From Glycomyces lechevalierae (GTDB lineage Bacteria > Actinomycetota > Actinomycetes > Mycobacteriales > Micromonosporaceae), in contig NZ_JAPZVQ010000004.1 of the NCBI RefSeq assembly GCF_027622945.1, positions 124,001 through 188,000 of the forward strand: DNA of 64,000 nucleotides, read 5' to 3'. Every line of letters starts with the position of its first letter. Positions within the stretch are counted from its first letter, which is position 1. Shown in pieces: positions 1-64,000 of this stretch. The notes under the pieces were generated by a model. That model had not been told where the DNA came from. It saw nothing but the letters and a program-made list of their open reading frames with translations, and made no database searches. Both the position numbers and the translations under genes were made by a program.

Positions 1-1
1 C

Positions 2-268
2 CTCTACGCCCCCGTCGGCATCTTCACGCCCGGATTCATGACCCTCACCATGCTCGTGCCCGCCTTCGCCGCCGCCGTCCTCGGCGGGATGACCAGCCTC
101 CCCGGCGCCTTCATCGGCGGCCTCGCCATCGGCGTCGTCCAGAACCTCGGCATCTACTACCTCGGCCAGCAGCTCAAGGTCCCCGGCGCCGCCGAACTCG
201 GCGTCTTCGCCCTCCTCATGCTCGTCCTCCTCATCAGACCCCAAGGCCTGCTAGGGAAGGAAGCGTAA
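2..268 (+). CDS. livH: Branched-chain amino acid ABC transporter permease, LivH-type (C-terminal part only)
   Basis: Only the last 88 codons are present; the frame is open to the window edge, so the start lies upstream. The segment is hydrophobic and has the glycine-rich stretch AAAVLGGMTSLPGAFIGG, typical of the cytoplasmic loop of LivH permeases that docks on the ATPases. It ends with the usual L-L-I-R-P-Q-G-L-L-G tail. The stop (266-268) directly abuts the ATG of livM at 269, so this is an operon. Its role is one half of the inner-membrane pore for leucine, isoleucine and valine or related amides; the exact substrate cannot be read from sequence. Confidence 0.9.
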   Translation, partial: LYAPVGIFTPGFMTLTMLVPAFAAAVLGGMTSLPGAFIGGLAIGVVQNLGIYYLGQQLKVPGAAELGVFALLMLVLLIRPQGLLGKEA

Positions 269-1309
269 ATGGCAACCGCGACCATGGTCCTCGCCCGCGT
301 CAAAGTCCAACGCCGCTTCGGACTCGCCCTCCGCGTCACCCTCGTCATCGCCCTCCTCGCACTCGCGGCCCTCCCCCTCCTCCTCGGCGGCGACGTCTGG
401 GCCCAACGCATCAGCCGCGCCGCGATCTACGCCGTCATCGGCCTCTCCATCAACACCCTCACCGGCCACGCCGGCCAGATCTCCCTCGGCCACCAGGCGT
501 TCGTCGGCATCGGCGCCTTCGCCGCCGCGTTCATGGCCTCCCGCCTCGGCGCCCCGCTCGGCTTCGGCCTCGCCGCCGCGGCCGTCGCCGGCGCCCTCAC
601 CGCCGCCGCCATCGGCCTCGTCGCCCTCCGCGTCACCGGCCTCTACCTCGCCCTCGTCACCCTCGCCTTCGGACTCACCGCCGAGACCACCATCTTCAAC
701 TGGCGCGAATTCACCGGCGGCGGCGCCGGCGCCTTCGCCCCCCGACCCGCCCTCGTCTCCTCCGACCACGCCTTCGCGCTCCTCTGCCTCGGCGTCCTCG
801 GCCTCGTCCTCTACCTCGACTGGCGCATCGTCGCCACCAAGACCGGACGCGCCCTCGCCGCCGTCCGCAACGACGAGCGCATCGCCGCCACCCTCGGCGT
901 CAACGTCACCGGCTACAAACTCGCCGCCTTCAGCCTCTCCGGCCTCATCGCCGGACTCGCCGGCGGCCTCTTCGCCCACTGGAACCAGATCGTCCAGGCC
1001 ATGGACTTCGAATTCCAGGTCGCCCTCGTCTGGGTCCTCATGACCGTCGTCGGCGGCCTCCGCTCCCGCCTCGGCGTCATCCTCGCCTCCGCGTTCTTCG
1101 CCCTCCTGCCCCTGACACTCCCGAACTTCCTCTCGGGCCTGCCCTGGCAGCCGCCGTTCCTCAACGAAGCGGTGTACCACGTACTGCCGCCGTTCATCGT
1201 GGTCGTGATGCTCCTGATCGTCCTGCGGTTCTTCCCCGGCGGCTTCGGCCAACTCCTCAGACCAGCCACGCGCTGGCTCACCAACGCCCGCACCGGAGCC
1301 CGACAATGA
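269..1309 (+). CDS. livM: Branched-chain amino acid ABC transporter permease, LivM-type
   Basis: 346 residues, normal for LivM. After a basic N-terminus (VKVQRRFG) come about eight to ten membrane segments. The motif LTGHAGQISLGHQAFVGIGAF near residues 65-85 is the LivM hallmark, and G-R-A-L-A-A-V-R-N-D-E near 200 is the EAA-like coupling loop that contacts LivG and LivF. A GGAAGG ribosome binding site at 257-262 supports the ATG at 269. The stop overlaps the livG start by four bases (ATGA), indicating translational coupling. Together with LivH it forms the transmembrane channel; no periplasmic-type binding protein is in the window, so it should lie upstream. Confidence 0.92.
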   Translation: MATATMVLARVKVQRRFGLALRVTLVIALLALAALPLLLGGDVWAQRISRAAIYAVIGLSINTLTGHAGQISLGHQAFVGIGAFAAAFMASRLGAPLGFGLAAAAVAGALTAAAIGLVALRVTGLYLALVTLAFGLTAETTIFNWREFTGGGAGAFAPRPALVSSDHAFALLCLGVLGLVLYLDWRIVATKTGRALAAVRNDERIAATLGVNVTGYKLAAFSLSGLIAGLAGGLFAHWNQIVQAMDFEFQVALVWVLMTVVGGLRSRLGVILASAFFALLPLTLPNFLSGLPWQPPFLNEAVYHVLPPFIVVVMLLIVLRFFPGGFGQLLRPATRWLTNARTGARQ

Positions 1310-2139
1310 AGCGCCGCCAGATCCTCAAGGTCGAGGGCCTCATGCTCCGCTTCGGCGGGCTGCAGGTCCTGAACGACCTCTCGCTCACCGTCCGCGAAGG
1401 CCAGATCGTGGGCCTCATCGGCCCCAACGGCGCGGGCAAGACCTCGTGCTTCAACTGCCTCACCGGGATCTACCAGCCCCAAGGCGGCCGGGTCTTCTTC
1501 GACGGCCGGGACGTCTCGCACCTGGCGACCCACCGCCGCGCCCGCCTCGGCATGGCCCGCACCTGGCAGAACCTCGGCGTCATCGACGCCCTCACCGTGA
1601 CCGAGAACGTCATGCTCGCGCAGCACCAGCGCGCCGGCTACTCCGCGCTCGCCGGGATGCTCGGCCTCGCCGGCACCTGGCACCGCGAACGCGAACTGCT
1701 CCGCGACGCCGCCGAGATCGTCGAGTACTTCGGCCTCGAGGACGTCGCCCACGAGCGCACCGGCGAACTGCCCTACGGCGTGCGCAAGACCTGCGACATG
1801 GCGATGGCCCTCGCCTCCGACCCGCGGATGCTCCTGCTCGACGAGCCCGCCTCCGGCCTCAGCCCCGAAGAAGCGCTCGGCCTCGGCGCCACGCTCCGCG
1901 AACTCCGCGACCGCCTCAAGCTCACGATCCTCATGATCGAGCACCACGTGCCGCTCGTCGCCGAGGCCTGCGACTACGTGTACGTGCTCAACTTCGGCGA
2001 ACTCCTCACCGAAGGGAAGCCCGCGGAGATCCAGCGCCACCCCGAGGTCATCGCCGCCTACCTCGGCGGCGCGGCCGAGAAGAACGAACCGCCCGAGTGG
2101 CCGCTGCGGCCCGAAGGAGCCACCCATGGCACTGCTTGA
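1306..2139 (+). CDS. livG: Branched-chain amino acid ABC transporter ATP-binding protein, LivG-type
   Basis: 277 residues. Walker A is GPNGAGKT at about 39-46 and Walker B is MLLLDEPASGL; the H-loop is in LTILMIEHHVPLV. The signature region reads L-P-Y-G-V-R-K instead of the usual L-S-Y-G-Q-Q-R, a modest departure that still keeps the central glycine. The long insertion after Walker A and the V-I-A-A-Y-L-G C-terminal tail are typical of the LivG branch. It overlaps livM by 4 bp and livF by 14 bp. It supplies one of the two ATPase subunits of the importer on the cytoplasmic face. Confidence 0.92.
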   Translation: MKRRQILKVEGLMLRFGGLQVLNDLSLTVREGQIVGLIGPNGAGKTSCFNCLTGIYQPQGGRVFFDGRDVSHLATHRRARLGMARTWQNLGVIDALTVTENVMLAQHQRAGYSALAGMLGLAGTWHRERELLRDAAEIVEYFGLEDVAHERTGELPYGVRKTCDMAMALASDPRMLLLDEPASGLSPEEALGLGATLRELRDRLKLTILMIEHHVPLVAEACDYVYVLNFGELLTEGKPAEIQRHPEVIAAYLGGAAEKNEPPEWPLRPEGATHGTA

Positions 2140-2833
2140 GGTCGAGAACCTGCGCGCCGGGTACGGCTCCGTGCCGGTCCTCCACGGCGTCAGCCTCAGC
2201 GTCGACGAAGGCTCGAACGCGGTCCTCCTGGGGCTCAACGGCGCAGGGAAGAGCACCACCCTCATGACCCTCGCCGGGCTCCTCCCGGCGACCGGCGGCG
2301 CGATCCGCTACGACGGCCGGCCCCTCACCGGCTCGCCCGGCGCGCGCGTCCGCGCCGGGATCGTCCTCGTCCCCGAAGGGCGCCATGTGTTCCCGGCGCT
2401 CACCGTGAAGCAGAACCTGCGCCTTGGCGCGTGGACGATCCGCCGCGACGCCCGCAGGGTGCGGCGCAACCTGCTCGAGGTGTACCAGATCTTCCCGCGC
2501 CTCGAAGAGCGCGCCGACCAGACCGCCGGGACCCTCTCGGGCGGCGAGCAGCAGATGCTCGCCATCGGGCGCGGCATGATGAGCTCCCCGCGGCTGCTCC
2601 TCATCGACGAGGCCTCACTCGGCTTGTCGCCCAAGCTCACCGAGCAGGTCTTCGCGGCGGTCAAGCTCATCAACCAGCGCGGCGTCACCGTCCTCATGGT
2701 CGAGCAGAACGCGGGCGTCCTCGCCCAGGCCGACACGGCGTTCGTGATGCAGCAGGGCCGCGTCACCATCACCGGCTCGGGCAGCGGCACCCTTGAGGAC
2801 GACGTGGTCCGGGCGGCCTACTTCGGCACCTGA
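2126..2833 (+). CDS. livF: Branched-chain amino acid ABC transporter ATP-binding protein, LivF-type
   Basis: 235 residues, the normal LivF size. Walker A is GLNGAGKST at about 36-44, the signature is LSGGEQQMLAIGR, Walker B is LLLIDEASLGL, and the switch region is VLMVEQNAG. The start at 2126 lies inside livG and follows a GAAGGAG ribosome binding site. It is the second ATPase of the importer and the last gene of the operon. No clear terminator follows before the next gene at 2874, so some read-through is possible. Confidence 0.93.
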   Translation: MALLEVENLRAGYGSVPVLHGVSLSVDEGSNAVLLGLNGAGKSTTLMTLAGLLPATGGAIRYDGRPLTGSPGARVRAGIVLVPEGRHVFPALTVKQNLRLGAWTIRRDARRVRRNLLEVYQIFPRLEERADQTAGTLSGGEQQMLAIGRGMMSSPRLLLIDEASLGLSPKLTEQVFAAVKLINQRGVTVLMVEQNAGVLAQADTAFVMQQGRVTITGSGSGTLEDDVVRAAYFGT

Positions 2834-2873
2834 GTCGATTGTGGCGCAACAGGGTCCGCGTTAGGATCACGCC

Positions 2874-3704
2874 ATGTACTTCGCAGCTGGAGCAACCGGC
2901 AACGTCGGCGGAGCGGTCGTCCAGGCCCTGGTCGAGCGGGGCCTGCCCGTGCGGGCCCTGGTCCGCGACGCGAGCCGCGCGGCCCTCCCCGAAGGCGCGG
3001 TGCCCGCCGTGGCGGACCTCGACGATCCGGACTCGCTGGCCCCCTGGCTCGAAGGGGTCGAGGCGGTGTTCATGCTCCCCGGCTACCCGGACATGCCCGG
3101 GCTCTACGCGCGGCTGCGCGACGCGGGCGTGAAGCGGGTCGTGCAGCTCTCCGGCAGCTCGGCCGGGACCGGCGACGCCTCCAACGCCGTCACGGCGATG
3201 ATGGAGGGCTCGGAAGCCGCCGCGAAGGACTCCGGCCTCGCCTGGACCTTCCTGCGCCCCAGCGCCTTCATGACGAACACGCTCCGCTGGCTCCCCGAAC
3301 TCCAGGCCGGCGACGTGGTCCGCGCGCCCTGGGGCGACATCCCGGTCGCCTGCATCGACGCCGCCGACATCGCCGCCGTCGCGGTCGAGGCGATGACCGA
3401 CGACGCCCACGCCGGGGCCGTCTACCGCCTCACCGGCCCGCGCGCGATGCTCCCCGCCGAACAGCTCGAGATCATCGGCCGCGTCCTCAACCGCCCCTTG
3501 CGATTCGAAGGCCTCACGCTCGAAGAGACCCGCGCGCAACTCGAAGCGACCATGCCCGAGAAGTACGTCCACGCCTTCTGGGACTTCTACGTGGACGGCT
3601 CCCTCGACGAGTCCGTGGTCCTCCCGACAGTCGAAGCGGTCCTCGGCCGCCCGCCGCGCACCTTCGAGCAATGGGCCGAAGCCCACGCCGAAGACTTCCG
3701 CTGA
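2874..3704 (+). CDS. NmrA-like NAD(P)-binding oxidoreductase or redox sensor
   Basis: 276 residues. The N-terminus MYFAAGATGNVG carries the glycine-rich dinucleotide-binding loop GATGNVG, followed by ALVRDASRA, the usual NADP ribose-phosphate region of atypical short-chain dehydrogenases. The Y-x-x-x-K catalytic pair of classical SDRs is not evident, which fits the NmrA/HSCARG-like group (quinone reductase or regulatory sensor). The C-terminal third (ARAQLEATMPEKYVHAFWDFYVDG) resembles the substrate-side domain of these proteins. Only 40 bp separate it from livF, but it is probably its own unit. It converges on the secreted-protein gene ending at 3729. The substrate is unknown. Confidence 0.8.
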   Translation: MYFAAGATGNVGGAVVQALVERGLPVRALVRDASRAALPEGAVPAVADLDDPDSLAPWLEGVEAVFMLPGYPDMPGLYARLRDAGVKRVVQLSGSSAGTGDASNAVTAMMEGSEAAAKDSGLAWTFLRPSAFMTNTLRWLPELQAGDVVRAPWGDIPVACIDAADIAAVAVEAMTDDAHAGAVYRLTGPRAMLPAEQLEIIGRVLNRPLRFEGLTLEETRAQLEATMPEKYVHAFWDFYVDGSLDESVVLPTVEAVLGRPPRTFEQWAEAHAEDFR

Positions 3705-3728
3705 ACGCGGCAGGCGGCCCGGCGCCGT

Positions 3729-4391
3729 TCAGCGGTAGCTCACGGTCCCGTCGAAGCTTTCGAGGACGGCGACGACCGTCGCGGGCTCGTCCGGGTCGAT
3801 CAGCTCGACCGGTTCGGTGAGCTGGTACACCCCGTTCCTGGGCGGGAACCCGTCAAGGGTGCCGCCCTCGGCGGCCGGGACGTCGGCGGGAACGAGCCTG
3901 ACCGGCTCGGCGGACCGGACATGGACCGGGCCCGGCCGGTCCGGTCGGCGCTCGCCGTTCAGGTCGAGCCCGAACGCGGGCGAGGTGTAGGCGCCGAGCG
4001 GGTCGAACCCGACGCCGCCCGGCACCGCCGCGCCGACGTCGTCGATCCTCAGCTGTCCGAAGTCGCCGGTCGCCTCGCCGACGGCCGAGGCCAGGTGGAA
4101 GTCTCCCAGCAGCAGATCGGTCGGGCAGGGCGTGACGGTCGGGGGGCAGTTCCCGGCGGCGGGCACGAGACTCATGCCGCCTTCGAGAACCCCGGTGGTG
4201 TAGGTCTCGCCGTCGATGGAGACCGTCCCCTCGGCGTCGACGAGGTCGAACGAGAAGGGCACTCCGAGCGGCAGTTCCGGCGCGGGAGCCGGTACTGGCG
4301 CGGCGCCCGACGGCGCGGCCGCGACCGCCGCCGCGATCATCGTGCCGACGGCCGCGAGACCGGCACTCCAGGCGATGGACTTCCTCGTCAT
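3729..4391 (-). CDS. Secreted protein of unknown function
   Basis: 220 residues from ATG at 4391, chosen because a GGGGGAG ribosome binding site lies just upstream; the open frame continues much further upstream but there it is only antisense shadow. An N-terminal signal peptide is clear: MTRKSIAWSAG, a hydrophobic core AAVGTMIAAAVAAA and an A-x-A-type cleavage region near residue 31. The mature part has a Pro/Ala-rich linker, two Cys close together (CPPTVTPC), and repeated short beta-like segments (GTVSIDGETYTTGVLEG, DFHLASAVGEATGDFGQLRIDDVG). No catalytic motif is visible. A cell-envelope or extracellular role is inferred only from the signal peptide. Confidence 0.7.
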   Translation of the reverse strand: MTRKSIAWSAGLAAVGTMIAAAVAAAPSGAAPVPAPAPELPLGVPFSFDLVDAEGTVSIDGETYTTGVLEGGMSLVPAAGNCPPTVTPCPTDLLLGDFHLASAVGEATGDFGQLRIDDVGAAVPGGVGFDPLGAYTSPAFGLDLNGERRPDRPGPVHVRSAEPVRLVPADVPAAEGGTLDGFPPRNGVYQLTEPVELIDPDEPATVVAVLESFDGTVSYR

Positions 4392-4603
4392 TGACTCCCC
4401 CTTCGATAGTCGGCCGCAAGTGGCGGCCGCTCGTCCGAAGTGAACTGTAGGGAACGCGCGGCGGGGCCGGGCCGGTTCGCGGTTACCGAGGGGGCCTTCC
4501 AACTGGTCGAGGACCGCGCTCCAGGAGGAGGCCGGCCGTTCGGGGTCCTCGCGGTCGAGGACGAGTTCACTGATGCGTGTCCGCCGGTTGCGAACGGAGC
4601 CGT

Positions 4604-5176
4604 TCACTCCGGGGCGTTCGCGAACAGCCCCACCAGCAGGTCGAGCCGCTGCTCCTGCGCCTCTTCGGGAATCCGGCCGCTGTTCAGCAGCACGGCCATG
4701 CCGTGCAGCGACCCCCAGATGAGTTCGGCCAGCTCCGCGTTCCGGTCGTTGAAGGGGCCGAAGGCGCTCACGATCTCGCCGAACGCCGCCCGGAGCGGGG
4801 CCGGGGTCTCGGCGCTGGCCCATTTCACCTTGGTGGGCAGGGAGAACATCGCCTGGTAGGCCGCCGGATGGGCGGCCGCGAAGTCCAGGTAGGCAGTGCA
4901 GATCGCGCGGATGGCCTCCGATTCGGGGACGGCGAGGCGGGCCTGGCGCAGTTCCTCGGCCATCTCGCCGATGCACTCGACCGCGACGGCGTCCCTGATG
5001 GCCTCCATGTTGGCGAAGTGGCCGTACAGGACCGGCTGGCTGTACTCGACCTTGTCGGCGAGCTTCCTGGTGGTCACGGCCTCCCAGCCTTCGCTCTCGG
5101 CGAGTTCGCGGGCGGTGGTGATGATGAGCTGGTGTCGTTCGGCGCGCTGCCGTTCGCGGCGTTCGGTGGCGGTCAT
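4604..5176 (-). CDS. TetR-family transcriptional regulator
   Basis: 190 residues from ATG 5176 (a GTG at 5179 is an alternative). The N-terminal helix-turn-helix is clear: ARELAESEGWEAVTTRKLADKVEYSQPVLYGHFANMEAI, with recognition helix around SQPVLYGHF. The C-terminal ligand domain has an AHPAAYQAMF segment of the kind seen in the WHG/TetR_C subfamily. It is divergent from the DUF4267 gene at 5287. The intergenic region holds two inverted repeats of the same CTAGC-N3-GCTAG core, one next to each start codon, so autorepression plus control of the neighbour is the natural reading. The ligand is unknown. Confidence 0.88.
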   Translation of the reverse strand: MTATERRERQRAERHQLIITTARELAESEGWEAVTTRKLADKVEYSQPVLYGHFANMEAIRDAVAVECIGEMAEELRQARLAVPESEAIRAICTAYLDFAAAHPAAYQAMFSLPTKVKWASAETPAPLRAAFGEIVSAFGPFNDRNAELAELIWGSLHGMAVLLNSGRIPEEAQEQRLDLLVGLFANAPE

Positions 5177-5185
5177 CACTCGATA

Positions 5186-5198
5186 CTAGCATCGCTAG
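5186..5198. promoter_or_regulatory. Putative TetR operator 1
   Basis: Perfect inverted repeat CTAGC-ATC-GCTAG, 9 bp upstream of the tetR start codon. It has the same arms and spacer length as the second copy at 5234-5250. Placement at both ends of the divergent region suggests the adjacent TetR protein binds here to repress itself. Confidence 0.6.
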
Positions 5199-5233
5199 AT
5201 TTTCTGCCGAAGTTGCTCTATCGTTGACCCTAG

Positions 5234-5250
5234 ATCTAGCAATGCTAGAT
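5234..5250. promoter_or_regulatory. Putative TetR operator 2
   Basis: Perfect 17-bp inverted repeat ATCTAGC-AAT-GCTAGAT, 36 bp upstream of the DUF4267 start. It contains the same CTAGC-N3-GCTAG core as the site at 5186-5198; the centres are 50 bp apart. Confidence 0.65.
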
Positions 5251-5286
5251 TCGATACGAGCCCGCACTCCTCGAAGGGATCACCCC

Positions 5287-5664
5287 ATGCTCGCCGTCAT
5301 CGCCACCGCCCTCGCCGCACTCATCGGTCTCGCCGTCCTCGCCATGGGCACGACCGGCATGCTCAAGCCGCAGTTCTACATGAGCTTCGGCATCCCCGAC
5401 ACCCCCGCCGACGACCCGGTCCTCAACTCCTGGCTCACGGTCAAGGGCGGGCGCGACTTCGGCACCGGGCTCATGCTCCTGGTCGTCACCTTCCTCGGCG
5501 CCACTTCGCTCACCGGCTGGGTCATGCTCGCCGCCGCCGTGATGCCCGTCTTCGACGGCCTGATCGTCCTGCGCGCCAAAGGCCCCCGCGCAGCCGCGTT
5601 CGGCGTCCACTTCGCCACCGCCGCGACCATGATCGTCATCGCGGTCCTCCTCCTGCTCGCCTGA
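5287..5664 (+). CDS. DUF4267-family small membrane protein
   Basis: 125 residues from ATG 5287, preceded by GAAGGGAT at 5273-5280; an in-frame upstream ATG at 5224 has no ribosome binding site and would run through the operator. Four membrane helices are visible (LAVIATALAALIGLAVLAMG; FGTGLMLLVVTFLG; GWVMLAAAVMPVFDGLIVL; FGVHFATAATMIVIAVLLLLA). The motif F-Y-x-x-F-G-I-P near residue 34 and K-G-G-R-D-x-x-x-G near 56 are typical of DUF4267 proteins. These are often TetR-controlled neighbours in actinobacteria, but no activity is established that I can name. Divergent from the TetR gene. Confidence 0.75.
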   Translation: MLAVIATALAALIGLAVLAMGTTGMLKPQFYMSFGIPDTPADDPVLNSWLTVKGGRDFGTGLMLLVVTFLGATSLTGWVMLAAAVMPVFDGLIVLRAKGPRAAAFGVHFATAATMIVIAVLLLLA

Positions 5665-5672
5665 GACGCGAA

Positions 5673-5702
5673 GAAGGCCGGCCCCCGTGCGGACCGGCCT
5701 TC
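5673..5702. terminator. Bidirectional hairpin terminator
   Basis: Stem GAAGGCCGG / CCGGCCTTC with a 12-nt loop, between the stop of the DUF4267 gene and the convergent stop of the lyase-like gene at 5714. There is no long T tract, as is usual in this GC range. Confidence 0.65.
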
Positions 5703-5713
5703 ATCGCGCTCGC

Positions 5714-7405
5714 TCAGACCGTGCTGAAGACGATCGTCGAGCGACCGGTCTCCGGGAGCGGCACATAGACCCGGAGTCCTTGCGCCGCATCGGTTCCCGA
5801 CAGATGCGTGTAGTCCTCGCCGGGGTGGTACGCCAAGCCGGAAGCGCTGGTCCCGCGCCCGTCCACTCGCACCTCGACGCGGTGCTCGCCGAAGCGGTAC
5901 GCGAACCCGTCCCCAACGGGGGTGAAGCCGCCAGAGTCCAAGGGGCGCACGCCCTCCAGCTCGCCGCCCTCGCGGAACGCCAGTTCGAGCACCTGCCGCA
6001 CCGAACCCGGATTCGCCTCGATCCCAAGGCGCACTTCGCCGCCGGCGAGGCGCACCCGCACCTCGGTCTCCAGCGCGACCTCGTCGATCGGCCGGTTCGC
6101 GAAGTCCATCGACGCCGAGAAGCGACCGTCGTCCCGCAGCGCGTACATGCCGTCCGCGCGCCGGAACTCCTCCGGCAGCGGCTGGTAGTACGCCGCCGCC
6201 ACCCGCTCGGAGAGCACGAACGCCCCGCCGTCAGCGTCGGATGCGAAGCGGTCGGCCCGGAACGGGCCCATGCCGAAGAACTCCCGCGAGAGCCGCACCG
6301 AATCCAGCACCGCCCCGCCGTTGAACACCCGCAGGAACGTCGGATTGCTCGACAGGCCCGAGCGGATCCACCCGTGCCCGGCGTAGTCCGTGCCGCCGAA
6401 GACCGTCACCGCGACATCACCGTCCCGCGCCACCGCCAAACCCGCCGACGCGAACACCGTGGTCGTCGCCTGCGGCGCTTCGGCTTCCGGCAAGACCTCG
6501 CCGAGCGCCGGCTCGAGCAGCAGCTCCGCCAGCGCGTCCGCCGCACCCGCGATCGGCTCCTTCAGGATCCGCTCCACGACGGCGGCGAAGTCGCCGCGCT
6601 CGCGGGCGATCGCGTACCGCCGGAACTGCATCAGGAACGGCGCCAACGGGAACGAGCCCTTCTGGTCCTGCCGCCGCGAGTGCACCGTCTCGACCGTGCC
6701 GTCCGGCAGGGCGGTCGCGGCGATCGCTTCGAGGTTGCGGCACACCATGTCGAGCAGCGCCGGACGGTCGAGAACGGTTCCGATCGCCGTCAACGACGGG
6801 TTCGACACGGCCAGCGAGTAGATCGCGCTCCGCTCGGAGTACAGGCCGTCCGGGGCGATGTCGACGCCTTCGGCCAGCCATTGGTCGATGCGCGCGACCA
6901 GCCGCTCGTCCGGCCAGTGCCGGTGCAGCCGCGCGAGGGCCGCGCTCAGCTCCCACCGGTGGTTCGGGGTGTGGACACCGCCGCGGCGCAGCGGCCCGGC
7001 GGCCTTCAACGCGATCGCTTCGAGCGCCCCGGCCAAGGGCCGCAGCGCTTCCGGCACCGCCTCGCCCTGCAGCAGCGCGTACGTGTCGCACAGGTCGTTG
7101 ACCGTGAACGCCGTGTCCGGCGGCGACGCCAGGTTCTCGCCGTCGAACAGGCCGTTCGCGCCCTGCATCCCGCCCAGGAACGCCACCAGCCGCGCGGCCG
7201 CCGAGGCCGCCTCCGCCGAGGCGTGCAGTGCGGAGCCCGGGTGGACCCCGCACGCCGCCAGGGCCTTCGCGGCGGACATGACCGCGCGGTGGTGCGGGGC
7301 GCCCGCGAGGAGGTCGTCGACCCCCGCGAGCACGTCCCGCGCCTGCTCGTCGGCCGCCGCGGTCACGGCGGCCAGGAACGCGGCGTCAGTCCTTGAGTCC
7401 GGCAT
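5714..7405 (-). CDS. Heparinase II/III-like polysaccharide lyase or related glycan-degrading enzyme
   Basis: 563 residues, no signal peptide. The first about 300 residues look like an alpha/alpha-toroid (repeated helical pairs; NHRWELSAALARLHRHWPDERL near 155, DGLYSERSAIY near 190). The remainder is beta-rich (VFASAGLAVARDGDVAVTVFGG), the two-domain plan of heparinase II/III-like lyases. It is the last gene of a four-gene minus-strand operon (binding protein, two permeases, this enzyme) and overlaps the preceding permease by 20 bp. The context suggests it breaks down the glycan or oligosaccharide brought in by the transporter, in the cytoplasm. I cannot name catalytic residues with certainty; glycoside hydrolase is the alternative. 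Confidence 0.6.
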   Translation of the reverse strand: MPDSRTDAAFLAAVTAAADEQARDVLAGVDDLLAGAPHHRAVMSAAKALAACGVHPGSALHASAEAASAAARLVAFLGGMQGANGLFDGENLASPPDTAFTVNDLCDTYALLQGEAVPEALRPLAGALEAIALKAAGPLRRGGVHTPNHRWELSAALARLHRHWPDERLVARIDQWLAEGVDIAPDGLYSERSAIYSLAVSNPSLTAIGTVLDRPALLDMVCRNLEAIAATALPDGTVETVHSRRQDQKGSFPLAPFLMQFRRYAIARERGDFAAVVERILKEPIAGAADALAELLLEPALGEVLPEAEAPQATTTVFASAGLAVARDGDVAVTVFGGTDYAGHGWIRSGLSSNPTFLRVFNGGAVLDSVRLSREFFGMGPFRADRFASDADGGAFVLSERVAAAYYQPLPEEFRRADGMYALRDDGRFSASMDFANRPIDEVALETEVRVRLAGGEVRLGIEANPGSVRQVLELAFREGGELEGVRPLDSGGFTPVGDGFAYRFGEHRVEVRVDGRGTSASGLAYHPGEDYTHLSGTDAAQGLRVYVPLPETGRSTIVFSTV

Positions 7406-8267
7406 TGATGTCCTCGTTCATGACGTACTTCTGGAACACGATGAAGATGAGCACCAGCGGCAGGATCGACATCACCGACGCCGCGAGCAGCAGCGGCCAG
7501 TCGATGTTCTCAGCCCCCACAATGGACCGCAGGGCGATCTGGAGCGTGAACTTCCGCTCGTCGCCGACCACGATCAGCGGCCAGATGTAGTCGTTCCAGC
7601 GCCACTGGAACGAGAAGATCGCCAGCGTCATGATGATCGGCCGCGACATCGGCAGCATGATCCGGAAGAAGATCCCCGTCTCGCGCGCCCCGTCGATCCG
7701 GGCCGCCTCGATGATGTCGTCCGGGATGGACACGAAGAACTGCCGGAACATGAACACGCCGGTGGCCGTGAGGATCGACGGCACGACCAGGCCCGCCATC
7801 GTGTCGTACATGCCGAGGTCGCGGATGACGAGGAACGTGGGGGAGAGGATGACCTCGGTCGGCAGCATCGTCGTGGCCAGCAGGCACACGAAGAAGATCC
7901 GCACCCACGCCTTGTCCTGGTACTTCGCGAGCGCGTACCCGGTCATGGCGCTGGCGAACACGGTCAGGACCGTGGTCGTGGTCGCCACGGCGAGCGTGTT
8001 CGAGAAGTACAGCAGGAAGTCGAACCGGTCCCAGGCCTTCTCGAACCCGCCGAGCGTCGGGTTCTCCGGGAGGATCGTGAGCGGGTACTGGAACAGCTCC
8101 GAGCCGGGTTTGAAGGCGCTCAGGAGGAACCACACGAGCGGGAACGCGTAGAGCGCCGCCAGCAGCCACATGAACGCGGTCACCGGGACGGTGGTGCCGA
8201 GCTCTTTCGCCTTGCGCGCCTTGCGCGTCTTGCGGGTCGCGGGCTTCGCGTCGATAACGGTGCTCAT
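7386..8267 (-). CDS. Carbohydrate ABC transporter permease, MalG/UgpE-type
   Basis: 293 residues from ATG 8267, whose first bases overlap the TGA of the upstream permease (ATGA). Basic N-terminus, then six membrane spans beginning VTAFMWLLAALYAFPLVWFLLSAF. The EAA coupling loop is E-A-A-R-I-D-G-A-R-E-T-G-I-F-F-R-I-M-L-P near residue 190, the classical sugar-permease motif. The C-terminus K-Y-V-M-N-E-D-I-N-A-G-L-K-D resembles the K-G-L-x-x-G-A-x-K-G tail of MalG-like proteins. Pairs with the permease at 8264-9193. Confidence 0.92.
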   Translation of the reverse strand: MSTVIDAKPATRKTRKARKAKELGTTVPVTAFMWLLAALYAFPLVWFLLSAFKPGSELFQYPLTILPENPTLGGFEKAWDRFDFLLYFSNTLAVATTTTVLTVFASAMTGYALAKYQDKAWVRIFFVCLLATTMLPTEVILSPTFLVIRDLGMYDTMAGLVVPSILTATGVFMFRQFFVSIPDDIIEAARIDGARETGIFFRIMLPMSRPIIMTLAIFSFQWRWNDYIWPLIVVGDERKFTLQIALRSIVGAENIDWPLLLAASVMSILPLVLIFIVFQKYVMNEDINAGLKD

Positions 8268-9193
8268 GCGGAGCGCCTCCGGTTGACGGCCATCTGGACC
8301 AGCGCGATGGTCAGCAGGATGAGCAGCAGGATCATGGAGACGGCGCTGGCGTAGCCGATGTCGGCGCGTTTGAAGCCGGTCTCGTAGATGTACTGGATGA
8401 GCATGACGTTGGAGGTGCCGGGGCCGCCGCCGTTGAGGGCCTGGACCATCGCGAACTCCTTCATGGCCCCGAGCGAGGACAGGAGGATCACCAGGAACGA
8501 GGTGGGCGCGATGGACGGCAGGGTGATGTGGCGGAACCGCTGCCAGGCGTTGGCGCCGTCGATCTCCGCGGCCTCGTAGTAGGCGCGCGGCACGTTCTTG
8601 AGCGCCGCGATGAAGATGAGCATGTTGAAGGCGGTGCCGCCCCAGGTCGCGGCGATGACGACGACCATGAGCGCGAGGTCGGGGTCGGTCTGCCAGGCGA
8701 GCGGGTCGGCGCCGAGGCGGGTGATGACGTAGTTGACGAAGCCGAAGCTCTCGCCGAACATCCAGCGCCACACGACGCCCGCGACGATGGGGGAGATGAG
8801 CCAGGGGAAGAAGAACACGACCTTCGCGATCGAGCTGCCCTTGGCGTAGCTGGAGACCACGAGCGAGGCGATCGACAGCGACATCACGTACATGAGCGGG
8901 ACGCTGAAGACGGCGAACAGCAGGGTGCGCGTGAGCGACTGGTAGAACGTCGGGTCGGCGAAGAGCTTCTCGTAGTTGTCCAGCCCGATGAAGTTCGGCG
9001 TGCCGAGCCCGGAGTAGTCGGTGAAGGAGTAGATCAGGCCCAGGCTGCCGGGCCAGACGAAGAAGACGAGGAAGAGGACGATGCTGACGCCGGCGAGCGC
9101 GAGCGGTGCGAGCCGGTACTGGGCGCGGCGGCCCCTGCCGGGCCGCTTGCGCGGTCCGGCAGGGGTCTCAGGTCGGATGGCGGTGGCCGTCAA
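8264..9193 (-). CDS. Carbohydrate ABC transporter permease, MalF/UgpA-type
   Basis: 309 residues. The start is an unusual TTG at 9193, three bases after the stop of the binding-protein gene; no better start is seen nearby. Six membrane spans follow a very basic N-terminus (RKRPGRGRRAQYRLAP). The coupling loop reads YYEAAEIDGANAWQRFRHITLP near residue 215, the sugar-permease EAA motif. Together with the next gene it forms the membrane channel of a CUT1-type importer. No ATPase is encoded in the operon; many actinobacteria share an MsiK-type ATPase encoded elsewhere, which I infer applies here. Confidence 0.92.
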   Translation of the reverse strand: MTATAIRPETPAGPRKRPGRGRRAQYRLAPLALAGVSIVLFLVFFVWPGSLGLIYSFTDYSGLGTPNFIGLDNYEKLFADPTFYQSLTRTLLFAVFSVPLMYVMSLSIASLVVSSYAKGSSIAKVVFFFPWLISPIVAGVVWRWMFGESFGFVNYVITRLGADPLAWQTDPDLALMVVVIAATWGGTAFNMLIFIAALKNVPRAYYEAAEIDGANAWQRFRHITLPSIAPTSFLVILLSSLGAMKEFAMVQALNGGGPGTSNVMLIQYIYETGFKRADIGYASAVSMILLLILLTIALVQMAVNRRRSA

Positions 9194-9196
9194 GGG

Positions 9197-10465
9197 TTAC
9201 TCGCAGGTGATGTTCTCGTTGAGACCGGCGATGATGTTCGCGATCGTGGTGGACACGTCCTGGTCGCCGTTGGCGAGCTTGATGGCCTCGTCCTTGAGCG
9301 GGTCGGCGTCGCCGCCCGCGGTCTGGCCCTTGTACACCGCTTCGAGCGAGGCCTTGTCCTGGGCGCTCGAGATCGGGTCGGACGCGGCGATCTCCTCGTT
9401 GTAGAGGTCGAAGCTCGCCTGCGAGGCGCCGTAGTCGATGTCGAGGCCCTGGATGACCGGCAGGAAGCCGGAGATCTCGCAGATCTCGGTGTAGTTCTCG
9501 GCGGTGAACAGCCAGTTGACGAAGTCGAGCGCCGCCTTGGACTTGTCGCCCTTGTAGACGACGACGTAGCCGCCGCCGAGGTTGGTGGCGCGCCGCGTCT
9601 GGGCCGGCATGAGCGCCGAGGCCCACTCGAAGTCGGTGATGTTGGCCTGGAAGTCGGCCACCTGCCACGAACCGGAGTAGTAGGCCGCGACCTGGCCGCT
9701 CTTGAAGAGCGCGTTCGGGTCGTCGCCGGAGACCCACACCGAGCGGGGCATCACGTCGTCGTCGTTGATGTCCGCGAAGAACTGCAGTGCGGCGGTGGTG
9801 GTCGCCTCGTCGGTCGTGTACTTGCAGTCGTCGCCGAGCTCGAAGCCGTTGCTGCCGAACTGGTACATGAAGGCGCGCAGGCGGTGCGAGGACGGGTCCA
9901 TGACGAGCCCGTAGCGCGCTCCAGTCGCGGCCTTCACCTCCTTGACGGCGGCGATGAACTCGTCCCAGGTCCAGAGCTGGTCCGGCGTGGTCGGGTAGGC
10001 GACCCCGGCCTCGTCGAACAGGGACTTGTTGACGTACAGGCCCACGGCGGTGAGGTCGGTGAGGAAGGTCGGGATCGCGCCCTCCTCGTTCTCGGTGAGG
10101 AGGTTCTCCATGACCCCGTGCTCCTTGGCGACGTCGGTCAGGTCCTCGAGCTGGTTCTGCCAGATCGGGTCGATGGCCGTGACGCGGGCGAAGTCGGGCA
10201 GCCCGTCGGCCTGCGCGGCGTTGCGCAGGCGGGTGTTGAAGTCGTCGTACGGGATGTCGTCGATGTCGACGGTCACCCCGGTCTCCTCGAGGTACTTGTC
10301 GGCCATCTTCTGGAAGCCGCCGCCTTGGTTGGCGTCGCCGGAAAGCCAGAACTTGAGGGTCTTCGCGTCGCCCTCGTCGTCGCCGCCGCCGATGAAGCCG
10401 CAGGCGCTGAGGGGCAGGGCCGCCGCACCGGCGGTGCCGGCGGTGAGGATGAGTCTTCTCTTCAT
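9197..10465 (-). CDS. Extracellular sugar-binding lipoprotein of a CUT1-type ABC importer
   Basis: 422 residues. N-terminal lipoprotein signal MKRRLILTAGTAGAAALPLSAC with lipobox L-S-A-C and acylated Cys22. The mature protein begins with a short acidic linker and then KTLKFWLSGDAN, the standard start of family 1 solute-binding proteins; W-x-Y-N/D-type ligand segments (WTWDEFIAAVKEVK, GLYVNKSLFDEAG) are visible. First gene of the operon, feeding the permeases at 8264-9193 and 7386-8267 and the enzyme at 5714-7405. A long inverted repeat about 145 bp upstream is a candidate operator. The substrate is probably an oligosaccharide. Confidence 0.9.
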   Translation of the reverse strand: MKRRLILTAGTAGAAALPLSACGFIGGGDDEGDAKTLKFWLSGDANQGGGFQKMADKYLEETGVTVDIDDIPYDDFNTRLRNAAQADGLPDFARVTAIDPIWQNQLEDLTDVAKEHGVMENLLTENEEGAIPTFLTDLTAVGLYVNKSLFDEAGVAYPTTPDQLWTWDEFIAAVKEVKAATGARYGLVMDPSSHRLRAFMYQFGSNGFELGDDCKYTTDEATTTAALQFFADINDDDVMPRSVWVSGDDPNALFKSGQVAAYYSGSWQVADFQANITDFEWASALMPAQTRRATNLGGGYVVVYKGDKSKAALDFVNWLFTAENYTEICEISGFLPVIQGLDIDYGASQASFDLYNEEIAASDPISSAQDKASLEAVYKGQTAGGDADPLKDEAIKLANGDQDVSTTIANIIAGLNENITCE

Positions 10466-10608
10466 TGAGCTCTCTCTTCAGGAAGCGGGCCGGTGAGGGT
10501 CCCGTCGGGGTTCGGAGCGAGCGCCGACTCCCGGCCGTCGTTCGCTGTGACGCATTCACGTGTGCCAAGTCACCCGGGTATGCGCTTGCCCGACCATAGC
10601 AGATCTTT

Positions 10609-10637
10609 CCTAACGCGCGACAGTAGCGCGCGTTAGG
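10609..10637. promoter_or_regulatory. Inverted repeat upstream of the sugar importer operon (candidate operator)
   Basis: Perfect 11-bp arms CCTAACGCGCG / CGCGCGTTAGG around a 7-nt spacer. Downstream on the minus strand is C-T-A-T-G-G-T, a possible -10 element, so the repeat could cover the -35 region of the importer promoter. It also lies after the stop of the gene ending at 10677, but no T tract follows, so a terminator role is less likely. The regulator gene is not in the window. Confidence 0.5.
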
Positions 10638-10676
10638 TGGTATTGAACTGCAACTTTTCTTTGAGCCTAGCTCCGC

Positions 10677-11057
10677 CTAGGCGGCCGTGGCCTCGCTCTT
10701 CGCATCCGCCTCCGCGGGTTGCTCCCGGGTCTCGACCTGCTCCTGGGCCTCGACCGCCTGAGCAGTGCGTTCTTGCTCCTCGGAGGCCTCGTCGGCGGCC
10801 TGCTCGAGGAGTTCGGCGGTGCGCTGGGCGCCGCGTTCGGCAGCGTCGAACATGGCGGCGGACAGGACGAGGGTCGAGCCGACGATGACGAGCGCGAGCC
10901 CGGCCGCGCCGCCGGAGACGAGGTAGGGCATCTGGCCGTCGACGTAGGCGAGCTCGGCCATGCCCATCCACGCGAAGGTGAGGACGACCCCTCCGGCCAT
11001 CCAGAAGAGCAGGCCGAGGAAGCGGAGACGGGTTGTGGGGGAACCGGACACAGTCAC
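10677..11057 (-). CDS. Small membrane protein with acidic cytoplasmic tail, unknown function
   Basis: 126 residues from GTG 11057. Two membrane helices (FLGLLFWMAGGVVLTFAWMGMAELA and YLVSGGAAGLALVIVGSTLVLSAAMF) are followed by a roughly 55-residue Glu/Ala/Gln-rich tail, AERGAQRTAELLEQAADEASEEQER and onward, likely a charged helix or coiled coil. Not recognised as a named family. It is divergent from the subtilase gene at 11177. Function unknown; codon use looks genuine for the genome. Confidence 0.6.
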   Translation of the reverse strand: MTVSGSPTTRLRFLGLLFWMAGGVVLTFAWMGMAELAYVDGQMPYLVSGGAAGLALVIVGSTLVLSAAMFDAAERGAQRTAELLEQAADEASEEQERTAQAVEAQEQVETREQPAEADAKSEATAA

Positions 11058-11176
11058 TCCATTGTGGGCTAAGAGGGATTTTCGGTTTTCGCTACCGCGA
11101 GGTAACCAAATCTAGCAATTTCTTGGTAGTTTGTGACAGATGCCATAGCCCGTTTTCTCCCGAAGGGTGTTCGTAC

Positions 11177-12334
<1,158 letters not shown>

Positions 12335-12347
12335 CGTGGACTCCACA

Positions 12348-12374
12348 GGGGCCCGGCCGCTTCGGCCGGGCCCC
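12348..12374 (+). terminator. Rho-independent-type terminator after the subtilase
   Basis: Perfect 12-bp stem GGGGCCCGGCCG / CGGCCGGGCCCC with a CTT loop, 13 bp after the subtilase stop codon. Confidence 0.8.
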
Positions 12375-12457
12375 GATCGCGTTTCCGGGCCAGGGAAGCC
12401 GGACCTCCCGAGCGGCCCGCGCCGCAGGATGGGCGGGGGGACGCAATGCTCATTTAC

Positions 12458-12477
12458 GGCTCGCAAGCTTCGCCGAG
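12458..12477. repeat. Dispersed 20-bp repeat, copy 1
   Basis: GGCTCGCAAGCTTCGCCGAG, centred on a HindIII-like AAGCTT palindrome. The same 20 bases, with the same two flanking bases AC upstream, occur at 30785-30804. Both copies are intergenic. Here it lies just upstream of the ClgR-type box of clpP1. Confidence 0.6.
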
Positions 12478-12487
12478 GCCCGCGCTC

Positions 12488-12501
12488 CGCTCGCAGCGAA
12501 C
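12488..12501. promoter_or_regulatory. ClgR-type binding box upstream of clpP1P2
   Basis: On the minus strand the site reads GTTCGC-TGCGA-GCG, an exact match to the GTTCGC-N5-GCG motif described for the Streptomyces Clp activator ClgR. It is about 105 bp upstream of the clpP1 start, within the expected promoter region. The clgR gene is not in the window. Confidence 0.55.
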
Positions 12502-12604
12502 ACGGAGCCCAGGCGCGTCCGATCGTCGCCCCGACGGGCTAAGGTCTGGGTTGGTAACCGCATCGCCGAGTGCATATCGCCGAGACAGAATGAAGGTGCA
12601 AGAC

Positions 12605-13258
12605 ATGGAGCATTCGATTCCGTTCTCCTCGAAGCTGGAGAAGGACGTCGTCAACGCGGTCGCACGTCGCGGTGGTGGCGACCCGTCCTCGGTCGGCCTG
12701 GACAGCATGGTCTTCGACCGGCTGCTCAAGGAGCACATCCTGTTCCTGGGCTCCGACGTGAACTCCGAGATCGCCAACCGCCTGTGCGCGCAGCTCCTCC
12801 TGCTCGAAGCCGAGGACCCTGACCGCGACATCAAGCTCTACATCAACTCGCCCGGCGGCTCGGTCTACGACGGCATGGCCATCTACGACACCATGCAGTA
12901 CATCAAGAACGACGTCGCCACCGTCGGCATGGGCATGGCCGCCTCCATGGGCCAGCTCCTGCTGTGCGCCGGCACCGCCGGCAAGCGCTACGCGCTTCCG
13001 CACGCGCGCATCATGATGCACCAGCCCTCCGGCGGCATCGGCGGCACCGCCTCGGACGTCGCGATCCTCGCCGAGCAGATGCTGTACACCAAGCAGATGT
13101 TCCAGGAGCGCGTCGCCGAGCACACCGGCCGCACGATCGAGGAGATCGAGCGCGACTCCGACCGCGACCGCTGGTTCACCGCCGCCGAGGCGAAGGACTA
13201 CGGCTTCATCGACCACGTCGTCAAGCGGGTGGCCGACGTCCCCGCCGAGGCCAACTAG
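12605..13258 (+). CDS. clpP1: ATP-dependent Clp protease proteolytic subunit 1
   Basis: 217 residues from ATG 12605; an upstream in-frame ATG at 12590 is less likely because the GAAGGTG ribosome binding site lies between the two. Conserved ClpP core: KLYINSPGGSVYDGMAIYDTMQ, catalytic Ser in GMAASMGQLLL, catalytic His in RIMMHQPSGG, and the Asp region in ERDSDRDRWFTAAEAKDYGFID. The N-terminal KLEKDVVNAVARRGGGDPSSVG extension is longer than in E. coli and may be processed. Cotranscribed with clpP2 19 bp downstream; in actinobacteria the two form a mixed 14-mer loaded by ClpX or ClpC. Confidence 0.95.
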   Translation: MEHSIPFSSKLEKDVVNAVARRGGGDPSSVGLDSMVFDRLLKEHILFLGSDVNSEIANRLCAQLLLLEAEDPDRDIKLYINSPGGSVYDGMAIYDTMQYIKNDVATVGMGMAASMGQLLLCAGTAGKRYALPHARIMMHQPSGGIGGTASDVAILAEQMLYTKQMFQERVAEHTGRTIEEIERDSDRDRWFTAAEAKDYGFIDHVVKRVADVPAEAN

Positions 13259-13277
13259 TAAGGAATAGGGGAACCAG

Positions 13278-13943
13278 ATGATGGACATCCACGCCCAGGC
13301 CGGCGGCGGCTTCGACCCGCGCGCCCGCTACATCGTCCCGTCGTTCACGGAGAAGACCTCGTACGGGATCAAGGAGATGAACCCGTACAACAAGATGTTC
13401 GAGGACCGGATCATCTTCCTCGGGTCCCCCGTCGACGACACGTCCGCGAACGACATCATGAGCCAGCTGATCGTCCTCGAGGGCAACGACCCCGACCGGG
13501 ACATCATCATGTACATCAACTCGCCGGGCGGCTCGCTCACGGCGCTGATGGCCATCTACGACACGATGCAGTACGTGCGCCCGGACATCCAGACCGTGTG
13601 CATGGGCCAGGCCGCCTCGGCCGCCGCCGTGCTGCTCGCGGCCGGGACCCCCGGCAAGCGCACCGCGCTGCCGAACTCCCGCGTGATCGTCCACCAGCCC
13701 GCCACCGAGGGCACCTTCGGCCAGGCCTCCGACATGGAGATCCAGGCCCGCGAGATCATGCGCATGCGCGACCAGCTCGAGAAGATCCTCGCCCGCCACA
13801 CCGGTCAGCCCGTGGACAAGGTCCGCCGCGACATCGAGCGCGACAAGATCTTCACCGCCGAGGAGGCCGTCGCGTACGGCATCGTCGACAACGTCCTGAC
13901 CTACCGCAAGAAGAACGCCCTGCCCGCCGAGGCCGCGGCGTAG
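13278..13943 (+). CDS. clpP2: ATP-dependent Clp protease proteolytic subunit 2
   Basis: 221 residues. Start ATG 13278 (or 13281) follows AAGGAATAGGGG. Catalytic Ser in MGQAASAAAVLLAAG, His in SRVIVHQPATEG, Asp region in DIERDKIFTAEEAVAYGIVDNV. The N-terminal extension SFTEKTSYGIKEMNPYNKMFEDRIIFLG is typical of the actinobacterial second ClpP. The sequence differs from ClpP1 in the handle region (MEIQAREIMRMRDQLEKILARHTG), as expected for a heteromeric partner. Ends at a strong terminator at 13958. Confidence 0.95.
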   Translation: MMDIHAQAGGGFDPRARYIVPSFTEKTSYGIKEMNPYNKMFEDRIIFLGSPVDDTSANDIMSQLIVLEGNDPDRDIIMYINSPGGSLTALMAIYDTMQYVRPDIQTVCMGQAASAAAVLLAAGTPGKRTALPNSRVIVHQPATEGTFGQASDMEIQAREIMRMRDQLEKILARHTGQPVDKVRRDIERDKIFTAEEAVAYGIVDNVLTYRKKNALPAEAAA

Positions 13944-13957
13944 CCACGCCCGAGAGC

Positions 13958-13996
13958 GACGGGCCGGGCGTCCAGCCCGCGGACGCCCGGCCCGTC
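13958..13996 (+). terminator. Terminator after clpP2
   Basis: Perfect 16-bp stem GACGGGCCGGGCGTCC / GGACGCCCGGCCCGTC with a 7-nt loop, 15 bp after the clpP2 stop. It separates clpP1P2 from clpX, which then needs its own promoter in the 275-bp gap; I see no convincing -10/-35 pair there. Confidence 0.8.
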
Positions 13997-14271
13997 GTCC
14001 CGCGCCACCTGACGGAAGCTCACCTCCGTTCGATCCGCCCCCGATGTCGCCCGGCCGCGATACCGTGGCCCCGGCCCCGTGGCACAGGTCCCGCGGCCCA
14101 GGTCCCGCAAGGGTGGCGCGGTGGCCGCAAATGCGAAATACTGGATCGAGACACCGGTTCGTCCTGAATCAACGGACCCGGATCGGTGGCACCGGTTGAC
14201 CTTTCAACGATGGAGCAAGAAAGCACGCTCGGCCTGAGCCCACGGGCCCGCCGAGGGAGGGAGTTACCGCG

Positions 14272-15573
14272 ATGGCACCTCGCCTGGGTGACAGCGAGAT
14301 CTTGAAGTGCTCGTTCTGCTCGAAGTCGCAGCGGCAGGTCCGCAAGCTCATCGCGGGCCCGGCCAACGTCTACATCTGCGACGAGTGCATCGACCTGTGC
14401 AACGAGATCATCGAAGAGGAGTTCGCCGAGGAAGCCGACGTGGCCTGGGAGGACCTGCCCAAGCCCAAGGAGATCGTCGAATTCCTCGACCAGTGGGTCA
14501 TCGGCCAGGACGCCGCGAAGCGCTCGCTCGCGGTCGCGGTCTACAACCACTACAAGCGCGTGCAGCTCGACGAGCTCGGCTCCATCCGCGGCGGCGACCA
14601 CGTGGAGCTCCAGAAGTCGAACATCCTCATGGTCGGCCCCACCGGCTCGGGCAAGACCCACCTCGCGCAGACCCTCGCCCGGATGCTCGACGTCCCGTTT
14701 GCCATCGCCGACGCCACGGCCCTCACCGAGGCCGGGTACGTGGGCGACGACGTGGAGAACATCCTCCTCAAGCTCATCCAGGCCGCCGACTTCGACGTCA
14801 AGCGCGCCGAGACCGGCATCATCTACATCGACGAGATCGACAAGGCCGGCCGGAAAGCGGACAACCCCTCGATCACCCGTGACGTCTCCGGCGAGGGCGT
14901 GCAGCAGGCGCTCCTGAAGATCCTGGAAGGCACCCACGCGGCCGTGCCGCCGCAGGGCGGGCGCAAGCACCCGCACCAGGAGCACATCCAGATCGACACC
15001 ACGAACATCCTCTTCATCTGCGGCGGCGCGTTCGCCGGGATCGAGGAGATCATCAAGTCGCGCGTCGGCAAGCGCACCGTCGGCTTCACCGCCCACCTGC
15101 ACGACGCCGAGGACTCCGCCGAAGACGCGATCGTCTCCCAGGTCATGCCCGACGACCTCTTGAAGTACGGGCTCATCCCCGAGATGGTCGGGCGCCTCCC
15201 CATCCTGACCACAGTGGACCACCTCGACAAGGCCGCGCTCCTGCGCATCCTCACCGAGCCCAAGAACGCGCTGGTCAAGCAGTACCAGCGGCTCCTCGAG
15301 CTCGACGGCGTCGAACTCGAGTTCGCCGAGGACGCACTGGAACCGATCGTCGAGTCCGCGATGCTCCGCGGCACCGGCGCGCGCGGGCTGCGGGCCATCA
15401 TGGAAGAGGTCCTCCAGCCCGTCATGTTCGAGATCCCCTCGCGCGCCGACGAGGTCGCGAAGGTCGAGATCACCGCCGACGTGGTGCGCCGCAACGTGAA
15501 CCCCACACTCGTGCCCAGGACGAAGGCCACCCCGCGGCGGGCCGTGCGCCTGCGCCGCGAGAAGTCGGCCTGA
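14272..15573 (+). CDS. clpX: ATP-dependent Clp protease ATP-binding subunit ClpX
   Basis: 433 residues. The N-terminal zinc-binding domain has Cys13, Cys16, Cys36 and Cys39 ([15 protein letters not shown] ... [10 protein letters not shown]). AAA+ module: Walker [10 protein letters not shown], Walker [11 protein letters not shown], substrate pore loop [10 protein letters not shown], and the RKHPHQE segment near residue 240 corresponding to the RKH substrate loop. Sensor 2 region [15 protein letters not shown]. It unfolds tagged proteins and feeds them into ClpP1P2. Start ATG 14272 has GAGGGAGGGAG upstream. Confidence 0.97.
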
Positions 15574-15638
15574 GGCGGCGCCGTTCTGGAACCCGCCGTT
15601 CTAGAGGCCGCCGTCGTACCAGCCGTCGTCGTACCAGC

Positions 15639-15956
15639 TCAGTCTTCCTTGTTCTCGTCCCGCAGGCGGCGGTCGATGTCCCGCAGGAAGTCCGGGTCGT
15701 CGTCAGGCGCGACCGGGCCCCACGGCGTGTGCGGACCGGCGCTGCCGTGGCGCGGACCGGGCTGCGGCCGTGGGGGCCTGGCCCGCCCGACCGTGAACCA
15801 CAGGATCCCGCCGACGATCGGGACGAGCAGGATGATGAGCACCCACCAGGCGCGCGTGAGCTTCCTGGGGGCGTGTTCACCGCCGAGGCAGTCCGCGACC
15901 GCTGCGATGACCAGCGCCAGGTGTGCGAGGACCAGGAAGACGAACGCGCGGATCAT
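15639..15956 (-). CDS. PLDc_N-type (phospholipase D nuclease N-terminal) small membrane protein
   Basis: 105 residues. Two membrane helices, AFVFLVLAHLALVIAAVADCL and AWWVLIILLVPIVGGILWFTVGR, with R-A-W-W-V-L-I-I-L-L-V-P-I-V-G-x-I-x-W-F between them, the hallmark of the cardiolipin-synthase N-terminal membrane domain found alone in many actinobacteria. The C-terminal tail is basic/proline-rich, then acidic (DDDPDFLRDIDRRLRDENKED). Immediately past the stop, a -1 shift would add a coding-like tail [13 protein letters not shown] before another stop at 15601-15603; see findings. Function unknown. Confidence 0.8.
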   Translation of the reverse strand: MIRAFVFLVLAHLALVIAAVADCLGGEHAPRKLTRAWWVLIILLVPIVGGILWFTVGRARPPRPQPGPRHGSAGPHTPWGPVAPDDDPDFLRDIDRRLRDENKED

Positions 15957-16005
15957 GGTCCAATCATGCCTGTCCGCCGCGCCGTGTACAACAACGCCTC
16001 GGGTG

Positions 16006-16031
16006 GTTACCCGTAAGTAACTTCGTAGGAT
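16006..16031 (+). promoter_or_regulatory. etfBA promoter with inverted repeat
   Basis: Inverted repeat GTTAC-CCGTAA-GTAAC at 16006-16021 is followed at 16026 by TAGGAT, a good actinobacterial -10 element. The repeat would occupy the -35/spacer region, the expected position for a repressor site. TTAC-N6-GTAA pairs resemble sites of TetR-type fatty-acid regulators, but no regulator is named here. Confidence 0.5.
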
Positions 16032-16105
16032 ATAGTTCAGCCCGAGACGCCTGAACGAAAACTAAGGTCAACAAGCGTCCTCTAGTACGACCTCGGAGGT
16101 TGTCG

Positions 16106-16876
16106 ATGAACATCGTGGTTCTGGTCAAGCAGGTCCCGGACTCGGGACTCGCGAGACAGCTGGACGCCCAGTTGCGGGTCGACCGCAACGGCGCCAACAA
16201 CGTCATGGGAGAGCTCGACGAGTACGCCGTCGAAGCCGCCCTCCAGCTCAAAGAGGCCCAAGGCGGTGAGGTCACCGTCCTCACCCTCGGGCCGAGCCAG
16301 GCCACGGAAACCGTACGCAAGGTCCTCGCGATGGGCGCCGACAAGGCCGTGCACATCGAGGACGACGCCGTCGGCGGCTCTGACGCCCTCACCACCTCCG
16401 CGATCCTCGCCGCGGCCCTCGGCCGCCTCGAATGGGACCTCGTGATCGCCGGCGCCGAGTCCACCGACTCCGGCATGGGCGTCATGCCCCAGATGCTCGC
16501 CGCCCGCACCGGCAAGCCCGCGCTCACCGGCGCCCGCAAGATCGACGTCGACGGCACCACCGTCACCGTCGAGCACCAGCGCGCCAACGGATACGACGTG
16601 CTCAGCGCGGACCTCCCGGCGATCGTCTCCGTCTGGGACACCATCAACACCCCGCGCTACCCGTCGCTCAAGGGCATCATGGCCGCGAAGCGCAAGCCCG
16701 TCGAGACCCTGGCCCTCGCCGACCTCGGCGTCACCGAGGCCGGGCCCGCCGCCGCGGGCAACGAAGTGCTCAGCGCCGCCGAGCGCCCCGCCCGCACCGC
16801 CGGCCAGATCGTCACCGACGAAGGCCAGGGCGGCGCCGCGCTCGCCGAATTCCTCGCCGCCGAGAAGTTCATTTAG
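16106..16876 (+). CDS. etfB: Electron transfer flavoprotein, beta subunit
   Basis: 256 residues from ATG 16106 with GGAGG 6 bp upstream (a TTG at 16100 overlaps the ribosome binding site). The N-terminus MNIVVLVKQVPDSG is the EtfB signature start, and AKRKPVETLALADLG near residue 190 is the conserved recognition-loop region that contacts partner dehydrogenases. AGAESTDSGMGVMPQMLA lies in the AMP/FAD-proximal fold. Forms a heterodimer with EtfA, passing electrons from acyl-CoA and other dehydrogenases to the quinone pool. Six bases separate it from etfA. Confidence 0.95.
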   Translation: MNIVVLVKQVPDSGLARQLDAQLRVDRNGANNVMGELDEYAVEAALQLKEAQGGEVTVLTLGPSQATETVRKVLAMGADKAVHIEDDAVGGSDALTTSAILAAALGRLEWDLVIAGAESTDSGMGVMPQMLAARTGKPALTGARKIDVDGTTVTVEHQRANGYDVLSADLPAIVSVWDTINTPRYPSLKGIMAAKRKPVETLALADLGVTEAGPAAAGNEVLSAAERPARTAGQIVTDEGQGGAALAEFLAAEKFI

Positions 16877-16882
16877 GAGCCG

Positions 16883-17815
16883 ATGATGACTGACATCCTT
16901 GTGTACGTGCCGAACTCGGGCAAGCACGCCGCTGAGGTCCTCACGCTGGGCCGCTCCCTCGGCGACGTCTCGGCCGTCGCCTTCGACGACGCCTCGGCCG
17001 CACTGGCGGGCGAGTACGGCGCGGCGAAGGTCTACCGCGTCGACGCCCCGGGCGCCGACGACTACTTCGTGGATCCGAAGGCGACCGTCCTCATCGACCT
17101 CGCGCGCTCGGCCGCGCCGGGGTGCTTCCTGCTGCCGAGCACCGACGAGGGCAAGGCCCTCGCCGCCCGCGTGGCGGTGGCGCTGGAGAACGGCCTGCTC
17201 ACGGACGTCTCGGGCCTGGAGGCCGACGGGACCGCGACGCAGGACGCGTTCGCGGGAGCGACCGTGGTGAAGTCCAAGTCCACCAAGGGGTTCACGCTCG
17301 CGACCGTGAAGGCCGGCTCCACTGAGCCCGCTCCGGCGCCGGGCGCCCCGACGGTGGAGGCCGTCTCGGCGACCTTGGCCGAGACCGACCAGCGCGTCAA
17401 GGTGACCCAGCGGGTCGACGAGCCCGCGGGGGACCGGCCGGGCCTGGCCGAGGCCGGCATCGTGGTCTCCGGCGGCCGCGGTGTGGGTTCGGCGGAGGAC
17501 TTCGCGCTCATCGAGCGCGTGGCGGACTCCCTGGGCGGCGCGGTGGGCGCGTCGCGCGCGGCGACGGACGCCGGGTACTACCCGCACAAGTTCCAGGTGG
17601 GCCAGACCGGCACGACGGTGAGCCCGCAGCTCTACATCGCGGCCGGCATCTCGGGCGCGATCCAGCACCGCGCGGGCATGCAGACCTCGCGCGTGATCGT
17701 GGCGGTCAACAAGGACGCCGACGCGCCGATCTTCGGCATGGCCGACTTCGGCGTGGTGGGCGACCTGTTCCAGGTGCTCCCGCAGGCGCTGGAAGAGATC
17801 GAGAAGCGCAAGTAG
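16883..17815 (+). CDS. etfA: Electron transfer flavoprotein, alpha subunit
   Basis: 310 residues; ATG 16883 or the adjacent ATG 16886, the latter better spaced from GGAG. The C-terminal FAD domain is diagnostic: [76 protein letters not shown], with the conserved S-R, Q-x-G-Q-T-G and G-I-S-G-A-x-Q-H contacts to the cofactor. Pairs with EtfB upstream; the operon closes at the terminator at 17829. Confidence 0.96.
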
Positions 17816-17828
17816 CGAAACGCGACGC

Positions 17829-17862
17829 GGCCCGGCCCGCCCCGAAAGGGGCGGGCCGGGCC
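17829..17862 (+). terminator. Terminator after etfA
   Basis: Perfect 15-bp GC stem (GGCCCGGCCCGCCCC with its complement) closed by a GAAA tetraloop, 13 bp after the etfA stop codon. Confidence 0.82.
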
Positions 17863-17910
17863 CGTGCGTTGTCGAGGGTGGCCGCGCGCCTGGGGTGAGG
17901 GCGGCTCGTG

Positions 17911-18156
17911 TTCGCCATCGCCCCCGTCTTCGATGGTGCCTCGCGCGTACGACAGGCGGGCGATTCGCTTGGGGGAGTTGGGCGGTTCGCGGCGCTTGCC
18001 TGCAAATCGGGCATTCGCAAGCGCCCCCGGTTCGATGATGGCATCGGGGTCCGACGGGCGGCGGGGTGATCGGCGGGCGGCTGCGCGACGAGTTGTGTTG
18101 CGAGGGCGGCTCGGGTTCGGAGTCGCCCCGGTTCGATGGTGGCTCGGGGGACCGAC
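17911..18156. repeat. Three degenerate copies of a roughly 102-bp tandem unit
   Basis: Conserved 41-43-bp cores start at 17911, 18014 and 18116, 103 and 102 bp apart. Shared elements in order are TTCG, CGCCCC, TTCGATG-rTGG, TCG and CGAC. The rest of each unit is poorly conserved. The copies fill the gap between the etfA terminator and the bioY promoter, where I find no gene; short frames on either strand only follow the repeats. Origin unknown. Confidence 0.55.
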
Positions 18157-18178
18157 ATTTCGTTGAAACAACGGTGCG

Positions 18179-18208
18179 TTACGCTTCGGGACAGCCTCTC
18201 GTTATATA
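18179..18208 (+). promoter_or_regulatory. Putative bioY promoter
   Basis: TTACGC at 18179 and TATATA at 18203, spaced 18 bp, in an AT-rich pocket unusual for this window. The region through 18224 could hold a biotin-responsive operator, but I see no clear BirA or BioR/BioQ palindrome. Confidence 0.35.
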
Positions 18209-18240
18209 GAACCTACATACGATGTTGGAGGAATCCGCAA

Positions 18241-18855
18241 ATGGCCGCCCAAGCCGCCTCGATTGCCGCGCCGAGCGTTCTCGCTGATCTCCTGCCCGCT
18301 CGCACGAAGGCCGCCGCGTACGCGCGGGACGCCGTGCTCGTGCTCGGCGGTGCCGGCGCCGTCGGCGCTTCCGCGCAGATCGCGATCACCATCCCGCAGA
18401 TCAGCCCGGTCCCGTTCGTGCTCACCACCTTCACCGTGCTGCTCCTCGGCGCCGCCTACGGGCCGCTCCGCGCGGGCCTGACCCTCGCGGTGTACCTCGC
18501 CGCGGGCGCGGCGGGCGTCCCGTGGTTCACCGAGGGCACCTCCGGCTTCGCCATGCCGACCTTCGGCTACATCCTCGGCTTCCTGGCCGCCTCCGTCGCG
18601 GTCGGCTTCCTCGCCAAGCGCGGCGGCGACCGCACGATCCTGAAGACCGTGGGGCTCATGGTCGTCGGCAACGTCCTCATGTACGCGTTCGGCGTGCCCT
18701 ACCTCGCGTTCGCGCTCGACATGAGCGCCTCCGACGCGATCGCCGCCGGCATGACCCCGTTCCTCGCGGGCGACGCCGTCAAGCTCGTCGTCGCCGCGCT
18801 GCTGCTGCCCGGCACCTGGGCGCTCGTCAACAGGTTCCGCGACAGCGAGAGCTAG
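18241..18855 (+). CDS. bioY: Biotin transporter substrate-specificity protein BioY
   Basis: 204 residues; strong ribosome binding site TTGGAGGAAT. BioY hallmarks: A-Q-I-A-I-T-I-P-Q-I-S-P-V-P-F-V-L-T-T-F near residue 60, L-L-G-A-A-Y-G-P-L-R-A-G, G-A-A-G-V-P-W-F, and G-Y-I-L-G-F-L-A-A. About six membrane helices. BioY is the S component of ECF biotin importers and can work alone or with EcfA/EcfT; no bioM or bioN follows. Terminator at 18883. Confidence 0.93.
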   Translation: MAAQAASIAAPSVLADLLPARTKAAAYARDAVLVLGGAGAVGASAQIAITIPQISPVPFVLTTFTVLLLGAAYGPLRAGLTLAVYLAAGAAGVPWFTEGTSGFAMPTFGYILGFLAASVAVGFLAKRGGDRTILKTVGLMVVGNVLMYAFGVPYLAFALDMSASDAIAAGMTPFLAGDAVKLVVAALLLPGTWALVNRFRDSES

Positions 18856-18882
18856 AGCTCCTCGCTCACAGGCGTAAAGCTC

Positions 18883-18914
18883 AAGGGCCCCACCGGATCT
18901 CCGGTGGGGCCCTT
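18883..18914. terminator. Bidirectional terminator between bioY and the XRE gene
   Basis: 14-bp perfect stem AAGGGCCCCACCGG / CCGGTGGGGCCCTT with an ATCT loop, A-rich on the left and T-rich on the right, so it can stop transcription from both convergent genes. Confidence 0.85.
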
Positions 18915-18925
18915 TCGCGTGCGTC

Positions 18926-19837
18926 TTATTCGATCTCCCAGCCGATGCCCAACGCCCCCGGGCGGGGGACCGGTTCGGCCAGCGCCACGGTCCGGTTGGG
19001 GCCCAACTGGAGGTCGCCGGTCTCGCGCTTCTCGCGCTGCAGGCTCGACTGCGCGAAGCGGTACACGCGCCTCGGGATCGCGTCCGGCGCGAACCGCACC
19101 TGCAGCGAGTACTGGTCGACCGGGTAGCGGAACGCGTTGCCGTGCCCGCTCGACCTGCCGCCGTTGCCCTGCACGACGATCTCGAACAGGTGCGTCGCGC
19201 CCTTCGGCAGCGGCGTGTCGAACACGATCTCCGCCAACGCGACCGGCGCGTCCGGGTGGCGCAGGATGTTCGGGACGCTGCAGTCGCGGACCGGTTTGAA
19301 CTCGATGTCGTCGATGTCGCAGCCCTCGTCGCCGCGGTATAGGAGGATGTACCGGTCGACGTCGTCGCGCCTGGCGCGCACCAGCATCGACAGCTCGAAC
19401 ACCGACTCCTGCCATTCGGAGTCGACGTGGACGATCACCTGCTGGCTGAGGATGTCCAGGGTGTGCTCGCGGGAGGCGGGCACCTGGTCGCACAGTTCGC
19501 GGACGGCGTCGCCGCCGAGGACCGCGTCAGGGCGGGGGAGCTGGCCGCGGATGGAGCGGGGGCCGCGGGCCCGCTTGGGGCCCAGGAGGACCCGCAGGGA
19601 CCCGGCGGGGAGTTCGAGGAGGTCTTCGAGGGCCGTCACCGCCGCGAGGGACTCGGCGCGCTCGGGGCGGGACCGGCCGGACTGCCAGTAGCTGAGGCTC
19701 GTCGTCGACACGGTGATGCCGCGCATGGCGAGGCGGTGGCGGATGCGGTCGAGACCGAGCCCGCTGGTCTGGATGGCCACTCGCAGGGCAGTGTGGAACG
19801 GCCCGGCGCGTAGCGCTTCGGCGAGCTCAGGCGTCAT
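18926..19837 (-). CDS. XRE-like helix-turn-helix regulator with C-terminal beta domain
   Basis: 303 residues from ATG 19837. The N-terminal 100 residues hold a helix-turn-helix of the type RHRLAMRGITVSTTSLSYWQSGRSRPERAESLAAVTALEDLLELP, seen in many actinobacterial XRE-like proteins. The larger C-terminal part is beta-rich (FEIVVQGNGGRSSGHGNAFRYPVDQYSLQVRF) and has no enzyme motif. Likely a DNA-binding regulator with a sensor or interaction domain. Divergent from the cysteine desulfurase; a 21-bp palindrome at 19970 lies between them. The target is not known. Confidence 0.7.
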   Translation of the reverse strand: MTPELAEALRAGPFHTALRVAIQTSGLGLDRIRHRLAMRGITVSTTSLSYWQSGRSRPERAESLAAVTALEDLLELPAGSLRVLLGPKRARGPRSIRGQLPRPDAVLGGDAVRELCDQVPASREHTLDILSQQVIVHVDSEWQESVFELSMLVRARRDDVDRYILLYRGDEGCDIDDIEFKPVRDCSVPNILRHPDAPVALAEIVFDTPLPKGATHLFEIVVQGNGGRSSGHGNAFRYPVDQYSLQVRFAPDAIPRRVYRFAQSSLQREKRETGDLQLGPNRTVALAEPVPRPGALGIGWEIE

Positions 19838-19969
19838 CGGCACACACACTTTCTCTCGACTCGGGCGTCGAAGACTCGACACTTCTGCGGCACCCGGTCT
19901 CGGGGGGCGACCCCTTTGCGATCGGAAAGGTAGGAGGATTCGTCAGATTCTATCTCGCGCGCACCACGA

Positions 19970-19990
19970 CGCATTACGCCGACTAATGCG
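19970..19990. promoter_or_regulatory. Palindrome in the XRE / cysteine desulfurase intergenic region
   Basis: Perfect 7-bp arms CGCATTA / TAATGCG with a 7-nt spacer, between the divergent XRE gene (start 19837) and the cysteine desulfurase (start 20135). Candidate binding site for the XRE regulator. Confidence 0.4.
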
Positions 19991-20134
19991 GAAGATCCAG
20001 GCGCCGATTTCCCACCCCTCGGAACGGTGCGGAGCCGCTCCCGGAAGCGCCGCCGCGGCCCGCCCGAGTGAGCCGGGACGCCCCGGCCACGGCGAAGCGA
20101 GCGGGCCGTGCACCGAACGTAGACTGGAGGGGCC

Positions 20135-21292
20135 ATGGCCTACCTCGATCACGCCGCGACCACGCCGATGCTCCCCCAGGCGCTCGACGCCTACGTGCGC
20201 ACCGCCCGCGCCCTCGGCAACGCCTCGTCCCTGCACGGCTCCGGGCGCTCTGCCCGCCGCACGGTCGAGGAGGCCCGCGAGCGCATCGCCGAAGCCCTGG
20301 GCGCCAAACCCGGGGAGGTCATCTTCACCGGCTCGGGCACCGAGGCGGACAACCTCGCCGTCAAGGGCGTCCACTGGTTCCGACGCACGCCGGAACGCAA
20401 CCGGGTCGTGACGACCGCGATCGAGCACCACGCCGTCGCGGACGCCGTGGCGTGGCTCGGCGACCACGAGAAGGCCGACGTCACGGAGCTGCCGGTCGAC
20501 AAGCTCGGCCGCGTCGACACCGCCGTCCTCGCCGAGCTCCTCGACGAGCGCGGCGCCGAGGTCACCGTGCTCACCTGCATGTGGGCGAACAACGAGGTCG
20601 GTACCCTCCAGCCCATCGCCGAGATCGCCGCGCTCGCCGCGGCGCACGGCATCCCGGTGCACACGGACGCGATCCAGGCCGTGGGCCACGTCCCCGTGGA
20701 CTTCGCCGCGTCCGGCGCGGCCGCGCTCGCCCTCTCGGGCCACAAGCTCGGCGGCCCCACCGGTACGGGCGCGCTCATCCTCCGCCGCGATGTGAAGGCC
20801 GTGCCGCTCCTCCACGGCGGCGGCCAGGAGCGCGAGATCCGCTCCGGCACGCTCGACGTGCCCGGGATTGCCGCGCTCGCCGAAGCCGTCTCGCACGCCG
20901 TGCGCACCCAGGAGACCGAGTCGCGGCGGCTCGCGGCGCTCCGCGACGACCTCGTGGCCCGCATCCGCGCCACGGTCCCTGAAGCGGTCTACAACGGCGA
21001 CGCCGAATCGCGCCTGCCCGGGAACGCGCACTTCTCGTTCCCCGGCTGCGAAGGCGACGCCCTCCTCATGCTCCTCGACGCCGCCGGTGTCGAATGCGCC
21101 ACAGGCTCCGCCTGCTCGGCCGGGATCGCCCAGCCCTCGCACGTCCTCCTCGCGATGGGCGCCGAAGCGGACGACGCCCGCTCCTCCCTGCGCTTCACGC
21201 TCGGCTGGCCCACCACCCAAGCCGACGTCGACGCGCTCGTCACGGCCCTGCCCGAGGCCGTGCGGCGCGCCAAGACCGCCGGGCTCTCCTAG
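20135..21292 (+). CDS. Cysteine desulfurase (NifS/IscS family)
   Basis: 385 residues. Fold-type I PLP enzyme: the Schiff-base Lys is in [14 protein letters not shown], His in [13 protein letters not shown] stacks on PLP, and the active-site Cys is in [17 protein letters not shown]. The N-terminus [12 protein letters not shown] is the usual NifS start. Thirty-two bp upstream of mnmA, so its likely job is to supply persulfide sulfur for tRNA 2-thiouridine, and perhaps Fe-S clusters. GGAGGGG ribosome binding site directly upstream. Confidence 0.94.
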
Positions 21293-21324
21293 CCGCTCCC
21301 GAAAACGGGCCTAAGGTTGAACAC

Positions 21325-22461
21325 GTGAAACTGCGAGTACTGGCCGCCATGAGCGGCGGAGTCGACTCGGCCGTCGCCGCCGCCCGCGCCGTCGAGGCCG
21401 GGCACGACGTCACCGGCGTCCACCTGGCGCTGTCCAAGAATCCCCAGACCTACCGGACCGGGGCCCGCGGCTGCTGCACCATCGAGGACTCCCGCGACGC
21501 CCGCCGCGCCGCCGACGTCATCGGCATCCCCTTCTACGTGTGGGACATGGCCGAGCGCTTCCACGAGGACGTCGTGGAGGACTTCTACGCCGAGTACGCG
21601 GCCGGGCGCACCCCGAACCCGTGCCTGCGCTGCAACGAGAAGATCAAGTTCGCCGCCGTCCTCGACCGCGCCCTGGCCCTCGGCTTCGACGCCGTCGTCA
21701 CCGGCCACTACGCCCGCAAGGGCGAGGACGGGCTCCTGCGCCGCGCCGTCGACCCCGGCAAGGACCAGTCGTACGTGCTCGCCGTGCTCACCCCGGCCCA
21801 GCTCGCCGGCTCCGTGTTCCCCCTCGGCGACACCCCCAAGGACCAGGTCCGCGTCGAGGCCGAAGCGCGCGGCCTCGCCGTCGCCAAGAAGCCCGACAGC
21901 CACGACATCTGCTTCATCGCCGACGGCGACACCTCCGGGTTCCTCAAGAACCGGTTGGGCCGCAAGGAAGGCGAGATCGTCGACGCCGCCTCCGGGGAAG
22001 TCCTCGGCAGCCACGACGGCTCCCACCAGTTCACCATCGGCCAGCGCCACGGCCTCGGCCTCAAGCGCCCCGCCGCCGACGGCAAGCCCCGCTACGTCCT
22101 CTCGATCACGCCCGTCGACAACCGCGTCGAGGTCGGCCCCCGCGAGGCCCTGCGCGTCGACCGCATCCGCACCGGCGCGCCCGTGTGGCTCGCCGCCGAG
22201 CGCACCGGCCCGTTCGAGGCCGAGATCCAGCTCCGCGCCCACGGCGAGGTCTACCCGGCGACGGTGACCCCCGAGGACGGCGGGCTCACCGCGAAGCTCC
22301 ACAAGCCCGCGTTCGGCGTCGCCGCCGGCCAGGCCCTCGTCGTCTACGACCCTTCGGACGACGGCGACGCGGTCCTCGCGTCCGGCACCATCGACGCGAC
22401 GCAGAGCTACGCCTCCGCAAGCGTCGGCGAGGGTGAGTCTGCGGAGACCGCGAGTGTCTGA
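21325..22461 (+). CDS. mnmA: tRNA-specific 2-thiouridylase MnmA
   Basis: 378 residues from GTG 21325 (AAGG upstream at 21313). PP-loop [15 protein letters not shown] at the N-terminus activates the uridine with ATP. The catalytic Cys pair lies in [12 protein letters not shown] and [11 protein letters not shown], with TGHYARKG and GKDQSYVL between them, all standard for MnmA. It thiolates U34 of Lys, Glu and Gln tRNAs using sulfur from the upstream cysteine desulfurase. One unusual element is [26 protein letters not shown], the longer actinobacterial loop. The next gene starts inside its last codons. Confidence 0.95.
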
Positions 22462-23449
22462 GGCGCTGCCCATGGGCGTCGCCACCGGCGTCGGCTCCAT
22501 GCCCGGGACGGACGTCCACGAGGCCGTCAACATCGTCTTCGGGGAACTCCCCGAATGGCCGATCCTGCCCGAGCTGCCCGACCGCGGCCTCGGCGCGGAC
22601 ATGATCGGCCGCGGCGCGGCCCTCCTCGAAGGCCTGCCCGTGCAGTGGTGGGCCTTCCGCTGGGAGCTCGCCGACCTGGCCGGCCGGGACGCCCGCCGCG
22701 CCCTCGACTTCCTCGAACGCGACCTCGACGCCCTCCACGGCGTGAACGCGACCGGTCCGGTCCGCCTGACCGCCGTCGGCCCGTTCACGCTCGCCGCCAA
22801 CCTGTGGCGGCGCACGGGCGGCGCGATGCTCGCCGACCCCGGCGCGGTCGCCGACCTCACCGCGTCCCTCACCGAGGGCCTGCGGAACCACGTGGCGGCT
22901 GCGCAGGCGCGGATGCCGAACGCCGCCTTGTCGGTCCAGATCGACGAGCCGAGCCTCCCGGCGGCGCTGGCGGGCCGCGTGAACACCGAATCCGGTCTCG
23001 ACTTCTACCGGCGGGTGCCGCCGGAGGTCGCGCGCGAGCGGCTGCGGGAGCTGACCGAGCGGGTGGGCGTGCCGGTGGTCGTGCACTGCTGCGCGCCGGA
23101 CGTGCCGGTGAAGCTGCTGGAAGAGGCCGGGGCGCAGGCGCTCTCGGTCGATCTGACGCTGGTGGACCTCGACGACGTGCCGAAGGTCGACGCACTGGGG
23201 GAGTACCTGGACGGCGGCGGGCGGCTCATCGCCGGGGTCGTGCCCTCGCTCGGGCAGCCGCGCCCGGGGGTCGCGAAGGAGGCGGCCGACCGGGTGCAGG
23301 CGCTGTGGCACCGGCTCGGTTTCGACCCCGAGCAGCTGCCGCGGCAGGTGTCCGTCTCGACCACGTGCGGCATGGCCGGGGCGAGCCCCGACTACGCGCG
23401 GTTCGCCATGGAGGCCAGCCGCGAAGCCGCCGAGCGGCTCCGCGGCTGA
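22454..23449 (+). CDS. MetE C-terminal-like (cobalamin-independent methionine synthase family) protein
   Basis: 331 residues from GTG 22454, 8 bp inside mnmA and preceded by GGAG at 22443. It is only as long as the catalytic half of MetE. Zinc-ligand candidates are in VVVHCCAPD (His-Cys) and STTCGMAG (Cys), matching the H-x-C ... C pattern of the MetE/UroD-like barrel. [13 protein letters not shown] at the N-terminus and [11 protein letters not shown] in the middle are typical. Annotated elsewhere as methionine synthase, but the true methyl donor is uncertain. Its place after mnmA is common in related actinobacteria, as I recall. Confidence 0.8.
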
Positions 23450-23459
23450 CCGCGGCTCC

Positions 23460-24104
23460 TTACGGCTGGGGGTGCTCGGCCTGGAACTGCGCCATCTTGT
23501 CGTTGAACTCCTTGGTGGAGTTCAGGTGCGGGAACGGCTCTGCGGGGATCGGCAGGTCGAGGGCCTTGCACAGCGGCTCCCAGCCGGCGCCGGTCTCGAA
23601 CTCGACGAGGCGCCCGGCGGGGACGGTCTCGCGGACGCGGTCGTGGTACCGCTCGTAGGCGGCTTTGACGGCGGCCGTGTCGCCGGTGCGGTCGGCGTCG
23701 CCGAAGGTCTTGGTCCACAGGCCCTCGATCATCGCGAGCCATTCGGGGCCGGCCTCGACCAGCGGGTCTTCGAAGCGCTTGAAGATGGTGTTGTTGACGC
23801 TGGTCCACCAGGTCTCGAAGCTGTCGCGCCGGGAGAGCACGACGATCGCGTCCGGGTACTGCTCGGCGAGTTCGGCGTAGAACGCCGAGGCGGGCCAGTC
23901 GACGGCGGCCGCATAGCCCTCGAAGAGGGCGTCCCAGTCGGGGTAGTCGCCTTCGGCGGCGGCCTTGAACGCGGGAGGGTCGGTCTCGGCTCGGGCGAAG
24001 ACCTCGGCCATGTGGTGGCAGGGGGCGCCGAGGAGGGTTTCGAGGGCGTTCTTGAGGGTCATGGTTCCGGTGCGCGGGAGTCCCGCGCCGATTACACGCA
24101 ACAT
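23460..24104 (-). CDS. Sulfotransferase family protein
   Basis: 214 residues. The N-terminus MLRVIGAGLPRTGTMTLKNALE has the PAPS 5'-phosphosulfate loop (G-x-P-R-T-G-T), and RRDSFETWWTSVNN near residue 120 matches the 3'-phosphate-binding R-D-P-x-x-x-x-x-S region, with Asp-Ser in place of Asp-Pro. The layout fits the Sulfotransfer_4 group. The acceptor is unknown. Single gene, convergent with the MetE-like gene (10 bp apart). Confidence 0.8.
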   Translation of the reverse strand: MLRVIGAGLPRTGTMTLKNALETLLGAPCHHMAEVFARAETDPPAFKAAAEGDYPDWDALFEGYAAAVDWPASAFYAELAEQYPDAIVVLSRRDSFETWWTSVNNTIFKRFEDPLVEAGPEWLAMIEGLWTKTFGDADRTGDTAAVKAAYERYHDRVRETVPAGRLVEFETGAGWEPLCKALDLPIPAEPFPHLNSTKEFNDKMAQFQAEHPQP

Positions 24105-24182
24105 TCACGTAACATAAACGGCCGCAACGGAACAGGCAAGAGTCATGAACGCGGGCGTCTAGTCCCGGTGAGCGGGACGCCA

Positions 24183-24214
24183 GTGGCGCGGCAGCTCAGT
24201 GACCGCCGCGCCAC
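24183..24214 (-). terminator. Hairpin after the DUF4173 gene
   Basis: Perfect 10-bp stem GTGGCGCGGC / GCCGCGCCAC with a 12-nt loop, 24 bp past the stop of the minus-strand gene ending at 24238. No T tract. Confidence 0.55.
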
Positions 24215-24237
24215 CGAAGGTGACTTTGGACATTCCC

Positions 24238-26529
24238 TCAGGCAAACTCGCGGTACCGGCTTTGCACCTGCCCGGCGAACTCGCGGGCGACCTCGTCCGC
24301 GGCCGCGTCGTCCGGCGGGTGGATCACGAACACCGAGACGTACAGCTCCTCGTCCACCACGGCGTACCGGTAGTCGTCGTTGTAGGTCCCGATCCCGGTG
24401 AAGGAGTCGTCGGCGAGCTCGGTCGCTTCGTAGCCCATGCCCGCGGCGTCGAGCAGGTCCTGCTCGATCGCGTCCGAGGCGCCCGCCGCGTCGGCGAACC
24501 GCTTGACCTCGAGTCGGAGGTAGGCCTCCGTCGTCTCGGAGCTGTAGCCGCAGTAGAGGGTCCCGGTGGCGTCGGAGTAGTACTCCAGTTCGGTGCTCGC
24601 CTCGCGGAGGGCGTCGTCCGAGTCCAGCACGGCCGCTTCGTGGCCGAGCTGGCGGAACATCGCGGCGGCCTTGGTGGTGTCGAACTCGTAGCAGCGGTCG
24701 GCGGTGAAGAACGCGTTGCCCGACACCTGGTTCTGCACGTCCTCATAGGACTGATAGGTGCCCATCCAGTCGCACGCGGTCGTGGACTCGGCGGCCGCCT
24801 CTCGCAGGTCGAGGGCGCGCTGGTAGCCGAGGTTCCAGGCCAGCAGCGCCCGCTCCTCGTCCCGCTCCTCCCGGTCGAGCACGCAGTCGCGGTCGGCCTG
24901 GCTGAGGTCGGCATCGGCGAACACGGGCGCCGCGTCGTCGGAGAGGCCGGAGAGGTACACGAGGTCGACGGCGTGCTCGTGGTCGAGGTTGTAGCGGGCG
25001 ATGAGCGCGTCCCGGTTCGCGGCGGCCAGGCCGAGCAGCGCGAGCGCGCCCGAGCCGAGCACGGCGCGCGGCAGCCAGCCGGCCCGGAGCTTCCAGCAGC
25101 AGACGATGACGAGCGCGAACAGGACCGCGAGCCAGATCTCCACGGTGAAGATCCACACGCGCATCCGGGTGAGCCCGTAGGTCTCGGCGTAGGTGTACAT
25201 GCGGTACAGCGCCGAGGCGATGACCACCATGGACAGCGCGCAGAGGGTGCCGAGCAGGATGCGGGCCGCCCACCGGTCCCGCTTGGTGCGCTTCGGCGCG
25301 AGCCAGGCCGCGACGGCGATGACCGCGAGCGCGAGGGCCGCGACGAAGCTCAACTGCCAGAAGCCCTTGCGCGCGTACTCGGCGAAGGTGAGCCCGGCGG
25401 TCTCCATGACGTACGCCTCGCCGCCGAGGAACACCCGCAACTGGACCGCGATGAATGCCACGAACAGGAGGTTCAACGCGCCCAGCGGGACCGAGAGCTC
25501 GAACCGCGAGACCGTGCGGTGCTCGCCTTCGGGGCGCTCGGAGTCGAAGCGCGGCTTGACGACCGCGGTGTACGCCCACACGAGGACCAGCGGGAAGAGG
25601 ACCGCGGCGAGCACGAGCCGCAGGAAGACCTCGGCCGCGTCGATCTCCGGCATGAGCCGCACGATGAGGTCCGCGAACGTGCTGTCCGCGGCGGCGAAGA
25701 GCCCGCCGAAGACGAGGAGCAGCGCGGCGGTGACGAGCACGACCCACAGGTTCCGCATGCTCGAGCCGCCGCCGGTCCTGGCGCGGCGGCCGCGCTTGGC
25801 CCACCGGAACGACTCGGCGAGGCCTTCGAGCCAGCCCATGAACACGGTGACGGCGGCGCCGCTGAAGCGCCGCTGCGGAGCGAGCGCGACCGGGGTGAGC
25901 AGGAACGCGGTCACGGTGCACAGGAGCACGACCCAGCCCGCGTCGCGGAACGCCGCGACCGACCACAGGGCCGCCACGAGCATCGCGCCCGGCAGGCGCG
26001 GCACCAGGTCCGACCGGTGGCCCGCCGCGAGCGGGACCGCGAGCATCGCGATGCCGGTGAGCGACAGGCCGATCCCGACGCCGCTGGGGTGGAACGCGGC
26101 CCACGCCCCGAACAGAGCGACCGCGATGACCAGCACGATGATCGCCGGTTTCGGCGTCTCGTCGGGCCGGTGCCAGCGCGGGTTCGGGGGAGGTGCGAAG
26201 CGCGGCTGGCGCTGGAGCTGCGCGTAGTACGCGGCCTGCCGCTGGTACTCGGCGGCGGTCACGGCCCCGGCGGGTTGGGGATGCGGCGCGGGCGGCGGCG
26301 GGACGGGCGCTGGGGCCGCCTCGGCGCGGGCCGGGGGCCGCGGGGGAGTCGCCTGCGCGGGAACGGGTTCCGGATCGGCGGGATGGTCCGGCCGGGAGTC
26401 GCCCATCGGCGTCTCGGGCCGGCGTGGTGCGGCCGGTGCCGCGTCCCGGGGAGGTTCGCTCGGCGTGCCGGCCGGTGTCGTCTCGGCGTTCTCGGGCCGC
26501 GGAGCTGGGGAGTCAGCGGGTTCGCTCAT
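24238..26529 (-). CDS. DUF4173-domain polytopic membrane protein with C-terminal soluble domain
   Basis: 763 residues from ATG 26529, with AAGGGG well spaced upstream; an ATG 18 bp further upstream has no ribosome binding site. Three parts: a roughly 130-residue Pro/Ala-rich cytoplasmic tail; about 12 membrane helices with the DUF4153/4173 hallmarks FGGLFAAADSTFADL and NRDALIARYNLDHEHAVDLVYLSGLSDDA; and about 200 soluble residues containing several Cys and repeated Y/D-rich segments (YQSYEDVQNQVSGNAFF; FTGIGTYNDDYRYAVVDEELYVSVFVIHPPDD). The last part is unusual for the family and probably lies outside the membrane. Function unknown. Confidence 0.75.
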   Translation of the reverse strand: MSEPADSPAPRPENAETTPAGTPSEPPRDAAPAAPRRPETPMGDSRPDHPADPEPVPAQATPPRPPARAEAAPAPVPPPPAPHPQPAGAVTAAEYQRQAAYYAQLQRQPRFAPPPNPRWHRPDETPKPAIIVLVIAVALFGAWAAFHPSGVGIGLSLTGIAMLAVPLAAGHRSDLVPRLPGAMLVAALWSVAAFRDAGWVVLLCTVTAFLLTPVALAPQRRFSGAAVTVFMGWLEGLAESFRWAKRGRRARTGGGSSMRNLWVVLVTAALLLVFGGLFAAADSTFADLIVRLMPEIDAAEVFLRLVLAAVLFPLVLVWAYTAVVKPRFDSERPEGEHRTVSRFELSVPLGALNLLFVAFIAVQLRVFLGGEAYVMETAGLTFAEYARKGFWQLSFVAALALAVIAVAAWLAPKRTKRDRWAARILLGTLCALSMVVIASALYRMYTYAETYGLTRMRVWIFTVEIWLAVLFALVIVCCWKLRAGWLPRAVLGSGALALLGLAAANRDALIARYNLDHEHAVDLVYLSGLSDDAAPVFADADLSQADRDCVLDREERDEERALLAWNLGYQRALDLREAAAESTTACDWMGTYQSYEDVQNQVSGNAFFTADRCYEFDTTKAAAMFRQLGHEAAVLDSDDALREASTELEYYSDATGTLYCGYSSETTEAYLRLEVKRFADAAGASDAIEQDLLDAAGMGYEATELADDSFTGIGTYNDDYRYAVVDEELYVSVFVIHPPDDAAADEVAREFAGQVQSRYREFA

Positions 26530-26707
26530 TGAAGAGCCCCTTCTCATCGGAGGGAGTGCCGACGATAGCGGCCGCCGTCAAGCAAGGGAAGTGTCCATTA
26601 CAGAGCGTCAGCCCGCGGTGCCGGACAATTCATCCGAAGGTCCCGCATTTCCCAGGGTCTTGTGAGAACTCCCACCGGGCGCAACCTTGTGGTTCACTGG
26701 AATCGTG

Positions 26708-27448
26708 ATGGCACAGAACGGACATGAAGGGCACGAGCACGACAGCGGCGCGCACAACGGCGACGGGCCCGGCTCGATCGGCAACCGCCTCAACTGGCTC
26801 CGCGCCGGCGTGCTCGGCGCGAACGACGGCATCGTCTCCACCGCCGGCATCGTCATCGGCGTCGCCGGCGCCACCTCGGACCGGTCCACGATCCTCCTCT
26901 CAGGCGTCGCGGGCCTGGTCGCCGGCGCGTTCTCGATGGCCGGCGGCGAGTACACCTCCGTCTCGACGCAGCGCGACACCGAGGCGACCCTCGTCGAGGG
27001 CGAGCGCCAGGAACTCGCCGAGGACCCCGACGGCGCCGAAGCCGAACTCGCCGCGAACCTCGAAGCCCGCGGCCTTTCCAGCGAGACCGCGCAGGACGCG
27101 GCCAGGGAGCTCTCGGAGCGCAACCCCCTGCGCGCCCACGCGGTGGTCGAGTACGGCCTCGACCCCGACGAGCTCACCAGCCCTTGGCAGGCCGCGATCT
27201 CCTCGTTCATCTCGTTCACCTGCGGGGCGCTGCTGCCCCTCGTCGCGATCACGCTGCTGCCCGACGGCTCCCGCGTCGTCGGCTGCGCGATCGCGGTCAT
27301 CGCCGCACTGGCGCTCACCGGCTACACCTCGGCGAGGCTCGGCGGCGCGCCGCGCGCCAAGGCGATGCTGCGGGTCATGGCGGTCGGGGCGGCGACGATG
27401 GTCGCGACCTACCTCATCGGCTCGGCCTTCGGCGTCGCGACGGGCTAA
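26708..27448 (+). CDS. VIT1/CCC1-family iron/manganese transporter
   Basis: 246 residues from ATG 26708 (GTG 26705 possible). A short His-rich N-terminus (NGHEGHEHDSGAH) may bind metal. The first helices carry GANDGIVSTAGIVIGVAGA and GAFSMAGGEYTSVSTQRDTE, the family signature; the Glu-rich cytoplasmic segment (ERQELAEDPDGAEAEL) between helices 2 and 3 matches the metal-binding domain. Last three helices follow. Likely exports or stores Fe2+/Mn2+. Its stop overlaps the CorA stop by 4 bp on the opposite strand, so transcripts of the two metal transporters converge. Confidence 0.9.
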   Translation: MAQNGHEGHEHDSGAHNGDGPGSIGNRLNWLRAGVLGANDGIVSTAGIVIGVAGATSDRSTILLSGVAGLVAGAFSMAGGEYTSVSTQRDTEATLVEGERQELAEDPDGAEAELAANLEARGLSSETAQDAARELSERNPLRAHAVVEYGLDPDELTSPWQAAISSFISFTCGALLPLVAITLLPDGSRVVGCAIAVIAALALTGYTSARLGGAPRAKAMLRVMAVGAATMVATYLIGSAFGVATG

Positions 27449-28461
27449 AGCCAGTTGTGGCGCTTGAAGACCAGGTAGAGCAGCCCGGCCGAGAGCAGCA
27501 TCATCCCCATGGCCATCGGGTAGCCGAGGATCCACGACAACTCGGGCATGTGCGTGAAGTTCATGCCGTAGATCCCGGCCACCAGGCCCGGCGTGAACAG
27601 GATCGCCGCCCATGACGAGATCTTCTTGACCTGGTCGCCCTGCTCGATGCTCGCGTGCGAGAGCTGCCGCATCTCCTCGTTCTGCGCCTGCGTGACCAGC
27701 GTCGAGTGCACGGTGAGCGCGTTCTCGAGCAGGGCCCGGAACGTGTCCGCGCGCTCGACGATGCGCAGCACGTGGTCGAGCACGTCCCGCATGTCCCGGC
27801 GCAGCTCGATGTCGACCTGGTACTTGTCGTACCCGGCCTCCAGAGACCGGAAGATCCGCACGAGCGGGTGCGTGGCCCGCTGGAAGCCCATCGCCTCGCG
27901 CGCGAGCTCGTAGATGCGGCGGGCGACGTCGGGATCGCCGGAGAACAGCTCGTCCTCGATCTCGTCGATGTCGTCCTCCATGCCGTCGACGACCGGGTTG
28001 TAGCCGTCCACGACCTCGTCGAGCACCGCGTACAGGACCGCCTGCGGCCCGAGCGCGAGCAGCTCCGGGTCGGCCTCGAGCCGGCGGCGGACCTGCGCGA
28101 GGTCGGGCGACTCGGCGTGGCGGATGGTGATCGCGAAGTTCGGGCCGATGAACAGGTGCACCTCCCCGAACTCGACCTGCTCGGTCTCCTCGAGGTACCG
28201 GGCGGGGCGCAGGACCACGAACAGGGTCTCGTCGAAGCGCTGCAGCTTCGGGCGCTGGTGCCCGGTGGTGGCGTTGGCGATCGCGAGGTGGTGCAGCTCA
28301 AACTCCTCGGCGACGGCCGTCAGCTCGGCCTCGGTGGGCCGGTAGAGCCCGATCCAGGCGAAGCCGCCGTGCTCGTGCAGGTCCTCGAACGTCTGGTCGA
28401 GGGTCACGTGGTGGGACTCGCGCACGCCCCTCCGGTAGATGGCGCTGTCGACGATCGGCAT
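27445..28461 (-). CDS. corA: CorA-family magnesium/cobalt transporter
   Basis: 338 residues. A long cytoplasmic N-terminal domain (about 270 residues) is followed by two C-terminal helices, the first ending in the selectivity motif Y-G-M-N-F near residue 300, with the loop THMPELSWILGYP and terminal basic K-R-H-N-W-L. ENALTVHSTLVTQAQNEEMRQLS is the long stalk helix. Pentameric Mg2+ channel of the CorA/MgtE-independent type. Single gene; convergent overlap with the VIT1-type gene. Confidence 0.93.
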   Translation of the reverse strand: MPIVDSAIYRRGVRESHHVTLDQTFEDLHEHGGFAWIGLYRPTEAELTAVAEEFELHHLAIANATTGHQRPKLQRFDETLFVVLRPARYLEETEQVEFGEVHLFIGPNFAITIRHAESPDLAQVRRRLEADPELLALGPQAVLYAVLDEVVDGYNPVVDGMEDDIDEIEDELFSGDPDVARRIYELAREAMGFQRATHPLVRIFRSLEAGYDKYQVDIELRRDMRDVLDHVLRIVERADTFRALLENALTVHSTLVTQAQNEEMRQLSHASIEQGDQVKKISSWAAILFTPGLVAGIYGMNFTHMPELSWILGYPMAMGMMLLSAGLLYLVFKRHNWL

Positions 28462-28502
28462 GCGGCCAGTCTAGGGGCGGGCCGCTCCGGCCCGAGAGGC
28501 GT

Positions 28503-28517
28503 GCGAGCGGCGCTCGC
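28503..28517 (-). terminator. Short hairpins after the TetR-ABC operon
   Basis: GCGAGC / GCTCGC stem with a 3-nt loop right after the TetR stop, followed 9 bp further on by CGGGCC / GGCCCG (28478-28494). Together they may end the minus-strand operon; weak as a terminator because no T run is present. Confidence 0.4.
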
Positions 28518-28518
28518 G

Positions 28519-29136
28519 TCAGTCCTTGGCGAGGTGCTCGACGGGCATCGTCAGGTACCGGTCGATGGTCGGGCCGATGGTCTCGGCCAGCTCGCTCGAG
28601 CTCAGCGACGCCACCGGCTCGAGCTTGAGGATGTACCGGGCCACGACGAGACCGAACACCTGGCTCGCGATGAAGCTGGCGCGCACCGGGATCCGGTCCA
28701 CCTGGTCGCCGAGGACGTCCTCCACGGTCTTCACGATGCGGTGCTCGAACAACTGGCGGAGCACGAACGACATCGCGGGCTTCGACAGGCTCGTGCGGAC
28801 CACCGCGAGCAGCTTGTCCTGGTGCGGGCCGTCCCAGATCGCCACGAACGCCGTCATCAGCCGCTCGCCCGCGCCTTCCACGCCCCCGGCCTTGAGGACG
28901 GCCGCGACCTCCGGGGCCGGGTCCATCGGCAGCTCGATCGCCGCGAGGAACAGGTCGTCCTTGGACCCGAAGTAGTGGTGGATCAGCGACGGGTCCACCC
29001 CGGCCTCGGTCGCGATGCGCCGCATGGAGACCGCTTCGAAGCTCCCTTCGGCGAACAGCCGCCGGGCGGCGGCCAGGATCTCGGCTTTCGTGTCGGGATT
29101 CCCTGTCCGCCGTCCGGCGCGCTTCGTTCTGGCCAC
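28519..29136 (-). CDS. TetR-family transcriptional regulator of an ABC-2 exporter operon
   Basis: 205 residues. N-terminal helix-turn-helix ILAAARRLFAEGSFEAVSMRRIATEAGVDPSLIHHYFGSKDDLFLAAIE is textbook TetR. The C-terminal domain (TSLSKPAMSFVLRQLFEHRIVKTVEDVLG ... ASFIASQVFGLVVARYIL) matches the TetR_C group found with drug exporters. Third gene of the operon, 9 bp after the permease. Two matching operators in front of the operon (30629 and 30663) indicate feedback control by this protein. The inducing ligand is probably the exported compound. Confidence 0.88.
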   Translation of the reverse strand: MARTKRAGRRTGNPDTKAEILAAARRLFAEGSFEAVSMRRIATEAGVDPSLIHHYFGSKDDLFLAAIELPMDPAPEVAAVLKAGGVEGAGERLMTAFVAIWDGPHQDKLLAVVRTSLSKPAMSFVLRQLFEHRIVKTVEDVLGDQVDRIPVRASFIASQVFGLVVARYILKLEPVASLSSSELAETIGPTIDRYLTMPVEHLAKD

Positions 29137-29145
29137 GGATGAACC

Positions 29146-29883
29146 CTAGTTCGTGCGCCGCCGCAGCGTCGCGGCTCCGAGGACCGTTGCGACGAGCGCC
29201 GCAGCGGCCACGATCGAGAGGTCCCTCCACATGGCCGCGGTGATCTCGGGGTTGGTCTGCACTTCGGTGAGGGCCTTGACCGCGTAGGTGATCGGCAGCG
29301 CGTCAGAGACGCCTTGCAGCCACCCGGCCATCTGGTCGCGCGGCCAGATCAGGCCGCACAGCAGCAGCTGCGGGACGACGAAGACCGGCATGAACTGGAT
29401 CGCCTGGAACTCGGTGGTCGCGAACGCGGACACGAAGAGCCCCAACGCCATCCCGAACAGCGAGGAGACGACCGCGATGAGGAACACCGCCCACGCCGGG
29501 CCCGCCGTCTCCAAACCCAGGAACAGGTACGCGACGCTGGCGGCGATCACGGTCTGGCTCGCGGCCGCCACACCGAACGCGATCGCATAGCCGCCGACGA
29601 GGTCGAGCTTCCCGGTCGGCGTCGTCATCAGCCGTTCGAGGGTCCCGCCGGTGCGCTCGCGCAGCAGCGTGATCGAGGTGATCATGAACATCATCATGAA
29701 CGGGAAGAACGCCAGCAGGATCAGCCCGACCGAGTCGAACACGTCGGGCGCGGCGTCCATGATGGCGCTGATGAGCGCGATCATCAGGCTCGGCACGGCC
29801 AGGATGAGGACCACCGTGCGGCGGTCGTTGAGGAGCTGCCGCAGGATGCGCCCCGCGGTGATGAAGGTGATGCGCAGCGACAT
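29146..29883 (-). CDS. ABC-2 type exporter permease
   Basis: 245 residues, six membrane helices. The ABC-2 signature region is visible: RERTGGTLERLMTTPTGKLDLVGGYAIAF near residue 75, and FMPVFVVPQLLLCGLIWPRDQMAGWLQGVSDALPITYAVKALTEV near 175-215. One base separates the ATPase stop from this start. Forms a homodimeric channel with the ATPase at 29885-30616; likely exports a drug or lipid-like compound. Confidence 0.9.
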   Translation of the reverse strand: MSLRITFITAGRILRQLLNDRRTVVLILAVPSLMIALISAIMDAAPDVFDSVGLILLAFFPFMMMFMITSITLLRERTGGTLERLMTTPTGKLDLVGGYAIAFGVAAASQTVIAASVAYLFLGLETAGPAWAVFLIAVVSSLFGMALGLFVSAFATTEFQAIQFMPVFVVPQLLLCGLIWPRDQMAGWLQGVSDALPITYAVKALTEVQTNPEITAAMWRDLSIVAAAALVATVLGAATLRRRTN

Positions 29884-29884
29884 G

Positions 29885-30616
29885 TCAGTTCGCCTTCTCG
29901 AGTTCGCGGATGAGGTGGAGGAACGCCGCTTCGAGGTTCGCGGTGCCCGTCGAGGCGCGCAGGTCGGCCGGCGTGTCGTCGGCGATGAAGCGGCCCTCGC
30001 GCAACAGCAGCAGCCGGTCGCACCGGTCCGCCTCGTCCATCACGTGGCTCGAGACGAGCAGGGTCGCGCCCTGCTCGGCGAGCCCGCGGAACTGGTCCCA
30101 GAGCTCCTCGCGGATCACCGGGTCGAGCCCCACGGTCGGCTCGTCGAGCACGAGCACTTCGGGTTCGATGACGAGCGCGCACGCGAGGGAGGTGCGGGTC
30201 TTCTGGCCGCCCGAGAGGTTCGCGGCGAGCTTGTGCGCGTGGTCGCCCATGCCCACCCGCTCGATCGCGCCCATGGCCTCGGAGCGGCTGCGGCCGTAGA
30301 GGGCCGCGAAGTAGGCGACGTTGGCCTTCACCGAGAGGTCGGGGTAGATCGAGGCGTCCTGCGTGACATAGGCGACGCGGCTGCGCAGCGGCTTCGTCCC
30401 GGCGGGGCGGCCGAGCACCTCCACGGTGCCGGACTTGACCTTCTGGGTGCCCACGACAGCGCGGATGAACGTGGTCTTGCCCGAGCCCGAGGGCCCGAGC
30501 AGGCCGGTGACGGACCCGGCGGCGATGCGGGTCGAGACGGATTTGAGGACCGGCTGGCCGCCGCGGTCCACGACGAGGTCGTCGACGGCGATGGCCGCTT
30601 CGGGGGTGGGTGGCAT
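29885..30616 (-). CDS. ABC-2 type exporter ATP-binding protein
   Basis: 243 residues from ATG 30616, which follows GGAGG; the longer in-frame start would lie inside the operators. Walker A GPSGSGKTT, signature LSGGQKTRTSLACAL, Walker B VLVLDEPTVGLDP, H-loop LLVSSHVMDEADRC. First gene of the ATPase-permease-TetR operon. The family (DrrA/CcmA-like) powers small-molecule export. Confidence 0.93.
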   Translation of the reverse strand: MPPTPEAAIAVDDLVVDRGGQPVLKSVSTRIAAGSVTGLLGPSGSGKTTFIRAVVGTQKVKSGTVEVLGRPAGTKPLRSRVAYVTQDASIYPDLSVKANVAYFAALYGRSRSEAMGAIERVGMGDHAHKLAANLSGGQKTRTSLACALVIEPEVLVLDEPTVGLDPVIREELWDQFRGLAEQGATLLVSSHVMDEADRCDRLLLLREGRFIADDTPADLRASTGTANLEAAFLHLIRELEKAN

Positions 30617-30628
30617 GGGAGCCTCCAG

Positions 30629-30650
30629 TAATTCAACGGTTGATGAATTA
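30629..30650. promoter_or_regulatory. Putative TetR operator A of the ABC-2 operon
   Basis: Perfect arms TAATTCA / TGAATTA with an 8-nt spacer, 13 bp before the ATPase start codon. A nested TCAAC-G-GTTGA palindrome occupies its centre. AT-rich arms stand out against the GC-rich background. Confidence 0.65.
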
Positions 30651-30662
30651 ACCGTAGCACGG

Positions 30663-30684
30663 GAATTCATCGTCTAGTGAATTA
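30663..30684. promoter_or_regulatory. Putative TetR operator B of the ABC-2 operon
   Basis: AATTCA / TGAATT arms with the same 8-nt spacer as operator A; only the outermost base pair differs. Centres of A and B are 34 bp apart. A possible minus-strand -10 (TACGGT) lies between them, so both sites would frame the promoter. Confidence 0.65.
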
Positions 30685-30719
30685 CCTCCAGTGTCGCACA
30701 GCCGGGCCCGTTGAGCACG

Positions 30720-30770
30720 AAAAAAGCGGCCCGGACGCGCACGGGGACGTTGCGCGCGGCCGGACCGCTG
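30720..30770 (-). terminator. Rho-independent terminator of the PhoX-like gene
   Basis: On the minus strand an imperfect stem (AGCGGTCCGG / CCGGGCCGCT, with further GCGC pairing inside) is followed by a run of six or more T, one of few T-tract terminators in the window. It lies about 50 bp after the stop at 30822. Confidence 0.8.
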
Positions 30771-30784
30771 CTCCACTCGATGAC

Positions 30785-30804
30785 GGCTCGCAAGCTTCGC
30801 CGAG
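30785..30804. repeat. Dispersed 20-bp repeat, copy 2
   Basis: Identical to 12458-12477, including the two bases AC immediately upstream. Located between the PhoX-like stop codon and its terminator. Confidence 0.6.
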
Positions 30805-30821
30805 AGCGGGAGGTGAGTCTG

Positions 30822-32258
30822 TCAGAGGACGCCCTTGCTCCAGGGCCCCCAGATGGCGACCGTGCGCCCCGGCTCCAAGACCGGATCGCCGAGCTCGCCG
30901 CGCGTCGCGCCCTGCATGTTCGCGAACAGCACCTTGCCGTCAGGCGAGAACGTCGCGCCGCACCACTCCGTCCTGCCCTCGTGGTACACCAGCGGGAAGA
31001 TCTCCCCGTCCCGCGTCAGGCCCCGCATCGCCGGCAGGTCCCGGCTCGTGTCCTCGCACAGGATCAGGTTGCCGCCGGGCGAGACCGTGATGTTGTCCGG
31101 ATAGGACAAGAGGTCCGCATCGGGCGACTCGAACACCAGCTTGATCGTGCCGCCCTTGTGGCCGCGCGGCCGGTACTCCCACAGCTGGCCCTCGCCCTCG
31201 TCGCCGCCCGAAGTGGACGCGATGTAGACCGCGCCGTCACCGTAGAAGCAGCCCTCGAGCCGCCCGAACACCGCCGCGCCGCGCGCCCAGCCCTGGTCGA
31301 ACACCGCGAGCTCGTTCGCCTCCGCGTCGGCAGGATCCGGCTCGTCGATGTCCACCCACTCCACGTACAGGCTGCGCCCGGCGCGCTGGCCGGTCCGCGT
31401 GTCGTAGTTCCACTCGTCGGCGATCTTCAGCATCTGCAGCTGCCCGCCCGCGGCGAGGTCGCCCGGCACGTTCGGCAGGAACCGGTAGAAGCCGGCCGTG
31501 TTCTGGTCCTCGGTCTCGTAGACCACGCCCGAGCGCGGGTCCACGGCCACCGCCTCGTGCACGAAGCGGCCCATCTCCTTGAGCGGCACCGGAACCGTCT
31601 CAACCTCCTCGGCGGACGGCACCTCGAACACGTACCCGTGGTCGGCCGCCCAGCCGGCGCCCGTCCCGGCCGTGGTCTCCTCGCACGAGAGCCACGAGCC
31701 CCACGGGGTCGGTCCGCCCGCACAGTTCACGATCGTGCCCGAGAGCGACTGCCAGGCCTCCACGAAGTGCGGCTCGCCGTCGTCCCAGCGCACGCTCATC
31801 GTCGTGGTCCCGCCGCCGCCGAGCGCGTCGTAGCGCCGCTCGGGGCTCCCGGCCGGGACGCCCACGCCGGGCTCGTTGCGCTCCTCGTGGTTGCGCACGA
31901 GCCGCCATTCGCCGCGCCGCCCGGTCGGGAAGCAGGCCATGCCGTCGTGCGCGAGCGGGGTGCGGTTGCCGTCCCGCATCGGAGACGCGGCCACCGCGAA
32001 CACCTTGAAGTCGAAGCCCTCGGGGAGCCACAGGGTCTGGGCGAACCCGGACTCCGGGTCGGTGCGGGTGAGCTCGCGCAGCTCGCCGTAGCCGCCGTTG
32101 TCGGGGCAGCTGCGGTCCTTCTCGCCGTCCTTCGCATTGGCCGCGCGGATCGACAGGCCCTCCATCGCGGCGACCGCGAAGAGGCTCGCGCCGGCAGCGG
32201 TCGCGCCGCGGCGGAGGAAACTGCGGCGGTTCGAGCCGCCGATCGAGGTGATCGCCAT
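30822..32258 (-). CDS. PhoX-like (DUF839) Tat-exported phosphatase
   Basis: 478 residues from ATG 32258, with AAGGAG well spaced upstream. Twin-arginine signal N-R-R-S-F-L-R-R-G followed by a hydrophobic stretch and A-A-N-A cleavage site at about residue 43. The DUF839 beta-propeller shows NHEERNEPG, TPWGSWLSCEETT, GRFVHEAVAVDPRSGVVYETED, SYPDNITVSPGGNLILCEDTS and FANMQG, the Ca/Fe-binding acidic segments of PhoX. Likely an extracellular phosphatase that folds with metal before export. A PHO-box-like direct repeat (32347) lies 89 bp upstream. Confidence 0.88.
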   Translation of the reverse strand: MAITSIGGSNRRSFLRRGATAAGASLFAVAAMEGLSIRAANAKDGEKDRSCPDNGGYGELRELTRTDPESGFAQTLWLPEGFDFKVFAVAASPMRDGNRTPLAHDGMACFPTGRRGEWRLVRNHEERNEPGVGVPAGSPERRYDALGGGGTTTMSVRWDDGEPHFVEAWQSLSGTIVNCAGGPTPWGSWLSCEETTAGTGAGWAADHGYVFEVPSAEEVETVPVPLKEMGRFVHEAVAVDPRSGVVYETEDQNTAGFYRFLPNVPGDLAAGGQLQMLKIADEWNYDTRTGQRAGRSLYVEWVDIDEPDPADAEANELAVFDQGWARGAAVFGRLEGCFYGDGAVYIASTSGGDEGEGQLWEYRPRGHKGGTIKLVFESPDADLLSYPDNITVSPGGNLILCEDTSRDLPAMRGLTRDGEIFPLVYHEGRTEWCGATFSPDGKVLFANMQGATRGELGDPVLEPGRTVAIWGPWSKGVL

Positions 32259-32346
32259 GCCGGACTCCTTCGGGACGGGGCAAGCAAGGGGCTGTACGGG
32301 CCGTACGCGGCCGATCCTTCCGGCCCTCGGGGTTGACGGGGCAATC

Positions 32347-32368
32347 ACGACGTGAACGCGAGGTGACC
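32347..32368 (-). promoter_or_regulatory. PHO-box-like direct repeat
   Basis: On the minus strand two adjacent 11-bp units read GGTCACCTCGC and GTTCACGTCGT. Each matches six of seven positions of the GTTCACC unit bound by actinobacterial PhoP, and the 11-bp period is the expected one. It points toward the PhoX-like gene. Confidence 0.5.
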
Positions 32369-32413
32369 GGTTGCATAAGGCTTCGGCGTCCACGAAACGT
32401 CGGACCCAGCTGA

Positions 32414-34636
<2,223 letters not shown>

Positions 34637-34972
34637 TCACAAGTTAGTAACGATCCGTATTCCTTCACGGGGGGAGACTCGTTAGATCAAGGCAGAGTCG
34701 ACTCGTGGATGCTTGCCCCTGTCGTACCAACGGCCCGGCGCCCATCGCCCGAAAGGGCCGCCGAGCCTGGAACCGACCACGGGAGACGCTGCGGCAGGAG
34801 CCGGATAACGGTTTCTGTAATTGGCATGTCGCGCCTGGTCACAACTGTGCCGCATGTGCTCCCGGCGTTGTCTGGGAGAGGAATTCGCGATATGACAGAG
34901 GAGTCGGCCGCGACCGGCCCTGGGTGATTCTGGCGCGTCACCCGGAGACGGCGCGGCAGTGGGAGGAGCGAA
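34637..34972. other. Intergenic region between ligA and the GGDEF/EAL gene
   Basis: 336 bp without a supported gene. A GCCC-GAAA-GGGC hairpin sits near 34748-34759, and the last 20 bases hold the strong GGGAGGAG ribosome binding site of the next gene. The length and local pairing leave room for a 5' leader, but I could not match it to a known riboswitch class. Confidence 0.4.
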
Positions 34973-37000
34973 ATGGCCACGACGCTCATGCGCAACACTG
35001 CGCCTAGAGAGCATCCGGGCCGGTACTACGGCTTCATGTCGGCGGTCGCGATGTTCGCGATCGCCGGCTCAGTCGCCGTGACCGTCGTCGGCGGCGCCCC
35101 GGAGGGCGGCTGGCTCGGCGTGCCCTTCGCGTTCTGGCTCACCGCCGGCCTCGCCATGGTCGCCGAGCTGCGGCCCACCCGCTGGGGCGGCCTGTGGATG
35201 TCGCCCGCCGCCTCCATCTACCTCGTCTACGTGCTCGCCACGATGGTGACGTGGGGCTACCTGCCCGCGCTCATCGTCCAGTCCGGAGCGTTGTTCCTGC
35301 TCTCCTTGCAGCTCAAGGCTTCCGCGTGGCGCACGGTCTTCAACCTCTCCCAGCAGGGCGGGGCCCTGTGCGTCGCCTGGCTGGTGTGGAACGGCGTCAC
35401 CGGCAGCGAGCCGTGGAGCGGCACCGCCTCGCAGGTGTTCGCGGTGTTCGCGGCCGGGATCGCCTGGTCGCTCACGAGCTGGCTCCTCGTCTCCGTGCGG
35501 CAGGCGCTGCGCCTCGGCGGCGGTTTCAGCGACCTCCTCGCACAGTGGATCCGCAGCGAATGGGCCTTGCGCGCCACCCAGATCTCGATCGCGCCGATCC
35601 TCGCGGCCGCCGCGATGTCCTCGTGGTGGCTCGTGGCCGCCTCCGCGATCCCGATCTTCAGCGTGTACCGCATCCTCCAGGCCGCGGCCGACCGCGAGCG
35701 CGAGGCCGACCACGACCCGCTCACGGGCCTGCTCAACCGCAAGGGCTTCCAGCAGGCCGTGGACGGCAAGCTCCTGGACGCGGCCGAGACCGGCACGGCG
35801 GTGGCGGTGCTCATCCTCGACCTCGACCGCTTCGCCGACGTCAACTCGGCGCTCGGCCACGAGGTGGGCGACCAGCTGCTCATCGAGCTCGCGCACCGCT
35901 TCGAGGCGGACAAGCCCAAGGGCAAGGCCATCGCACGGCTCGGCGGCGACGAGTTCGCGTTCATGTGGTCCGAACTGGACGGCATGACCGACCCGATGGA
36001 GTGCGCCCGCGAGATCCGCGCCCGCCTGGACGCCCCGATCGTCCTCGCGGACGCGAGCGTCGAAGTGGACGGCTCGGTCGGCGTCGCGGTCTTCCCCGAC
36101 GACGGCTCGGACTTCCAGACCCTGTTCCGCCACGCGGACATCGCGATGTACGAGTCGAAGCAGCGCGCCTCCTCGTTCGCGCGGTACGCCCCCGAGTTCG
36201 ACCACAACTCGCCCGAGCGGCTGCTGCTCCTCGGCGACGTGCGCCGGACGCTCGACCACCCCGACTCGCCCGGCGTGAACCTCTACTACCAGCCGCAGGT
36301 GCGCCTGGTCGACGGCGAGGTCATCGGCGCCGAGGCCCTGCTGCGCTACCACCACCCCGAGCGGGGCATCGTCAACCCGGCGGAGATCATCGAGACCGCC
36401 GAGCACTCCTCGGTGATGCGGATGCTCACCGAGCGGGTCGTCGACATCGCCCTGCGCCAGTTGCGGTCCTGGAACGAATCGGGCTACCACCTGCGCATGG
36501 CCGTGAACGTCTCGGTGCGCGACCTGCAGTCGCCCGAGTTCACGGACTTCCTGACCGAGCGGATCGACGCGTACGGGGTGGACGCGCACAAACTCCAGCT
36601 CGAGATCACCGAATCGGCGCTCATGGCCGACCCGCGGCGCGTGGTCGTCAACGTGCAGCGCCTCTCCGACCTCGGCGTGGGCATCAGCCTCGACGACTTC
36701 GGCACGGGCTTCTCGTCGATGCAGCACCTGCGGCGCCTGCCGGTCACGGAGATCAAGATCGACAAGTCCTTCGTGACGACGCTGATCGACGACCCGGACA
36801 ACGCCGCGATCGTCTCGACCACGATCGACCTCGGCCGGGCCCTGGACGTGGAGGTCGTGGCCGAGGGCGTGGAGGACGAGAAGGTCCGCAAGCAGCTCGA
36901 GGGCTGGGGCTGCCACGCCGGGCAGGGCTGGCACTTCGCGAAGCCGATGGCCCCGGACGCGTTCGAGCGGTGGATGGCCGACCACCAGCGGGACAAATAG
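34973..37000 (+). CDS. Membrane-bound GGDEF-EAL protein (cyclic di-GMP turnover)
   Basis: 675 residues. N-terminal about 230 residues form seven or so membrane helices (YYGFMSAVAMFAIAGSVAVTVVGG onward) resembling a MASE-type sensor. The diguanylate cyclase domain has an intact G-G-D-E-F at 324-328 (ARLGGDEFAFMW). The phosphodiesterase domain has E-A-L at 454-456 (GAEALLRYHH), N in AVNVSVRDLQ, and DDFGTGFSSM plus EVVAEGVEDEK. Both motifs look catalytically complete, so direction of activity cannot be assigned. Its place between ligA and gatCA is, to my recollection, common in related actinobacteria. Confidence 0.93.
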   Translation: MATTLMRNTAPREHPGRYYGFMSAVAMFAIAGSVAVTVVGGAPEGGWLGVPFAFWLTAGLAMVAELRPTRWGGLWMSPAASIYLVYVLATMVTWGYLPALIVQSGALFLLSLQLKASAWRTVFNLSQQGGALCVAWLVWNGVTGSEPWSGTASQVFAVFAAGIAWSLTSWLLVSVRQALRLGGGFSDLLAQWIRSEWALRATQISIAPILAAAAMSSWWLVAASAIPIFSVYRILQAAADREREADHDPLTGLLNRKGFQQAVDGKLLDAAETGTAVAVLILDLDRFADVNSALGHEVGDQLLIELAHRFEADKPKGKAIARLGGDEFAFMWSELDGMTDPMECAREIRARLDAPIVLADASVEVDGSVGVAVFPDDGSDFQTLFRHADIAMYESKQRASSFARYAPEFDHNSPERLLLLGDVRRTLDHPDSPGVNLYYQPQVRLVDGEVIGAEALLRYHHPERGIVNPAEIIETAEHSSVMRMLTERVVDIALRQLRSWNESGYHLRMAVNVSVRDLQSPEFTDFLTERIDAYGVDAHKLQLEITESALMADPRRVVVNVQRLSDLGVGISLDDFGTGFSSMQHLRRLPVTEIKIDKSFVTTLIDDPDNAAIVSTTIDLGRALDVEVVAEGVEDEKVRKQLEGWGCHAGQGWHFAKPMAPDAFERWMADHQRDK

Positions 37001-37106
37001 CGCTTTCCTCGGGTCACAAGGGAGGTTTCGGGCGCCTTGCGGCCTGGCGGATCAGATTTCCGAAACCGTCTCGGCGAATGTCGGTGGGCTGTGCGAGGCT
37101 TTGCGC

Positions 37107-38078
37107 ATGAACGTTGCTATGAAAGACGACGTCCTCGCCGAGTTCGAACCGCACCGGCGCGAGCTCTGCGCGTACGCCTACCGCATGCTCGGCTCGTCCT
37201 TCGAGGCCGAGGACGCCGTGCAGGAGGCCTTCACGCGCGCGTGGAAGTCCCACGACTCCTTCGAGGGCCGCTCCTCGCTGCGCTCGTGGCTCTACAAGAT
37301 CACGACGAACGTGTGCCTCGACATGCTCAAGGGCCCGCAGCGCCGGGCCCGCCCGATGGACCTCGCCCCCGCTTCCGACGCCGGCTCGCCCCTGCCCGCG
37401 CCCGAGCCGGACTACATGTGGGTGGAGCCGATCCCGGACTCGATGGCCTTCGGGGCCGACCCGGCAGCGGCCGCCGAAGCCAAGGACACGCTCCGGCTCG
37501 CGTTCGTGGCCGCCGTCCAGCACCTCCCCGCGAAGCAGCGCGCGGTGATGCTCATGCGCGAGGTCCTTCGTTTCTCGGCCGCCGAGACGGCCGAGGCCCT
37601 GCAGCTCAGCCCCGCGAGCGTCAACTCGGCGCTGCAGCGCGCGAAGGCGACCATGGAGCAGGTGCACGCGAAACCGGACGAGTCCTACGAGATCGACGAC
37701 GCCGAGCTCCGCAAGCTCGTGGACGGCTACGTGAGCGCCTTCGAGGCGTACGACATGAACGCCCTCACGGCTCTGTGCACGCAGGACGTGGCCCTCTCGA
37801 TGCCGCCGATCCCGCTGTGGGTCCAGGGGCACGCGAGCGTCGTCGAGTTCATGCTCACCGCCGGCAAGGGCTGCGAGGGCTCCAAGCTCGTCCCGGTCAG
37901 CGCCAACGGCCTCCCGGCCTTCGGCCACTACAAGCCGAGCGGCACGCCGGGCCTGTGGGAGCCGTGGTCGATCACCGTCCTCGAACTCGAGGGCGGCAAG
38001 ATCTCGGGGCTCAACTACTTCCTGGACACGCCGAAGCTCTTCCCGCTCTTCGGACTCCCGCCCGAATACCGCGAGTAG
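37107..38078 (+). CDS. ECF-type sigma factor with SnoaL-like C-terminal domain (SigG group)
   Basis: 323 residues from ATG 37107 (GAGG upstream; ATG 37119 also possible). Sigma region 2: YAYRMLGSSFEAEDAVQEAFTRAW and RSWLYKITTNVCLDMLKG. Region 4: HLPAKQRAVMLMREVLRFSAAETAEALQLSPASVNSALQRAKATM. The inter-domain VEPIPDSMAFGADPAAAAEAKDTLRLAFVAAVQ and the C-terminal SnoaL/NTF2-like domain (LVDGYVSAFEAYDMNALTALCTQDVALSMPPIPLW) are the layout of the SigG/SigX5 (TIGR02960) group. No anti-sigma gene is adjacent; the fused domain may replace it. Confidence 0.9.
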   Translation: MNVAMKDDVLAEFEPHRRELCAYAYRMLGSSFEAEDAVQEAFTRAWKSHDSFEGRSSLRSWLYKITTNVCLDMLKGPQRRARPMDLAPASDAGSPLPAPEPDYMWVEPIPDSMAFGADPAAAAEAKDTLRLAFVAAVQHLPAKQRAVMLMREVLRFSAAETAEALQLSPASVNSALQRAKATMEQVHAKPDESYEIDDAELRKLVDGYVSAFEAYDMNALTALCTQDVALSMPPIPLWVQGHASVVEFMLTAGKGCEGSKLVPVSANGLPAFGHYKPSGTPGLWEPWSITVLELEGGKISGLNYFLDTPKLFPLFGLPPEYRE

Positions 38079-38080
38079 AA

Positions 38081-38116
38081 CGGAGGCCGCCCCGTGCTCG
38101 ATCGGGGCGGCCTCCG
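38081..38116 (+). terminator. Terminator after the sigma factor gene
   Basis: 14-bp perfect stem CGGAGGCCGCCCCG / CGGGGCGGCCTCCG with an 8-nt loop, followed by CTTT, 3 bp after the stop codon. Confidence 0.85.
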
Positions 38117-38158
38117 CTTTCGGCGGAAACCGTCATACCCGCGGTTTACGGTGTCCGT

Positions 38159-38614
38159 ATGCCTGTTCACTTCAAGATCGTCATCGACTGCGCCGACCCC
38201 CACCGCCTCGCGGCCTTCTGGGCCGAGGCCATGGGCTACAAGGTGGAAGACCACTCGGCGTTCATCGCGGGCCTCCTCGCCCAGGGCATCATCACCGAGG
38301 ATCTCCTCACCGAGGTCGACGGCCACCACGCCTGGAAGACCCTCGCCGCGGTCCGCAACCCGGACGACCCCTTCGACGCGGCCTCCGACGCCGGCCAGGG
38401 CATGCGCCTCCTCTTCCAGCAGGTGCCCGAACCCAAGACCGTCAAGAACCGCCTCCACCTCGACCTCCACGTGGGCCTCGCCAACATCGACGCGGAGACC
38501 GAACGCCTCGAAGCCCTGGGCGGCACCCGCGCGAGCGAACGCCGCCAAGAAGGCCCCTCCCAGTGGATCGTCATGCAGGACCCCGAAGGCAACGAGTTCT
38601 GCGTCCACTCCTGA
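38159..38614 (+). CDS. VOC (glyoxalase/dioxygenase-like) family protein
   Basis: 151 residues from ATG 38159. Paired beta-alpha-beta modules: HFKIVIDCADPHRLAAFWAEAMGYKVED and the C-terminal RLHLDLHVGLANIDAETERLEALGGT ... WIVMQDPEGNEFCVHS. The metal-site pattern H-x-D-L (HLDLHV) and terminal E-F-C are typical of actinobacterial glyoxalase-like VOC proteins. Substrate unknown. A 12-bp tandem repeat starts five bases after its stop. Confidence 0.8.
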   Translation: MPVHFKIVIDCADPHRLAAFWAEAMGYKVEDHSAFIAGLLAQGIITEDLLTEVDGHHAWKTLAAVRNPDDPFDAASDAGQGMRLLFQQVPEPKTVKNRLHLDLHVGLANIDAETERLEALGGTRASERRQEGPSQWIVMQDPEGNEFCVHS

Positions 38615-38618
38615 GGGA

Positions 38619-38666
38619 GCATTCGGTCCCGCATTCGGTCCCGCATTCGGTCCCGCATTCGGTCCC
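38619..38666. repeat. Four perfect copies of a 12-bp tandem repeat
   Basis: The unit GCATTCGGTCCC is repeated four times without a mismatch, then decays into GATTCGG. It lies just past the VOC stop codon. The unit resembles the loop side of the hairpin at 56768-56793 (GGACCG-CATT-CGGTCC). It is too short and too regular to be a CRISPR. Confidence 0.85.
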
Positions 38667-39243
38667 GATTCGGGGAATCGGAGCTGATGGGCGAGTCTCA
38701 TGCGAGGCCCGCCTGTTTCCGGCCGCCCCCGCCCGAACGCGACGATCGCCGAGGGAGCGTCATCGAACACGGCGAGGCGGTAGGGATCGACGTGGCGCGC
38801 CGTGCAGAAGCCGAACGGCGTCAAGGGAGTCCAGCCGACCGGCTCAGATTGCTGGGGCGCTGCGGACGCTGCGGCTGCGGCTGCGGATGGCTTGCGCTCA
38901 GGGCGAGCAGCGACGAAGAGGTGAGTTGAGGGGTGGGGTTCGCTGGCGGGCGGCGGGCCTGTTTTGGGGCGGGCGACACTCCCGGCCGCGGGGGTCGGGC
39001 GCGCCCTGTTTCCTTGGGGTGCAGTGGGGTTGGGGCGAATGTGAGGGTCTTGTACCCCTGTGGGTGATGACGGTGTGGGGTGGTGTGAGGGATGATTGAT
39101 GTACGCACAGGGATACGGAAAACGTACAGGTGGCGAGTAGGTGCAAGCAGACTACGCCAAGCCTCTGGCCGAAACCCAAACCGGATGATTTTCCCGAGCC
39201 TCGTCAGCTCAGTCTCTTCGTGCTATCGGGTTCCACAGCGGAC

Positions 39244-39268
39244 CACGGCCCCTACGAAAGGGGCCGTG
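39244..39268. terminator. Terminator-like hairpin in the gene-poor region
   Basis: Perfect 9-bp stem CACGGCCCC / GGGGCCGTG with a TACGAAA loop. It suggests that a transcript, perhaps of a lost or very small gene, ends here. Confidence 0.55.
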
Positions 39269-39696
39269 CTGGGTGGGAGATCGTTGGTCGGGATCACCTC
39301 GACCGGCGGCAGTGCTCTGAACGAGGCACACACTGGTAAGACCGCCAGCATGATCGGTGATGCCGGCCAGGCAATAGAGGACCTGGTCTCCCCATCCCGC
39401 CATGCACGGCAACACCATCCCGCGCTCGCACCTGCCTGGTGCGTGCGGGAAGCACTGATCCGGGCCGGTCCGCAACGGTGGCCGCCGGGCAGCACGACCC
39501 CGCCCACGGACTCATGGTGCGTGGGAGATCACGACCGCGGTCCTGTGGTTGTGGTGCCTGCCAGAGGCATTCCTCGATGGGCGGCACAGTTAGCGGGCCA
39601 AGGGATGGTGTGGACAGGGCGACGAGGTTGTGTCGGGCGAGGAGACGCCATTGGGGGGCGGCTCTGATCGAAGGCGGTCGCGGAGGGAGGGAGGGT

Positions 39697-39715
39697 TTCG
39701 GTATGGGTTACCGAA
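39697..39715. repeat. Inverted repeat upstream of the small proline-rich membrane protein
   Basis: Perfect TTCGGTA-TGGGT-TACCGAA, about 105 bp upstream of the start at 39819. Possible operator. Confidence 0.35.
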
Positions 39716-39818
39716 CCTGTCGAGGAGGCCGAAGCCGTCGGTGACGGCTGTGGCGCCTGAGGGGTCCGACCTGACATGATGGAGAGTGCCCTGCCCGCAC
39801 GCTGAACGGAGCCTCTTC

Positions 39819-40130
39819 ATGGAGGAGCTTCCAGACACCACCCCCGCATCTCCGGAGCCGACGGGCGGAGGCCTCGACTTGGGCGCCCTGAAGCCTTGGC
39901 ACGTGCTCATCCTGCTCTTCCTCGTGGCGGTCGTCGGCGCGATCGTCCTGACGGTCGTGCTCGTTGCGAACTCCACCAGGAAGAAGCGGCAGCAGTACCA
40001 GTACCCGCCGCAGATGTACCCGCCCCCCGGCACACAGCAGTGGCAGGGACACCCGCCCCAAGCGGGCCCGCAGCAGCTCCCGCCCGGAACCCCACCCCAG
40101 CCACCCGCAGACCCGCGGCAACCGAGCTGA
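39819..40130 (+). CDS. Small single-pass membrane protein with Pro/Gln-rich tail
   Basis: 103 residues from ATG 39819, preceded by CGGAG. An N-terminal acidic segment, one membrane helix (WHVLILLFLVAVVGAIVLTVVLVA), then a basic stop-transfer K-K-R-Q-Q and a low-complexity P/Q/Y-rich tail (YQYPPQMYPPPGTQQW). This layout is frequent in actinobacterial envelope proteins but gives no specific function. Followed by a strong terminator at 40139. Confidence 0.65.
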   Translation: MEELPDTTPASPEPTGGGLDLGALKPWHVLILLFLVAVVGAIVLTVVLVANSTRKKRQQYQYPPQMYPPPGTQQWQGHPPQAGPQQLPPGTPPQPPADPRQPS

Positions 40131-40138
40131 CCCGCAAC

Positions 40139-40169
40139 AAAGGGCCGCACCGATCCGGTGCGGCCCTTT
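40139..40169. terminator. Bidirectional terminator
   Basis: 14-bp perfect stem AAAGGGCCGCACCG / CGGTGCGGCCCTTT with an ATC loop, serving the gene at 39819 and the convergent VOC gene at 40181. Confidence 0.88.
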
Positions 40170-40180
40170 CGGTCTGCCTC

Positions 40181-40597
40181 TTATTGGGGGTAGGGCATGT
40201 GGAACGGTTCCCATTGATGGCCGTCGAGGTCGAGGAAGGTGCGGCCATACATGCCCACTTCGGCCTCTTGGGTGCGGCGGTCCTCTTGGGAGGTCTCCTC
40301 GGTGCCGCCGGCCTTGACCGCGGCGTCGGTGAGGGCGTCGACGGCTTCGCGGTCGGGGAGGGCCAGCGCGTAGGCGGCGGCCGAGTAGGCGGTGGTGTCG
40401 GCGATGGGGCGGGCCGTGAAGGTCTTGTAGAACTCCTTGGTGAGCAGCATGAGGCAGATGTTGTCGTCGACGACGACGCAGGCGGCGTTCTCGTCGGTGA
40501 AGTCGGGGTTGATGGCCCAGCCGAGCGCCTCGTAGAACGCCTTGGAGGCGTCGAGGTCGTGCACTGGCAGGTTCAGGAAGATCATCTTGCTCGCCAT
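40181..40597 (-). CDS. VOC family protein (glyoxalase/extradiol dioxygenase-like)
   Basis: 138 residues. KMIFLNLPVHDLDASKAFYEALGWAINPDFTDENAACVVVDDNICLMLL is the typical first VOC module of the group that resembles lactoylglutathione lyase, and GMYGRTFLDLDGHQWEPFHM the second; H-Q-W-E is a likely metal end. Closely related proteins are annotated as glyoxalase-like or bleomycin-resistance-like without known substrate. Its start faces the regulatory region of the symporter operon. Confidence 0.8.
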   Translation of the reverse strand: MASKMIFLNLPVHDLDASKAFYEALGWAINPDFTDENAACVVVDDNICLMLLTKEFYKTFTARPIADTTAYSAAAYALALPDREAVDALTDAAVKAGGTEETSQEDRRTQEAEVGMYGRTFLDLDGHQWEPFHMPYPQ

Positions 40598-40661
40598 CGG
40601 GCGGTCCTTTCAGTGGTCCGTTGCCTTCACCAGTACAGACGAGACCGGTTCTCGGGATTCA

Positions 40662-40677
40662 TCGTTCGCGCGAACGA
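40662..40677. promoter_or_regulatory. Palindrome between the VOC gene and the symporter operon
   Basis: TCGTTCGCGCGAACGA is a perfect 16-bp palindrome, 65 bp upstream of the VOC start. Candidate operator; regulator unknown. Confidence 0.4.
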
Positions 40678-40687
40678 GATCCGCGGT

Positions 40688-40720
40688 GACCGTTGGCCGA
40701 CCGTTCGCCGACCGTTCGTC
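40688..40720 (+). promoter_or_regulatory. Three 11-bp direct repeats, candidate LytTR binding array
   Basis: GACCGTTGGCC, GACCGTTCGCC and GACCGTTCGTC are directly adjacent. The A-C-C-G-T-T core fits the known LytTR half-site pattern [TA][AC][CA]GTTN[AG]. Copies 1 and 3 are 22 bp apart, the two-turn spacing typical of LytTR pairs. They lie 160 bp upstream of the DUF485-symporter operon, whose neighbour encodes a LytTR regulator. Confidence 0.55.
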
Positions 40721-40802
40721 GGCGCTCTCACCGCAGGATGCGCCCGGTCCGGCGACACGCGTCACAGCAATGCTTTCCTCTGCCTCCGCGGGCTCATAGG
40801 TT

Positions 40803-40816
40803 CCTTGTAAACAAGG
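40803..40816. promoter_or_regulatory. Palindrome near the probable transcription start of the symporter operon
   Basis: CCTTGTAAACAAGG is a perfect palindrome, preceded by TAGGTT (weak -10) and followed by a second short palindrome GTGTCGACAC at 40821-40830. Possible repressor or activator site. Confidence 0.4.
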
Positions 40817-40880
40817 CCCGGTGTCGACACGCGCCAGATACAACGCCGACACGTCAAAGCCCTTCAAGGAGGAAGGCTCG

Positions 40881-41237
40881 ATGACCACGACCCCCGAGGG
40901 CGACGGCCCACCCCCCGAGATCACCGACGCCGAGATTGCGGCGATGCACGACGACCCCCGGTTCGTCGCGCTGAAGCGGACGCTCTTCCGCTTCACCGTG
41001 CCCGTCCTGCTCGCGTCCCTCGCCTGGTACCTCGTCTACGTGCTCCTGTCGGCCTACGCGCGCGACTTCATGGGCATCGTGCTGTTCGGCAACATCAACC
41101 TCGGCCTGATCCTGGGCCTCTCCCAGTTCGTGGTGACCTTCTGGATCACCTGGGGCTACAACCGGTTCACCGCGCGCCACTTCGACCAGCAGTCCGCCGA
41201 CCTGCGCGACGACATCATGAACGGGGGAGGGCGATGA
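40881..41237 (+). CDS. DUF485-family small membrane protein
   Basis: 118 residues from ATG 40881 with the near-perfect AAGGAGGAAGG upstream. DUF485 hallmarks: D-D-P-R-F-V-A-L-K-R-T-L-F-R-F, then two membrane helices (VPVLLASLAWYLVYVLLSAYA; LGLILGLSQFVVTFWITWGY) and Y-N-R-F-T-A-R-H-F-D. DUF485 proteins (YjcH-like) accompany acetate/pyruvate-type SSS symporters. Its TGA overlaps the symporter ATG. Confidence 0.9.
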   Translation: MTTTPEGDGPPPEITDAEIAAMHDDPRFVALKRTLFRFTVPVLLASLAWYLVYVLLSAYARDFMGIVLFGNINLGLILGLSQFVVTFWITWGYNRFTARHFDQQSADLRDDIMNGGGR

Positions 41238-42916
41238 ACATCCTCGCGCAGGAGATGAGCGACTCCAACCGCATCCTGACGATCGCCCTGTTCATGGTGA
41301 TGGTCCTGGTGACCATCGGCATCACGATCCGAGGCGGGCGCTCGACCAAGACGGCGACCGACTTCCACTCCGGCGGTCGCGGGTTCTCCGCGTGGCAGAA
41401 CGGCTTCGCGGTCGCGGGCGACTACGTCTCGGCCGCGTCGTTCCTCGGCATCGCCGGAACGATCGCCTTGTACGGCTACGACGGTTTCCTGTACTCGATC
41501 GGCTTCCTCGTCGCCTGGATCGTGGCGCTGCTGCTCGTGGCCGAGTCGCTGCGCAACTCCGGCCGGTTCACCGTCGCCGACGCCCTCTCCTACCGCATGC
41601 GGCAGCGTCCGGTCCGCACGGCTGCTTCCATTGCGACGCTGAGCATCTCGATCTTCTACCTGCTCGCGCAGATGGTCGGCACGGGCGCGCTCGTGACGCT
41701 GCTGCTGGGCATCAAGGAGGGCGAGACCTTCCTCGGCATGGACGCCGGCTCGGCGAAGGTGGCGGGCATCGTCGTCACGGGCCTGCTCATGGTCGCCTAT
41801 GTCGCGTTCGGCGGCATGAAGGGCACGACCTGGGTCCAGATCTTCCAGGCCTGCGTGAAGATCGGCCTCGCGTTCGTCCTGGCGATCCTCGTGCTCGCCG
41901 AGTACAACTTCAACCTCTCGGCGCTGCTGGGCGACGCGGCCCAGGCTTCGGGACAAGGCGCGGCCTTCCTCGAACCGGGGCTGAAGTACGGCACGGAGGT
42001 CGCCGGGGATTCGGTGCAGACCCTGTGGAACAAGCTCGACCTGATCAGTCTCGGCCTCGCGCTCGTGCTCGGCACGGCCGGCCTGCCGCACGTGCTGATC
42101 CGCTTCTACACGACGCCGGACGGCAAGACCGCCCGTAAGTCCGTGAACTGGGCGATCGGCCTGATCGGCATGTTCTACCTGCTCACCCTCGTGCTCGGCT
42201 TCGGCGCGGCCGCGATGGTCGGCAAGGAGGCGATCGTCGCCGAGAACCCGGCCGGCAACTCCGCCGCGCCGCAGCTCTCGCAGGTCATCGGCGAGAACAT
42301 CGCCGGGTCCACGGGCGGCGCGATCATGCTGGCGCTCATCGCGTCGGCGGCGTTCGCGGCGATCCTCTCGGTGGTCGCGGGCCTCATCATCGCCTGCTCG
42401 TCCTCGCTCGCCCACGACCTCTACAACGGGGTCTTCAAGCGCGGTGAGGCCTCCGGCCGCCAAGAGGTCGTGTTCGCGAAGTTCGCGGCGGTCGGCGTCG
42501 GCGCGATCGCCGTCGTGATCGCGGTGTTCGCGCAGGACCTCAACGTGGCGTTCCTCGTCGCGCTCGCCTTCGCGGTGGCCGCCTCGGCGAACCTGCCGAC
42601 GCTGCTGTTCAGCCTCTTCTGGAAGCGGTTCAACACCGCCGGCGCCGTCGCGGGCATCTACGGCGGCCTCATCTCCTCGATCGGTCTGGTGATCTTCTCG
42701 CCGACCTTCTCGAGCACACCGACTTCGCTGCTCGGCGAAGGGGTCGACATCGCATGGTTCCCGTTGTCGAATCCCGGCCTGGTGTCCATCCCGTTCGGTC
42801 TCATCTGCGCCGTGGTCGGCACGCTGATGAGTAAGGAAACGAACCCGACCCGTTTCGCGTCCATGCAAGTCAGGGCGTTGACGGGGGCCGGGGCCGAACG
42901 GGCCGGTACGCACTAG
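41234..42916 (+). CDS. SSS-family cation/monocarboxylate symporter (ActP-like)
   Basis: 560 residues, about 13 membrane helices. Solute:sodium symporter motifs: FHSGGRGFSAWQNGFAVAGDYVSAASFLGIAGTIALYGYDGF near 45-85, LGTAGLPHVLIRFYTTPDGKTARKSV near 280 and AFAAILSVVAGLIIACSSSLAHDLYN near 380. These match ActP-type acetate permeases. Coupled with the DUF485 protein upstream. The terminator at 42928 separates it from the sensor kinase, but the four-gene neighbourhood suggests carboxylate uptake under LytS/LytTR control. Confidence 0.92.
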   Translation: MNILAQEMSDSNRILTIALFMVMVLVTIGITIRGGRSTKTATDFHSGGRGFSAWQNGFAVAGDYVSAASFLGIAGTIALYGYDGFLYSIGFLVAWIVALLLVAESLRNSGRFTVADALSYRMRQRPVRTAASIATLSISIFYLLAQMVGTGALVTLLLGIKEGETFLGMDAGSAKVAGIVVTGLLMVAYVAFGGMKGTTWVQIFQACVKIGLAFVLAILVLAEYNFNLSALLGDAAQASGQGAAFLEPGLKYGTEVAGDSVQTLWNKLDLISLGLALVLGTAGLPHVLIRFYTTPDGKTARKSVNWAIGLIGMFYLLTLVLGFGAAAMVGKEAIVAENPAGNSAAPQLSQVIGENIAGSTGGAIMLALIASAAFAAILSVVAGLIIACSSSLAHDLYNGVFKRGEASGRQEVVFAKFAAVGVGAIAVVIAVFAQDLNVAFLVALAFAVAASANLPTLLFSLFWKRFNTAGAVAGIYGGLISSIGLVIFSPTFSSTPTSLLGEGVDIAWFPLSNPGLVSIPFGLICAVVGTLMSKETNPTRFASMQVRALTGAGAERAGTH

Positions 42917-42927
42917 GCGCCCCAGTG

Positions 42928-42964
42928 GGGCGGGGAGGGCCGGGGCGGCCCTCCCCGCCCTTTT
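42928..42964 (+). terminator. Rho-independent terminator after the first symporter
   Basis: 14-bp perfect stem GGGCGGGGAGGGCC / GGCCCTCCCCGCCC with a 5-nt loop followed by TTTT. Confidence 0.9.
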
Positions 42965-42989
42965 CTGTGGGCCCCGTTACAGTGAACAC

Positions 42990-44063
42990 GTGATCCCCGC
43001 TCGCCTCACCGCCTCGCTCCGCGTCCCCGCGCGGCGCCGTGCGGTGGGCGCCGGGACCCTCGCGGCCCTGCGGCTCTCCCGCCAGATCGGCGAAGCGCTC
43101 GCGGACGGCCTCACGGGCAAGGGCGCGCCGGTCGCGGCCCGCCGCCTCGCGAAGCTCCTCGGAGCCGACGCGGTGGCGCTGGCCGACTGCGAACGGGTCA
43201 TCGCCGTCTCCGGGACGCTCGATCCGGTTGCGGCCCAAGGCCTCCTGGTCGAGACCCTGGACGTGCTCGAACCGGTGACGGCCCCGCCGCTGCGCGGCTC
43301 GCCGCTCATCGTCTCGGGGGACCTGGCGGGGTGCCTGCTCGTGGCGGGGGACGTGAGCGACGCGGAGGTCGCCGAGGCCGCCCACCTCGTGGCGACCGCG
43401 CTCGACCACGCCGACCTCGACCGGGCCCGCGAGCGCATCGCCGCGGCCGACCTGCGCACCCTGCGCGCCCAGATCTCCCCGCACTTCATGCACAACGCCC
43501 TCGCCGCGATCAGCGCCCACACCCGCACCGACCCCGAGCGCGCGCGCGAACTGCTCACCGACTTCTCCGACTACCTGCGCTACTCGTTCGCGAACACCGG
43601 CGACTACGCCACGGTCGCGGACGAGCTGCAGGCCGTCCAGACCTACCTCGAACTGCAGCGCGCCCGCTTCGACGACCGCCTCGACATCACCGTCCGCATC
43701 GCCCCGGAGGTCCTGCCCGTGCCCATCCCGTTCCTGGTCGTGCAGCCGATCGTGGAGAACGCCGTGCGCCACGGCTTCGAGTCGAAGCCCGGCACCGGCC
43801 ACATCGCCGTGCGCGGCTTCTCCGAGGGCGCGCTGTGCGTCATCGAGGTCGAGGACGACGGCGCGGGCATGGAGCCGGAGACCGCGAAGGCGATCCTGAA
43901 CGGCAGCCGCCAAGGCGCCGGCCGCATCGGATTGGCCAATGTGGACCGACGCCTGCGGGCCGTCTACGGACCCGAGTACGGCCTGTGGCTCGACACCGCC
44001 CCCGGCGCGGGCACCAAGGCGACCGTGAGAATCCCCCGATACGCCCGAGGAGTGCACGCATGA
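42990..44063 (+). CDS. LytS-type sensor histidine kinase without membrane domain
   Basis: 357 residues from GTG 42990. It lacks the N-terminal membrane domain of classical LytS; residues about 30-145 look like a GAF-type sensor (GKGAPVAARRLAKLLGADAVALADCERVIAVSG). The phospho-accepting His165 is in RAQISPHFMHNALAAI, the N box is VQPIVENAVRHGF, G box DDGAGM, and GRIGLANVDRRLRAVYG closes the ATP lid. This is the His_kinase/HATPase pair used with LytTR regulators. Overlaps the regulator by 4 bp. It probably senses a cytoplasmic carboxylate or related signal. Confidence 0.9.
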   Translation: MIPARLTASLRVPARRRAVGAGTLAALRLSRQIGEALADGLTGKGAPVAARRLAKLLGADAVALADCERVIAVSGTLDPVAAQGLLVETLDVLEPVTAPPLRGSPLIVSGDLAGCLLVAGDVSDAEVAEAAHLVATALDHADLDRARERIAAADLRTLRAQISPHFMHNALAAISAHTRTDPERARELLTDFSDYLRYSFANTGDYATVADELQAVQTYLELQRARFDDRLDITVRIAPEVLPVPIPFLVVQPIVENAVRHGFESKPGTGHIAVRGFSEGALCVIEVEDDGAGMEPETAKAILNGSRQGAGRIGLANVDRRLRAVYGPEYGLWLDTAPGAGTKATVRIPRYARGVHA

Positions 44064-44812
44064 GTGCCGGCCTGCGCGTGCTCGTCGTCGAAGACGAGCC
44101 GTCCACCCGCATCGAACTCGCCGGGCAGCTCGCCGAGCTGCCCGCCGTCGGCGAGGTCGTGGCCGCCGCCGGCGGCGACGAGGCGGTGCGCCTTCTCGGC
44201 TCCGGCTCGTTCGACGCCGCGTTCCTCGACATCGCGATGCCCGGCCTCAACGGCATGGACGTGGCCCGCATCCTCCGGCGCCTCTCGGACCCGCCCGAGA
44301 TCGTGTTCGTCACCGCCTACGACAACCACGCCGTGGAGGCCTTCGGCCTCGGCGCCGCCGACTACCTGCTCAAACCCTTCCGGCCCGAACGCCTCGCCGA
44401 GGCCGTGGCCCGCATCGGCGGCCGCCGCTCCGGGCCCGCCGTGGGGGACAAGGCCGACGACCTCGCCGTCGTCCAGGTCGAGCTCGCCGGGCGCACCGTG
44501 TTCGTGCGCCGCGACGACATCGCCTACGCCGAAGCCCACGGCGACTACGTGCGCCTCCACTCCACCCAAGGCTCGCACCTCCTCCGCCAGTCCCTCACCT
44601 ACCTCGAACAGGTATGGGACGCAGCGGGTTTCGTGCGCGCCCACCGCTCCTTCCTCATCAACCTCGCCGCGGTCACCGAACTGCGCGTGACCTCCACAGC
44701 CGGCCTCGTCGCCGTCACCGAACCCGGCGAGGTCCCCGTCAGCCGCCGCCACTCCCGGCTCCTGCGCGAACGGCTCCTCCAGGCCGCGAGAGAAGGCGGG
44801 GCGCACCGGTGA
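44060..44812 (+). CDS. LytTR-type response regulator
   Basis: 250 residues. Receiver domain with acidic pocket EDE at 11-13, phospho-Asp57 in AAFLDIAMPGLNG, Thr in VFVTAYDNHAVEAFGLGAADYLLKPF. The C-terminal LytTR DNA-binding domain is clear: VFVRRDDIAYAEAHGDYVRLHSTQGSHLLRQSLTYLEQ ... FVRAHRSFLINLAAVTELR ... VPVSRRHSRLLRERL. Partner of the kinase at 42990. The direct-repeat array at 40688 is a plausible target; a carboxylate-transport regulon is inferred by analogy with the BtsSR and YpdAB pyruvate systems. Confidence 0.93.
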   Translation: MSAGLRVLVVEDEPSTRIELAGQLAELPAVGEVVAAAGGDEAVRLLGSGSFDAAFLDIAMPGLNGMDVARILRRLSDPPEIVFVTAYDNHAVEAFGLGAADYLLKPFRPERLAEAVARIGGRRSGPAVGDKADDLAVVQVELAGRTVFVRRDDIAYAEAHGDYVRLHSTQGSHLLRQSLTYLEQVWDAAGFVRAHRSFLINLAAVTELRVTSTAGLVAVTEPGEVPVSRRHSRLLRERLLQAAREGGAHR

Positions 44813-44963
44813 GGGCAGCGGAGGCGGCGCGGCACGGCGCGACCGGACCGGACCGAACCGGCGTGAACGCCTGGCGCGACCGCCGCACCGGACCCGCGCG
44901 CCTCGCATGCACCGCCGACGGTCCTCCCCGGCTCGCGTCCGCTCCCGACCGGACCGGACGCCC

Positions 44964-45314
44964 ATGAACCAGCGCGTCCGCGTCACCAGCCCCCAGACCC
45001 GGCTCGCCCTGCGCCGCAGGTCGGACGCCACCCGCCGCCTCAGCCGCCTCGCGGGCCACACCCCCGTGGACCGCAGCGCGATCGACCTCGACGACGCCGA
45101 ACGCGCCCTCCGCCGCCAGCGCCGCCTCGCCGCCCGCACCGCGATCGCGCTCCTGCTCGCCCTGGCCGCCCTGCTCACCGCCGCCGTCTTCACTCCCGGC
45201 CGCCTCGGCTGGGCCGTCCTGTTCTTCGCGCCCTACCCGATCCTGTTGGCGCTGGCCGCGATCCACGTGCGCCGGGCCGAGAAGATCGAGGCCGAGTACT
45301 GCGAGGACGACTGA
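44964..45314 (+). CDS. Small two-helix membrane protein preceding an SSS symporter
   Basis: 116 residues from ATG 44964. A long basic N-terminus (RLALRRRSDATRRLSRLAGHTPVDRSAIDLDDAERALRRQRRLAART) is followed by two helices (AIALLLALAALLTAAVFTP; GWAVLFFAPYPILLALAAIHV) and an acidic tail. It is not clearly DUF485 by sequence, yet it holds the same position and topology in front of a symporter, whose ATG overlaps its TGA by one base. Probably an accessory subunit. The 150 bp upstream contain GACCGGACCGGA-type repeats and no gene. Confidence 0.7.
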   Translation: MNQRVRVTSPQTRLALRRRSDATRRLSRLAGHTPVDRSAIDLDDAERALRRQRRLAARTAIALLLALAALLTAAVFTPGRLGWAVLFFAPYPILLALAAIHVRRAEKIEAEYCEDD

Positions 45315-46852
45315 TGCTCGGCCTGGCCGCGATCAGCCTGGTGCTCGCCGCCAGCGTCGTCATCGGCGTCTGGGGTGTGCGCGCGGCACGCTCCACACCG
45401 GACTTCCTCGTCGCCTCGCGCAGCATCGTCCCCGGCTGGAACGCCCTCGCCATCGCGGGCGAGTACGTCTCCGCCGCATCCGTTCTCGGCCTCGCCGGAC
45501 TGCTCGTCAAGAACGGCGTGGGCGCGATGTGGTACGCCGTGGGATTCACCGCCGGGTACGTGCTCGTCGCCGCGCTGGCGGCCGGGCCGATGCGCCGCAG
45601 CGGCGCGTACACGGTGCCCGACTTCGCCGAGTACCGGCTCGGGTCGCCGCGCATCCGCCGCATGTGCGGCCTGGTCGTGCTCGTCATCATGCTGCTCTAC
45701 CTACTGCCGCAGTTCAAAGCGGCCGGGGTCGTGCTCGAACTCGTCTCCGGCATCCCGTACTGGATCGGCGTGGTCGGCGCGGGCCTCGTGGTCTCCTCCG
45801 CGATCGCCGTGGGCGGCATGCGCTCGGCGACCTATGTGCAGGCCTTCCACTACCTGGTGAAACTCGCGTTCATCGCCGGGCCGGCGGTGTTCCTCATCGC
45901 CCTCGCCTCGCCCGAGCGGCGCGACGCGGCCCTCAACCCGAGCCCGCACACGGACTGGTCGCGCCCGCTGCTCGACCTCGACGGCTCCGGGCACCCGCTC
46001 CTCGCCACCATCTCGGTCCTGGTCGCGACCACGTTGGGCGCCATGGGACTTCCGCACGTCGTGATGCGCTTCCACACCGTCGCCGGCGCCCGCGCGGCCC
46101 GCCGCGTGGCCGTCTCGGTGATCGTCCTGCTCAGCCTCTTCTACCTGTGGCCGGTCGTCTACGGCCTCCTCGGCCGCGTCACGACTCCCACGCTCGAGGA
46201 GACGGACGTGGTGCCGCTGCTCGTCCCGGGCGCGATCGTCCCCGGCTCGGTGGGCGCGGTCCTCACCGCGCTCGTCGCGGCCGGCGCGTTCGCGGCGTTC
46301 CTCTCGACCTCCTCGGGGCTCCTCCTCGCGCTCGCCGGGGGCCTCTCGCACGACCTGTTCGGCGGCTCGCTCTCGCGCCTGCGCCTCGGCGTCGTGGTCG
46401 GCACCGCGCTCGCGGTCGCGCTCTCCCTTCCTGCCTCCGATGTGGACATCAACGTGCTCGTCGGCTGGGCGTTCGCCGTGGCCGCCTCCACGTTCTGCCC
46501 GCTGCTCACCCTCGGCATCTGGTGGCGCGGCCTCACCGCGACCGGCGCGACGGCGGGCCTGCTCGTGGGCGCGTGCACCTCCACCGGCGCGGCGCTCGCC
46601 TCGGTGGTCCTCGACCTCGAACCGGGCGTCGTCTCCGTCCTCCTCGCTCAGCCTGCACTGTGGACGGTCCCGCTCGCGTTCGTCACGATGATCGCCGCGT
46701 CCCGGCCCGGCTCGGTCCCCAACTGGGCCAGCGAGGCCGTGCTGCGCCTCCACGTGCCCGGCCGCTACTCGACCGGCGACACCGGCGCGATCCCGCGCGC
46801 ACGCCGGACCCCGCCCGACAAACGGGTGGACGCCACGGATGAAACCGGATAA
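45314..46852 (+). CDS. SSS-family symporter, second copy
   Basis: 512 residues, about 13 helices. Symporter motifs: FLVASRSIVPGWNALAIAGEYVSAASVLGLAGLLVKNGVGAMWYAVGF, LGAMGLPHVVMRFHTVAGARAARRVAVS and AFAAFLSTSSGLLLALAGGLSHDLFG, aligned with the first symporter but divergent. Same family as ActP/YidK, with carboxylate specificity inferred. The promoter of the downstream erm leader begins inside its last codons. Confidence 0.9.
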   Translation: MLGLAAISLVLAASVVIGVWGVRAARSTPDFLVASRSIVPGWNALAIAGEYVSAASVLGLAGLLVKNGVGAMWYAVGFTAGYVLVAALAAGPMRRSGAYTVPDFAEYRLGSPRIRRMCGLVVLVIMLLYLLPQFKAAGVVLELVSGIPYWIGVVGAGLVVSSAIAVGGMRSATYVQAFHYLVKLAFIAGPAVFLIALASPERRDAALNPSPHTDWSRPLLDLDGSGHPLLATISVLVATTLGAMGLPHVVMRFHTVAGARAARRVAVSVIVLLSLFYLWPVVYGLLGRVTTPTLEETDVVPLLVPGAIVPGSVGAVLTALVAAGAFAAFLSTSSGLLLALAGGLSHDLFGGSLSRLRLGVVVGTALAVALSLPASDVDINVLVGWAFAVAASTFCPLLTLGIWWRGLTATGATAGLLVGACTSTGAALASVVLDLEPGVVSVLLAQPALWTVPLAFVTMIAASRPGSVPNWASEAVLRLHVPGRYSTGDTGAIPRARRTPPDKRVDATDETG

Positions 46853-46853
46853 T
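46827..46853 (+). promoter_or_regulatory. Putative leaderless promoter of the erm leader-erm transcript
   Basis: A GATAAT -10 element at 46848-46853, close to consensus, has TGGACG at 46827 (four of six to TTGACA, spacing 15) upstream. The leader ATG is only 9 bp downstream, so the mRNA would begin at or next to that ATG. It overlaps the end of the symporter gene. No clear AT-rich WhiB7 element is seen. Confidence 0.5.
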
Positions 46854-46862
46854 CTCGCGGCC

Positions 46863-46937
46863 ATGTACGGGTCTCCGGGGCAGTACGCGTCCGCCGCGTC
46901 CTGCCCGATCTTCATTCGGCTGCGCGCGGCGGCCTAG
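46863..46937 (+). CDS. Putative erm leader peptide (24 residues)
   Basis: A short frame from ATG 46863 to TAG 46937, 109 bp upstream of the erm gene. The C-terminal part reads C-P-I-F-I-R-L-R-A-A-A. I-F-x-I is the arrest motif of the ErmC leader (IFVI) and R-L-R that of the ErmD-type leaders, both of which stall macrolide-bound ribosomes. No Shine-Dalgarno precedes it, which fits leaderless translation. Its stop lies inside a GGCCTAGGCC palindrome that can pair with 46995-47003. Not proven, but position, length and motifs together are persuasive. Confidence 0.6.
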   Translation: MYGSPGQYASAASCPIFIRLRAAA

Positions 46938-47049
46938 GCCACCGCAAGCGCTTCTTGTTCGACCGCCGCTCCGCCGGCGGCCGCGCCCTGCGCGGGCCTA
47001 GGCGAATCGATCGTCCTGATTCGACTCGTCCCATGGAGCATCTCCCATG
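46931..47049 (+). promoter_or_regulatory. Candidate translational attenuator of erm
   Basis: Several stems can form: GGCCTAGGCC (46931-46940) with GGCCTAGGC (46995-47003); CCGCCG / CGGCGG (46963-46980); CGAATC / GATTCG (47003-47023); and CATGGAG (47032-47038) with CTCCCATG (47042-47049, one bulge). The last hairpin hides both the erm ribosome binding site GGAG (47035-47038) and the start ATG (47047-47049). A ribosome stalled on the leader would disturb the first stem and could free the last, as in known inducible erm genes. Confidence 0.55.
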
Positions 47050-47841
47050 TCCCGCAGCCATTTCCAGCCTGCCCGCAGCGCCTCTGCCCGCAAGGCCCTG
47101 TCCCAGAACTTCCTGCGCGACGCGAACATCGCCCGCGCCTTCGTCGCCTCAGCCGGGGTCGGCCCGGACGACCTCGTCATCGAAGTCGGCCCCGGCGACG
47201 GCGCGATCACGCGGCCGCTGCTCGACCGCGCCGGCCGTGTGATCGCCTACGAGAAGGACCGCCACTTCGTCGAACGCCTGCAGTCGCGCCTCGGCCACCA
47301 CGAGCACTTCCGCTGCCACCACACGGACTTCCGCGACGTGCGGCCGCCGGGCGAGCCGTTCCATGTGGTTTCGAACGCGCCCTTCGGGATCACCACTGAC
47401 ATCGTCCGCTGGTGCCTCAGCGCGCGCACGCTCGCCTCGGCCGCGGTCGTCACGCAACTCGAGTTCGCCCGCAAGCACACCGGCGACTTCGGCCGCTGGA
47501 GCCGCCTCACCGTCGCGCACTGGCCCGAGTTCGAGTTCGCGCTCGGCATGCGCATCGACCGCCGCGAGTTCCGGCCCGTCCCGCAGGTCGACGCCGCCGC
47601 GATCCACCTGCGACGCCGCCCGGAACCCTTGCTGCCCAAGGCCGACCTGGTCGACTACCGCGACCTCGTGGACCTCGGCTTCTCCGGCGTCGGCGGCTCC
47701 CTCGCCGCGTCCCTGTGCCGCGTCGTCCCCAGGCGCCTCGCACACCGGGCCTGCGCCGAAGCCGGCATCGGCCGCGAGCAGGTCGTCGGCCACGTCCCGC
47801 CCGACCGCTGGATCGCCCTGTTCGAGGCGCTCACGCGTTGA
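47047..47841 (+). CDS. erm: Erm-type 23S rRNA (adenine-N6)-methyltransferase
   Basis: 264 residues. N-terminal ARKALSQNFLRDANIARAF and motif I VIEVGPGDGAITRPLLDRAGRVIAYEKDRHF form the SAM site; motif IV SNAPFGITTDIVRW corresponds to the N-x-P-F/Y catalytic loop of rRNA adenine methyltransferases. The C-terminal part (RPVPQVDAAAIHLRRR ... ASLCRVVPRRLAHRA) matches the Erm rather than KsgA layout. Methylates A2058 of 23S rRNA and so gives macrolide-lincosamide-streptogramin B resistance. Start ATG 47047 with GGAG 8 bp upstream, both in a hairpin. A leader peptide precedes it. Confidence 0.92.
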   Translation: MSRSHFQPARSASARKALSQNFLRDANIARAFVASAGVGPDDLVIEVGPGDGAITRPLLDRAGRVIAYEKDRHFVERLQSRLGHHEHFRCHHTDFRDVRPPGEPFHVVSNAPFGITTDIVRWCLSARTLASAAVVTQLEFARKHTGDFGRWSRLTVAHWPEFEFALGMRIDRREFRPVPQVDAAAIHLRRRPEPLLPKADLVDYRDLVDLGFSGVGGSLAASLCRVVPRRLAHRACAEAGIGREQVVGHVPPDRWIALFEALTR

Positions 47842-47912
47842 GTCACCGGGTACCGGGCATCGGCCGATTAAGGTAGGGATGCCCGGCCCGGTACCCCCTC
47901 TTGGAGCCTGCG

Positions 47913-49025
47913 ATGAGCGAAGCCATCTGGATCGAACTGATCAGGGTGCTGCCCGCATTCCTCTGGGTCGCCTTCGGATTCATCGCGCTCGCCTTCGCCA
48001 AGCGGCTCTTCACCGCCCAGGCCCCGCGCATGACCAAGGTCGAGACCCCTTGGGTCACCGTCGAACTCGCCCAGCAGGCGATCGAACAGGCCGGGCTGCG
48101 CGGCTCCGCCGCCCCGCTGAACGTCGAGCCGGCCTGGCCCTCGAACCTGTATCCGCTGCCGACGCAGCAGGTCCCGCCCGGGAACCGAAACGACGTCCAC
48201 GGCCTCCCGATCAGCGGCGCAGGGCCGCTCCCGCCCGAGTTCCAACCGCCCGCGGACGAGGACACCGACGACGCCGTCCACACCGAGCCGCCGCCCGAAG
48301 CGGAACCGGACCACCACGCCACCCCGCCCGCGGACACCCCTGCCGATGGCACCGAACCCCCCGACCTGGACCCGCGCGCCGCCGTCACCGCCCCGAACCG
48401 GCAGATCCCGAACATCCCGCCCACCTACCCGGCCATCGCGTCCCCGCCCGGCGGCACCTCTCTTGGGCAGGCCGCTCGACCTCAGGCCGACTTCCACTGG
48501 AACCAGCCACTTCCGGCGGCGTACCGGCAGCCGCCTGCGTACCGGCCCACCGAAGCCGACAGCCGGCGCAGCCGGCGGGCGGCGACCCGTCTCGCTTCCG
48601 CGGCCAAGTTCCTGGAAGGCGGCTCGATTCTGTGGGTTGACGATCACCCTGAGAACAATGAGTCGCTGGTATTCCTCTTCCAATCGGTCGGGATTCAAGT
48701 CGACCTCGTGCTCTCGACCGAAGCGGCAATGCAAGCCCTGAGAAGCAACTCGTACGACCTCGTCATCAGCGATATGGGCCGGTACAACGAGTCGGCAGGG
48801 GCGAAAGCCGGCCTTGCGTTGCTCGACCGCTTCGAGGAGCAGCACATCATCGCCCCAGTGGTGCTCTACACCAGTGGCTCGAAAGCGCGGGGCGCTTCCC
48901 ATCCCAGGCTGGTGGCGGCGACGGCGGATCCGGAAGACGTAGTGAACTATGTCGTCGACTTCCTCGGGCACCGCCAAGGCCAACAGACTCAGCGAGCCAG
49001 TTGGTTTGATCGACTGAAAGGTTGA
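47913..49025 (+). CDS. Membrane-anchored protein with C-terminal receiver-like domain
   Basis: 370 residues from ATG 47913 with TTGGAG upstream. One membrane helix at about 8-32 (LIRVLPAFLWVAFGFIALAFA), then about 200 residues of Pro-rich, low-complexity linker, then a receiver domain from about 240: ILWVDDHPENNE (acidic pocket), LVISDMGRYN (candidate phospho-Asp), PVVLYTSGSKARG and DPEDVVNYVVDFL. No output domain follows, and no kinase is adjacent. The receiver part has visibly lower GC (from about 48640) than the linker. Role unknown; possibly a membrane signalling switch for the downstream ABC operon. Confidence 0.75.
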   Translation: MSEAIWIELIRVLPAFLWVAFGFIALAFAKRLFTAQAPRMTKVETPWVTVELAQQAIEQAGLRGSAAPLNVEPAWPSNLYPLPTQQVPPGNRNDVHGLPISGAGPLPPEFQPPADEDTDDAVHTEPPPEAEPDHHATPPADTPADGTEPPDLDPRAAVTAPNRQIPNIPPTYPAIASPPGGTSLGQAARPQADFHWNQPLPAAYRQPPAYRPTEADSRRSRRAATRLASAAKFLEGGSILWVDDHPENNESLVFLFQSVGIQVDLVLSTEAAMQALRSNSYDLVISDMGRYNESAGAKAGLALLDRFEEQHIIAPVVLYTSGSKARGASHPRLVAATADPEDVVNYVVDFLGHRQGQQTQRASWFDRLKG

Positions 49026-49048
49026 CGCGGCGAAACAGTGTTAACCGT

Positions 49049-49078
49049 TTGCCGCGTCGGCTCGCGCCTGACTACCTT
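49049..49078 (+). promoter_or_regulatory. Leaderless promoter of ABC exporter operon 1
   Basis: TTGCCG at 49049 and TACCTT at 49073, spacing 18; the GTG start is six bases after the -10. The same TTGCCG-N18-TACnnT-N6-GTG layout, with TTAA-CG just upstream, is found at 59124 for the paralogous operon, which supports both. Confidence 0.6.
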
Positions 49079-49084
49079 GGCCTT

Positions 49085-50776
49085 GTGTCACTCCTCCGCG
49101 CACCCGAACTGCCCGTAGACGACCCCGGCCGACCACCTGTCACCTCCTGGCGCCTCTTCACCTGGCTCGCCACCCGCCGCAAAGGACTCGCCGCCGCCGT
49201 CCTCGTCTCCGCGGTCTTCTCCCTCGGGCTCGTCCCCGTCATGCCGATCTTCCTCACCGGCGCCGTCGACGACGGCCTCGCGCAACGCGACTGGGGCGCG
49301 CTCCTCGTCTGGGCCGGCGCCCTCACCCTCGCCGGATCCGTTGCGGCCGTGAGCATCGTGCTCCACCACCGCCTCACCGTCTGGTGGCGCCACGACGCCC
49401 AGTACCGCGTCCTGCAGCTCGCCACCCGCAAGACCGCGCGGCTCGGCTCGCGCCTGCGCCGCCACACCACCACCGGCTCGGTCGTCAGCGTCGGCGTCAC
49501 CGACGTCGTCTCGATCGGCCGCGCCATCGAATCCCTCGCGCCCACCGTCGGCTGCGTGACCGGCATCGTCGCGGTCGCCGTGCTGCTCATCGGCATGTCG
49601 GCGGTCCTCGGCCTCACCGTCTTCATCGGCGTGATCGCCGTAGCCGCGATCACCGGGCCCATGCTGCGCCGCCTCCAGACCCGCTACGGCGCCTTCCGCA
49701 GCGACATCGGTCGCGTCACCGAACGCGCGGCCGACATCGTGGCCGGCCTCCGCGTCCTGCGCGGCGTCGGCGGCGAAGACCGCTTCAACGCCGCCTACCG
49801 CCAGGACTCCCAGCGCCTCAAGCGATCCGGGTTCGGCCTCGCCGCCCCCGGCGCCTGGATCGACGCGATCTCCGAAGGCGCCCCGGCGATCCTGCTCGGC
49901 GCGGTCGTCTGGATGTCCGCGCGCCTCGTCGCCTCCGGCGACATCACCGTCGGCCAGATGGTCGCCGCGTTCGGGTACACCGCCGCGCTGCTCATGCCCG
50001 TGCGCTGGCTCATGGGCACCGCCATGACCATCATCCAGGGCGAGGTCGCCTGCGCGAAGGTCGGCGAACTCCTCGCCCTGCCCGAACGCGCCGCCCCGCG
50101 AGACCCCTTGCCGGGCCCCGAAACCGGGGCCGAACTCCACGACCCCGACTCCGGCCTCAGCCTCGCTCCCGGACTCACCGCGGTCGCGACCAGCGACACC
50201 GACGCCGCCGCCGCGATCTTCGACCGCCTCGCCGGCCTCGAACCATCGGCAGCGGTCTTCGGCCCGATCCCCCTCGCGCGCATGGCCTCTGACGAACTGC
50301 GCCGCCGCATCCTCCCCGGCGACCACGACGCGTACCTCTTCGCGGGCGCCCTCACCGCCGTCGTCGGCGGCCGCGACCCCGAGGCCGCCATCGCCGCGGC
50401 CGCCGCCGAAGACATCGTCGACGCCCTCCCCGACGGCCTCGCCGCTGAAATCGACAACCAGGCCCGCACGCTCTCCGGCGGCCAGCGCCAACGCCTCCGC
50501 CTCGCCCGCGCCCTCGCCGCCGAACCGGAAGTCCTGCTCCTCCTCGAACCCACGTCCGCAGTGGACTCCCACACCGAAGCGCGCATCACCGAGCGCCTCA
50601 CCGAGTTCCGCCACGGCCGCACCACCGCGCTCGTCAGCGCCTCCCCGCTCTGGCTCGGCCGCGCCGACCAGGTCGCCTTCGTCCAAGACGGCAAGGTCGC
50701 CGCCACCGGCACCCACGCCGAACTCCTCGCCTCCCGGCCCGACTACCGGGCCCTCGTGAACCGGGAGCTCTCATGA
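49085..50776 (+). CDS. Heterodimeric ABC exporter, subunit with degenerate Walker motifs (operon 1)
   Basis: 563 residues from GTG 49085; start chosen because SLLRAPELPVDDPG aligns with the N-terminus of the paralogue at 59160. Six-helix exporter domain (residues about 30-310), then an NBD of about 200 residues. LSGGQRQRLRLARAL is intact, but Walker A is absent (LAPGLTAVATSDTDAAAAIF where GxxGxGKST should be), Walker B reads L-L-L-L-E-P-T without its Asp, and the H-loop His is Ser (VSASPLWLG). It cannot bind ATP normally by itself and needs the next gene's product. Overlaps it by 4 bp (ATGA). Confidence 0.9.
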   Translation: MSLLRAPELPVDDPGRPPVTSWRLFTWLATRRKGLAAAVLVSAVFSLGLVPVMPIFLTGAVDDGLAQRDWGALLVWAGALTLAGSVAAVSIVLHHRLTVWWRHDAQYRVLQLATRKTARLGSRLRRHTTTGSVVSVGVTDVVSIGRAIESLAPTVGCVTGIVAVAVLLIGMSAVLGLTVFIGVIAVAAITGPMLRRLQTRYGAFRSDIGRVTERAADIVAGLRVLRGVGGEDRFNAAYRQDSQRLKRSGFGLAAPGAWIDAISEGAPAILLGAVVWMSARLVASGDITVGQMVAAFGYTAALLMPVRWLMGTAMTIIQGEVACAKVGELLALPERAAPRDPLPGPETGAELHDPDSGLSLAPGLTAVATSDTDAAAAIFDRLAGLEPSAAVFGPIPLARMASDELRRRILPGDHDAYLFAGALTAVVGGRDPEAAIAAAAAEDIVDALPDGLAAEIDNQARTLSGGQRQRLRLARALAAEPEVLLLLEPTSAVDSHTEARITERLTEFRHGRTTALVSASPLWLGRADQVAFVQDGKVAATGTHAELLASRPDYRALVNRELS

Positions 50777-52524
50777 CCGCCGAGACCGAACTGCCCGTCG
50801 CCGAACCCGAACGCGTCCGCCGCGCCTTCGTCGCGCTCCTCCTCTCCGAGCGCGCCCGCGTCGGCGTCGCCATCGCACTCCGCGTCGCCGCCGCCGGTGC
50901 CTCCACCGCCGCGCCGCTCCTCATGGGCCGCATGATCGACGCCCTCGCCGCGGGTGAAGGCATCGGTGACATCGACATGATCGCCGCCGGCATGGCCGCC
51001 GCGATCGCGGCAGCCGTCGCTCTCACCTGGCTCGCCGGCTTCACCGCGAACCGCGTCGGCGAACGCCTCTCCGCCCGCCTACGTGAACGCTTCGTCGAGC
51101 AGTGCCTACGCCTCCCGCTCCACACCGCCGAGCAGGCCGGCGCGGGCGACCTCATGACCCGCACCTCCGTGGACGTGCCGCAGTCGGGCAACCTCATCCG
51201 CGAATCCATCCCCAGGGCCGCGGTCGCGATCCTCACCGCGCTCGTCTACATCGGAGCGATGATCTGGGTCAACGCCCTCCTGGCGCTCTGCATGGTGCTG
51301 GCCGTCCCGCTGATCGCGGTCGGCGCCCGGTGGTACCTCAAGCGCGCCCGCGACGGCTACCTCGCCCAGGCCCGCACCGAATCCCGCTCCGGCGAAGCCC
51401 TCTCCGCGACCGCCGACGGCGCCCGCACCGCCGAGCTCCACCGCCTCGAAGCCGACCGGATCGCCCACGGCGACACCACGATCGCCGCGCACTGGGCCGC
51501 CAACAAGTACACGCTCTACCTGCGCAGCGTCTACTTCCTGACCCTCGAAAGCTCTTATGTGCTCCCCGCCTCGGCCGTTCTGGTCCTCGGCGGCGCCATG
51601 TACTTCGACGGCGCCGTGACCCTCGGCGAGGTCGCCGCCTGCGCCGTCCTGTCCCGTCAGATCATGACGCCCATGAACTTCCTGCTCATGATGGTCGAAT
51701 GGCTCCAACGCGGCTTCGCGTCCTTCGCGCGCGTGGAAGGCATCGCCGCGATCGACACGGATGAGCAGGCCGCCGCCGCGGCGCTGCCCGCAGACGGCAC
51801 CGTCGCGCTCCGCTCTGTCCACTTCGCCTATCCGAGCGGGCCCGAAGTCCTCCACGGGGTCGACCTCAGGATCCCCGCGGGCGAACGCCTCGCCGTCGTG
51901 GGCCCCAGCGGCGCCGGCAAATCCACCATCGCCCGCCTCGTCTCCGGCATCGACGCCCCCACCTCCGGCCAGGTCACCATCGGCGGTGTGGACGTCGCGA
52001 CCCTTCCTCTCAGCGAACGCCGCGGCCACGTCACCCTCGTCACCCAGGAGCACCACGTCTTCACCGCGACCCTCCGCGACAACCTCACCCTCGCCAAACC
52101 CGACGCCGACGACGCCGAACTGCGCCGAGCCCTCGCCACCGTGGGTGCCGCCTGGGCCAACGACCTCGACGCCGAACTGGGCGGCACCGCAAAGGAACTC
52201 GACCCCGCCGCCGCCCAGCAGATCGCTTTGGCCCGCATCATCCTCGCCGACCCCGACGTCGTCATTCTCGACGAGGCCACCGCCATGCTCGACCCCCGCG
52301 CCGCCCGCGACACCGAACGCGCCCTCGCGGCCGTCCTCGAGGGCCGCACCGTCATCGGGATCGCCCACCGCCTCCACACCGCCCACGACGCCGACCGGAT
52401 CGCTGTCGTCGAGGCCGGGCGGCTCGCCGAACTCGGGAGCCATGACGAACTCCTGCAAGCGAACGGGCCTTATGCTCTGCTCTGGAACACCTGGCACGGC
52501 ACGAGCGAGCGGAGCCCGGCATGA
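50773..52524 (+). CDS. Heterodimeric ABC exporter, subunit with intact Walker motifs (operon 1)
   Basis: 583 residues. Membrane domain with six helices to about 320, then an NBD with Walker A GPSGAGKST, Q-loop LVTQEHHVF, Walker B VVILDEATAMLD and H-loop IGIAHRLH. The signature, however, is E-L-D-P-A-A-A-Q-Q-I-A-L-A-R in place of L-S-G-G-Q. With the upstream subunit, one composite site would combine this Walker A/B with the partner's LSGGQ; the other site is dead on both sides. Overlaps the PP2C gene by 4 bp. Export substrate unknown; drug or peptide export is inferred. Confidence 0.9.
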   Translation: MTAETELPVAEPERVRRAFVALLLSERARVGVAIALRVAAAGASTAAPLLMGRMIDALAAGEGIGDIDMIAAGMAAAIAAAVALTWLAGFTANRVGERLSARLRERFVEQCLRLPLHTAEQAGAGDLMTRTSVDVPQSGNLIRESIPRAAVAILTALVYIGAMIWVNALLALCMVLAVPLIAVGARWYLKRARDGYLAQARTESRSGEALSATADGARTAELHRLEADRIAHGDTTIAAHWAANKYTLYLRSVYFLTLESSYVLPASAVLVLGGAMYFDGAVTLGEVAACAVLSRQIMTPMNFLLMMVEWLQRGFASFARVEGIAAIDTDEQAAAAALPADGTVALRSVHFAYPSGPEVLHGVDLRIPAGERLAVVGPSGAGKSTIARLVSGIDAPTSGQVTIGGVDVATLPLSERRGHVTLVTQEHHVFTATLRDNLTLAKPDADDAELRRALATVGAAWANDLDAELGGTAKELDPAAAQQIALARIILADPDVVILDEATAMLDPRAARDTERALAAVLEGRTVIGIAHRLHTAHDADRIAVVEAGRLAELGSHDELLQANGPYALLWNTWHGTSERSPA

Positions 52525-53297
52525 CCTTTGAAACCCAGCGCCGCACCGCGATCGGATCCGGCGCCGAGAACCAGGATCTCGCCCTGACGGGCGCGGACTG
52601 GGCCGTCGTCCTCGACGGTGCGAACCCGCCCGAGGGCGTCGACGTCGGCTGCACGCACGGCGTGGCCTGGATCGTCGGCCGTCTCGGTGCGCATCTGCGC
52701 GAAGGGCTGGACGCGGGGGAGGGGACGCTCGCCGACGTCTTGCGCGACGCGATCCGAGCGACCGTCGACGACCACGGCCCGACCTGCGACCTCGCGCACC
52801 CGCGTTCGCCGGGAGCCACGGTCGCCATGGCGCGCAAAGCGAACGACCGGCTCGAATGGCTGGTGTTGGGCGACGCCGCCGTCCTCTTCGAGGACACGAC
52901 CGGCCGCGTCCCCATCGAGACCGACAACCGGATGAACGAACTCCCTGAACCCCCGGACACCGCTGAAGGGATCGCGGAGTACATCGCCCGCTACCGCAAC
53001 CAGCCGGGCGGCGCCTGGTTCGCCGGCGCCGTCCCGGAAGCGGCCGACCACGCGTTCACCGGATACCGGGAGGTGCCCGAGCTCCGACGAGTCCTGCTGT
53101 GCACCAACGGGATCACGCGCCTGACGGACCGGTACGACTACCGCCTCCCCGACCTGATGACCCTCGCGACCACCAACCGCGGTCCCGAAGCCCTCATCGA
53201 CGCCGTCCGCGGGGCCGAACTCACCGACCCCGACCCGGACCGCTGGAGCGGCAAGAAGCACGACGACGCCACAGCGGTCCTGGTCGACCTGCACTGA
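52521..53297 (+). CDS. PP2C-like (PPM family) protein phosphatase
   Basis: 258 residues. PPM motifs: SGAENQDLALTGADWAVVLDGA near residues 13-34 (metal-binding Asp), GATVAMARKANDRLEWLVLGDAAVLF, LLCTNGITRLTDRY and KKHDDATAVLVDL at the end, with two Asp for the metal centre. Third gene of the exporter operon by 4-bp overlap, so it may dephosphorylate or regulate something tied to the transporter. A phosphatase in a heterodimeric exporter operon is unusual; the second exporter operon lacks one. Confidence 0.8.
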   Translation: MTFETQRRTAIGSGAENQDLALTGADWAVVLDGANPPEGVDVGCTHGVAWIVGRLGAHLREGLDAGEGTLADVLRDAIRATVDDHGPTCDLAHPRSPGATVAMARKANDRLEWLVLGDAAVLFEDTTGRVPIETDNRMNELPEPPDTAEGIAEYIARYRNQPGGAWFAGAVPEAADHAFTGYREVPELRRVLLCTNGITRLTDRYDYRLPDLMTLATTNRGPEALIDAVRGAELTDPDPDRWSGKKHDDATAVLVDLH

Positions 53298-53660
53298 TCA
53301 CGCGCTGGGCACCTTGTCGAGGAAGCCCAGCACCTGCGCGATCCGGCCCTCCTCGTCGAGGACGACCACGTCGAACCCGACGACCGGAGGCTCCTCGCCC
53401 GCCGGACCGAGGCCCCAGGTGAACCGGGCCTGAGCGCCGTGGCCGTCGACCGGCCCGAGGAGGCTGAACACCCAGCCGGGGAACTGCTGGTGCGCGCCGG
53501 CGATGAAGGCGTCCACGCCGTCATGCCCGGCGACGGCCGCCATCGGGTCGACGTAGCTGACGTCGGCGGCGAACACCTCGCCGATGAAGGCCTTGCGCTC
53601 CGTGGCGTCGGTCGCGTTGAAGGCGGTGATGTACTGGGCGGCAACGGTGTCGAAGTCCAT
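53298..53660 (-). CDS. NTF2/SnoaL-like small protein
   Basis: 120 residues from ATG 53660, with GAGGAGATC upstream. Cone-shaped alpha+beta fold features: VAAQYITAFNATDATERKAFIGEVFAADVSYVDPMAAVAGHDGVDAFIAG, then GFDVVVLDEEGRIAQVLGFLDKVP. Such proteins are isomerases, hydrolases or binding proteins of unknown substrate. Divergent from the XRE gene at 53785 with a 17-bp palindrome between; likely its regulated target. Confidence 0.8.
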   Translation of the reverse strand: MDFDTVAAQYITAFNATDATERKAFIGEVFAADVSYVDPMAAVAGHDGVDAFIAGAHQQFPGWVFSLLGPVDGHGAQARFTWGLGPAGEEPPVVGFDVVVLDEEGRIAQVLGFLDKVPSA

Positions 53661-53733
53661 GATGATCTCCTCTGCGCTCGTCCCGGCCTCTCCGGGAACG
53701 ACACCAGCTTCGCCCCGATCGCGCCTCCCGTCG

Positions 53734-53750
53734 ATTACCTCAGAGGTAAT
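53734..53750. promoter_or_regulatory. Palindromic operator between the NTF2-like and XRE genes
   Basis: Perfect ATTACCTC-A-GAGGTAAT. It overlaps the probable -35 region of the XRE gene (TAGGCT -10 at 53772, start ATG 53785, leaderless). Candidate site for autoregulation and control of the NTF2-like gene. Confidence 0.6.
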
Positions 53751-53784
53751 GAGCCGCGCTACCTCCGGGTTTAGGCTGGGCCGC

Positions 53785-54564
53785 ATGCCTGCACCGCTCA
53801 CCGAGACCCGGACCACCCCGGGCGGCCTCATCCGGCACTGGCGCACCCAGCGGCACCTGACCCAGCAGGAGCTCGCGATCCAGTGCCGCATCTCCTCCCG
53901 GCACCTGAGCTTCATCGAGACCGGCCGCTCCAACCCGACCGCCGCGATGGTCCTCAAGGTCTGCGAGGAACTCGACGTGCCACTCCGCCACCGCAACGAC
54001 ATCCTCATGGCCGCCGGCCACGCCCCCGCCTACACCGAGACCGCCCTCGACCAGCCGTCGATGAGCAGCATCGGCCAGGCCCTCATGCAGATCCTCGACG
54101 GCCACATGCCCTACCCCGCCGTCGTCGTCGACCGCCACTGGAACATGGTCGACGCCAACCCCGGGATCGACCGGCTCCTCGACGGCTGCGCGCCCGAACT
54201 CCTCGAACCCCCTGTCAACGTCCTGCGACTCAGCCTGCACCCCGACGGCGTCGCGCCCCGCATCCGCAACCTCCCGCAATGGCGGGCCCACATCTTGACG
54301 CGCCTCGACCACCAGATCCGCACCACCGGCGATCCCGAACTCGAGTCCCTGCGCGACGAACTCCGCGCCTACCCGGGAGGCATCGACCCCTCCCCGCCGC
54401 ACAGCCTCGTCGTCCCGCTCCGCATCGACACCCCCGGCGGCGTCCTCTCCTTCTTCAGCACCACAACGGTCTTCGGCACCCCGATGGACGTCACCGTCGC
54501 CGAACTCGCCATCGAAGCCTTCTACCCCGCGAACCCCGAAACCGCCGCCGCCCTGAACCGCTAG
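53785..54564 (+). CDS. XRE-family regulator with MmyB-like C-terminal domain
   Basis: 259 residues from ATG 53785. The helix-turn-helix is at residues about 14-68 (GGLIRHWRTQRHLTQQELAIQCRISSRHLSFIETGRSNPTAAMVLKVCEELDVPL). The C-terminal part (MLDGH-like YPAVVVDRHWNMVDANPGIDRLLDG ... LRLSLHPDGVAPRIRNLPQWRAHILTRL) is the MmyB/PAS-like ligand domain common in actinobacteria. Convergent 4-bp overlap with the ankyrin gene. Likely regulates the divergent NTF2-like gene. Confidence 0.9.
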   Translation: MPAPLTETRTTPGGLIRHWRTQRHLTQQELAIQCRISSRHLSFIETGRSNPTAAMVLKVCEELDVPLRHRNDILMAAGHAPAYTETALDQPSMSSIGQALMQILDGHMPYPAVVVDRHWNMVDANPGIDRLLDGCAPELLEPPVNVLRLSLHPDGVAPRIRNLPQWRAHILTRLDHQIRTTGDPELESLRDELRAYPGGIDPSPPHSLVVPLRIDTPGGVLSFFSTTTVFGTPMDVTVAELAIEAFYPANPETAAALNR

Positions 54565-55463
54565 GCGTAGGCCCTTCCGCCGCGGGCGCGCAGCTCGTCC
54601 CGGATCTCGGCCGAGCCGTCGGCGGCGAGGTCGACGATGCTGCGGCCCGACCGGTCCCGCGCGTCGATGTCCGCGCCGTGATCGAGCAGGGCCTTGGTCA
54701 CGGCCCAGCGTTCGTCATCGAGCGCCTCGAGGGCGGACGCCGTGCGCCCCTTCGCATCGGCCGCGGCGAACAGCGGCGCATTGCCATACTCGGCTTGGAG
54801 GTTCGGGTCGGCGCCGGACGCCAGCAGCGCGGCGACCTCCGCGAGGTCGCCACCGGCCACGGCGTGGTGCAGCGGGGACATACCTCGGGCGTCAAGGGAG
54901 TTCGGCCCGTCCTCGCGGTCGACGGGCTGCAGCTCGAAGACGGCCACGGCCTCATCCTGGTGAGGAGAGGCGGCGCTGGCCCCGAAGAGGAGCCTGGCGC
55001 CCGGGAAGAGTCCGGCCGCGGCACCCAGATAGAAGTCGTCGAACCAGTCCGCCGAGGTGATGAACTCCATCGGGGCGTAATAGCCGCTGAACAGGAAGAA
55101 GAGCGCCTCCCGACCCGGCGTCCGCTGCAACGCGAGCAGAGCGAGGGCGGCCCGTTTGCCCTCCTCCTCTTCGAACTCGTCGTCCTCCATGTCCTCTTCG
55201 AAGTAGTTCGACCACTGCCCCCGGACCGCATCGTCGTAGGTCGTCGCCAGCTCCCCGCCGAGCTTCTCGAAGGCCTCGGCGGCGGTGGCGGCGGTGCCCC
55301 AGACCTCGAGGTGTTCGAGGTCCTCGTCGTAGTCCTCATCGTCCTCGTCGATCACGGCCTCGGGGTTGTACCCGACCACGACGTACCCGCCCGACCGGCG
55401 GGGCCCGGCCGGCCGGCCAGCGTCGACGTCGGCCAGCAGTTGCACGATCTCCTGGATATCCAT
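54561..55463 (-). CDS. Ankyrin-repeat protein
   Basis: 300 residues from ATG 55463. The N-terminal 190 residues are acidic (IDEDDEDYDEDLEHLEVWG; FEEDMEDDEFEEEEGKRA) and not recognisable. From about 195 come at least three ankyrin repeats: GMSPLHHAVAGGDLAEVAALLASGADPNLQ, GNAPLFAAADAKGRTASALEALDD, WAVTKALLDHGADIDARDRSGRSIVDLAAD. Probably a cytoplasmic binding protein; partner unknown. Confidence 0.82.
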   Translation of the reverse strand: MDIQEIVQLLADVDAGRPAGPRRSGGYVVVGYNPEAVIDEDDEDYDEDLEHLEVWGTAATAAEAFEKLGGELATTYDDAVRGQWSNYFEEDMEDDEFEEEEGKRAALALLALQRTPGREALFFLFSGYYAPMEFITSADWFDDFYLGAAAGLFPGARLLFGASAASPHQDEAVAVFELQPVDREDGPNSLDARGMSPLHHAVAGGDLAEVAALLASGADPNLQAEYGNAPLFAAADAKGRTASALEALDDERWAVTKALLDHGADIDARDRSGRSIVDLAADGSAEIRDELRARGGRAYA

Positions 55464-55598
55464 GCCCGCCACTATGACAAGCGACTGCGACATTCCAACG
55501 GCCGCAACAGGGGCGGCAATGGACGCGGAACGCCTTCGTTGCCGGGCACGCCCGGGTAGTATCGGTCGCTCCTCGATGCCGAGACTCCCTGGAGCAAC

Positions 55599-56222
55599 AT
55601 GCCTTTCCTGGACTTGCCCGACTGCGTCAATGCCCGCGACCTCGGCGGGACGCCCCTCATCGGCGGCGGTTCGGTTCGCGCGAACGCGCTGCTGCGGTCG
55701 GACAACCATGACCTGCTCACCGAAGCGGGCATCGCCGCCGTTCGGGGGCTCGGCGTCAGGCGGATCATCGATCTTCGGCATGGGTGGGAGGCCGACGAGT
55801 TCCCGAGTCCGTTCCGGGACGACGAGATCTATCTGAACCTCCCGCTCCTCGGCGTCTACCCGGGGTTCGATCCGACTGCGCCCGATGACTACCGGCCCGA
55901 GGTCGACCACGCTCCCGAACGAGTCGCGGCCGCGTTCATCGCCCTCGCCGAAGCGCCCGCCGGGCCCGTGCTGGTGCACTGCCACGCAGGCAGAGACCGC
56001 GCCGGGATCATGACGGCGCTGGCTCTGGCGGTCGCCGGTGCGGCGCATGACGTCATCGTCGCCGACTACGCCCTTACTGAAGGCGCCGAAGCGAAGACGA
56101 TGCAGGACCTGCTCGACCACTTCGACAGCGAGCACGGCGGAGTGTCGGCGTACCTGCAGAAGGCCGGTGTCGAGAGCCGGCACCTGGAAGCGGTGCGACG
56201 CCGCCTCGCCGTCGCGGGCTAG
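55599..56222 (+). CDS. Tyrosine-protein phosphatase (Y_phosphatase3/DSP-like)
   Basis: 207 residues. P-loop signature H-C-H-A-G-R-D-R-A-G near residue 128 with catalytic Cys; NARDLGG near 11 and LLRSDNHDLLTEAGIAAVRGLGVRRIIDLRHGWEADE near 32-65 are typical of the bacterial tyrosine phosphatase (YkrX/IphP-like) family. Could act on phosphotyrosine or phosphoinositides. Ends overlapping the convergent NUDIX gene by 4 bp. Confidence 0.88.
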   Translation: MPFLDLPDCVNARDLGGTPLIGGGSVRANALLRSDNHDLLTEAGIAAVRGLGVRRIIDLRHGWEADEFPSPFRDDEIYLNLPLLGVYPGFDPTAPDDYRPEVDHAPERVAAAFIALAEAPAGPVLVHCHAGRDRAGIMTALALAVAGAAHDVIVADYALTEGAEAKTMQDLLDHFDSEHGGVSAYLQKAGVESRHLEAVRRRLAVAG

Positions 56223-56728
56223 CCCTCGTCGCCGATGCCGGTGGGGCCCAGTTCGATGCGGCTGGTCTCAACGGTCTCGCCGTCGGCGGCGAACTCGAAC
56301 GTCGCCGTGAGGTGCGGGCCGTCCATTACTTGGAGCAGCCAGTACTGGTTGTCGTCCCACATGTCTTGAACGGGCAGGTCGTCGAGCGGGCACCAGCGCG
56401 GCGCGATCTCGTCGCACTCCCGGGCCTCGCCGGTGAAGCGGTCGCCGACGAACACGATGACCTGCATGTCCCACTCGGGCTTCGCGGGGAACAGGAACGT
56501 CAGGGCGGCCGCCTCGCGCAGGTCGGCGGGCTCGACCTGGATGCCGGACTCCTCGGCGACCTCGCGCACCGTGGCTGCGAGCGGGGTCTCGCCGGGTTCG
56601 ACGTGCCCGCCGAGGCCGACGATCTTGCCGGTGCCGAATCCGGTCTTCTTCCGGCCGAGCAGCACTTCGCGCCGACCGGTAGGGGAGTGGCGGGTCAGAA
56701 GGCAGGGGCACATGGGCGTCAAGGTCAC
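56219..56728 (-). CDS. NUDIX hydrolase (MutT-like)
   Basis: 169 residues from GTG 56728 (ATG 56713 alternative). NUDIX box GGHVEPGETPLAATVREVAEESGI is complete (G-x5-E-x7-R-E-x2-E-E-x-G-I). The flanking KKTGFGTGKIVGLGG and CPLDDLPVQDMWDDNQYWL fit the 8-oxo-dGTP/oxidised purine diphosphatase group (MTH1-like), since WDDNQYW lines the base pocket in that group. Role: nucleotide pool sanitation, inferred. Confidence 0.88.
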   Translation of the reverse strand: MTLTPMCPCLLTRHSPTGRREVLLGRKKTGFGTGKIVGLGGHVEPGETPLAATVREVAEESGIQVEPADLREAAALTFLFPAKPEWDMQVIVFVGDRFTGEARECDEIAPRWCPLDDLPVQDMWDDNQYWLLQVMDGPHLTATFEFAADGETVETSRIELGPTGIGDEG

Positions 56729-56767
56729 CCCCGCATCTTCGCAGAGGCCGGGCCGCCCGGCGAGAAG

Positions 56768-56793
56768 CCGGTGGACCGCATTCGGTCCACCGG
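56768..56793. terminator. Hairpin between the NUDIX and RibD-like genes
   Basis: Perfect 11-bp stem CCGGTGGACCG / CGGTCCACCGG with a CATT loop, just after the RibD-like stop (56802, minus strand). Its loop sequence matches the unit of the 12-bp tandem repeat at 38619. Confidence 0.7.
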
Positions 56794-56801
56794 CATTCGG
56801 A

Positions 56802-57452
56802 TTACTTGCGCCAGAAGAGGTGGTGGATGACATCGCCGCCGGGGCTCGGGACGATGTCGAGGTGGAAGCGGTCGCGGAGTTCGTCCGGGGATTCCCAGAG
56901 GCGGGCGCCGGAGCCGAGTTCGATCTTGGGAGAGACAGCCACATGCAGGGTGTCGACGAGGTCGGCCTCCAGGAACTCACGGATCACGGACGCGCCGCCG
57001 CCGAGGCGGACGTCCTTGCCCTGCGCCGCCTCGCGCGCGCGTTCGAGCACGGTGGCCGGGTCGTCGTCGGTGAAGTGGAAGGTCGTGTCCGAGAGCGTGA
57101 AGGAGGGCCGGAGGTGGTGGGTCATGACGAAGACGGGGGTGTGGAACGGCGGCTCGTCGCCCCACCAGCCCTTCCAGTCGTAGTTCTCCCAGGGCCCGCG
57201 GTGAGGGCTGAACTTGTGGGCGCCCATGATCTCCGCGCCGATGTTGTTGGCGAAGTCGCGGGTGAAGTAGTCGTCGAGGCCGCGGCTCCCGCCGGGGTCG
57301 GTGCGGTTGGGCCAGCTCGCGGTCGCCCCGGCCCAGGCGAACATCGTGCCCGGGTCGGCGTGGCCGAAGGGGCGCTCGAGGGACTGCCCGTCGCCGGCGC
57401 CGAAGCCGTCGGCGGAGACGTTGAAGTTCTGGACCCTGAGAAGCTGGCTCAT
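56802..57452 (-). CDS. Dihydrofolate reductase-like (RibD C-terminal) protein
   Basis: 216 residues. RibD_C features: MSQLLRVQNFNVSADGFGAGDGQS at the start, EIMGAHKFSPHRGPWENYDWKGWWGD, PVFVMTHHLRPSFTLSDTTFHF, VRLGGGASVIREFLEADLVDTLHVAVSP (NADPH loop G-G-G-A-S) and DVIHHLFWRK. Stand-alone dihydrofolate reductase-like proteins of this group are frequent in actinobacteria without known substrate. Confidence 0.85.
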   Translation of the reverse strand: MSQLLRVQNFNVSADGFGAGDGQSLERPFGHADPGTMFAWAGATASWPNRTDPGGSRGLDDYFTRDFANNIGAEIMGAHKFSPHRGPWENYDWKGWWGDEPPFHTPVFVMTHHLRPSFTLSDTTFHFTDDDPATVLERAREAAQGKDVRLGGGASVIREFLEADLVDTLHVAVSPKIELGSGARLWESPDELRDRFHLDIVPSPGGDVIHHLFWRK

Positions 57453-57578
57453 GAGGCTTCCTTCCGTCGCTCATTTGCGGTGACGCCAATGAGACTGCGC
57501 GAGCCGCGCGGATTCATCGCCGGTGACGAACGGCGGCGACGTGAACTATGCCACTTCGCACGCGGCGCCGCCGGAAGT

Positions 57579-58166
57579 TCAGGTGGCGAGGAAGCGGATG
57601 TCGTCGGCGAAGCGCTTCGGGTCGTTGAAGTGGGGGAACTCGCCGTCGGTCCGGTAGACGGCGCACGCGGCCTCGGGGATGCGGTCCTGCAGCCAGGGCT
57701 CATACGCCGGTGGCGGAGCGCTGGCGAAGATCGTGAGGTAGCGGCCGCGGAGCTTGCGGGGACCGGCGGCGATCTCCGAGCGGGCGCGCTCGGCGTCCGG
57801 GTCGGGATGCGGTTCGTCAAGGCGCCGTTCGATGTTGACGACGGCATGGGCGAGGTAGCGGGCCGCGAAGAGGGACGCGACGAGCGCGGCGTCGCCGTGC
57901 CCGGCGATGACCGGCGCGCGGGTGCCCATGGCCGCGACGTAGATCGCGAGGCGCTCGGCCTGGTCGTCGATCGAACGCCGGGCGGGGAGGTCGAGGACGG
58001 CGACGGCGTGCTCGTCGGCGAGGCGGGCCGCGACCGGCCACCACGCGGAGCGGTCGGTGCCGGCCGCGTTGAGGAGGAGGACGGGGCGGCCGTCGGCGCC
58101 CCAGCGGTCGCCGTCATGTTCGCGGTCGGGGTCTTGAAGGAGGTCTTCGAAGCGCAGGGCAGGCAT
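57579..58166 (-). CDS. Alpha/beta hydrolase-like protein lacking the usual nucleophile serine
   Basis: 195 residues. VLLLNAAGTDRSAWWPVAARLADEHAVAVLDLPARR matches the first strands and oxyanion region of the fold. The nucleophile elbow reads A-G-H-G-D-A-A where G-x-S-x-G is expected, so Gly-Asp replaces Ser; a late DGEFPHFNDPKRFADDIRFL could hold the His. It may use Asp, as in dehalogenases, or be non-catalytic. The protein is shorter than usual (lid probably reduced). Confidence 0.65.
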   Translation of the reverse strand: MPALRFEDLLQDPDREHDGDRWGADGRPVLLLNAAGTDRSAWWPVAARLADEHAVAVLDLPARRSIDDQAERLAIYVAAMGTRAPVIAGHGDAALVASLFAARYLAHAVVNIERRLDEPHPDPDAERARSEIAAGPRKLRGRYLTIFASAPPPAYEPWLQDRIPEAACAVYRTDGEFPHFNDPKRFADDIRFLAT

Positions 58167-58262
58167 GGCGTGGCTCCTGTCGAATGGTCGGCGTGTGTGG
58201 CGTCGTCGGCCGGGCAGGGCAGGACGGAGGCCGCCGCGTCGAACGCGGCGACGGTGGGGGCG

Positions 58263-58907
58263 TTACGCCGTCGAAGGAGGGGAGCGGCCCGCGCATATGC
58301 CGGTGAAGGCGGCGCGCCGGGAGGACGCCCGCCGCGCGGCTATCGCTGAGAGCCGGTGCGGCGCAAGCGGACGTCGCCGGTCGAGCAGTGCGGCGACGCC
58401 GCGAACCGTGCCGAGGCAGTACCGCCACAGGAGCGACGTGCCGGTGCCGATCGCGGCGTAGACCGCAAGGCCGATGAGGAGCACCATGAGCGGCGGCACC
58501 GGGTGGTCCCCGGCGACGACCCGTTCGGCGACGTCGGTGGTGAGGAACGCCCCGACCGAGACGAAGGCCGAGAGTCGCATGGTGCGCTTGCGGTCAGGGC
58601 CGCCGAGGCGACCGATGCCGGGAGCCGCGAGGAGTGCGAGAAGCGAGCCGAGCGCCAGGAATCCGGCGAAGAGGGCGGCCTCGCCCGCGTACCGGTCGAC
58701 GCGCCACACGTCCGTGGCGGCGCCGTCGACATGGCAGTGCGCGAGGAGCCAGGACGAGATGCCATGGGCCGCAATCCATCCGAGGATCCCGAAGGCGAGC
58801 GCGGAGCCCGCCGTGAGGAGGCCTGCGCCGGTGAGACTGCGCTGGCTGGTACGACTGCGCTGGCCGGTACGACTGCGCTGGCCGGTACGACTGCGCTGCT
58901 TCCGGAT
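58263..58907 (-). CDS. Four-helix membrane protein with a probable ATC start codon
   Basis: 214 codons if read from ATC at 58907, where AGGAGG is exactly six bases upstream. No ATG, GTG or TTG exists in this frame until GTG 58709, which would remove the first hydrophobic helix (GSALAFGILGWIAAHGISSWLLA). Helices continue AALFAGFLALGSLLALLAAPG, MRLSAFVSVGAFLTTDVAE and PLMVLLIGLAVYAAIGTGTSLLW, then a basic tail. The first 22 residues are copies of Q-R-S-R-T-G, encoded by an 18-bp tandem repeat. The family is not recognised. Either a rare start codon, a mutated ATG or a sequencing error. Confidence 0.55.
   Translation of the reverse strand: MRKQRSRTGQRSRTGQRSRTSQRSLTGAGLLTAGSALAFGILGWIAAHGISSWLLAHCHVDGAATDVWRVDRYAGEAALFAGFLALGSLLALLAAPGIGRLGGPDRKRTMRLSAFVSVGAFLTTDVAERVVAGDHPVPPLMVLLIGLAVYAAIGTGTSLLWRYCLGTVRGVAALLDRRRPLAPHRLSAIAARRASSRRAAFTGICAGRSPPSTA
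58836..58898. repeat. 18-bp tandem repeat encoding Q-R-S-R-T-G
   Basis: Three and a half copies of ACTGCGCTGGCCGGTACG (first copy has one change) in frame within the 5' end of the membrane-protein gene on the minus strand, giving a basic N-terminus. Confidence 0.85.
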
Positions 58908-59123
58908 GGCGGTCCTCCTCGGTGCGGCTTGGTACCGGTGCGACGCGCTGAGTCTACGAGTCGAAGTGAGGCAATTTCACCGAGGGTCCGATTCGTACCG
59001 TCCCGGCGGTGCCTTCTCGTCAGTGCTTCCTATCGGTCTTCTTGTCGGTGCGACCTTCGTCTCCCCGCGTCGAGTCCGGACGGTGAAAAGCGCTGGTACG
59101 CACCCGTTCGAGGGGTTAATCGA

Positions 59124-59153
59124 TTGCCGGGTGTCGCACCCTCCCTTTACGCT
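59124..59153 (+). promoter_or_regulatory. Leaderless promoter of ABC exporter operon 2
   Basis: TTGCCG at 59124, TACGCT at 59148, spacing 18, and GTG six bases later at 59160, with GGTTAATCGA directly upstream. Same architecture as 49049-49087. Confidence 0.6.
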
Positions 59154-59159
59154 CGGCTA

Positions 59160-60914
59160 GTGAGGTTCCTCCGCGCCCCCGTGCTGCCGCTCGACGATCC
59201 GCTGCTCCCCGAAGGGACCAGGGGCGACCCGTCGTCCGTCGCGTCCGCGAAGCAGCCGCCGACAGAGCCCTGGCGCCTCCTCGTGTGGCTCGCCGGGCGC
59301 CGCAAAGGCCTCATGCTCTCCGCGCTCATCACCTCCGGGATCGCGCTCGGCGCGCTCCCGGTGCTGCCGTTCTTCCTCACCGGCGCCGTCGACCACGGTC
59401 TGCGCGAACGGGACTGGGGCGCGCTCACGTTCTGGTCGCTCGGCATGGTCCTCGCCGGGCTCGTTACCGCCGCGATGATCGTCTGGTCGCACCGCCTCAC
59501 CGTGTTCTGGCGCGCGGACGCCTCCTACCGCGTCCTGCAGCTCGCCACCCGCAAAGTGAACCGGCTCGGCGACGACCTGCGCAAGAAGCTCACCACCGGC
59601 GAGGTCGTGAGCGTCGGCGCCACGGACATCAACCGGATCTCGTGGGCGATCGACTCGCTCGCCCCCACCGCGGGCTGCCTCACCGGCCTCATCGCCGTGG
59701 GCGTGCTCCTGTTCAACACCTCGGTCGCCTTGGGCCTCACCATCTTCATCGGCGTGTTCGTCGTCGGCCTCATCACCGGCCCGCTGCTCACCCGCCTCCA
59801 GAACCGCCAGGAGCAGTACCGCGAACGCGTCGGCGACATCACCGAGCGCGCCTCGGACATCGTCTCCGGCCTGCGCGTGCTGCGCGGCATCGGCGGCGAG
59901 GCCCGCTTCAACGCCTCCTACCGCCGCGACTCGGACGCGCTGCGCTCCGCCGGGTACAAGGTCGCCGGGCCCACCGCCTGGCTCAACTCCCTCGGCGAGG
60001 GCACGCCCGCGATCCTCCTCGGCGTCGTCATCTGGATCGCCGCCCGCCAGGTCGCGGCCGGGGACCTGACGCCGGGCCAGATGGTCGCCGCGTTCGGGTA
60101 CACGAGCGCGATGCTGCTGCCCGTGCACTGGCTCATCGGCTGCACCTACCGCATCATCGAAGGCCGCGTCGCCGCCGGCAAGGTCTGCGAACTGCTCAGC
60201 ACCCCCGAACGCGAGGTCTCCGGCGAGATCATGCCCGGCCCGCGCGAAGGCGCCGAGCTCCACGACCCCGAGTCCGGGCTCACGGTCGCGGGCGGCGAGC
60301 TCCTCGCCGTCGCCTCCTCCGACTCCGAGCAGGTCGCCGAGGTCTTCGACCGGCTCGGCGGGTTCACCGAGTCCGAGGCGCGGTTCGGCACTGTCCCTGT
60401 GGCGCAACTGGACCGGGACGAGCTGCGCCGCCGCGTGCTCGTCGCCGACCACGACGCCTACCTCTTCGCCGGCACGGTCGCCGCGGCCGTCGCCGCCCGC
60501 GACGGGCGCGACCGCGTGGAGGCCGCGATCGAGGCCGCCTCGGCGCACGACGTCATCGAGGCCCTGCCCGACGGCCTCGACACCGAGGTCGACAACCAGG
60601 CCCGCACCCTCTCCGGGGGCCAGCGCCAGCGGCTGCGCCTCGCCCGCGCGATCGCCGCCGACCCCGAGGCCCTGCTCCTGCACGAGCCGACCTCCGCGGT
60701 CGACTCCCACACCGAGGCCCGCATCGTCGACCGCCTCGCCGAGACCCGCGGCGGCCGCGCCACCGCCATCGCCACCACCTCGCCGCTGTGGCTCGGCCGC
60801 GCCGACAAGGTCGCGTTCGTCCAGGGCGGCAAGGTCGTCGCCCACGGCACGCACCGCGAGCTGATCGCCGCGCACGCCGACTACCGCGCACTCGTGACCC
60901 GGGGAGAGTCCTGA
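59160..60914 (+). CDS. Heterodimeric ABC exporter, subunit with degenerate Walker motifs (operon 2)
   Basis: 584 residues from GTG 59160. Paralogue of the protein at 49085, recognisable along its whole length (for example LRAPVLPLDDP, HRLTVFWRADASYRVLQLATRK, GLRVLRGIGGEARFNASYRRDS, GQMVAAFGYTSAMLLPVHWLIG). LSGGQRQRLRLARAI is intact; Walker A is missing (GGELLAVASSDSEQVAEVF), Walker B reads L-L-L-H-E-P-T, and the H-loop region is TTSPLWLG. Its stop overlaps the next start by one base (TGATG). Confidence 0.9.
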   Translation: MRFLRAPVLPLDDPLLPEGTRGDPSSVASAKQPPTEPWRLLVWLAGRRKGLMLSALITSGIALGALPVLPFFLTGAVDHGLRERDWGALTFWSLGMVLAGLVTAAMIVWSHRLTVFWRADASYRVLQLATRKVNRLGDDLRKKLTTGEVVSVGATDINRISWAIDSLAPTAGCLTGLIAVGVLLFNTSVALGLTIFIGVFVVGLITGPLLTRLQNRQEQYRERVGDITERASDIVSGLRVLRGIGGEARFNASYRRDSDALRSAGYKVAGPTAWLNSLGEGTPAILLGVVIWIAARQVAAGDLTPGQMVAAFGYTSAMLLPVHWLIGCTYRIIEGRVAAGKVCELLSTPEREVSGEIMPGPREGAELHDPESGLTVAGGELLAVASSDSEQVAEVFDRLGGFTESEARFGTVPVAQLDRDELRRRVLVADHDAYLFAGTVAAAVAARDGRDRVEAAIEAASAHDVIEALPDGLDTEVDNQARTLSGGQRQRLRLARAIAADPEALLLHEPTSAVDSHTEARIVDRLAETRGGRATAIATTSPLWLGRADKVAFVQGGKVVAHGTHRELIAAHADYRALVTRGES

Positions 60915-62758
60915 TGACCGACAAGAGGACGAACCAGCTGCCGATCGCCGACACCCGGACCGTGCGCCGCGCGTTCTTCCGGCTCCTCGCCTCCGAGAAG
61001 CGCCGCGCGGTCGCGGCGGTGGGCCTCCACCTCGTCGCCGCCGTCGCCGCCGCCGTGGCGCCGATCCTGTTGGGGGACATGCTCGACGAGCTGTCCGCCG
61101 GCTCGGGCATGGGCCAGATCGACAAGCTCGCGCTCGGGATCGTCGCCGCGATCGTCGCGGTCGTGGTCTTCACCTGGGCGGGCACGTTCGTGTCCTACCG
61201 CCTCGGCGAGCGGCTCTCGGCGCGGATGCGCGTCCAGTTCGTCGAGCGCGCCCTGCGTCTGCCGATGCCCGTGGTCGAGCAGGCCGGCTCCGGCGACCTC
61301 ATGACCCGTTCCTCGGCCGACGTGCCCGAGGCCGGGGTGCTGTTCCGCGACGGCCTCCCGCAGGTGACCGTCTCGATGCTCAAGGTCCTGGTCTTCTTCG
61401 CCGCCATGCTCATCGCCAGCCCGCTGCTGGGCCTGTGCATGCTCGTCGTCGTCCCGCCCCTGGTCGTGGGCACCCGCTGGTACCTGAAGCGCGGCCGCAA
61501 GGGCTACCTGGCCGAGCGTGAGGCCGAGTCGACCATCGGCGACACGATTGGCGCCTCCGCGGACGGCGCCCGCACGACCGAGGCCTACCGGCTGCGCGAC
61601 CAGCGCGACGCCGCCGGGGACGCGACGGTCGCCAAGCACTGGAAGGCCGCCCGCTACACGCTGTTCCTGCGCAGCGTCTACTTCCCGTTCCTCGACGGCG
61701 CGTACGCCCTGCCCACGGCGGCCGTGCTGCTCGTGGGCGGCGCGTTCTACTTCGACGGCGCGGTCACCCTCGGCACCGTCGCCTCGTGCGCGGTCCTCAC
61801 CCGCCAGATCATGTTCCCGATCGACCACATCCTCATGTGGGTCGAGAAGGTCCAGCGCGGTTTCGCGGCCATGTCCCGCATCGAGGGCGTCGCCGAAGCC
61901 GAGGACGCCGAAGCGGACGCCACGACCGAGCGTCCGAAGGACGGCACCGTGGACCTCACCGAGGTCCGGTACGCGTACCCGACGAGTCCGCGCGATGTGC
62001 TCCACGGCGTGACGCTCAGCGTCCCCGCCGGGCAGCGCCTCGCCGTCGTAGGTCCCTCTGGCGCAGGCAAATCCACGCTCGCGCGCCTCATCTCCGGATC
62101 GGACGTGCCCCGCGAGGGCCGCGCCGCGATCGGCGGCGTGGACGTCGCCGCGCTGCCGCTCGACGAGCGCCGCAAGCGCGTCACCCTGGTCACCCAGGAG
62201 CACCACGTCTTCACGGCCTCGTTGCGGGACAACCTGATCCTCGCCAAGGCCGAGGCCGCGGACGAGGAGCTGAACGAAGCGCTGGCGGCCGTCGGCGCGG
62301 ACTGGGCGTTCGACCTGCCCGAGGGACTCGACACGCCGCTCGGCGGCAAGAACCGGGAGCTGGACGCGGCGAGCGCGCAGCAGATCGCGCTCGCGCGGAT
62401 CATCCTGGCCGACCCCGATGTGGTGATCCTCGACGAGGCGACCGCGATGCTCGACCCGCGCGCGGCGCGCGACACCGAGCGGGCGCTCGCGGCCGTTCTG
62501 GAGGGGCGCACCGTGATCGCGATCGCGCACCGGCTGCACACCGCGCACGACGCGGATCGCATCGCGGTGGTCGAGGACGGGCGGGTCGCCGAATTGGGGA
62601 GCCACGACGAGTTGATCGCACTCGACGGCCATTACGCCGCGCTCTGGCGAGCCTGGCACGGCGAGCGTGCGAGCCGTGAATCTGCTGAGCACGGGGACGT
62701 CGACGCTACCGAGAACGAGCAGTCGGGCGCATTGGCTTCGAGCGCGAATACGTTGTAG
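60914..62758 (+). CDS. Heterodimeric ABC exporter, subunit with intact Walker motifs (operon 2)
   Basis: 614 residues from ATG 60914. Paralogue of 50773-52524. Six-helix domain, then NBD with Walker A GPSGAGKST, Q-loop LVTQEHHVF, Walker B VVILDEATAMLD, H-loop IAIAHRLH; the signature is replaced by E-L-D-A-A-S-A-Q-Q-I-A-L-A-R. A roughly 25-residue acidic extension at the C-terminus (ESAEHGDVDATENEQSG) is absent from the operon 1 copy. Works with the upstream subunit to form one functional ATP site. Confidence 0.9.
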   Translation: MTDKRTNQLPIADTRTVRRAFFRLLASEKRRAVAAVGLHLVAAVAAAVAPILLGDMLDELSAGSGMGQIDKLALGIVAAIVAVVVFTWAGTFVSYRLGERLSARMRVQFVERALRLPMPVVEQAGSGDLMTRSSADVPEAGVLFRDGLPQVTVSMLKVLVFFAAMLIASPLLGLCMLVVVPPLVVGTRWYLKRGRKGYLAEREAESTIGDTIGASADGARTTEAYRLRDQRDAAGDATVAKHWKAARYTLFLRSVYFPFLDGAYALPTAAVLLVGGAFYFDGAVTLGTVASCAVLTRQIMFPIDHILMWVEKVQRGFAAMSRIEGVAEAEDAEADATTERPKDGTVDLTEVRYAYPTSPRDVLHGVTLSVPAGQRLAVVGPSGAGKSTLARLISGSDVPREGRAAIGGVDVAALPLDERRKRVTLVTQEHHVFTASLRDNLILAKAEAADEELNEALAAVGADWAFDLPEGLDTPLGGKNRELDAASAQQIALARIILADPDVVILDEATAMLDPRAARDTERALAAVLEGRTVIAIAHRLHTAHDADRIAVVEDGRVAELGSHDELIALDGHYAALWRAWHGERASRESAEHGDVDATENEQSGALASSANTL

Positions 62759-62773
62759 CCCAAACAAAGAACC

Positions 62774-62798
62774 AGGCCCCGGGCTCAGCCCGGGGCCT
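62774..62798 (+). terminator. Terminator after ABC operon 2
   Basis: Perfect 11-bp stem AGGCCCCGGGC / GCCCGGGGCCT with a TCA loop, 15 bp past the stop codon. Confidence 0.8.
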
Positions 62799-63075
62799 GT
62801 ACTGGCTCGAGAACACCACCACAAGTCGGAACACCCACCGACTCGTTCTTAGCAAGGAAACAGAAAGGAAACCAGGAAACCCGTTCCGAACCAGTGACGA
62901 AAGAGTATCACGTCACATGTCCAGTGGCTAGGGGGTCGTATCCAGGTCACTCGATCCGTGTCGATCGATTTTCGCGATCCGTGCGTCACACCACAAGGCA
63001 ACCGCCAGCACTCCCGCCCGACCGGCACTCCGCCCGCGGCGGTGCCCGGCCCGCCACTCCGGGCGGTGCCCGCCT
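62799..63075. other. Intergenic region upstream of gatC
   Basis: No gene seen. A purine-rich, lower-GC stretch at 62850-62910 has three AGGAAAC motifs (62855, 62866, 62874); a fourth is in the gatC ribosome-binding region at 63133. Confidence 0.4.
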
Positions 63076-63103
63076 TTGGCCCCGGTCGTGCACGGCCTAG
63101 ACT
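63076..63103 (+). promoter_or_regulatory. Putative gatCA promoter
   Basis: TTGGCC at 63076 and TAGACT at 63098 with a 16-bp spacer, 44 bp upstream of the gatC start. TAGACT is a good TAnnnT -10 element. Confidence 0.45.
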
Positions 63104-63147
63104 CGACTGGTCTTCCCGCAGCTAGTAACCGTTAGGAAACACCTGTC

Positions 63148-63447
63148 GTGAGTACGATTTCACGCGAGGAAGTCGCGCACCTCGCGCGGCTGGCCCGCCT
63201 CGAAGTCACCGATGACGAGCTCGACGCCTTCGCCGGCCAGCTCGACGTCATCCTCGAATCGATGAAGACGCTCGCCGAAGTGAACACGGACGGCGTCCAG
63301 CCGACCTCGCACGCGGTGCCGCTCGTGAACGTCTTCCGGGAAGACCAGCCCCAGCCCTCCCTGCCCCGCGAGGACGTCCTCGCCGGCGGCCCCGACACCG
63401 CCGAGGACCGCTTCCGCGTCCCGCGCATCCTGGACGAGGAGGCCTAG
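63148..63447 (+). CDS. gatC: Aspartyl/glutamyl-tRNA amidotransferase subunit C
   Basis: 99 residues from GTG 63148 with TAGGAAAC upstream. Conserved GatC start ISREEVAHLARLARLEVTDDELDAFAGQLDVILE, V-Q-P-T-S-H-A-V-P-L-V-N-V-F-R-E-D in the middle, and FRVPRIL at the end. Stabilises the GatA-GatB enzyme that makes Gln-tRNA and/or Asn-tRNA from mischarged precursors. Followed by gatA with three bases between. Confidence 0.96.
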   Translation: MSTISREEVAHLARLARLEVTDDELDAFAGQLDVILESMKTLAEVNTDGVQPTSHAVPLVNVFREDQPQPSLPREDVLAGGPDTAEDRFRVPRILDEEA

Positions 63448-63450
63448 CCC

Positions 63451-64000
63451 ATGAGCCGCATCATCGACCGGACCGCCGCCGAACTGGCCGCGGACATCCG
63501 CGAGGGCCGCCTCACCTCAGTCGAGGTCACCACCGCGTTCCTCGACCGCATCGCGGCCGTCGACGGCACCGTCAAGGCCTTCCTGCACGTCGACCGGGAG
63601 GGCGCGCTCGCCACCGCGGCCGAGGTCGACGCCGCCGTCGCCGCCGGTCAGGACCTCGGCCCGCTCGCCGGCGTCCCGATCGCCGTCAAGGACGTCGTGG
63701 TCACCAAGGGCCTGCCGACCACCGCCGCCTCCAAGATCCTCGAAGGCTGGATCCCGCCGTACGACGCGACGATCACCGAGCGCATCAAGGCCGCCAAGAT
63801 GCCGATCCTCGGCAAGACGAACATGGACGAGTTCGCGATGGGCTCCTCCACCGAGTACTCGGCGTTCTTCAAGACCGTGAACCCGTGGGACACCGGCCGC
63901 ATCCCCGGCGGCTCCGGCGGCGGCTCGGCCGCCGCGGTGGCCGCGAAGATGGCGCCGCTCGCGATCGGCACGGACACGGGCGGCTCGATCCGCCAGCCCG
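63451..64000 (+). CDS. gatA: Aspartyl/glutamyl-tRNA amidotransferase subunit A (N-terminal part)
   Basis: First 183 codons; the gene runs off the window. ATG 63451 follows GAGGAGG. Amidase-signature features: catalytic Lys in [29 protein letters not shown], the glycine/serine-rich [17 protein letters not shown], and the cis-Ser in [11 protein letters not shown] at the window edge. The nucleophile Ser is in this same last segment or just beyond. Releases ammonia from glutamine for transamidation with GatB. Confidence 0.96.

Follow-up and report, generated by a model that had tools for sequence, protein, structure and literature searches.

A conserved, apparently leaderless Arg-X-Arg leader precedes the resident erm gene of Glycomyces and probably acts as a macrolide-sensing attenuator

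INTRODUCTION

How is the resident erm gene of an actinobacterium switched on, and what does a short open reading frame (ORF) directly in front of it contribute? The best-studied erm leaders are those of the Firmicutes, in which a Shine-Dalgarno (SD) sequence precedes the leader. In a Glycomyces locus, a preliminary description had noticed a short frame upstream of erm, on an apparently leaderless mRNA, whose peptide seemed to fuse two known macrolide-dependent arrest motifs, I-F-x-I (ErmC type) and R-L-R (ErmD type), and had proposed that stalling there opens a hairpin over the erm start. Here we compare this locus with erm loci from Glycomyces, from other Micromonosporaceae, and from the rest of the class.

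RESULTS

A short ORF is conserved in front of a resident erm gene

The stretch of DNA that was analyzed, a 64-kb window, sits in a 5.6-Mb draft genome and carries the following features at the erm locus.

46863..46937, + strand: leader ORF MYGSPGQYASAASCPIFIRLRAAA, 24 codons plus TAG, apparently leaderless, C-terminal PIFIRLRAAA, kept in 20/20 Glycomyces loci
46917..46925, + strand: Arg-Leu-Arg codons CGG CTG CGC, R[LIM]R in 20/20 loci
46920-46922, + strand: Leu codon predicted to occupy the P site of a stalled ribosome, the geometry being by analogy with ErmDL (excerpted text of PMC8298421)
47047..47841, + strand: erm, 23S rRNA (A2058-N6)-methyltransferase, 264 amino acids, NF000499 Erm23S_rRNA_broad at 240.5 bits (cut-off, 212)

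Both the short frame and the erm ATG at 47047 are thus where they had been placed before. Membership of the methyltransferase in the named ErmE/ErmH/ErmO/ErmR group (NF000337) was considered and not adopted, the score of 313.4 bits falling just below the cut-off of 320. Twenty of 22 Glycomyces genomes are erm positive, and all 20 carry a leader with R[LIM]R; a sodium/solute symporter 5′ of erm is present in the sequence of 18 of the 19 other distinct Glycomyces loci (the exception is L013). Because erm occurs in 20/22 genomes and its symporter neighbor is kept, we regard the gene as resident. Relative to the window, identities in L003 to L015, L029, and L038 to L043 were 61 to 85% for Erm versus 74 to 94% for the symporter (where found), so that Erm is the less conserved of the two.

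Directly 3′ of erm and in the same direction, positions 47913-52524 hold a gene whose product has a response-regulator domain at its C terminus, followed by two overlapping ABC-type exporter genes. A response-regulator-like match lies 3′ of erm in 15 of the 19 other distinct Glycomyces loci, but the first exporter is matched in only 4 of 19 (L006, L008, L011, and L040), although the available sequence is long enough at several others. In Glycomyces algeriensis DSM 44727, a 5.8-kb erm locus occurs twice in identical form on separate scaffolds (L006 and L007), owing either to recent duplication or to an artefact of assembly.

Conservation of the leader across related erm loci had been set beforehand as a test, and the leader was kept throughout: in all 20 distinct Glycomyces loci, a co-directional ORF of 22 to 25 codons lies directly 5′ of erm and ends in R[LIM]R plus three residues. 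Its commonest form is M-Y-G-S-P-G-L-N-A-C-A-A-F-G-P-C-F-I-R-L-R-A-A-A. These ORFs were picked by peptide ending and not by promoter, except at L041, where two in-frame ATGs match the peptide pattern and the upstream one, with a TANNNT, was taken. Across 12 length-matched leaders (the codon table leaves out leaders of other lengths and L040, which has 24 codons but is out of register), Met1, Gly3, Ser4, Pro5, Gly6, Ala12, Arg19, Arg21, and Ala24 are invariant. Several of these residues are written with synonymous codons: Gly3 with three, Ser4 with TCT, TCA, or AGT, Pro5 with four, and Arg19 with CGG or AGG. At these positions, it is thus the residue and not the codon that is conserved. Third-position change was not in excess in the leader, with variable columns numbering 13/11/11 by codon position, counts to be read beside the fact that the 3′ end of the leader is also constrained as RNA. 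No Rfam element matched the window at gathering thresholds. By this comparison of loci, the leader ORF in front of erm is real.

The conserved part of the peptide is the Arg-X-Arg motif. As an arrest motif, R-L-R (or R-I/M-R) bears out the earlier reading, being kept in 20/20 leaders, but the first isoleucine of I-F-x-I is not kept: among the 20, IFI is confined to the window leader, and position 16 of the 12 length-matched leaders is most often C (7 leaders), then Y (2), with single occurrences of I, S, and T. The supposed ErmC/ErmD fusion is therefore a one-species coincidence. With IFI in 1/20 Glycomyces leaders, assignment to the ErmC-type class, which is marked by a conserved I-F-x-I, was rejected.

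The leader start lies where a WhiB7/WblC-type promoter would place +1

Two promoter elements precede the leader.

46850..46855, + strand: −10 element TAATCT (TANNNT), 7 nucleotides (nt) 5′ of the leader ATG, in 20/20 Glycomyces loci
46818..46832, + strand: WblC/WhiB7-like box ACAAAC (46818-46823), 3 bp, and −35 TGGACG (46827-46832), consensus score 8/10

The GATAAT that had been taken as the −10 element, 9 bp before the ATG, is present at 46848-46853, but the conserved register is that of TAATCT at 7 bp. The accompanying view, that of an apparently leaderless mRNA in an actinobacterium, gains support from the comparison, as all 20 Glycomyces loci have a TANNNT precisely 7 nt 5′ of the ATG. In Streptomyces coelicolor, the promoters that WblC activates follow GAAAWY-N3-TKGMNN-N16-19-TANNNT, and most of their transcript starts lie 7 or 8 bp past the −10 element (excerpted text of PMC7157823), so the transcript start would coincide with the leader ATG. 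For mycobacteria, leaderless initiation is described as requiring an ATG or GTG at +1 and nothing more (PMC4633059, in the portion available).

The same leader design is found before erm genes beyond Glycomyces

Loci were scanned mechanically for TANNNT, 6 or 7 nt, an ATG or GTG, and 8 to 50 codons with RxR past residue 4, no more than about 650 nt from erm. A leader was found at 20/20 Glycomyces loci, at 54 of 70 from other Micromonosporaceae, and at 54 of 66 from the rest of the class, or 128/156 in all. The same 156 loci gave no match in the reverse complement of the upstream sequence and none in stretches of up to equal length running from the erm start onward; 20 dinucleotide shuffles averaged 0.1, 0.5, and 0.5 loci in the three sets and never exceeded 2. 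No locus among the 156 had matches in two frames, and the leader ORF is the sole match on both strands of the window.

The 70 family loci were sampled from 97 non-Glycomyces erm-match rows of the first search. The class-wide search supplied 69 loci; 9 rows better than about 1e-26 were not taken, nor were the remaining weaker matches, several of which are probably RsmA. L001 is the window; the identical L006 and L007 were counted once; L025 to L028 and L030 to L037 repeat named loci, and L129 repeats L054. L140, a same-family genome from the class search that has the leader, is in neither set, and L172 (without upstream sequence) and the distant homologues L002 and L016 to L024 were dropped.

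The leader thus carries a conserved +X+ motif (Arg/Lys-X-Arg/Lys), as R[LIM]R in 20/20 Glycomyces loci and as RxR in 54/70 and 54/66 outside the genus. In the first RxR of the 128 leaders, X is Pro in 52, Leu in 39, Ile in 20, Met in 7, His in 5, Lys in 2, and others in 3. When residues were shuffled within each leader, RxR arose in 42% on average, and so the RxR count is partly a matter of composition. Among loci with any leaderless short ORF, RxR was present in 54/54 from the class and 54/62 from the family. The loci are related; single linkage on Erm identity gave 50 clusters at 70%, 32 of them with a leader, and 12 clusters at 60%, 6 with a leader. A relaxed scan of the 28 missed loci turned up look-alikes in 9, which stay outside the counts: six with RxR and a spacing of 8 or 9 (L074, L120, L124, L132, L157, and L182) and three RPW-x-RR variants (L051, L078, and L096). 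Taken together, these sequences indicate that the leader design is probably general in actinobacteria.

Two leader families stood out. In many Micromonosporaceae (L047 to L101), a large family of the form M-x-THALI...RPRVRRPALAG precedes erm; its RxR is followed by several arginines and its N-terminal HALI is conserved too, so that it may sense through more than one part. The second ends approximately in A-(V/F)-A-(Y/F/S)-W-R-(I/P)-R-x-x-x-T-A and lies before divergent erm genes (33 to 36% identity) at L155, L156, L159 to L162, L164, L165, L170, L171, L173, and L174, with a GTG start in 5/12.

The promoter is shared as well. The −10-to-start spacing is 7 nt in 100 of the 128 leaders and 6 nt in 28, and the start codon is ATG in 107 and GTG in 21, the scan having admitted these two alone. 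Against GAAAWY-N3-TKGM, scored as the best over four spacers with a maximum of 10, the window box matches at 4/6 positions (weak) and its −35 at 4/4, for 8/10 with a spacer of 17. The architecture of box, 3 bp, −35, spacer of 16 to 19, and TANNNT scores at least 8 at 95/128 leaders (11/20 in Glycomyces, 45/54 in the family, and 39/54 in the rest of the class), and shuffled upstream DNA would be expected to yield 0.1, 0.2, and 0.3, respectively. The genome also encodes a WhiB7 homologue (PF02467 match at G000:C10), in an ORF with GVWGG and an RGRPRK AT-hook; within the 700 bases 5′ of this whiB7 ORF, the leaderless-ORF scan found a sole candidate, which is TTG started.

Conserved helices link the leader stop codon to the erm ribosome binding site

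Between the leader and erm, the RNA of the 20 Glycomyces loci suggests the following elements.

46932..46940, + strand: segment 1, GCC-TAG-GCC over the leader stop codon, pairing with segment 2 (RNAalifold, pair counts, swap test)
46995..47003, + strand: segment 2, GGCCTAGGC, complement of segment 1 (RNAalifold, pair counts, swap test)
47003..47023, + strand: near-invariant hairpin CGAATC/GATTCG, 99% of cells paired in 20 loci, 3/5 counted pairs invariant
47029..47037, + strand: anti-SD hairpin TCC-CAT-GGA over the erm SD sequence GGAG (47035-47038); UCC/GGA or a shifted equivalent in 20/20 loci, by a permissive pattern written after the sequences were seen
47032..47049, + strand: CATGG/CCATG start-site hairpin of the preliminary description, possible in 8/20 loci

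The RNAalifold consensus of 20 sequences contains the leader stop/segment 2 helix, CGAAUC/GAUUCG, and UCC/GGA on the erm SD, with a covariation term of −0.01 of −21.5 kcal/mol. In these three helices, 97.1% of cells are paired, versus 94.6% when shuffled and at most 47.1% when slid. Cells changed on both sides number 10 versus 3.3 in shuffles (0/500 as high, phylogeny ignored), and all of them fall in the 1:2 helix, where two pairs show double changes in RNAalifold and the pair counts; no excess was seen in pairs with both-side changes (2 versus 2.1 shuffled) or in further pair types (10 versus 10.7). When segments were swapped between loci, cognate 1:2 combinations averaged −29.80 and noncognate ones −28.07 (permutation P of 0.00025, phylogeny ignored). 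The 2:3 pairing weakened slightly (P of 0.15, phylogeny ignored), and the 3:4 hairpin showed no coevolution (swap P of 0.997, phylogeny ignored). Equally stable distal 2:3 pairing arose in 0.49 to 0.73 of shuffles for the window and L003 to L006 and in 0.09 to 0.16 for L008, L010 to L015, and L039, and the mean over 20 loci was −14.86 versus −14.31 kcal/mol for shuffles.

The helices are thus backed by comparison of the loci, and the intergenic RNA appears to combine a near-invariant hairpin with an anti-SD hairpin and, over the leader stop, a helix that covaries. The start-site hairpin on which the earlier mechanism turned is indeed present in the window, but it can form in 8/20 loci and is limited to a clade, which rules it out as a conserved switch. 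Features of a translational attenuator were found, namely, a conserved 1:2 helix that includes the leader end and an anti-SD strand, also part of the RNAalifold consensus, that masks the erm SD; the conserved helices suggest an attenuator. No intrinsic terminator with a T run was found in 46700-47200. A long-range pairing between the RLR codons and the first erm codons contributes three pairs to the consensus, with no double changes. At L008 its two sides change compatibly, CTG to TTG in the leader and AGC to AAC in erm, but several other loci break the pairing, and we do not rely on it. Outside Glycomyces, pairing between leader end and intergenic RNA did not exceed the level of shuffles in the family (mean z of −0.05) and did so only modestly in the class (mean z of −1.12). 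Lineages that share the leader design may therefore differ in the RNA part.

Folding with a ribosome parked on the leader

When the leader end was masked as if by a stalled ribosome, predicted accessibility of the erm SD rose from 0.18 to 0.23 in the window; over the 20 loci, it rose in 16, was flat in 1, and fell in 3, the rises often being slight. Start-codon accessibility fell in 12/20, including the window (0.13 to 0.01), was level in 1, and rose in 7, and the previously proposed start-site hairpin stays closed in the window fold with a ribosome parked at RLR. An index of 1:2 pairing without masking was high in 12 loci, middling in 3 (0.69 in the window), and low in 5, and masking lowered the window value to 0.58. 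Folding models therefore do not clearly predict that stalling frees the erm start. Folding and covariation over homologous erm loci, which had been proposed as a check, returned conserved helices but not a clear freeing of that start.

DISCUSSION

A likely sequence of events

We think it likely, though well short of certain, that the leader and erm together form a macrolide-sensing attenuator before the resident Glycomyces gene, working in full as follows. From a WhiB7/WblC-type promoter, the transcript would begin at the leader ATG or one base earlier, as the promoter spacing suggests, and with its start at the ATG the leader would be translated as a leaderless ORF. Without a stall, stop-codon segment 1 would pair with segment 2, the erm SD would sit in the anti-SD hairpin, and erm expression would stay low. 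A ribosome bound by a macrolide or ketolide would pause at Arg19-Leu20-Arg21 while Leu occupies the P site, as the ErmD leader suggests. Given the size of the ribosome footprint, an ErmDL-like stop would bring the leading edge of the ribosome to about the UA of the stop codon of the leader, so the ribosome would cover segment 1 to about that point, invading and weakening the 1:2 helix; refolding downstream would then permit expression of erm. By analogy, the Arg-Leu-Arg peptide probably stalls macrolide-bound ribosomes and so switches resistance on. Both the stall and the freeing of the start site are inferences, as is the level, translation or transcription, at which release would act.

The template for this analogy is ErmDL, a leader of the +X+ class, which likewise is a short ORF with Arg-Leu-Arg before erm; its arrest leaves the Leu of that motif in the P site, with Arg in the A site, and telithromycin requires both arginines and erythromycin less so (all from the excerpted text of PMC8298421). 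The differences are that RLR lies at residues 19 to 21 here and at 6 to 8 in ErmDL and that the Glycomyces leader lacks an SD sequence, is apparently leaderless, follows a WhiB7-like promoter, and is joined to a different RNA, with stalling here a prediction.

Other readings of the locus

The leader could instead act on transcription, with a stalled ribosome keeping transcription from ending too early in the stretch between leader and erm. In the portions of the literature available, whiB7/wblC and ARE-ABCF genes are described as being under uORF-mediated transcription attenuation; the RNA from leader to erm folds strongly, with z < −2 in 19/20 Glycomyces loci, and the folds give no clear release of the erm start. 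The lack of T-run terminators in 46700-47200 speaks against this, however, and the anti-SD pattern on the erm SD, present in all 20 loci, fits translational control. We rate transcriptional action as possible rather than probable. It is unlikely, in our judgment, that the promoter alone is drug responsive, such that WhiB7/WblC induces erm and the leader is idle or merely a coupling ORF. The WblC-like box and the WhiB7 homologue with its AT-hook would supply the means, and in S. coelicolor WblC raises the mRNA of SCO6089, an Erm(O)-type gene (PMC7157823, in the excerpt available), but such a promoter leaves unexplained why RxR is retained at 20/20 Glycomyces loci and 128/156 overall, why serine and arginine are kept via different codons, and why a helix covers the leader stop codon.

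We regard as very improbable the reading from which the question arose, that I-F-x-I and R-L-R are two joint arrest motifs with the hairpin at 47032-47049 as the switch. Both strings and the hairpin are literally present in the window sequence, yet the isoleucine of the first string gives way mostly to cysteine in the other length-matched leaders, and the hairpin, besides its restriction to 8/20 loci, is predicted to be closed in both states in the window. An attenuator built on Arg-Leu-Arg and the helix over the leader stop is the reading that we carry forward.

Relation to known systems and significance

Each part of this system has a precedent: +X+ arrest leaders, leaderless regulatory ORFs of mycobacteria, and WhiB7/WblC control of erm. 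Canestrari in 2020 reportedly described leaderless cysteine-rich uORFs that act as attenuators in mycobacteria. The Glycomyces leader resembles the candidates proposed for mycobacteria (PMC4633059, in part) as an apparently leaderless, putatively regulatory ORF at the head of an operon, whereas those are linked to cysteine and the Glycomyces leader lies before a resistance gene and would respond to a drug. The box, spacing, and −10 element match WhiB7/WblC regulon promoters, and that regulon holds an Erm(O)-type gene; the excerpted text of PMC7157823 makes no mention of a leader peptide for that erm, and the window box is weak. Within the actinobacteria, leader-based control of erm has been proposed for corynebacterial erm(X) (PMC3350403, in part). 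No paper joining Glycomyces and erm was found in the openly licensed full-text literature, and the titles and abstract openings listed from it included none that describes the combination of the three parts or a leaderless erm leader peptide. Streptomyces ermSF and ermSV are inducible erm genes. So are Streptomyces pikR1 and pikR2 (PMC6685928, in the part available). Set beside what the accessible parts of these sources report for erm(X), ermSF, ermSV, and pikR1/pikR2, the predicted leaderless start and the class-wide conservation are features reported here. Judged by the openly licensed literature, the class-wide leader design seems to have been previously unrecognised as a class.

Whether actinobacterial erm genes share a two-key switch, made of a WhiB7/WblC promoter and a leaderless RxR leader, with leaderless 70S initiation itself part of the sensor, we consider an evenly balanced proposition. 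On that reading, global ribosome stress would give the transcript and the specific macrolide would give expression. The proposal makes it testable whether drug-bound 70S ribosomes initiate and stall on leaderless mRNAs. If true, more than 100 natural leaders in which X is Pro, Leu, Ile, or another residue would be at hand for work on the specificity of macrolide and ketolide sensing, and the design would account for the induction of a sizable fraction of the erm genes resident in soil actinobacteria.
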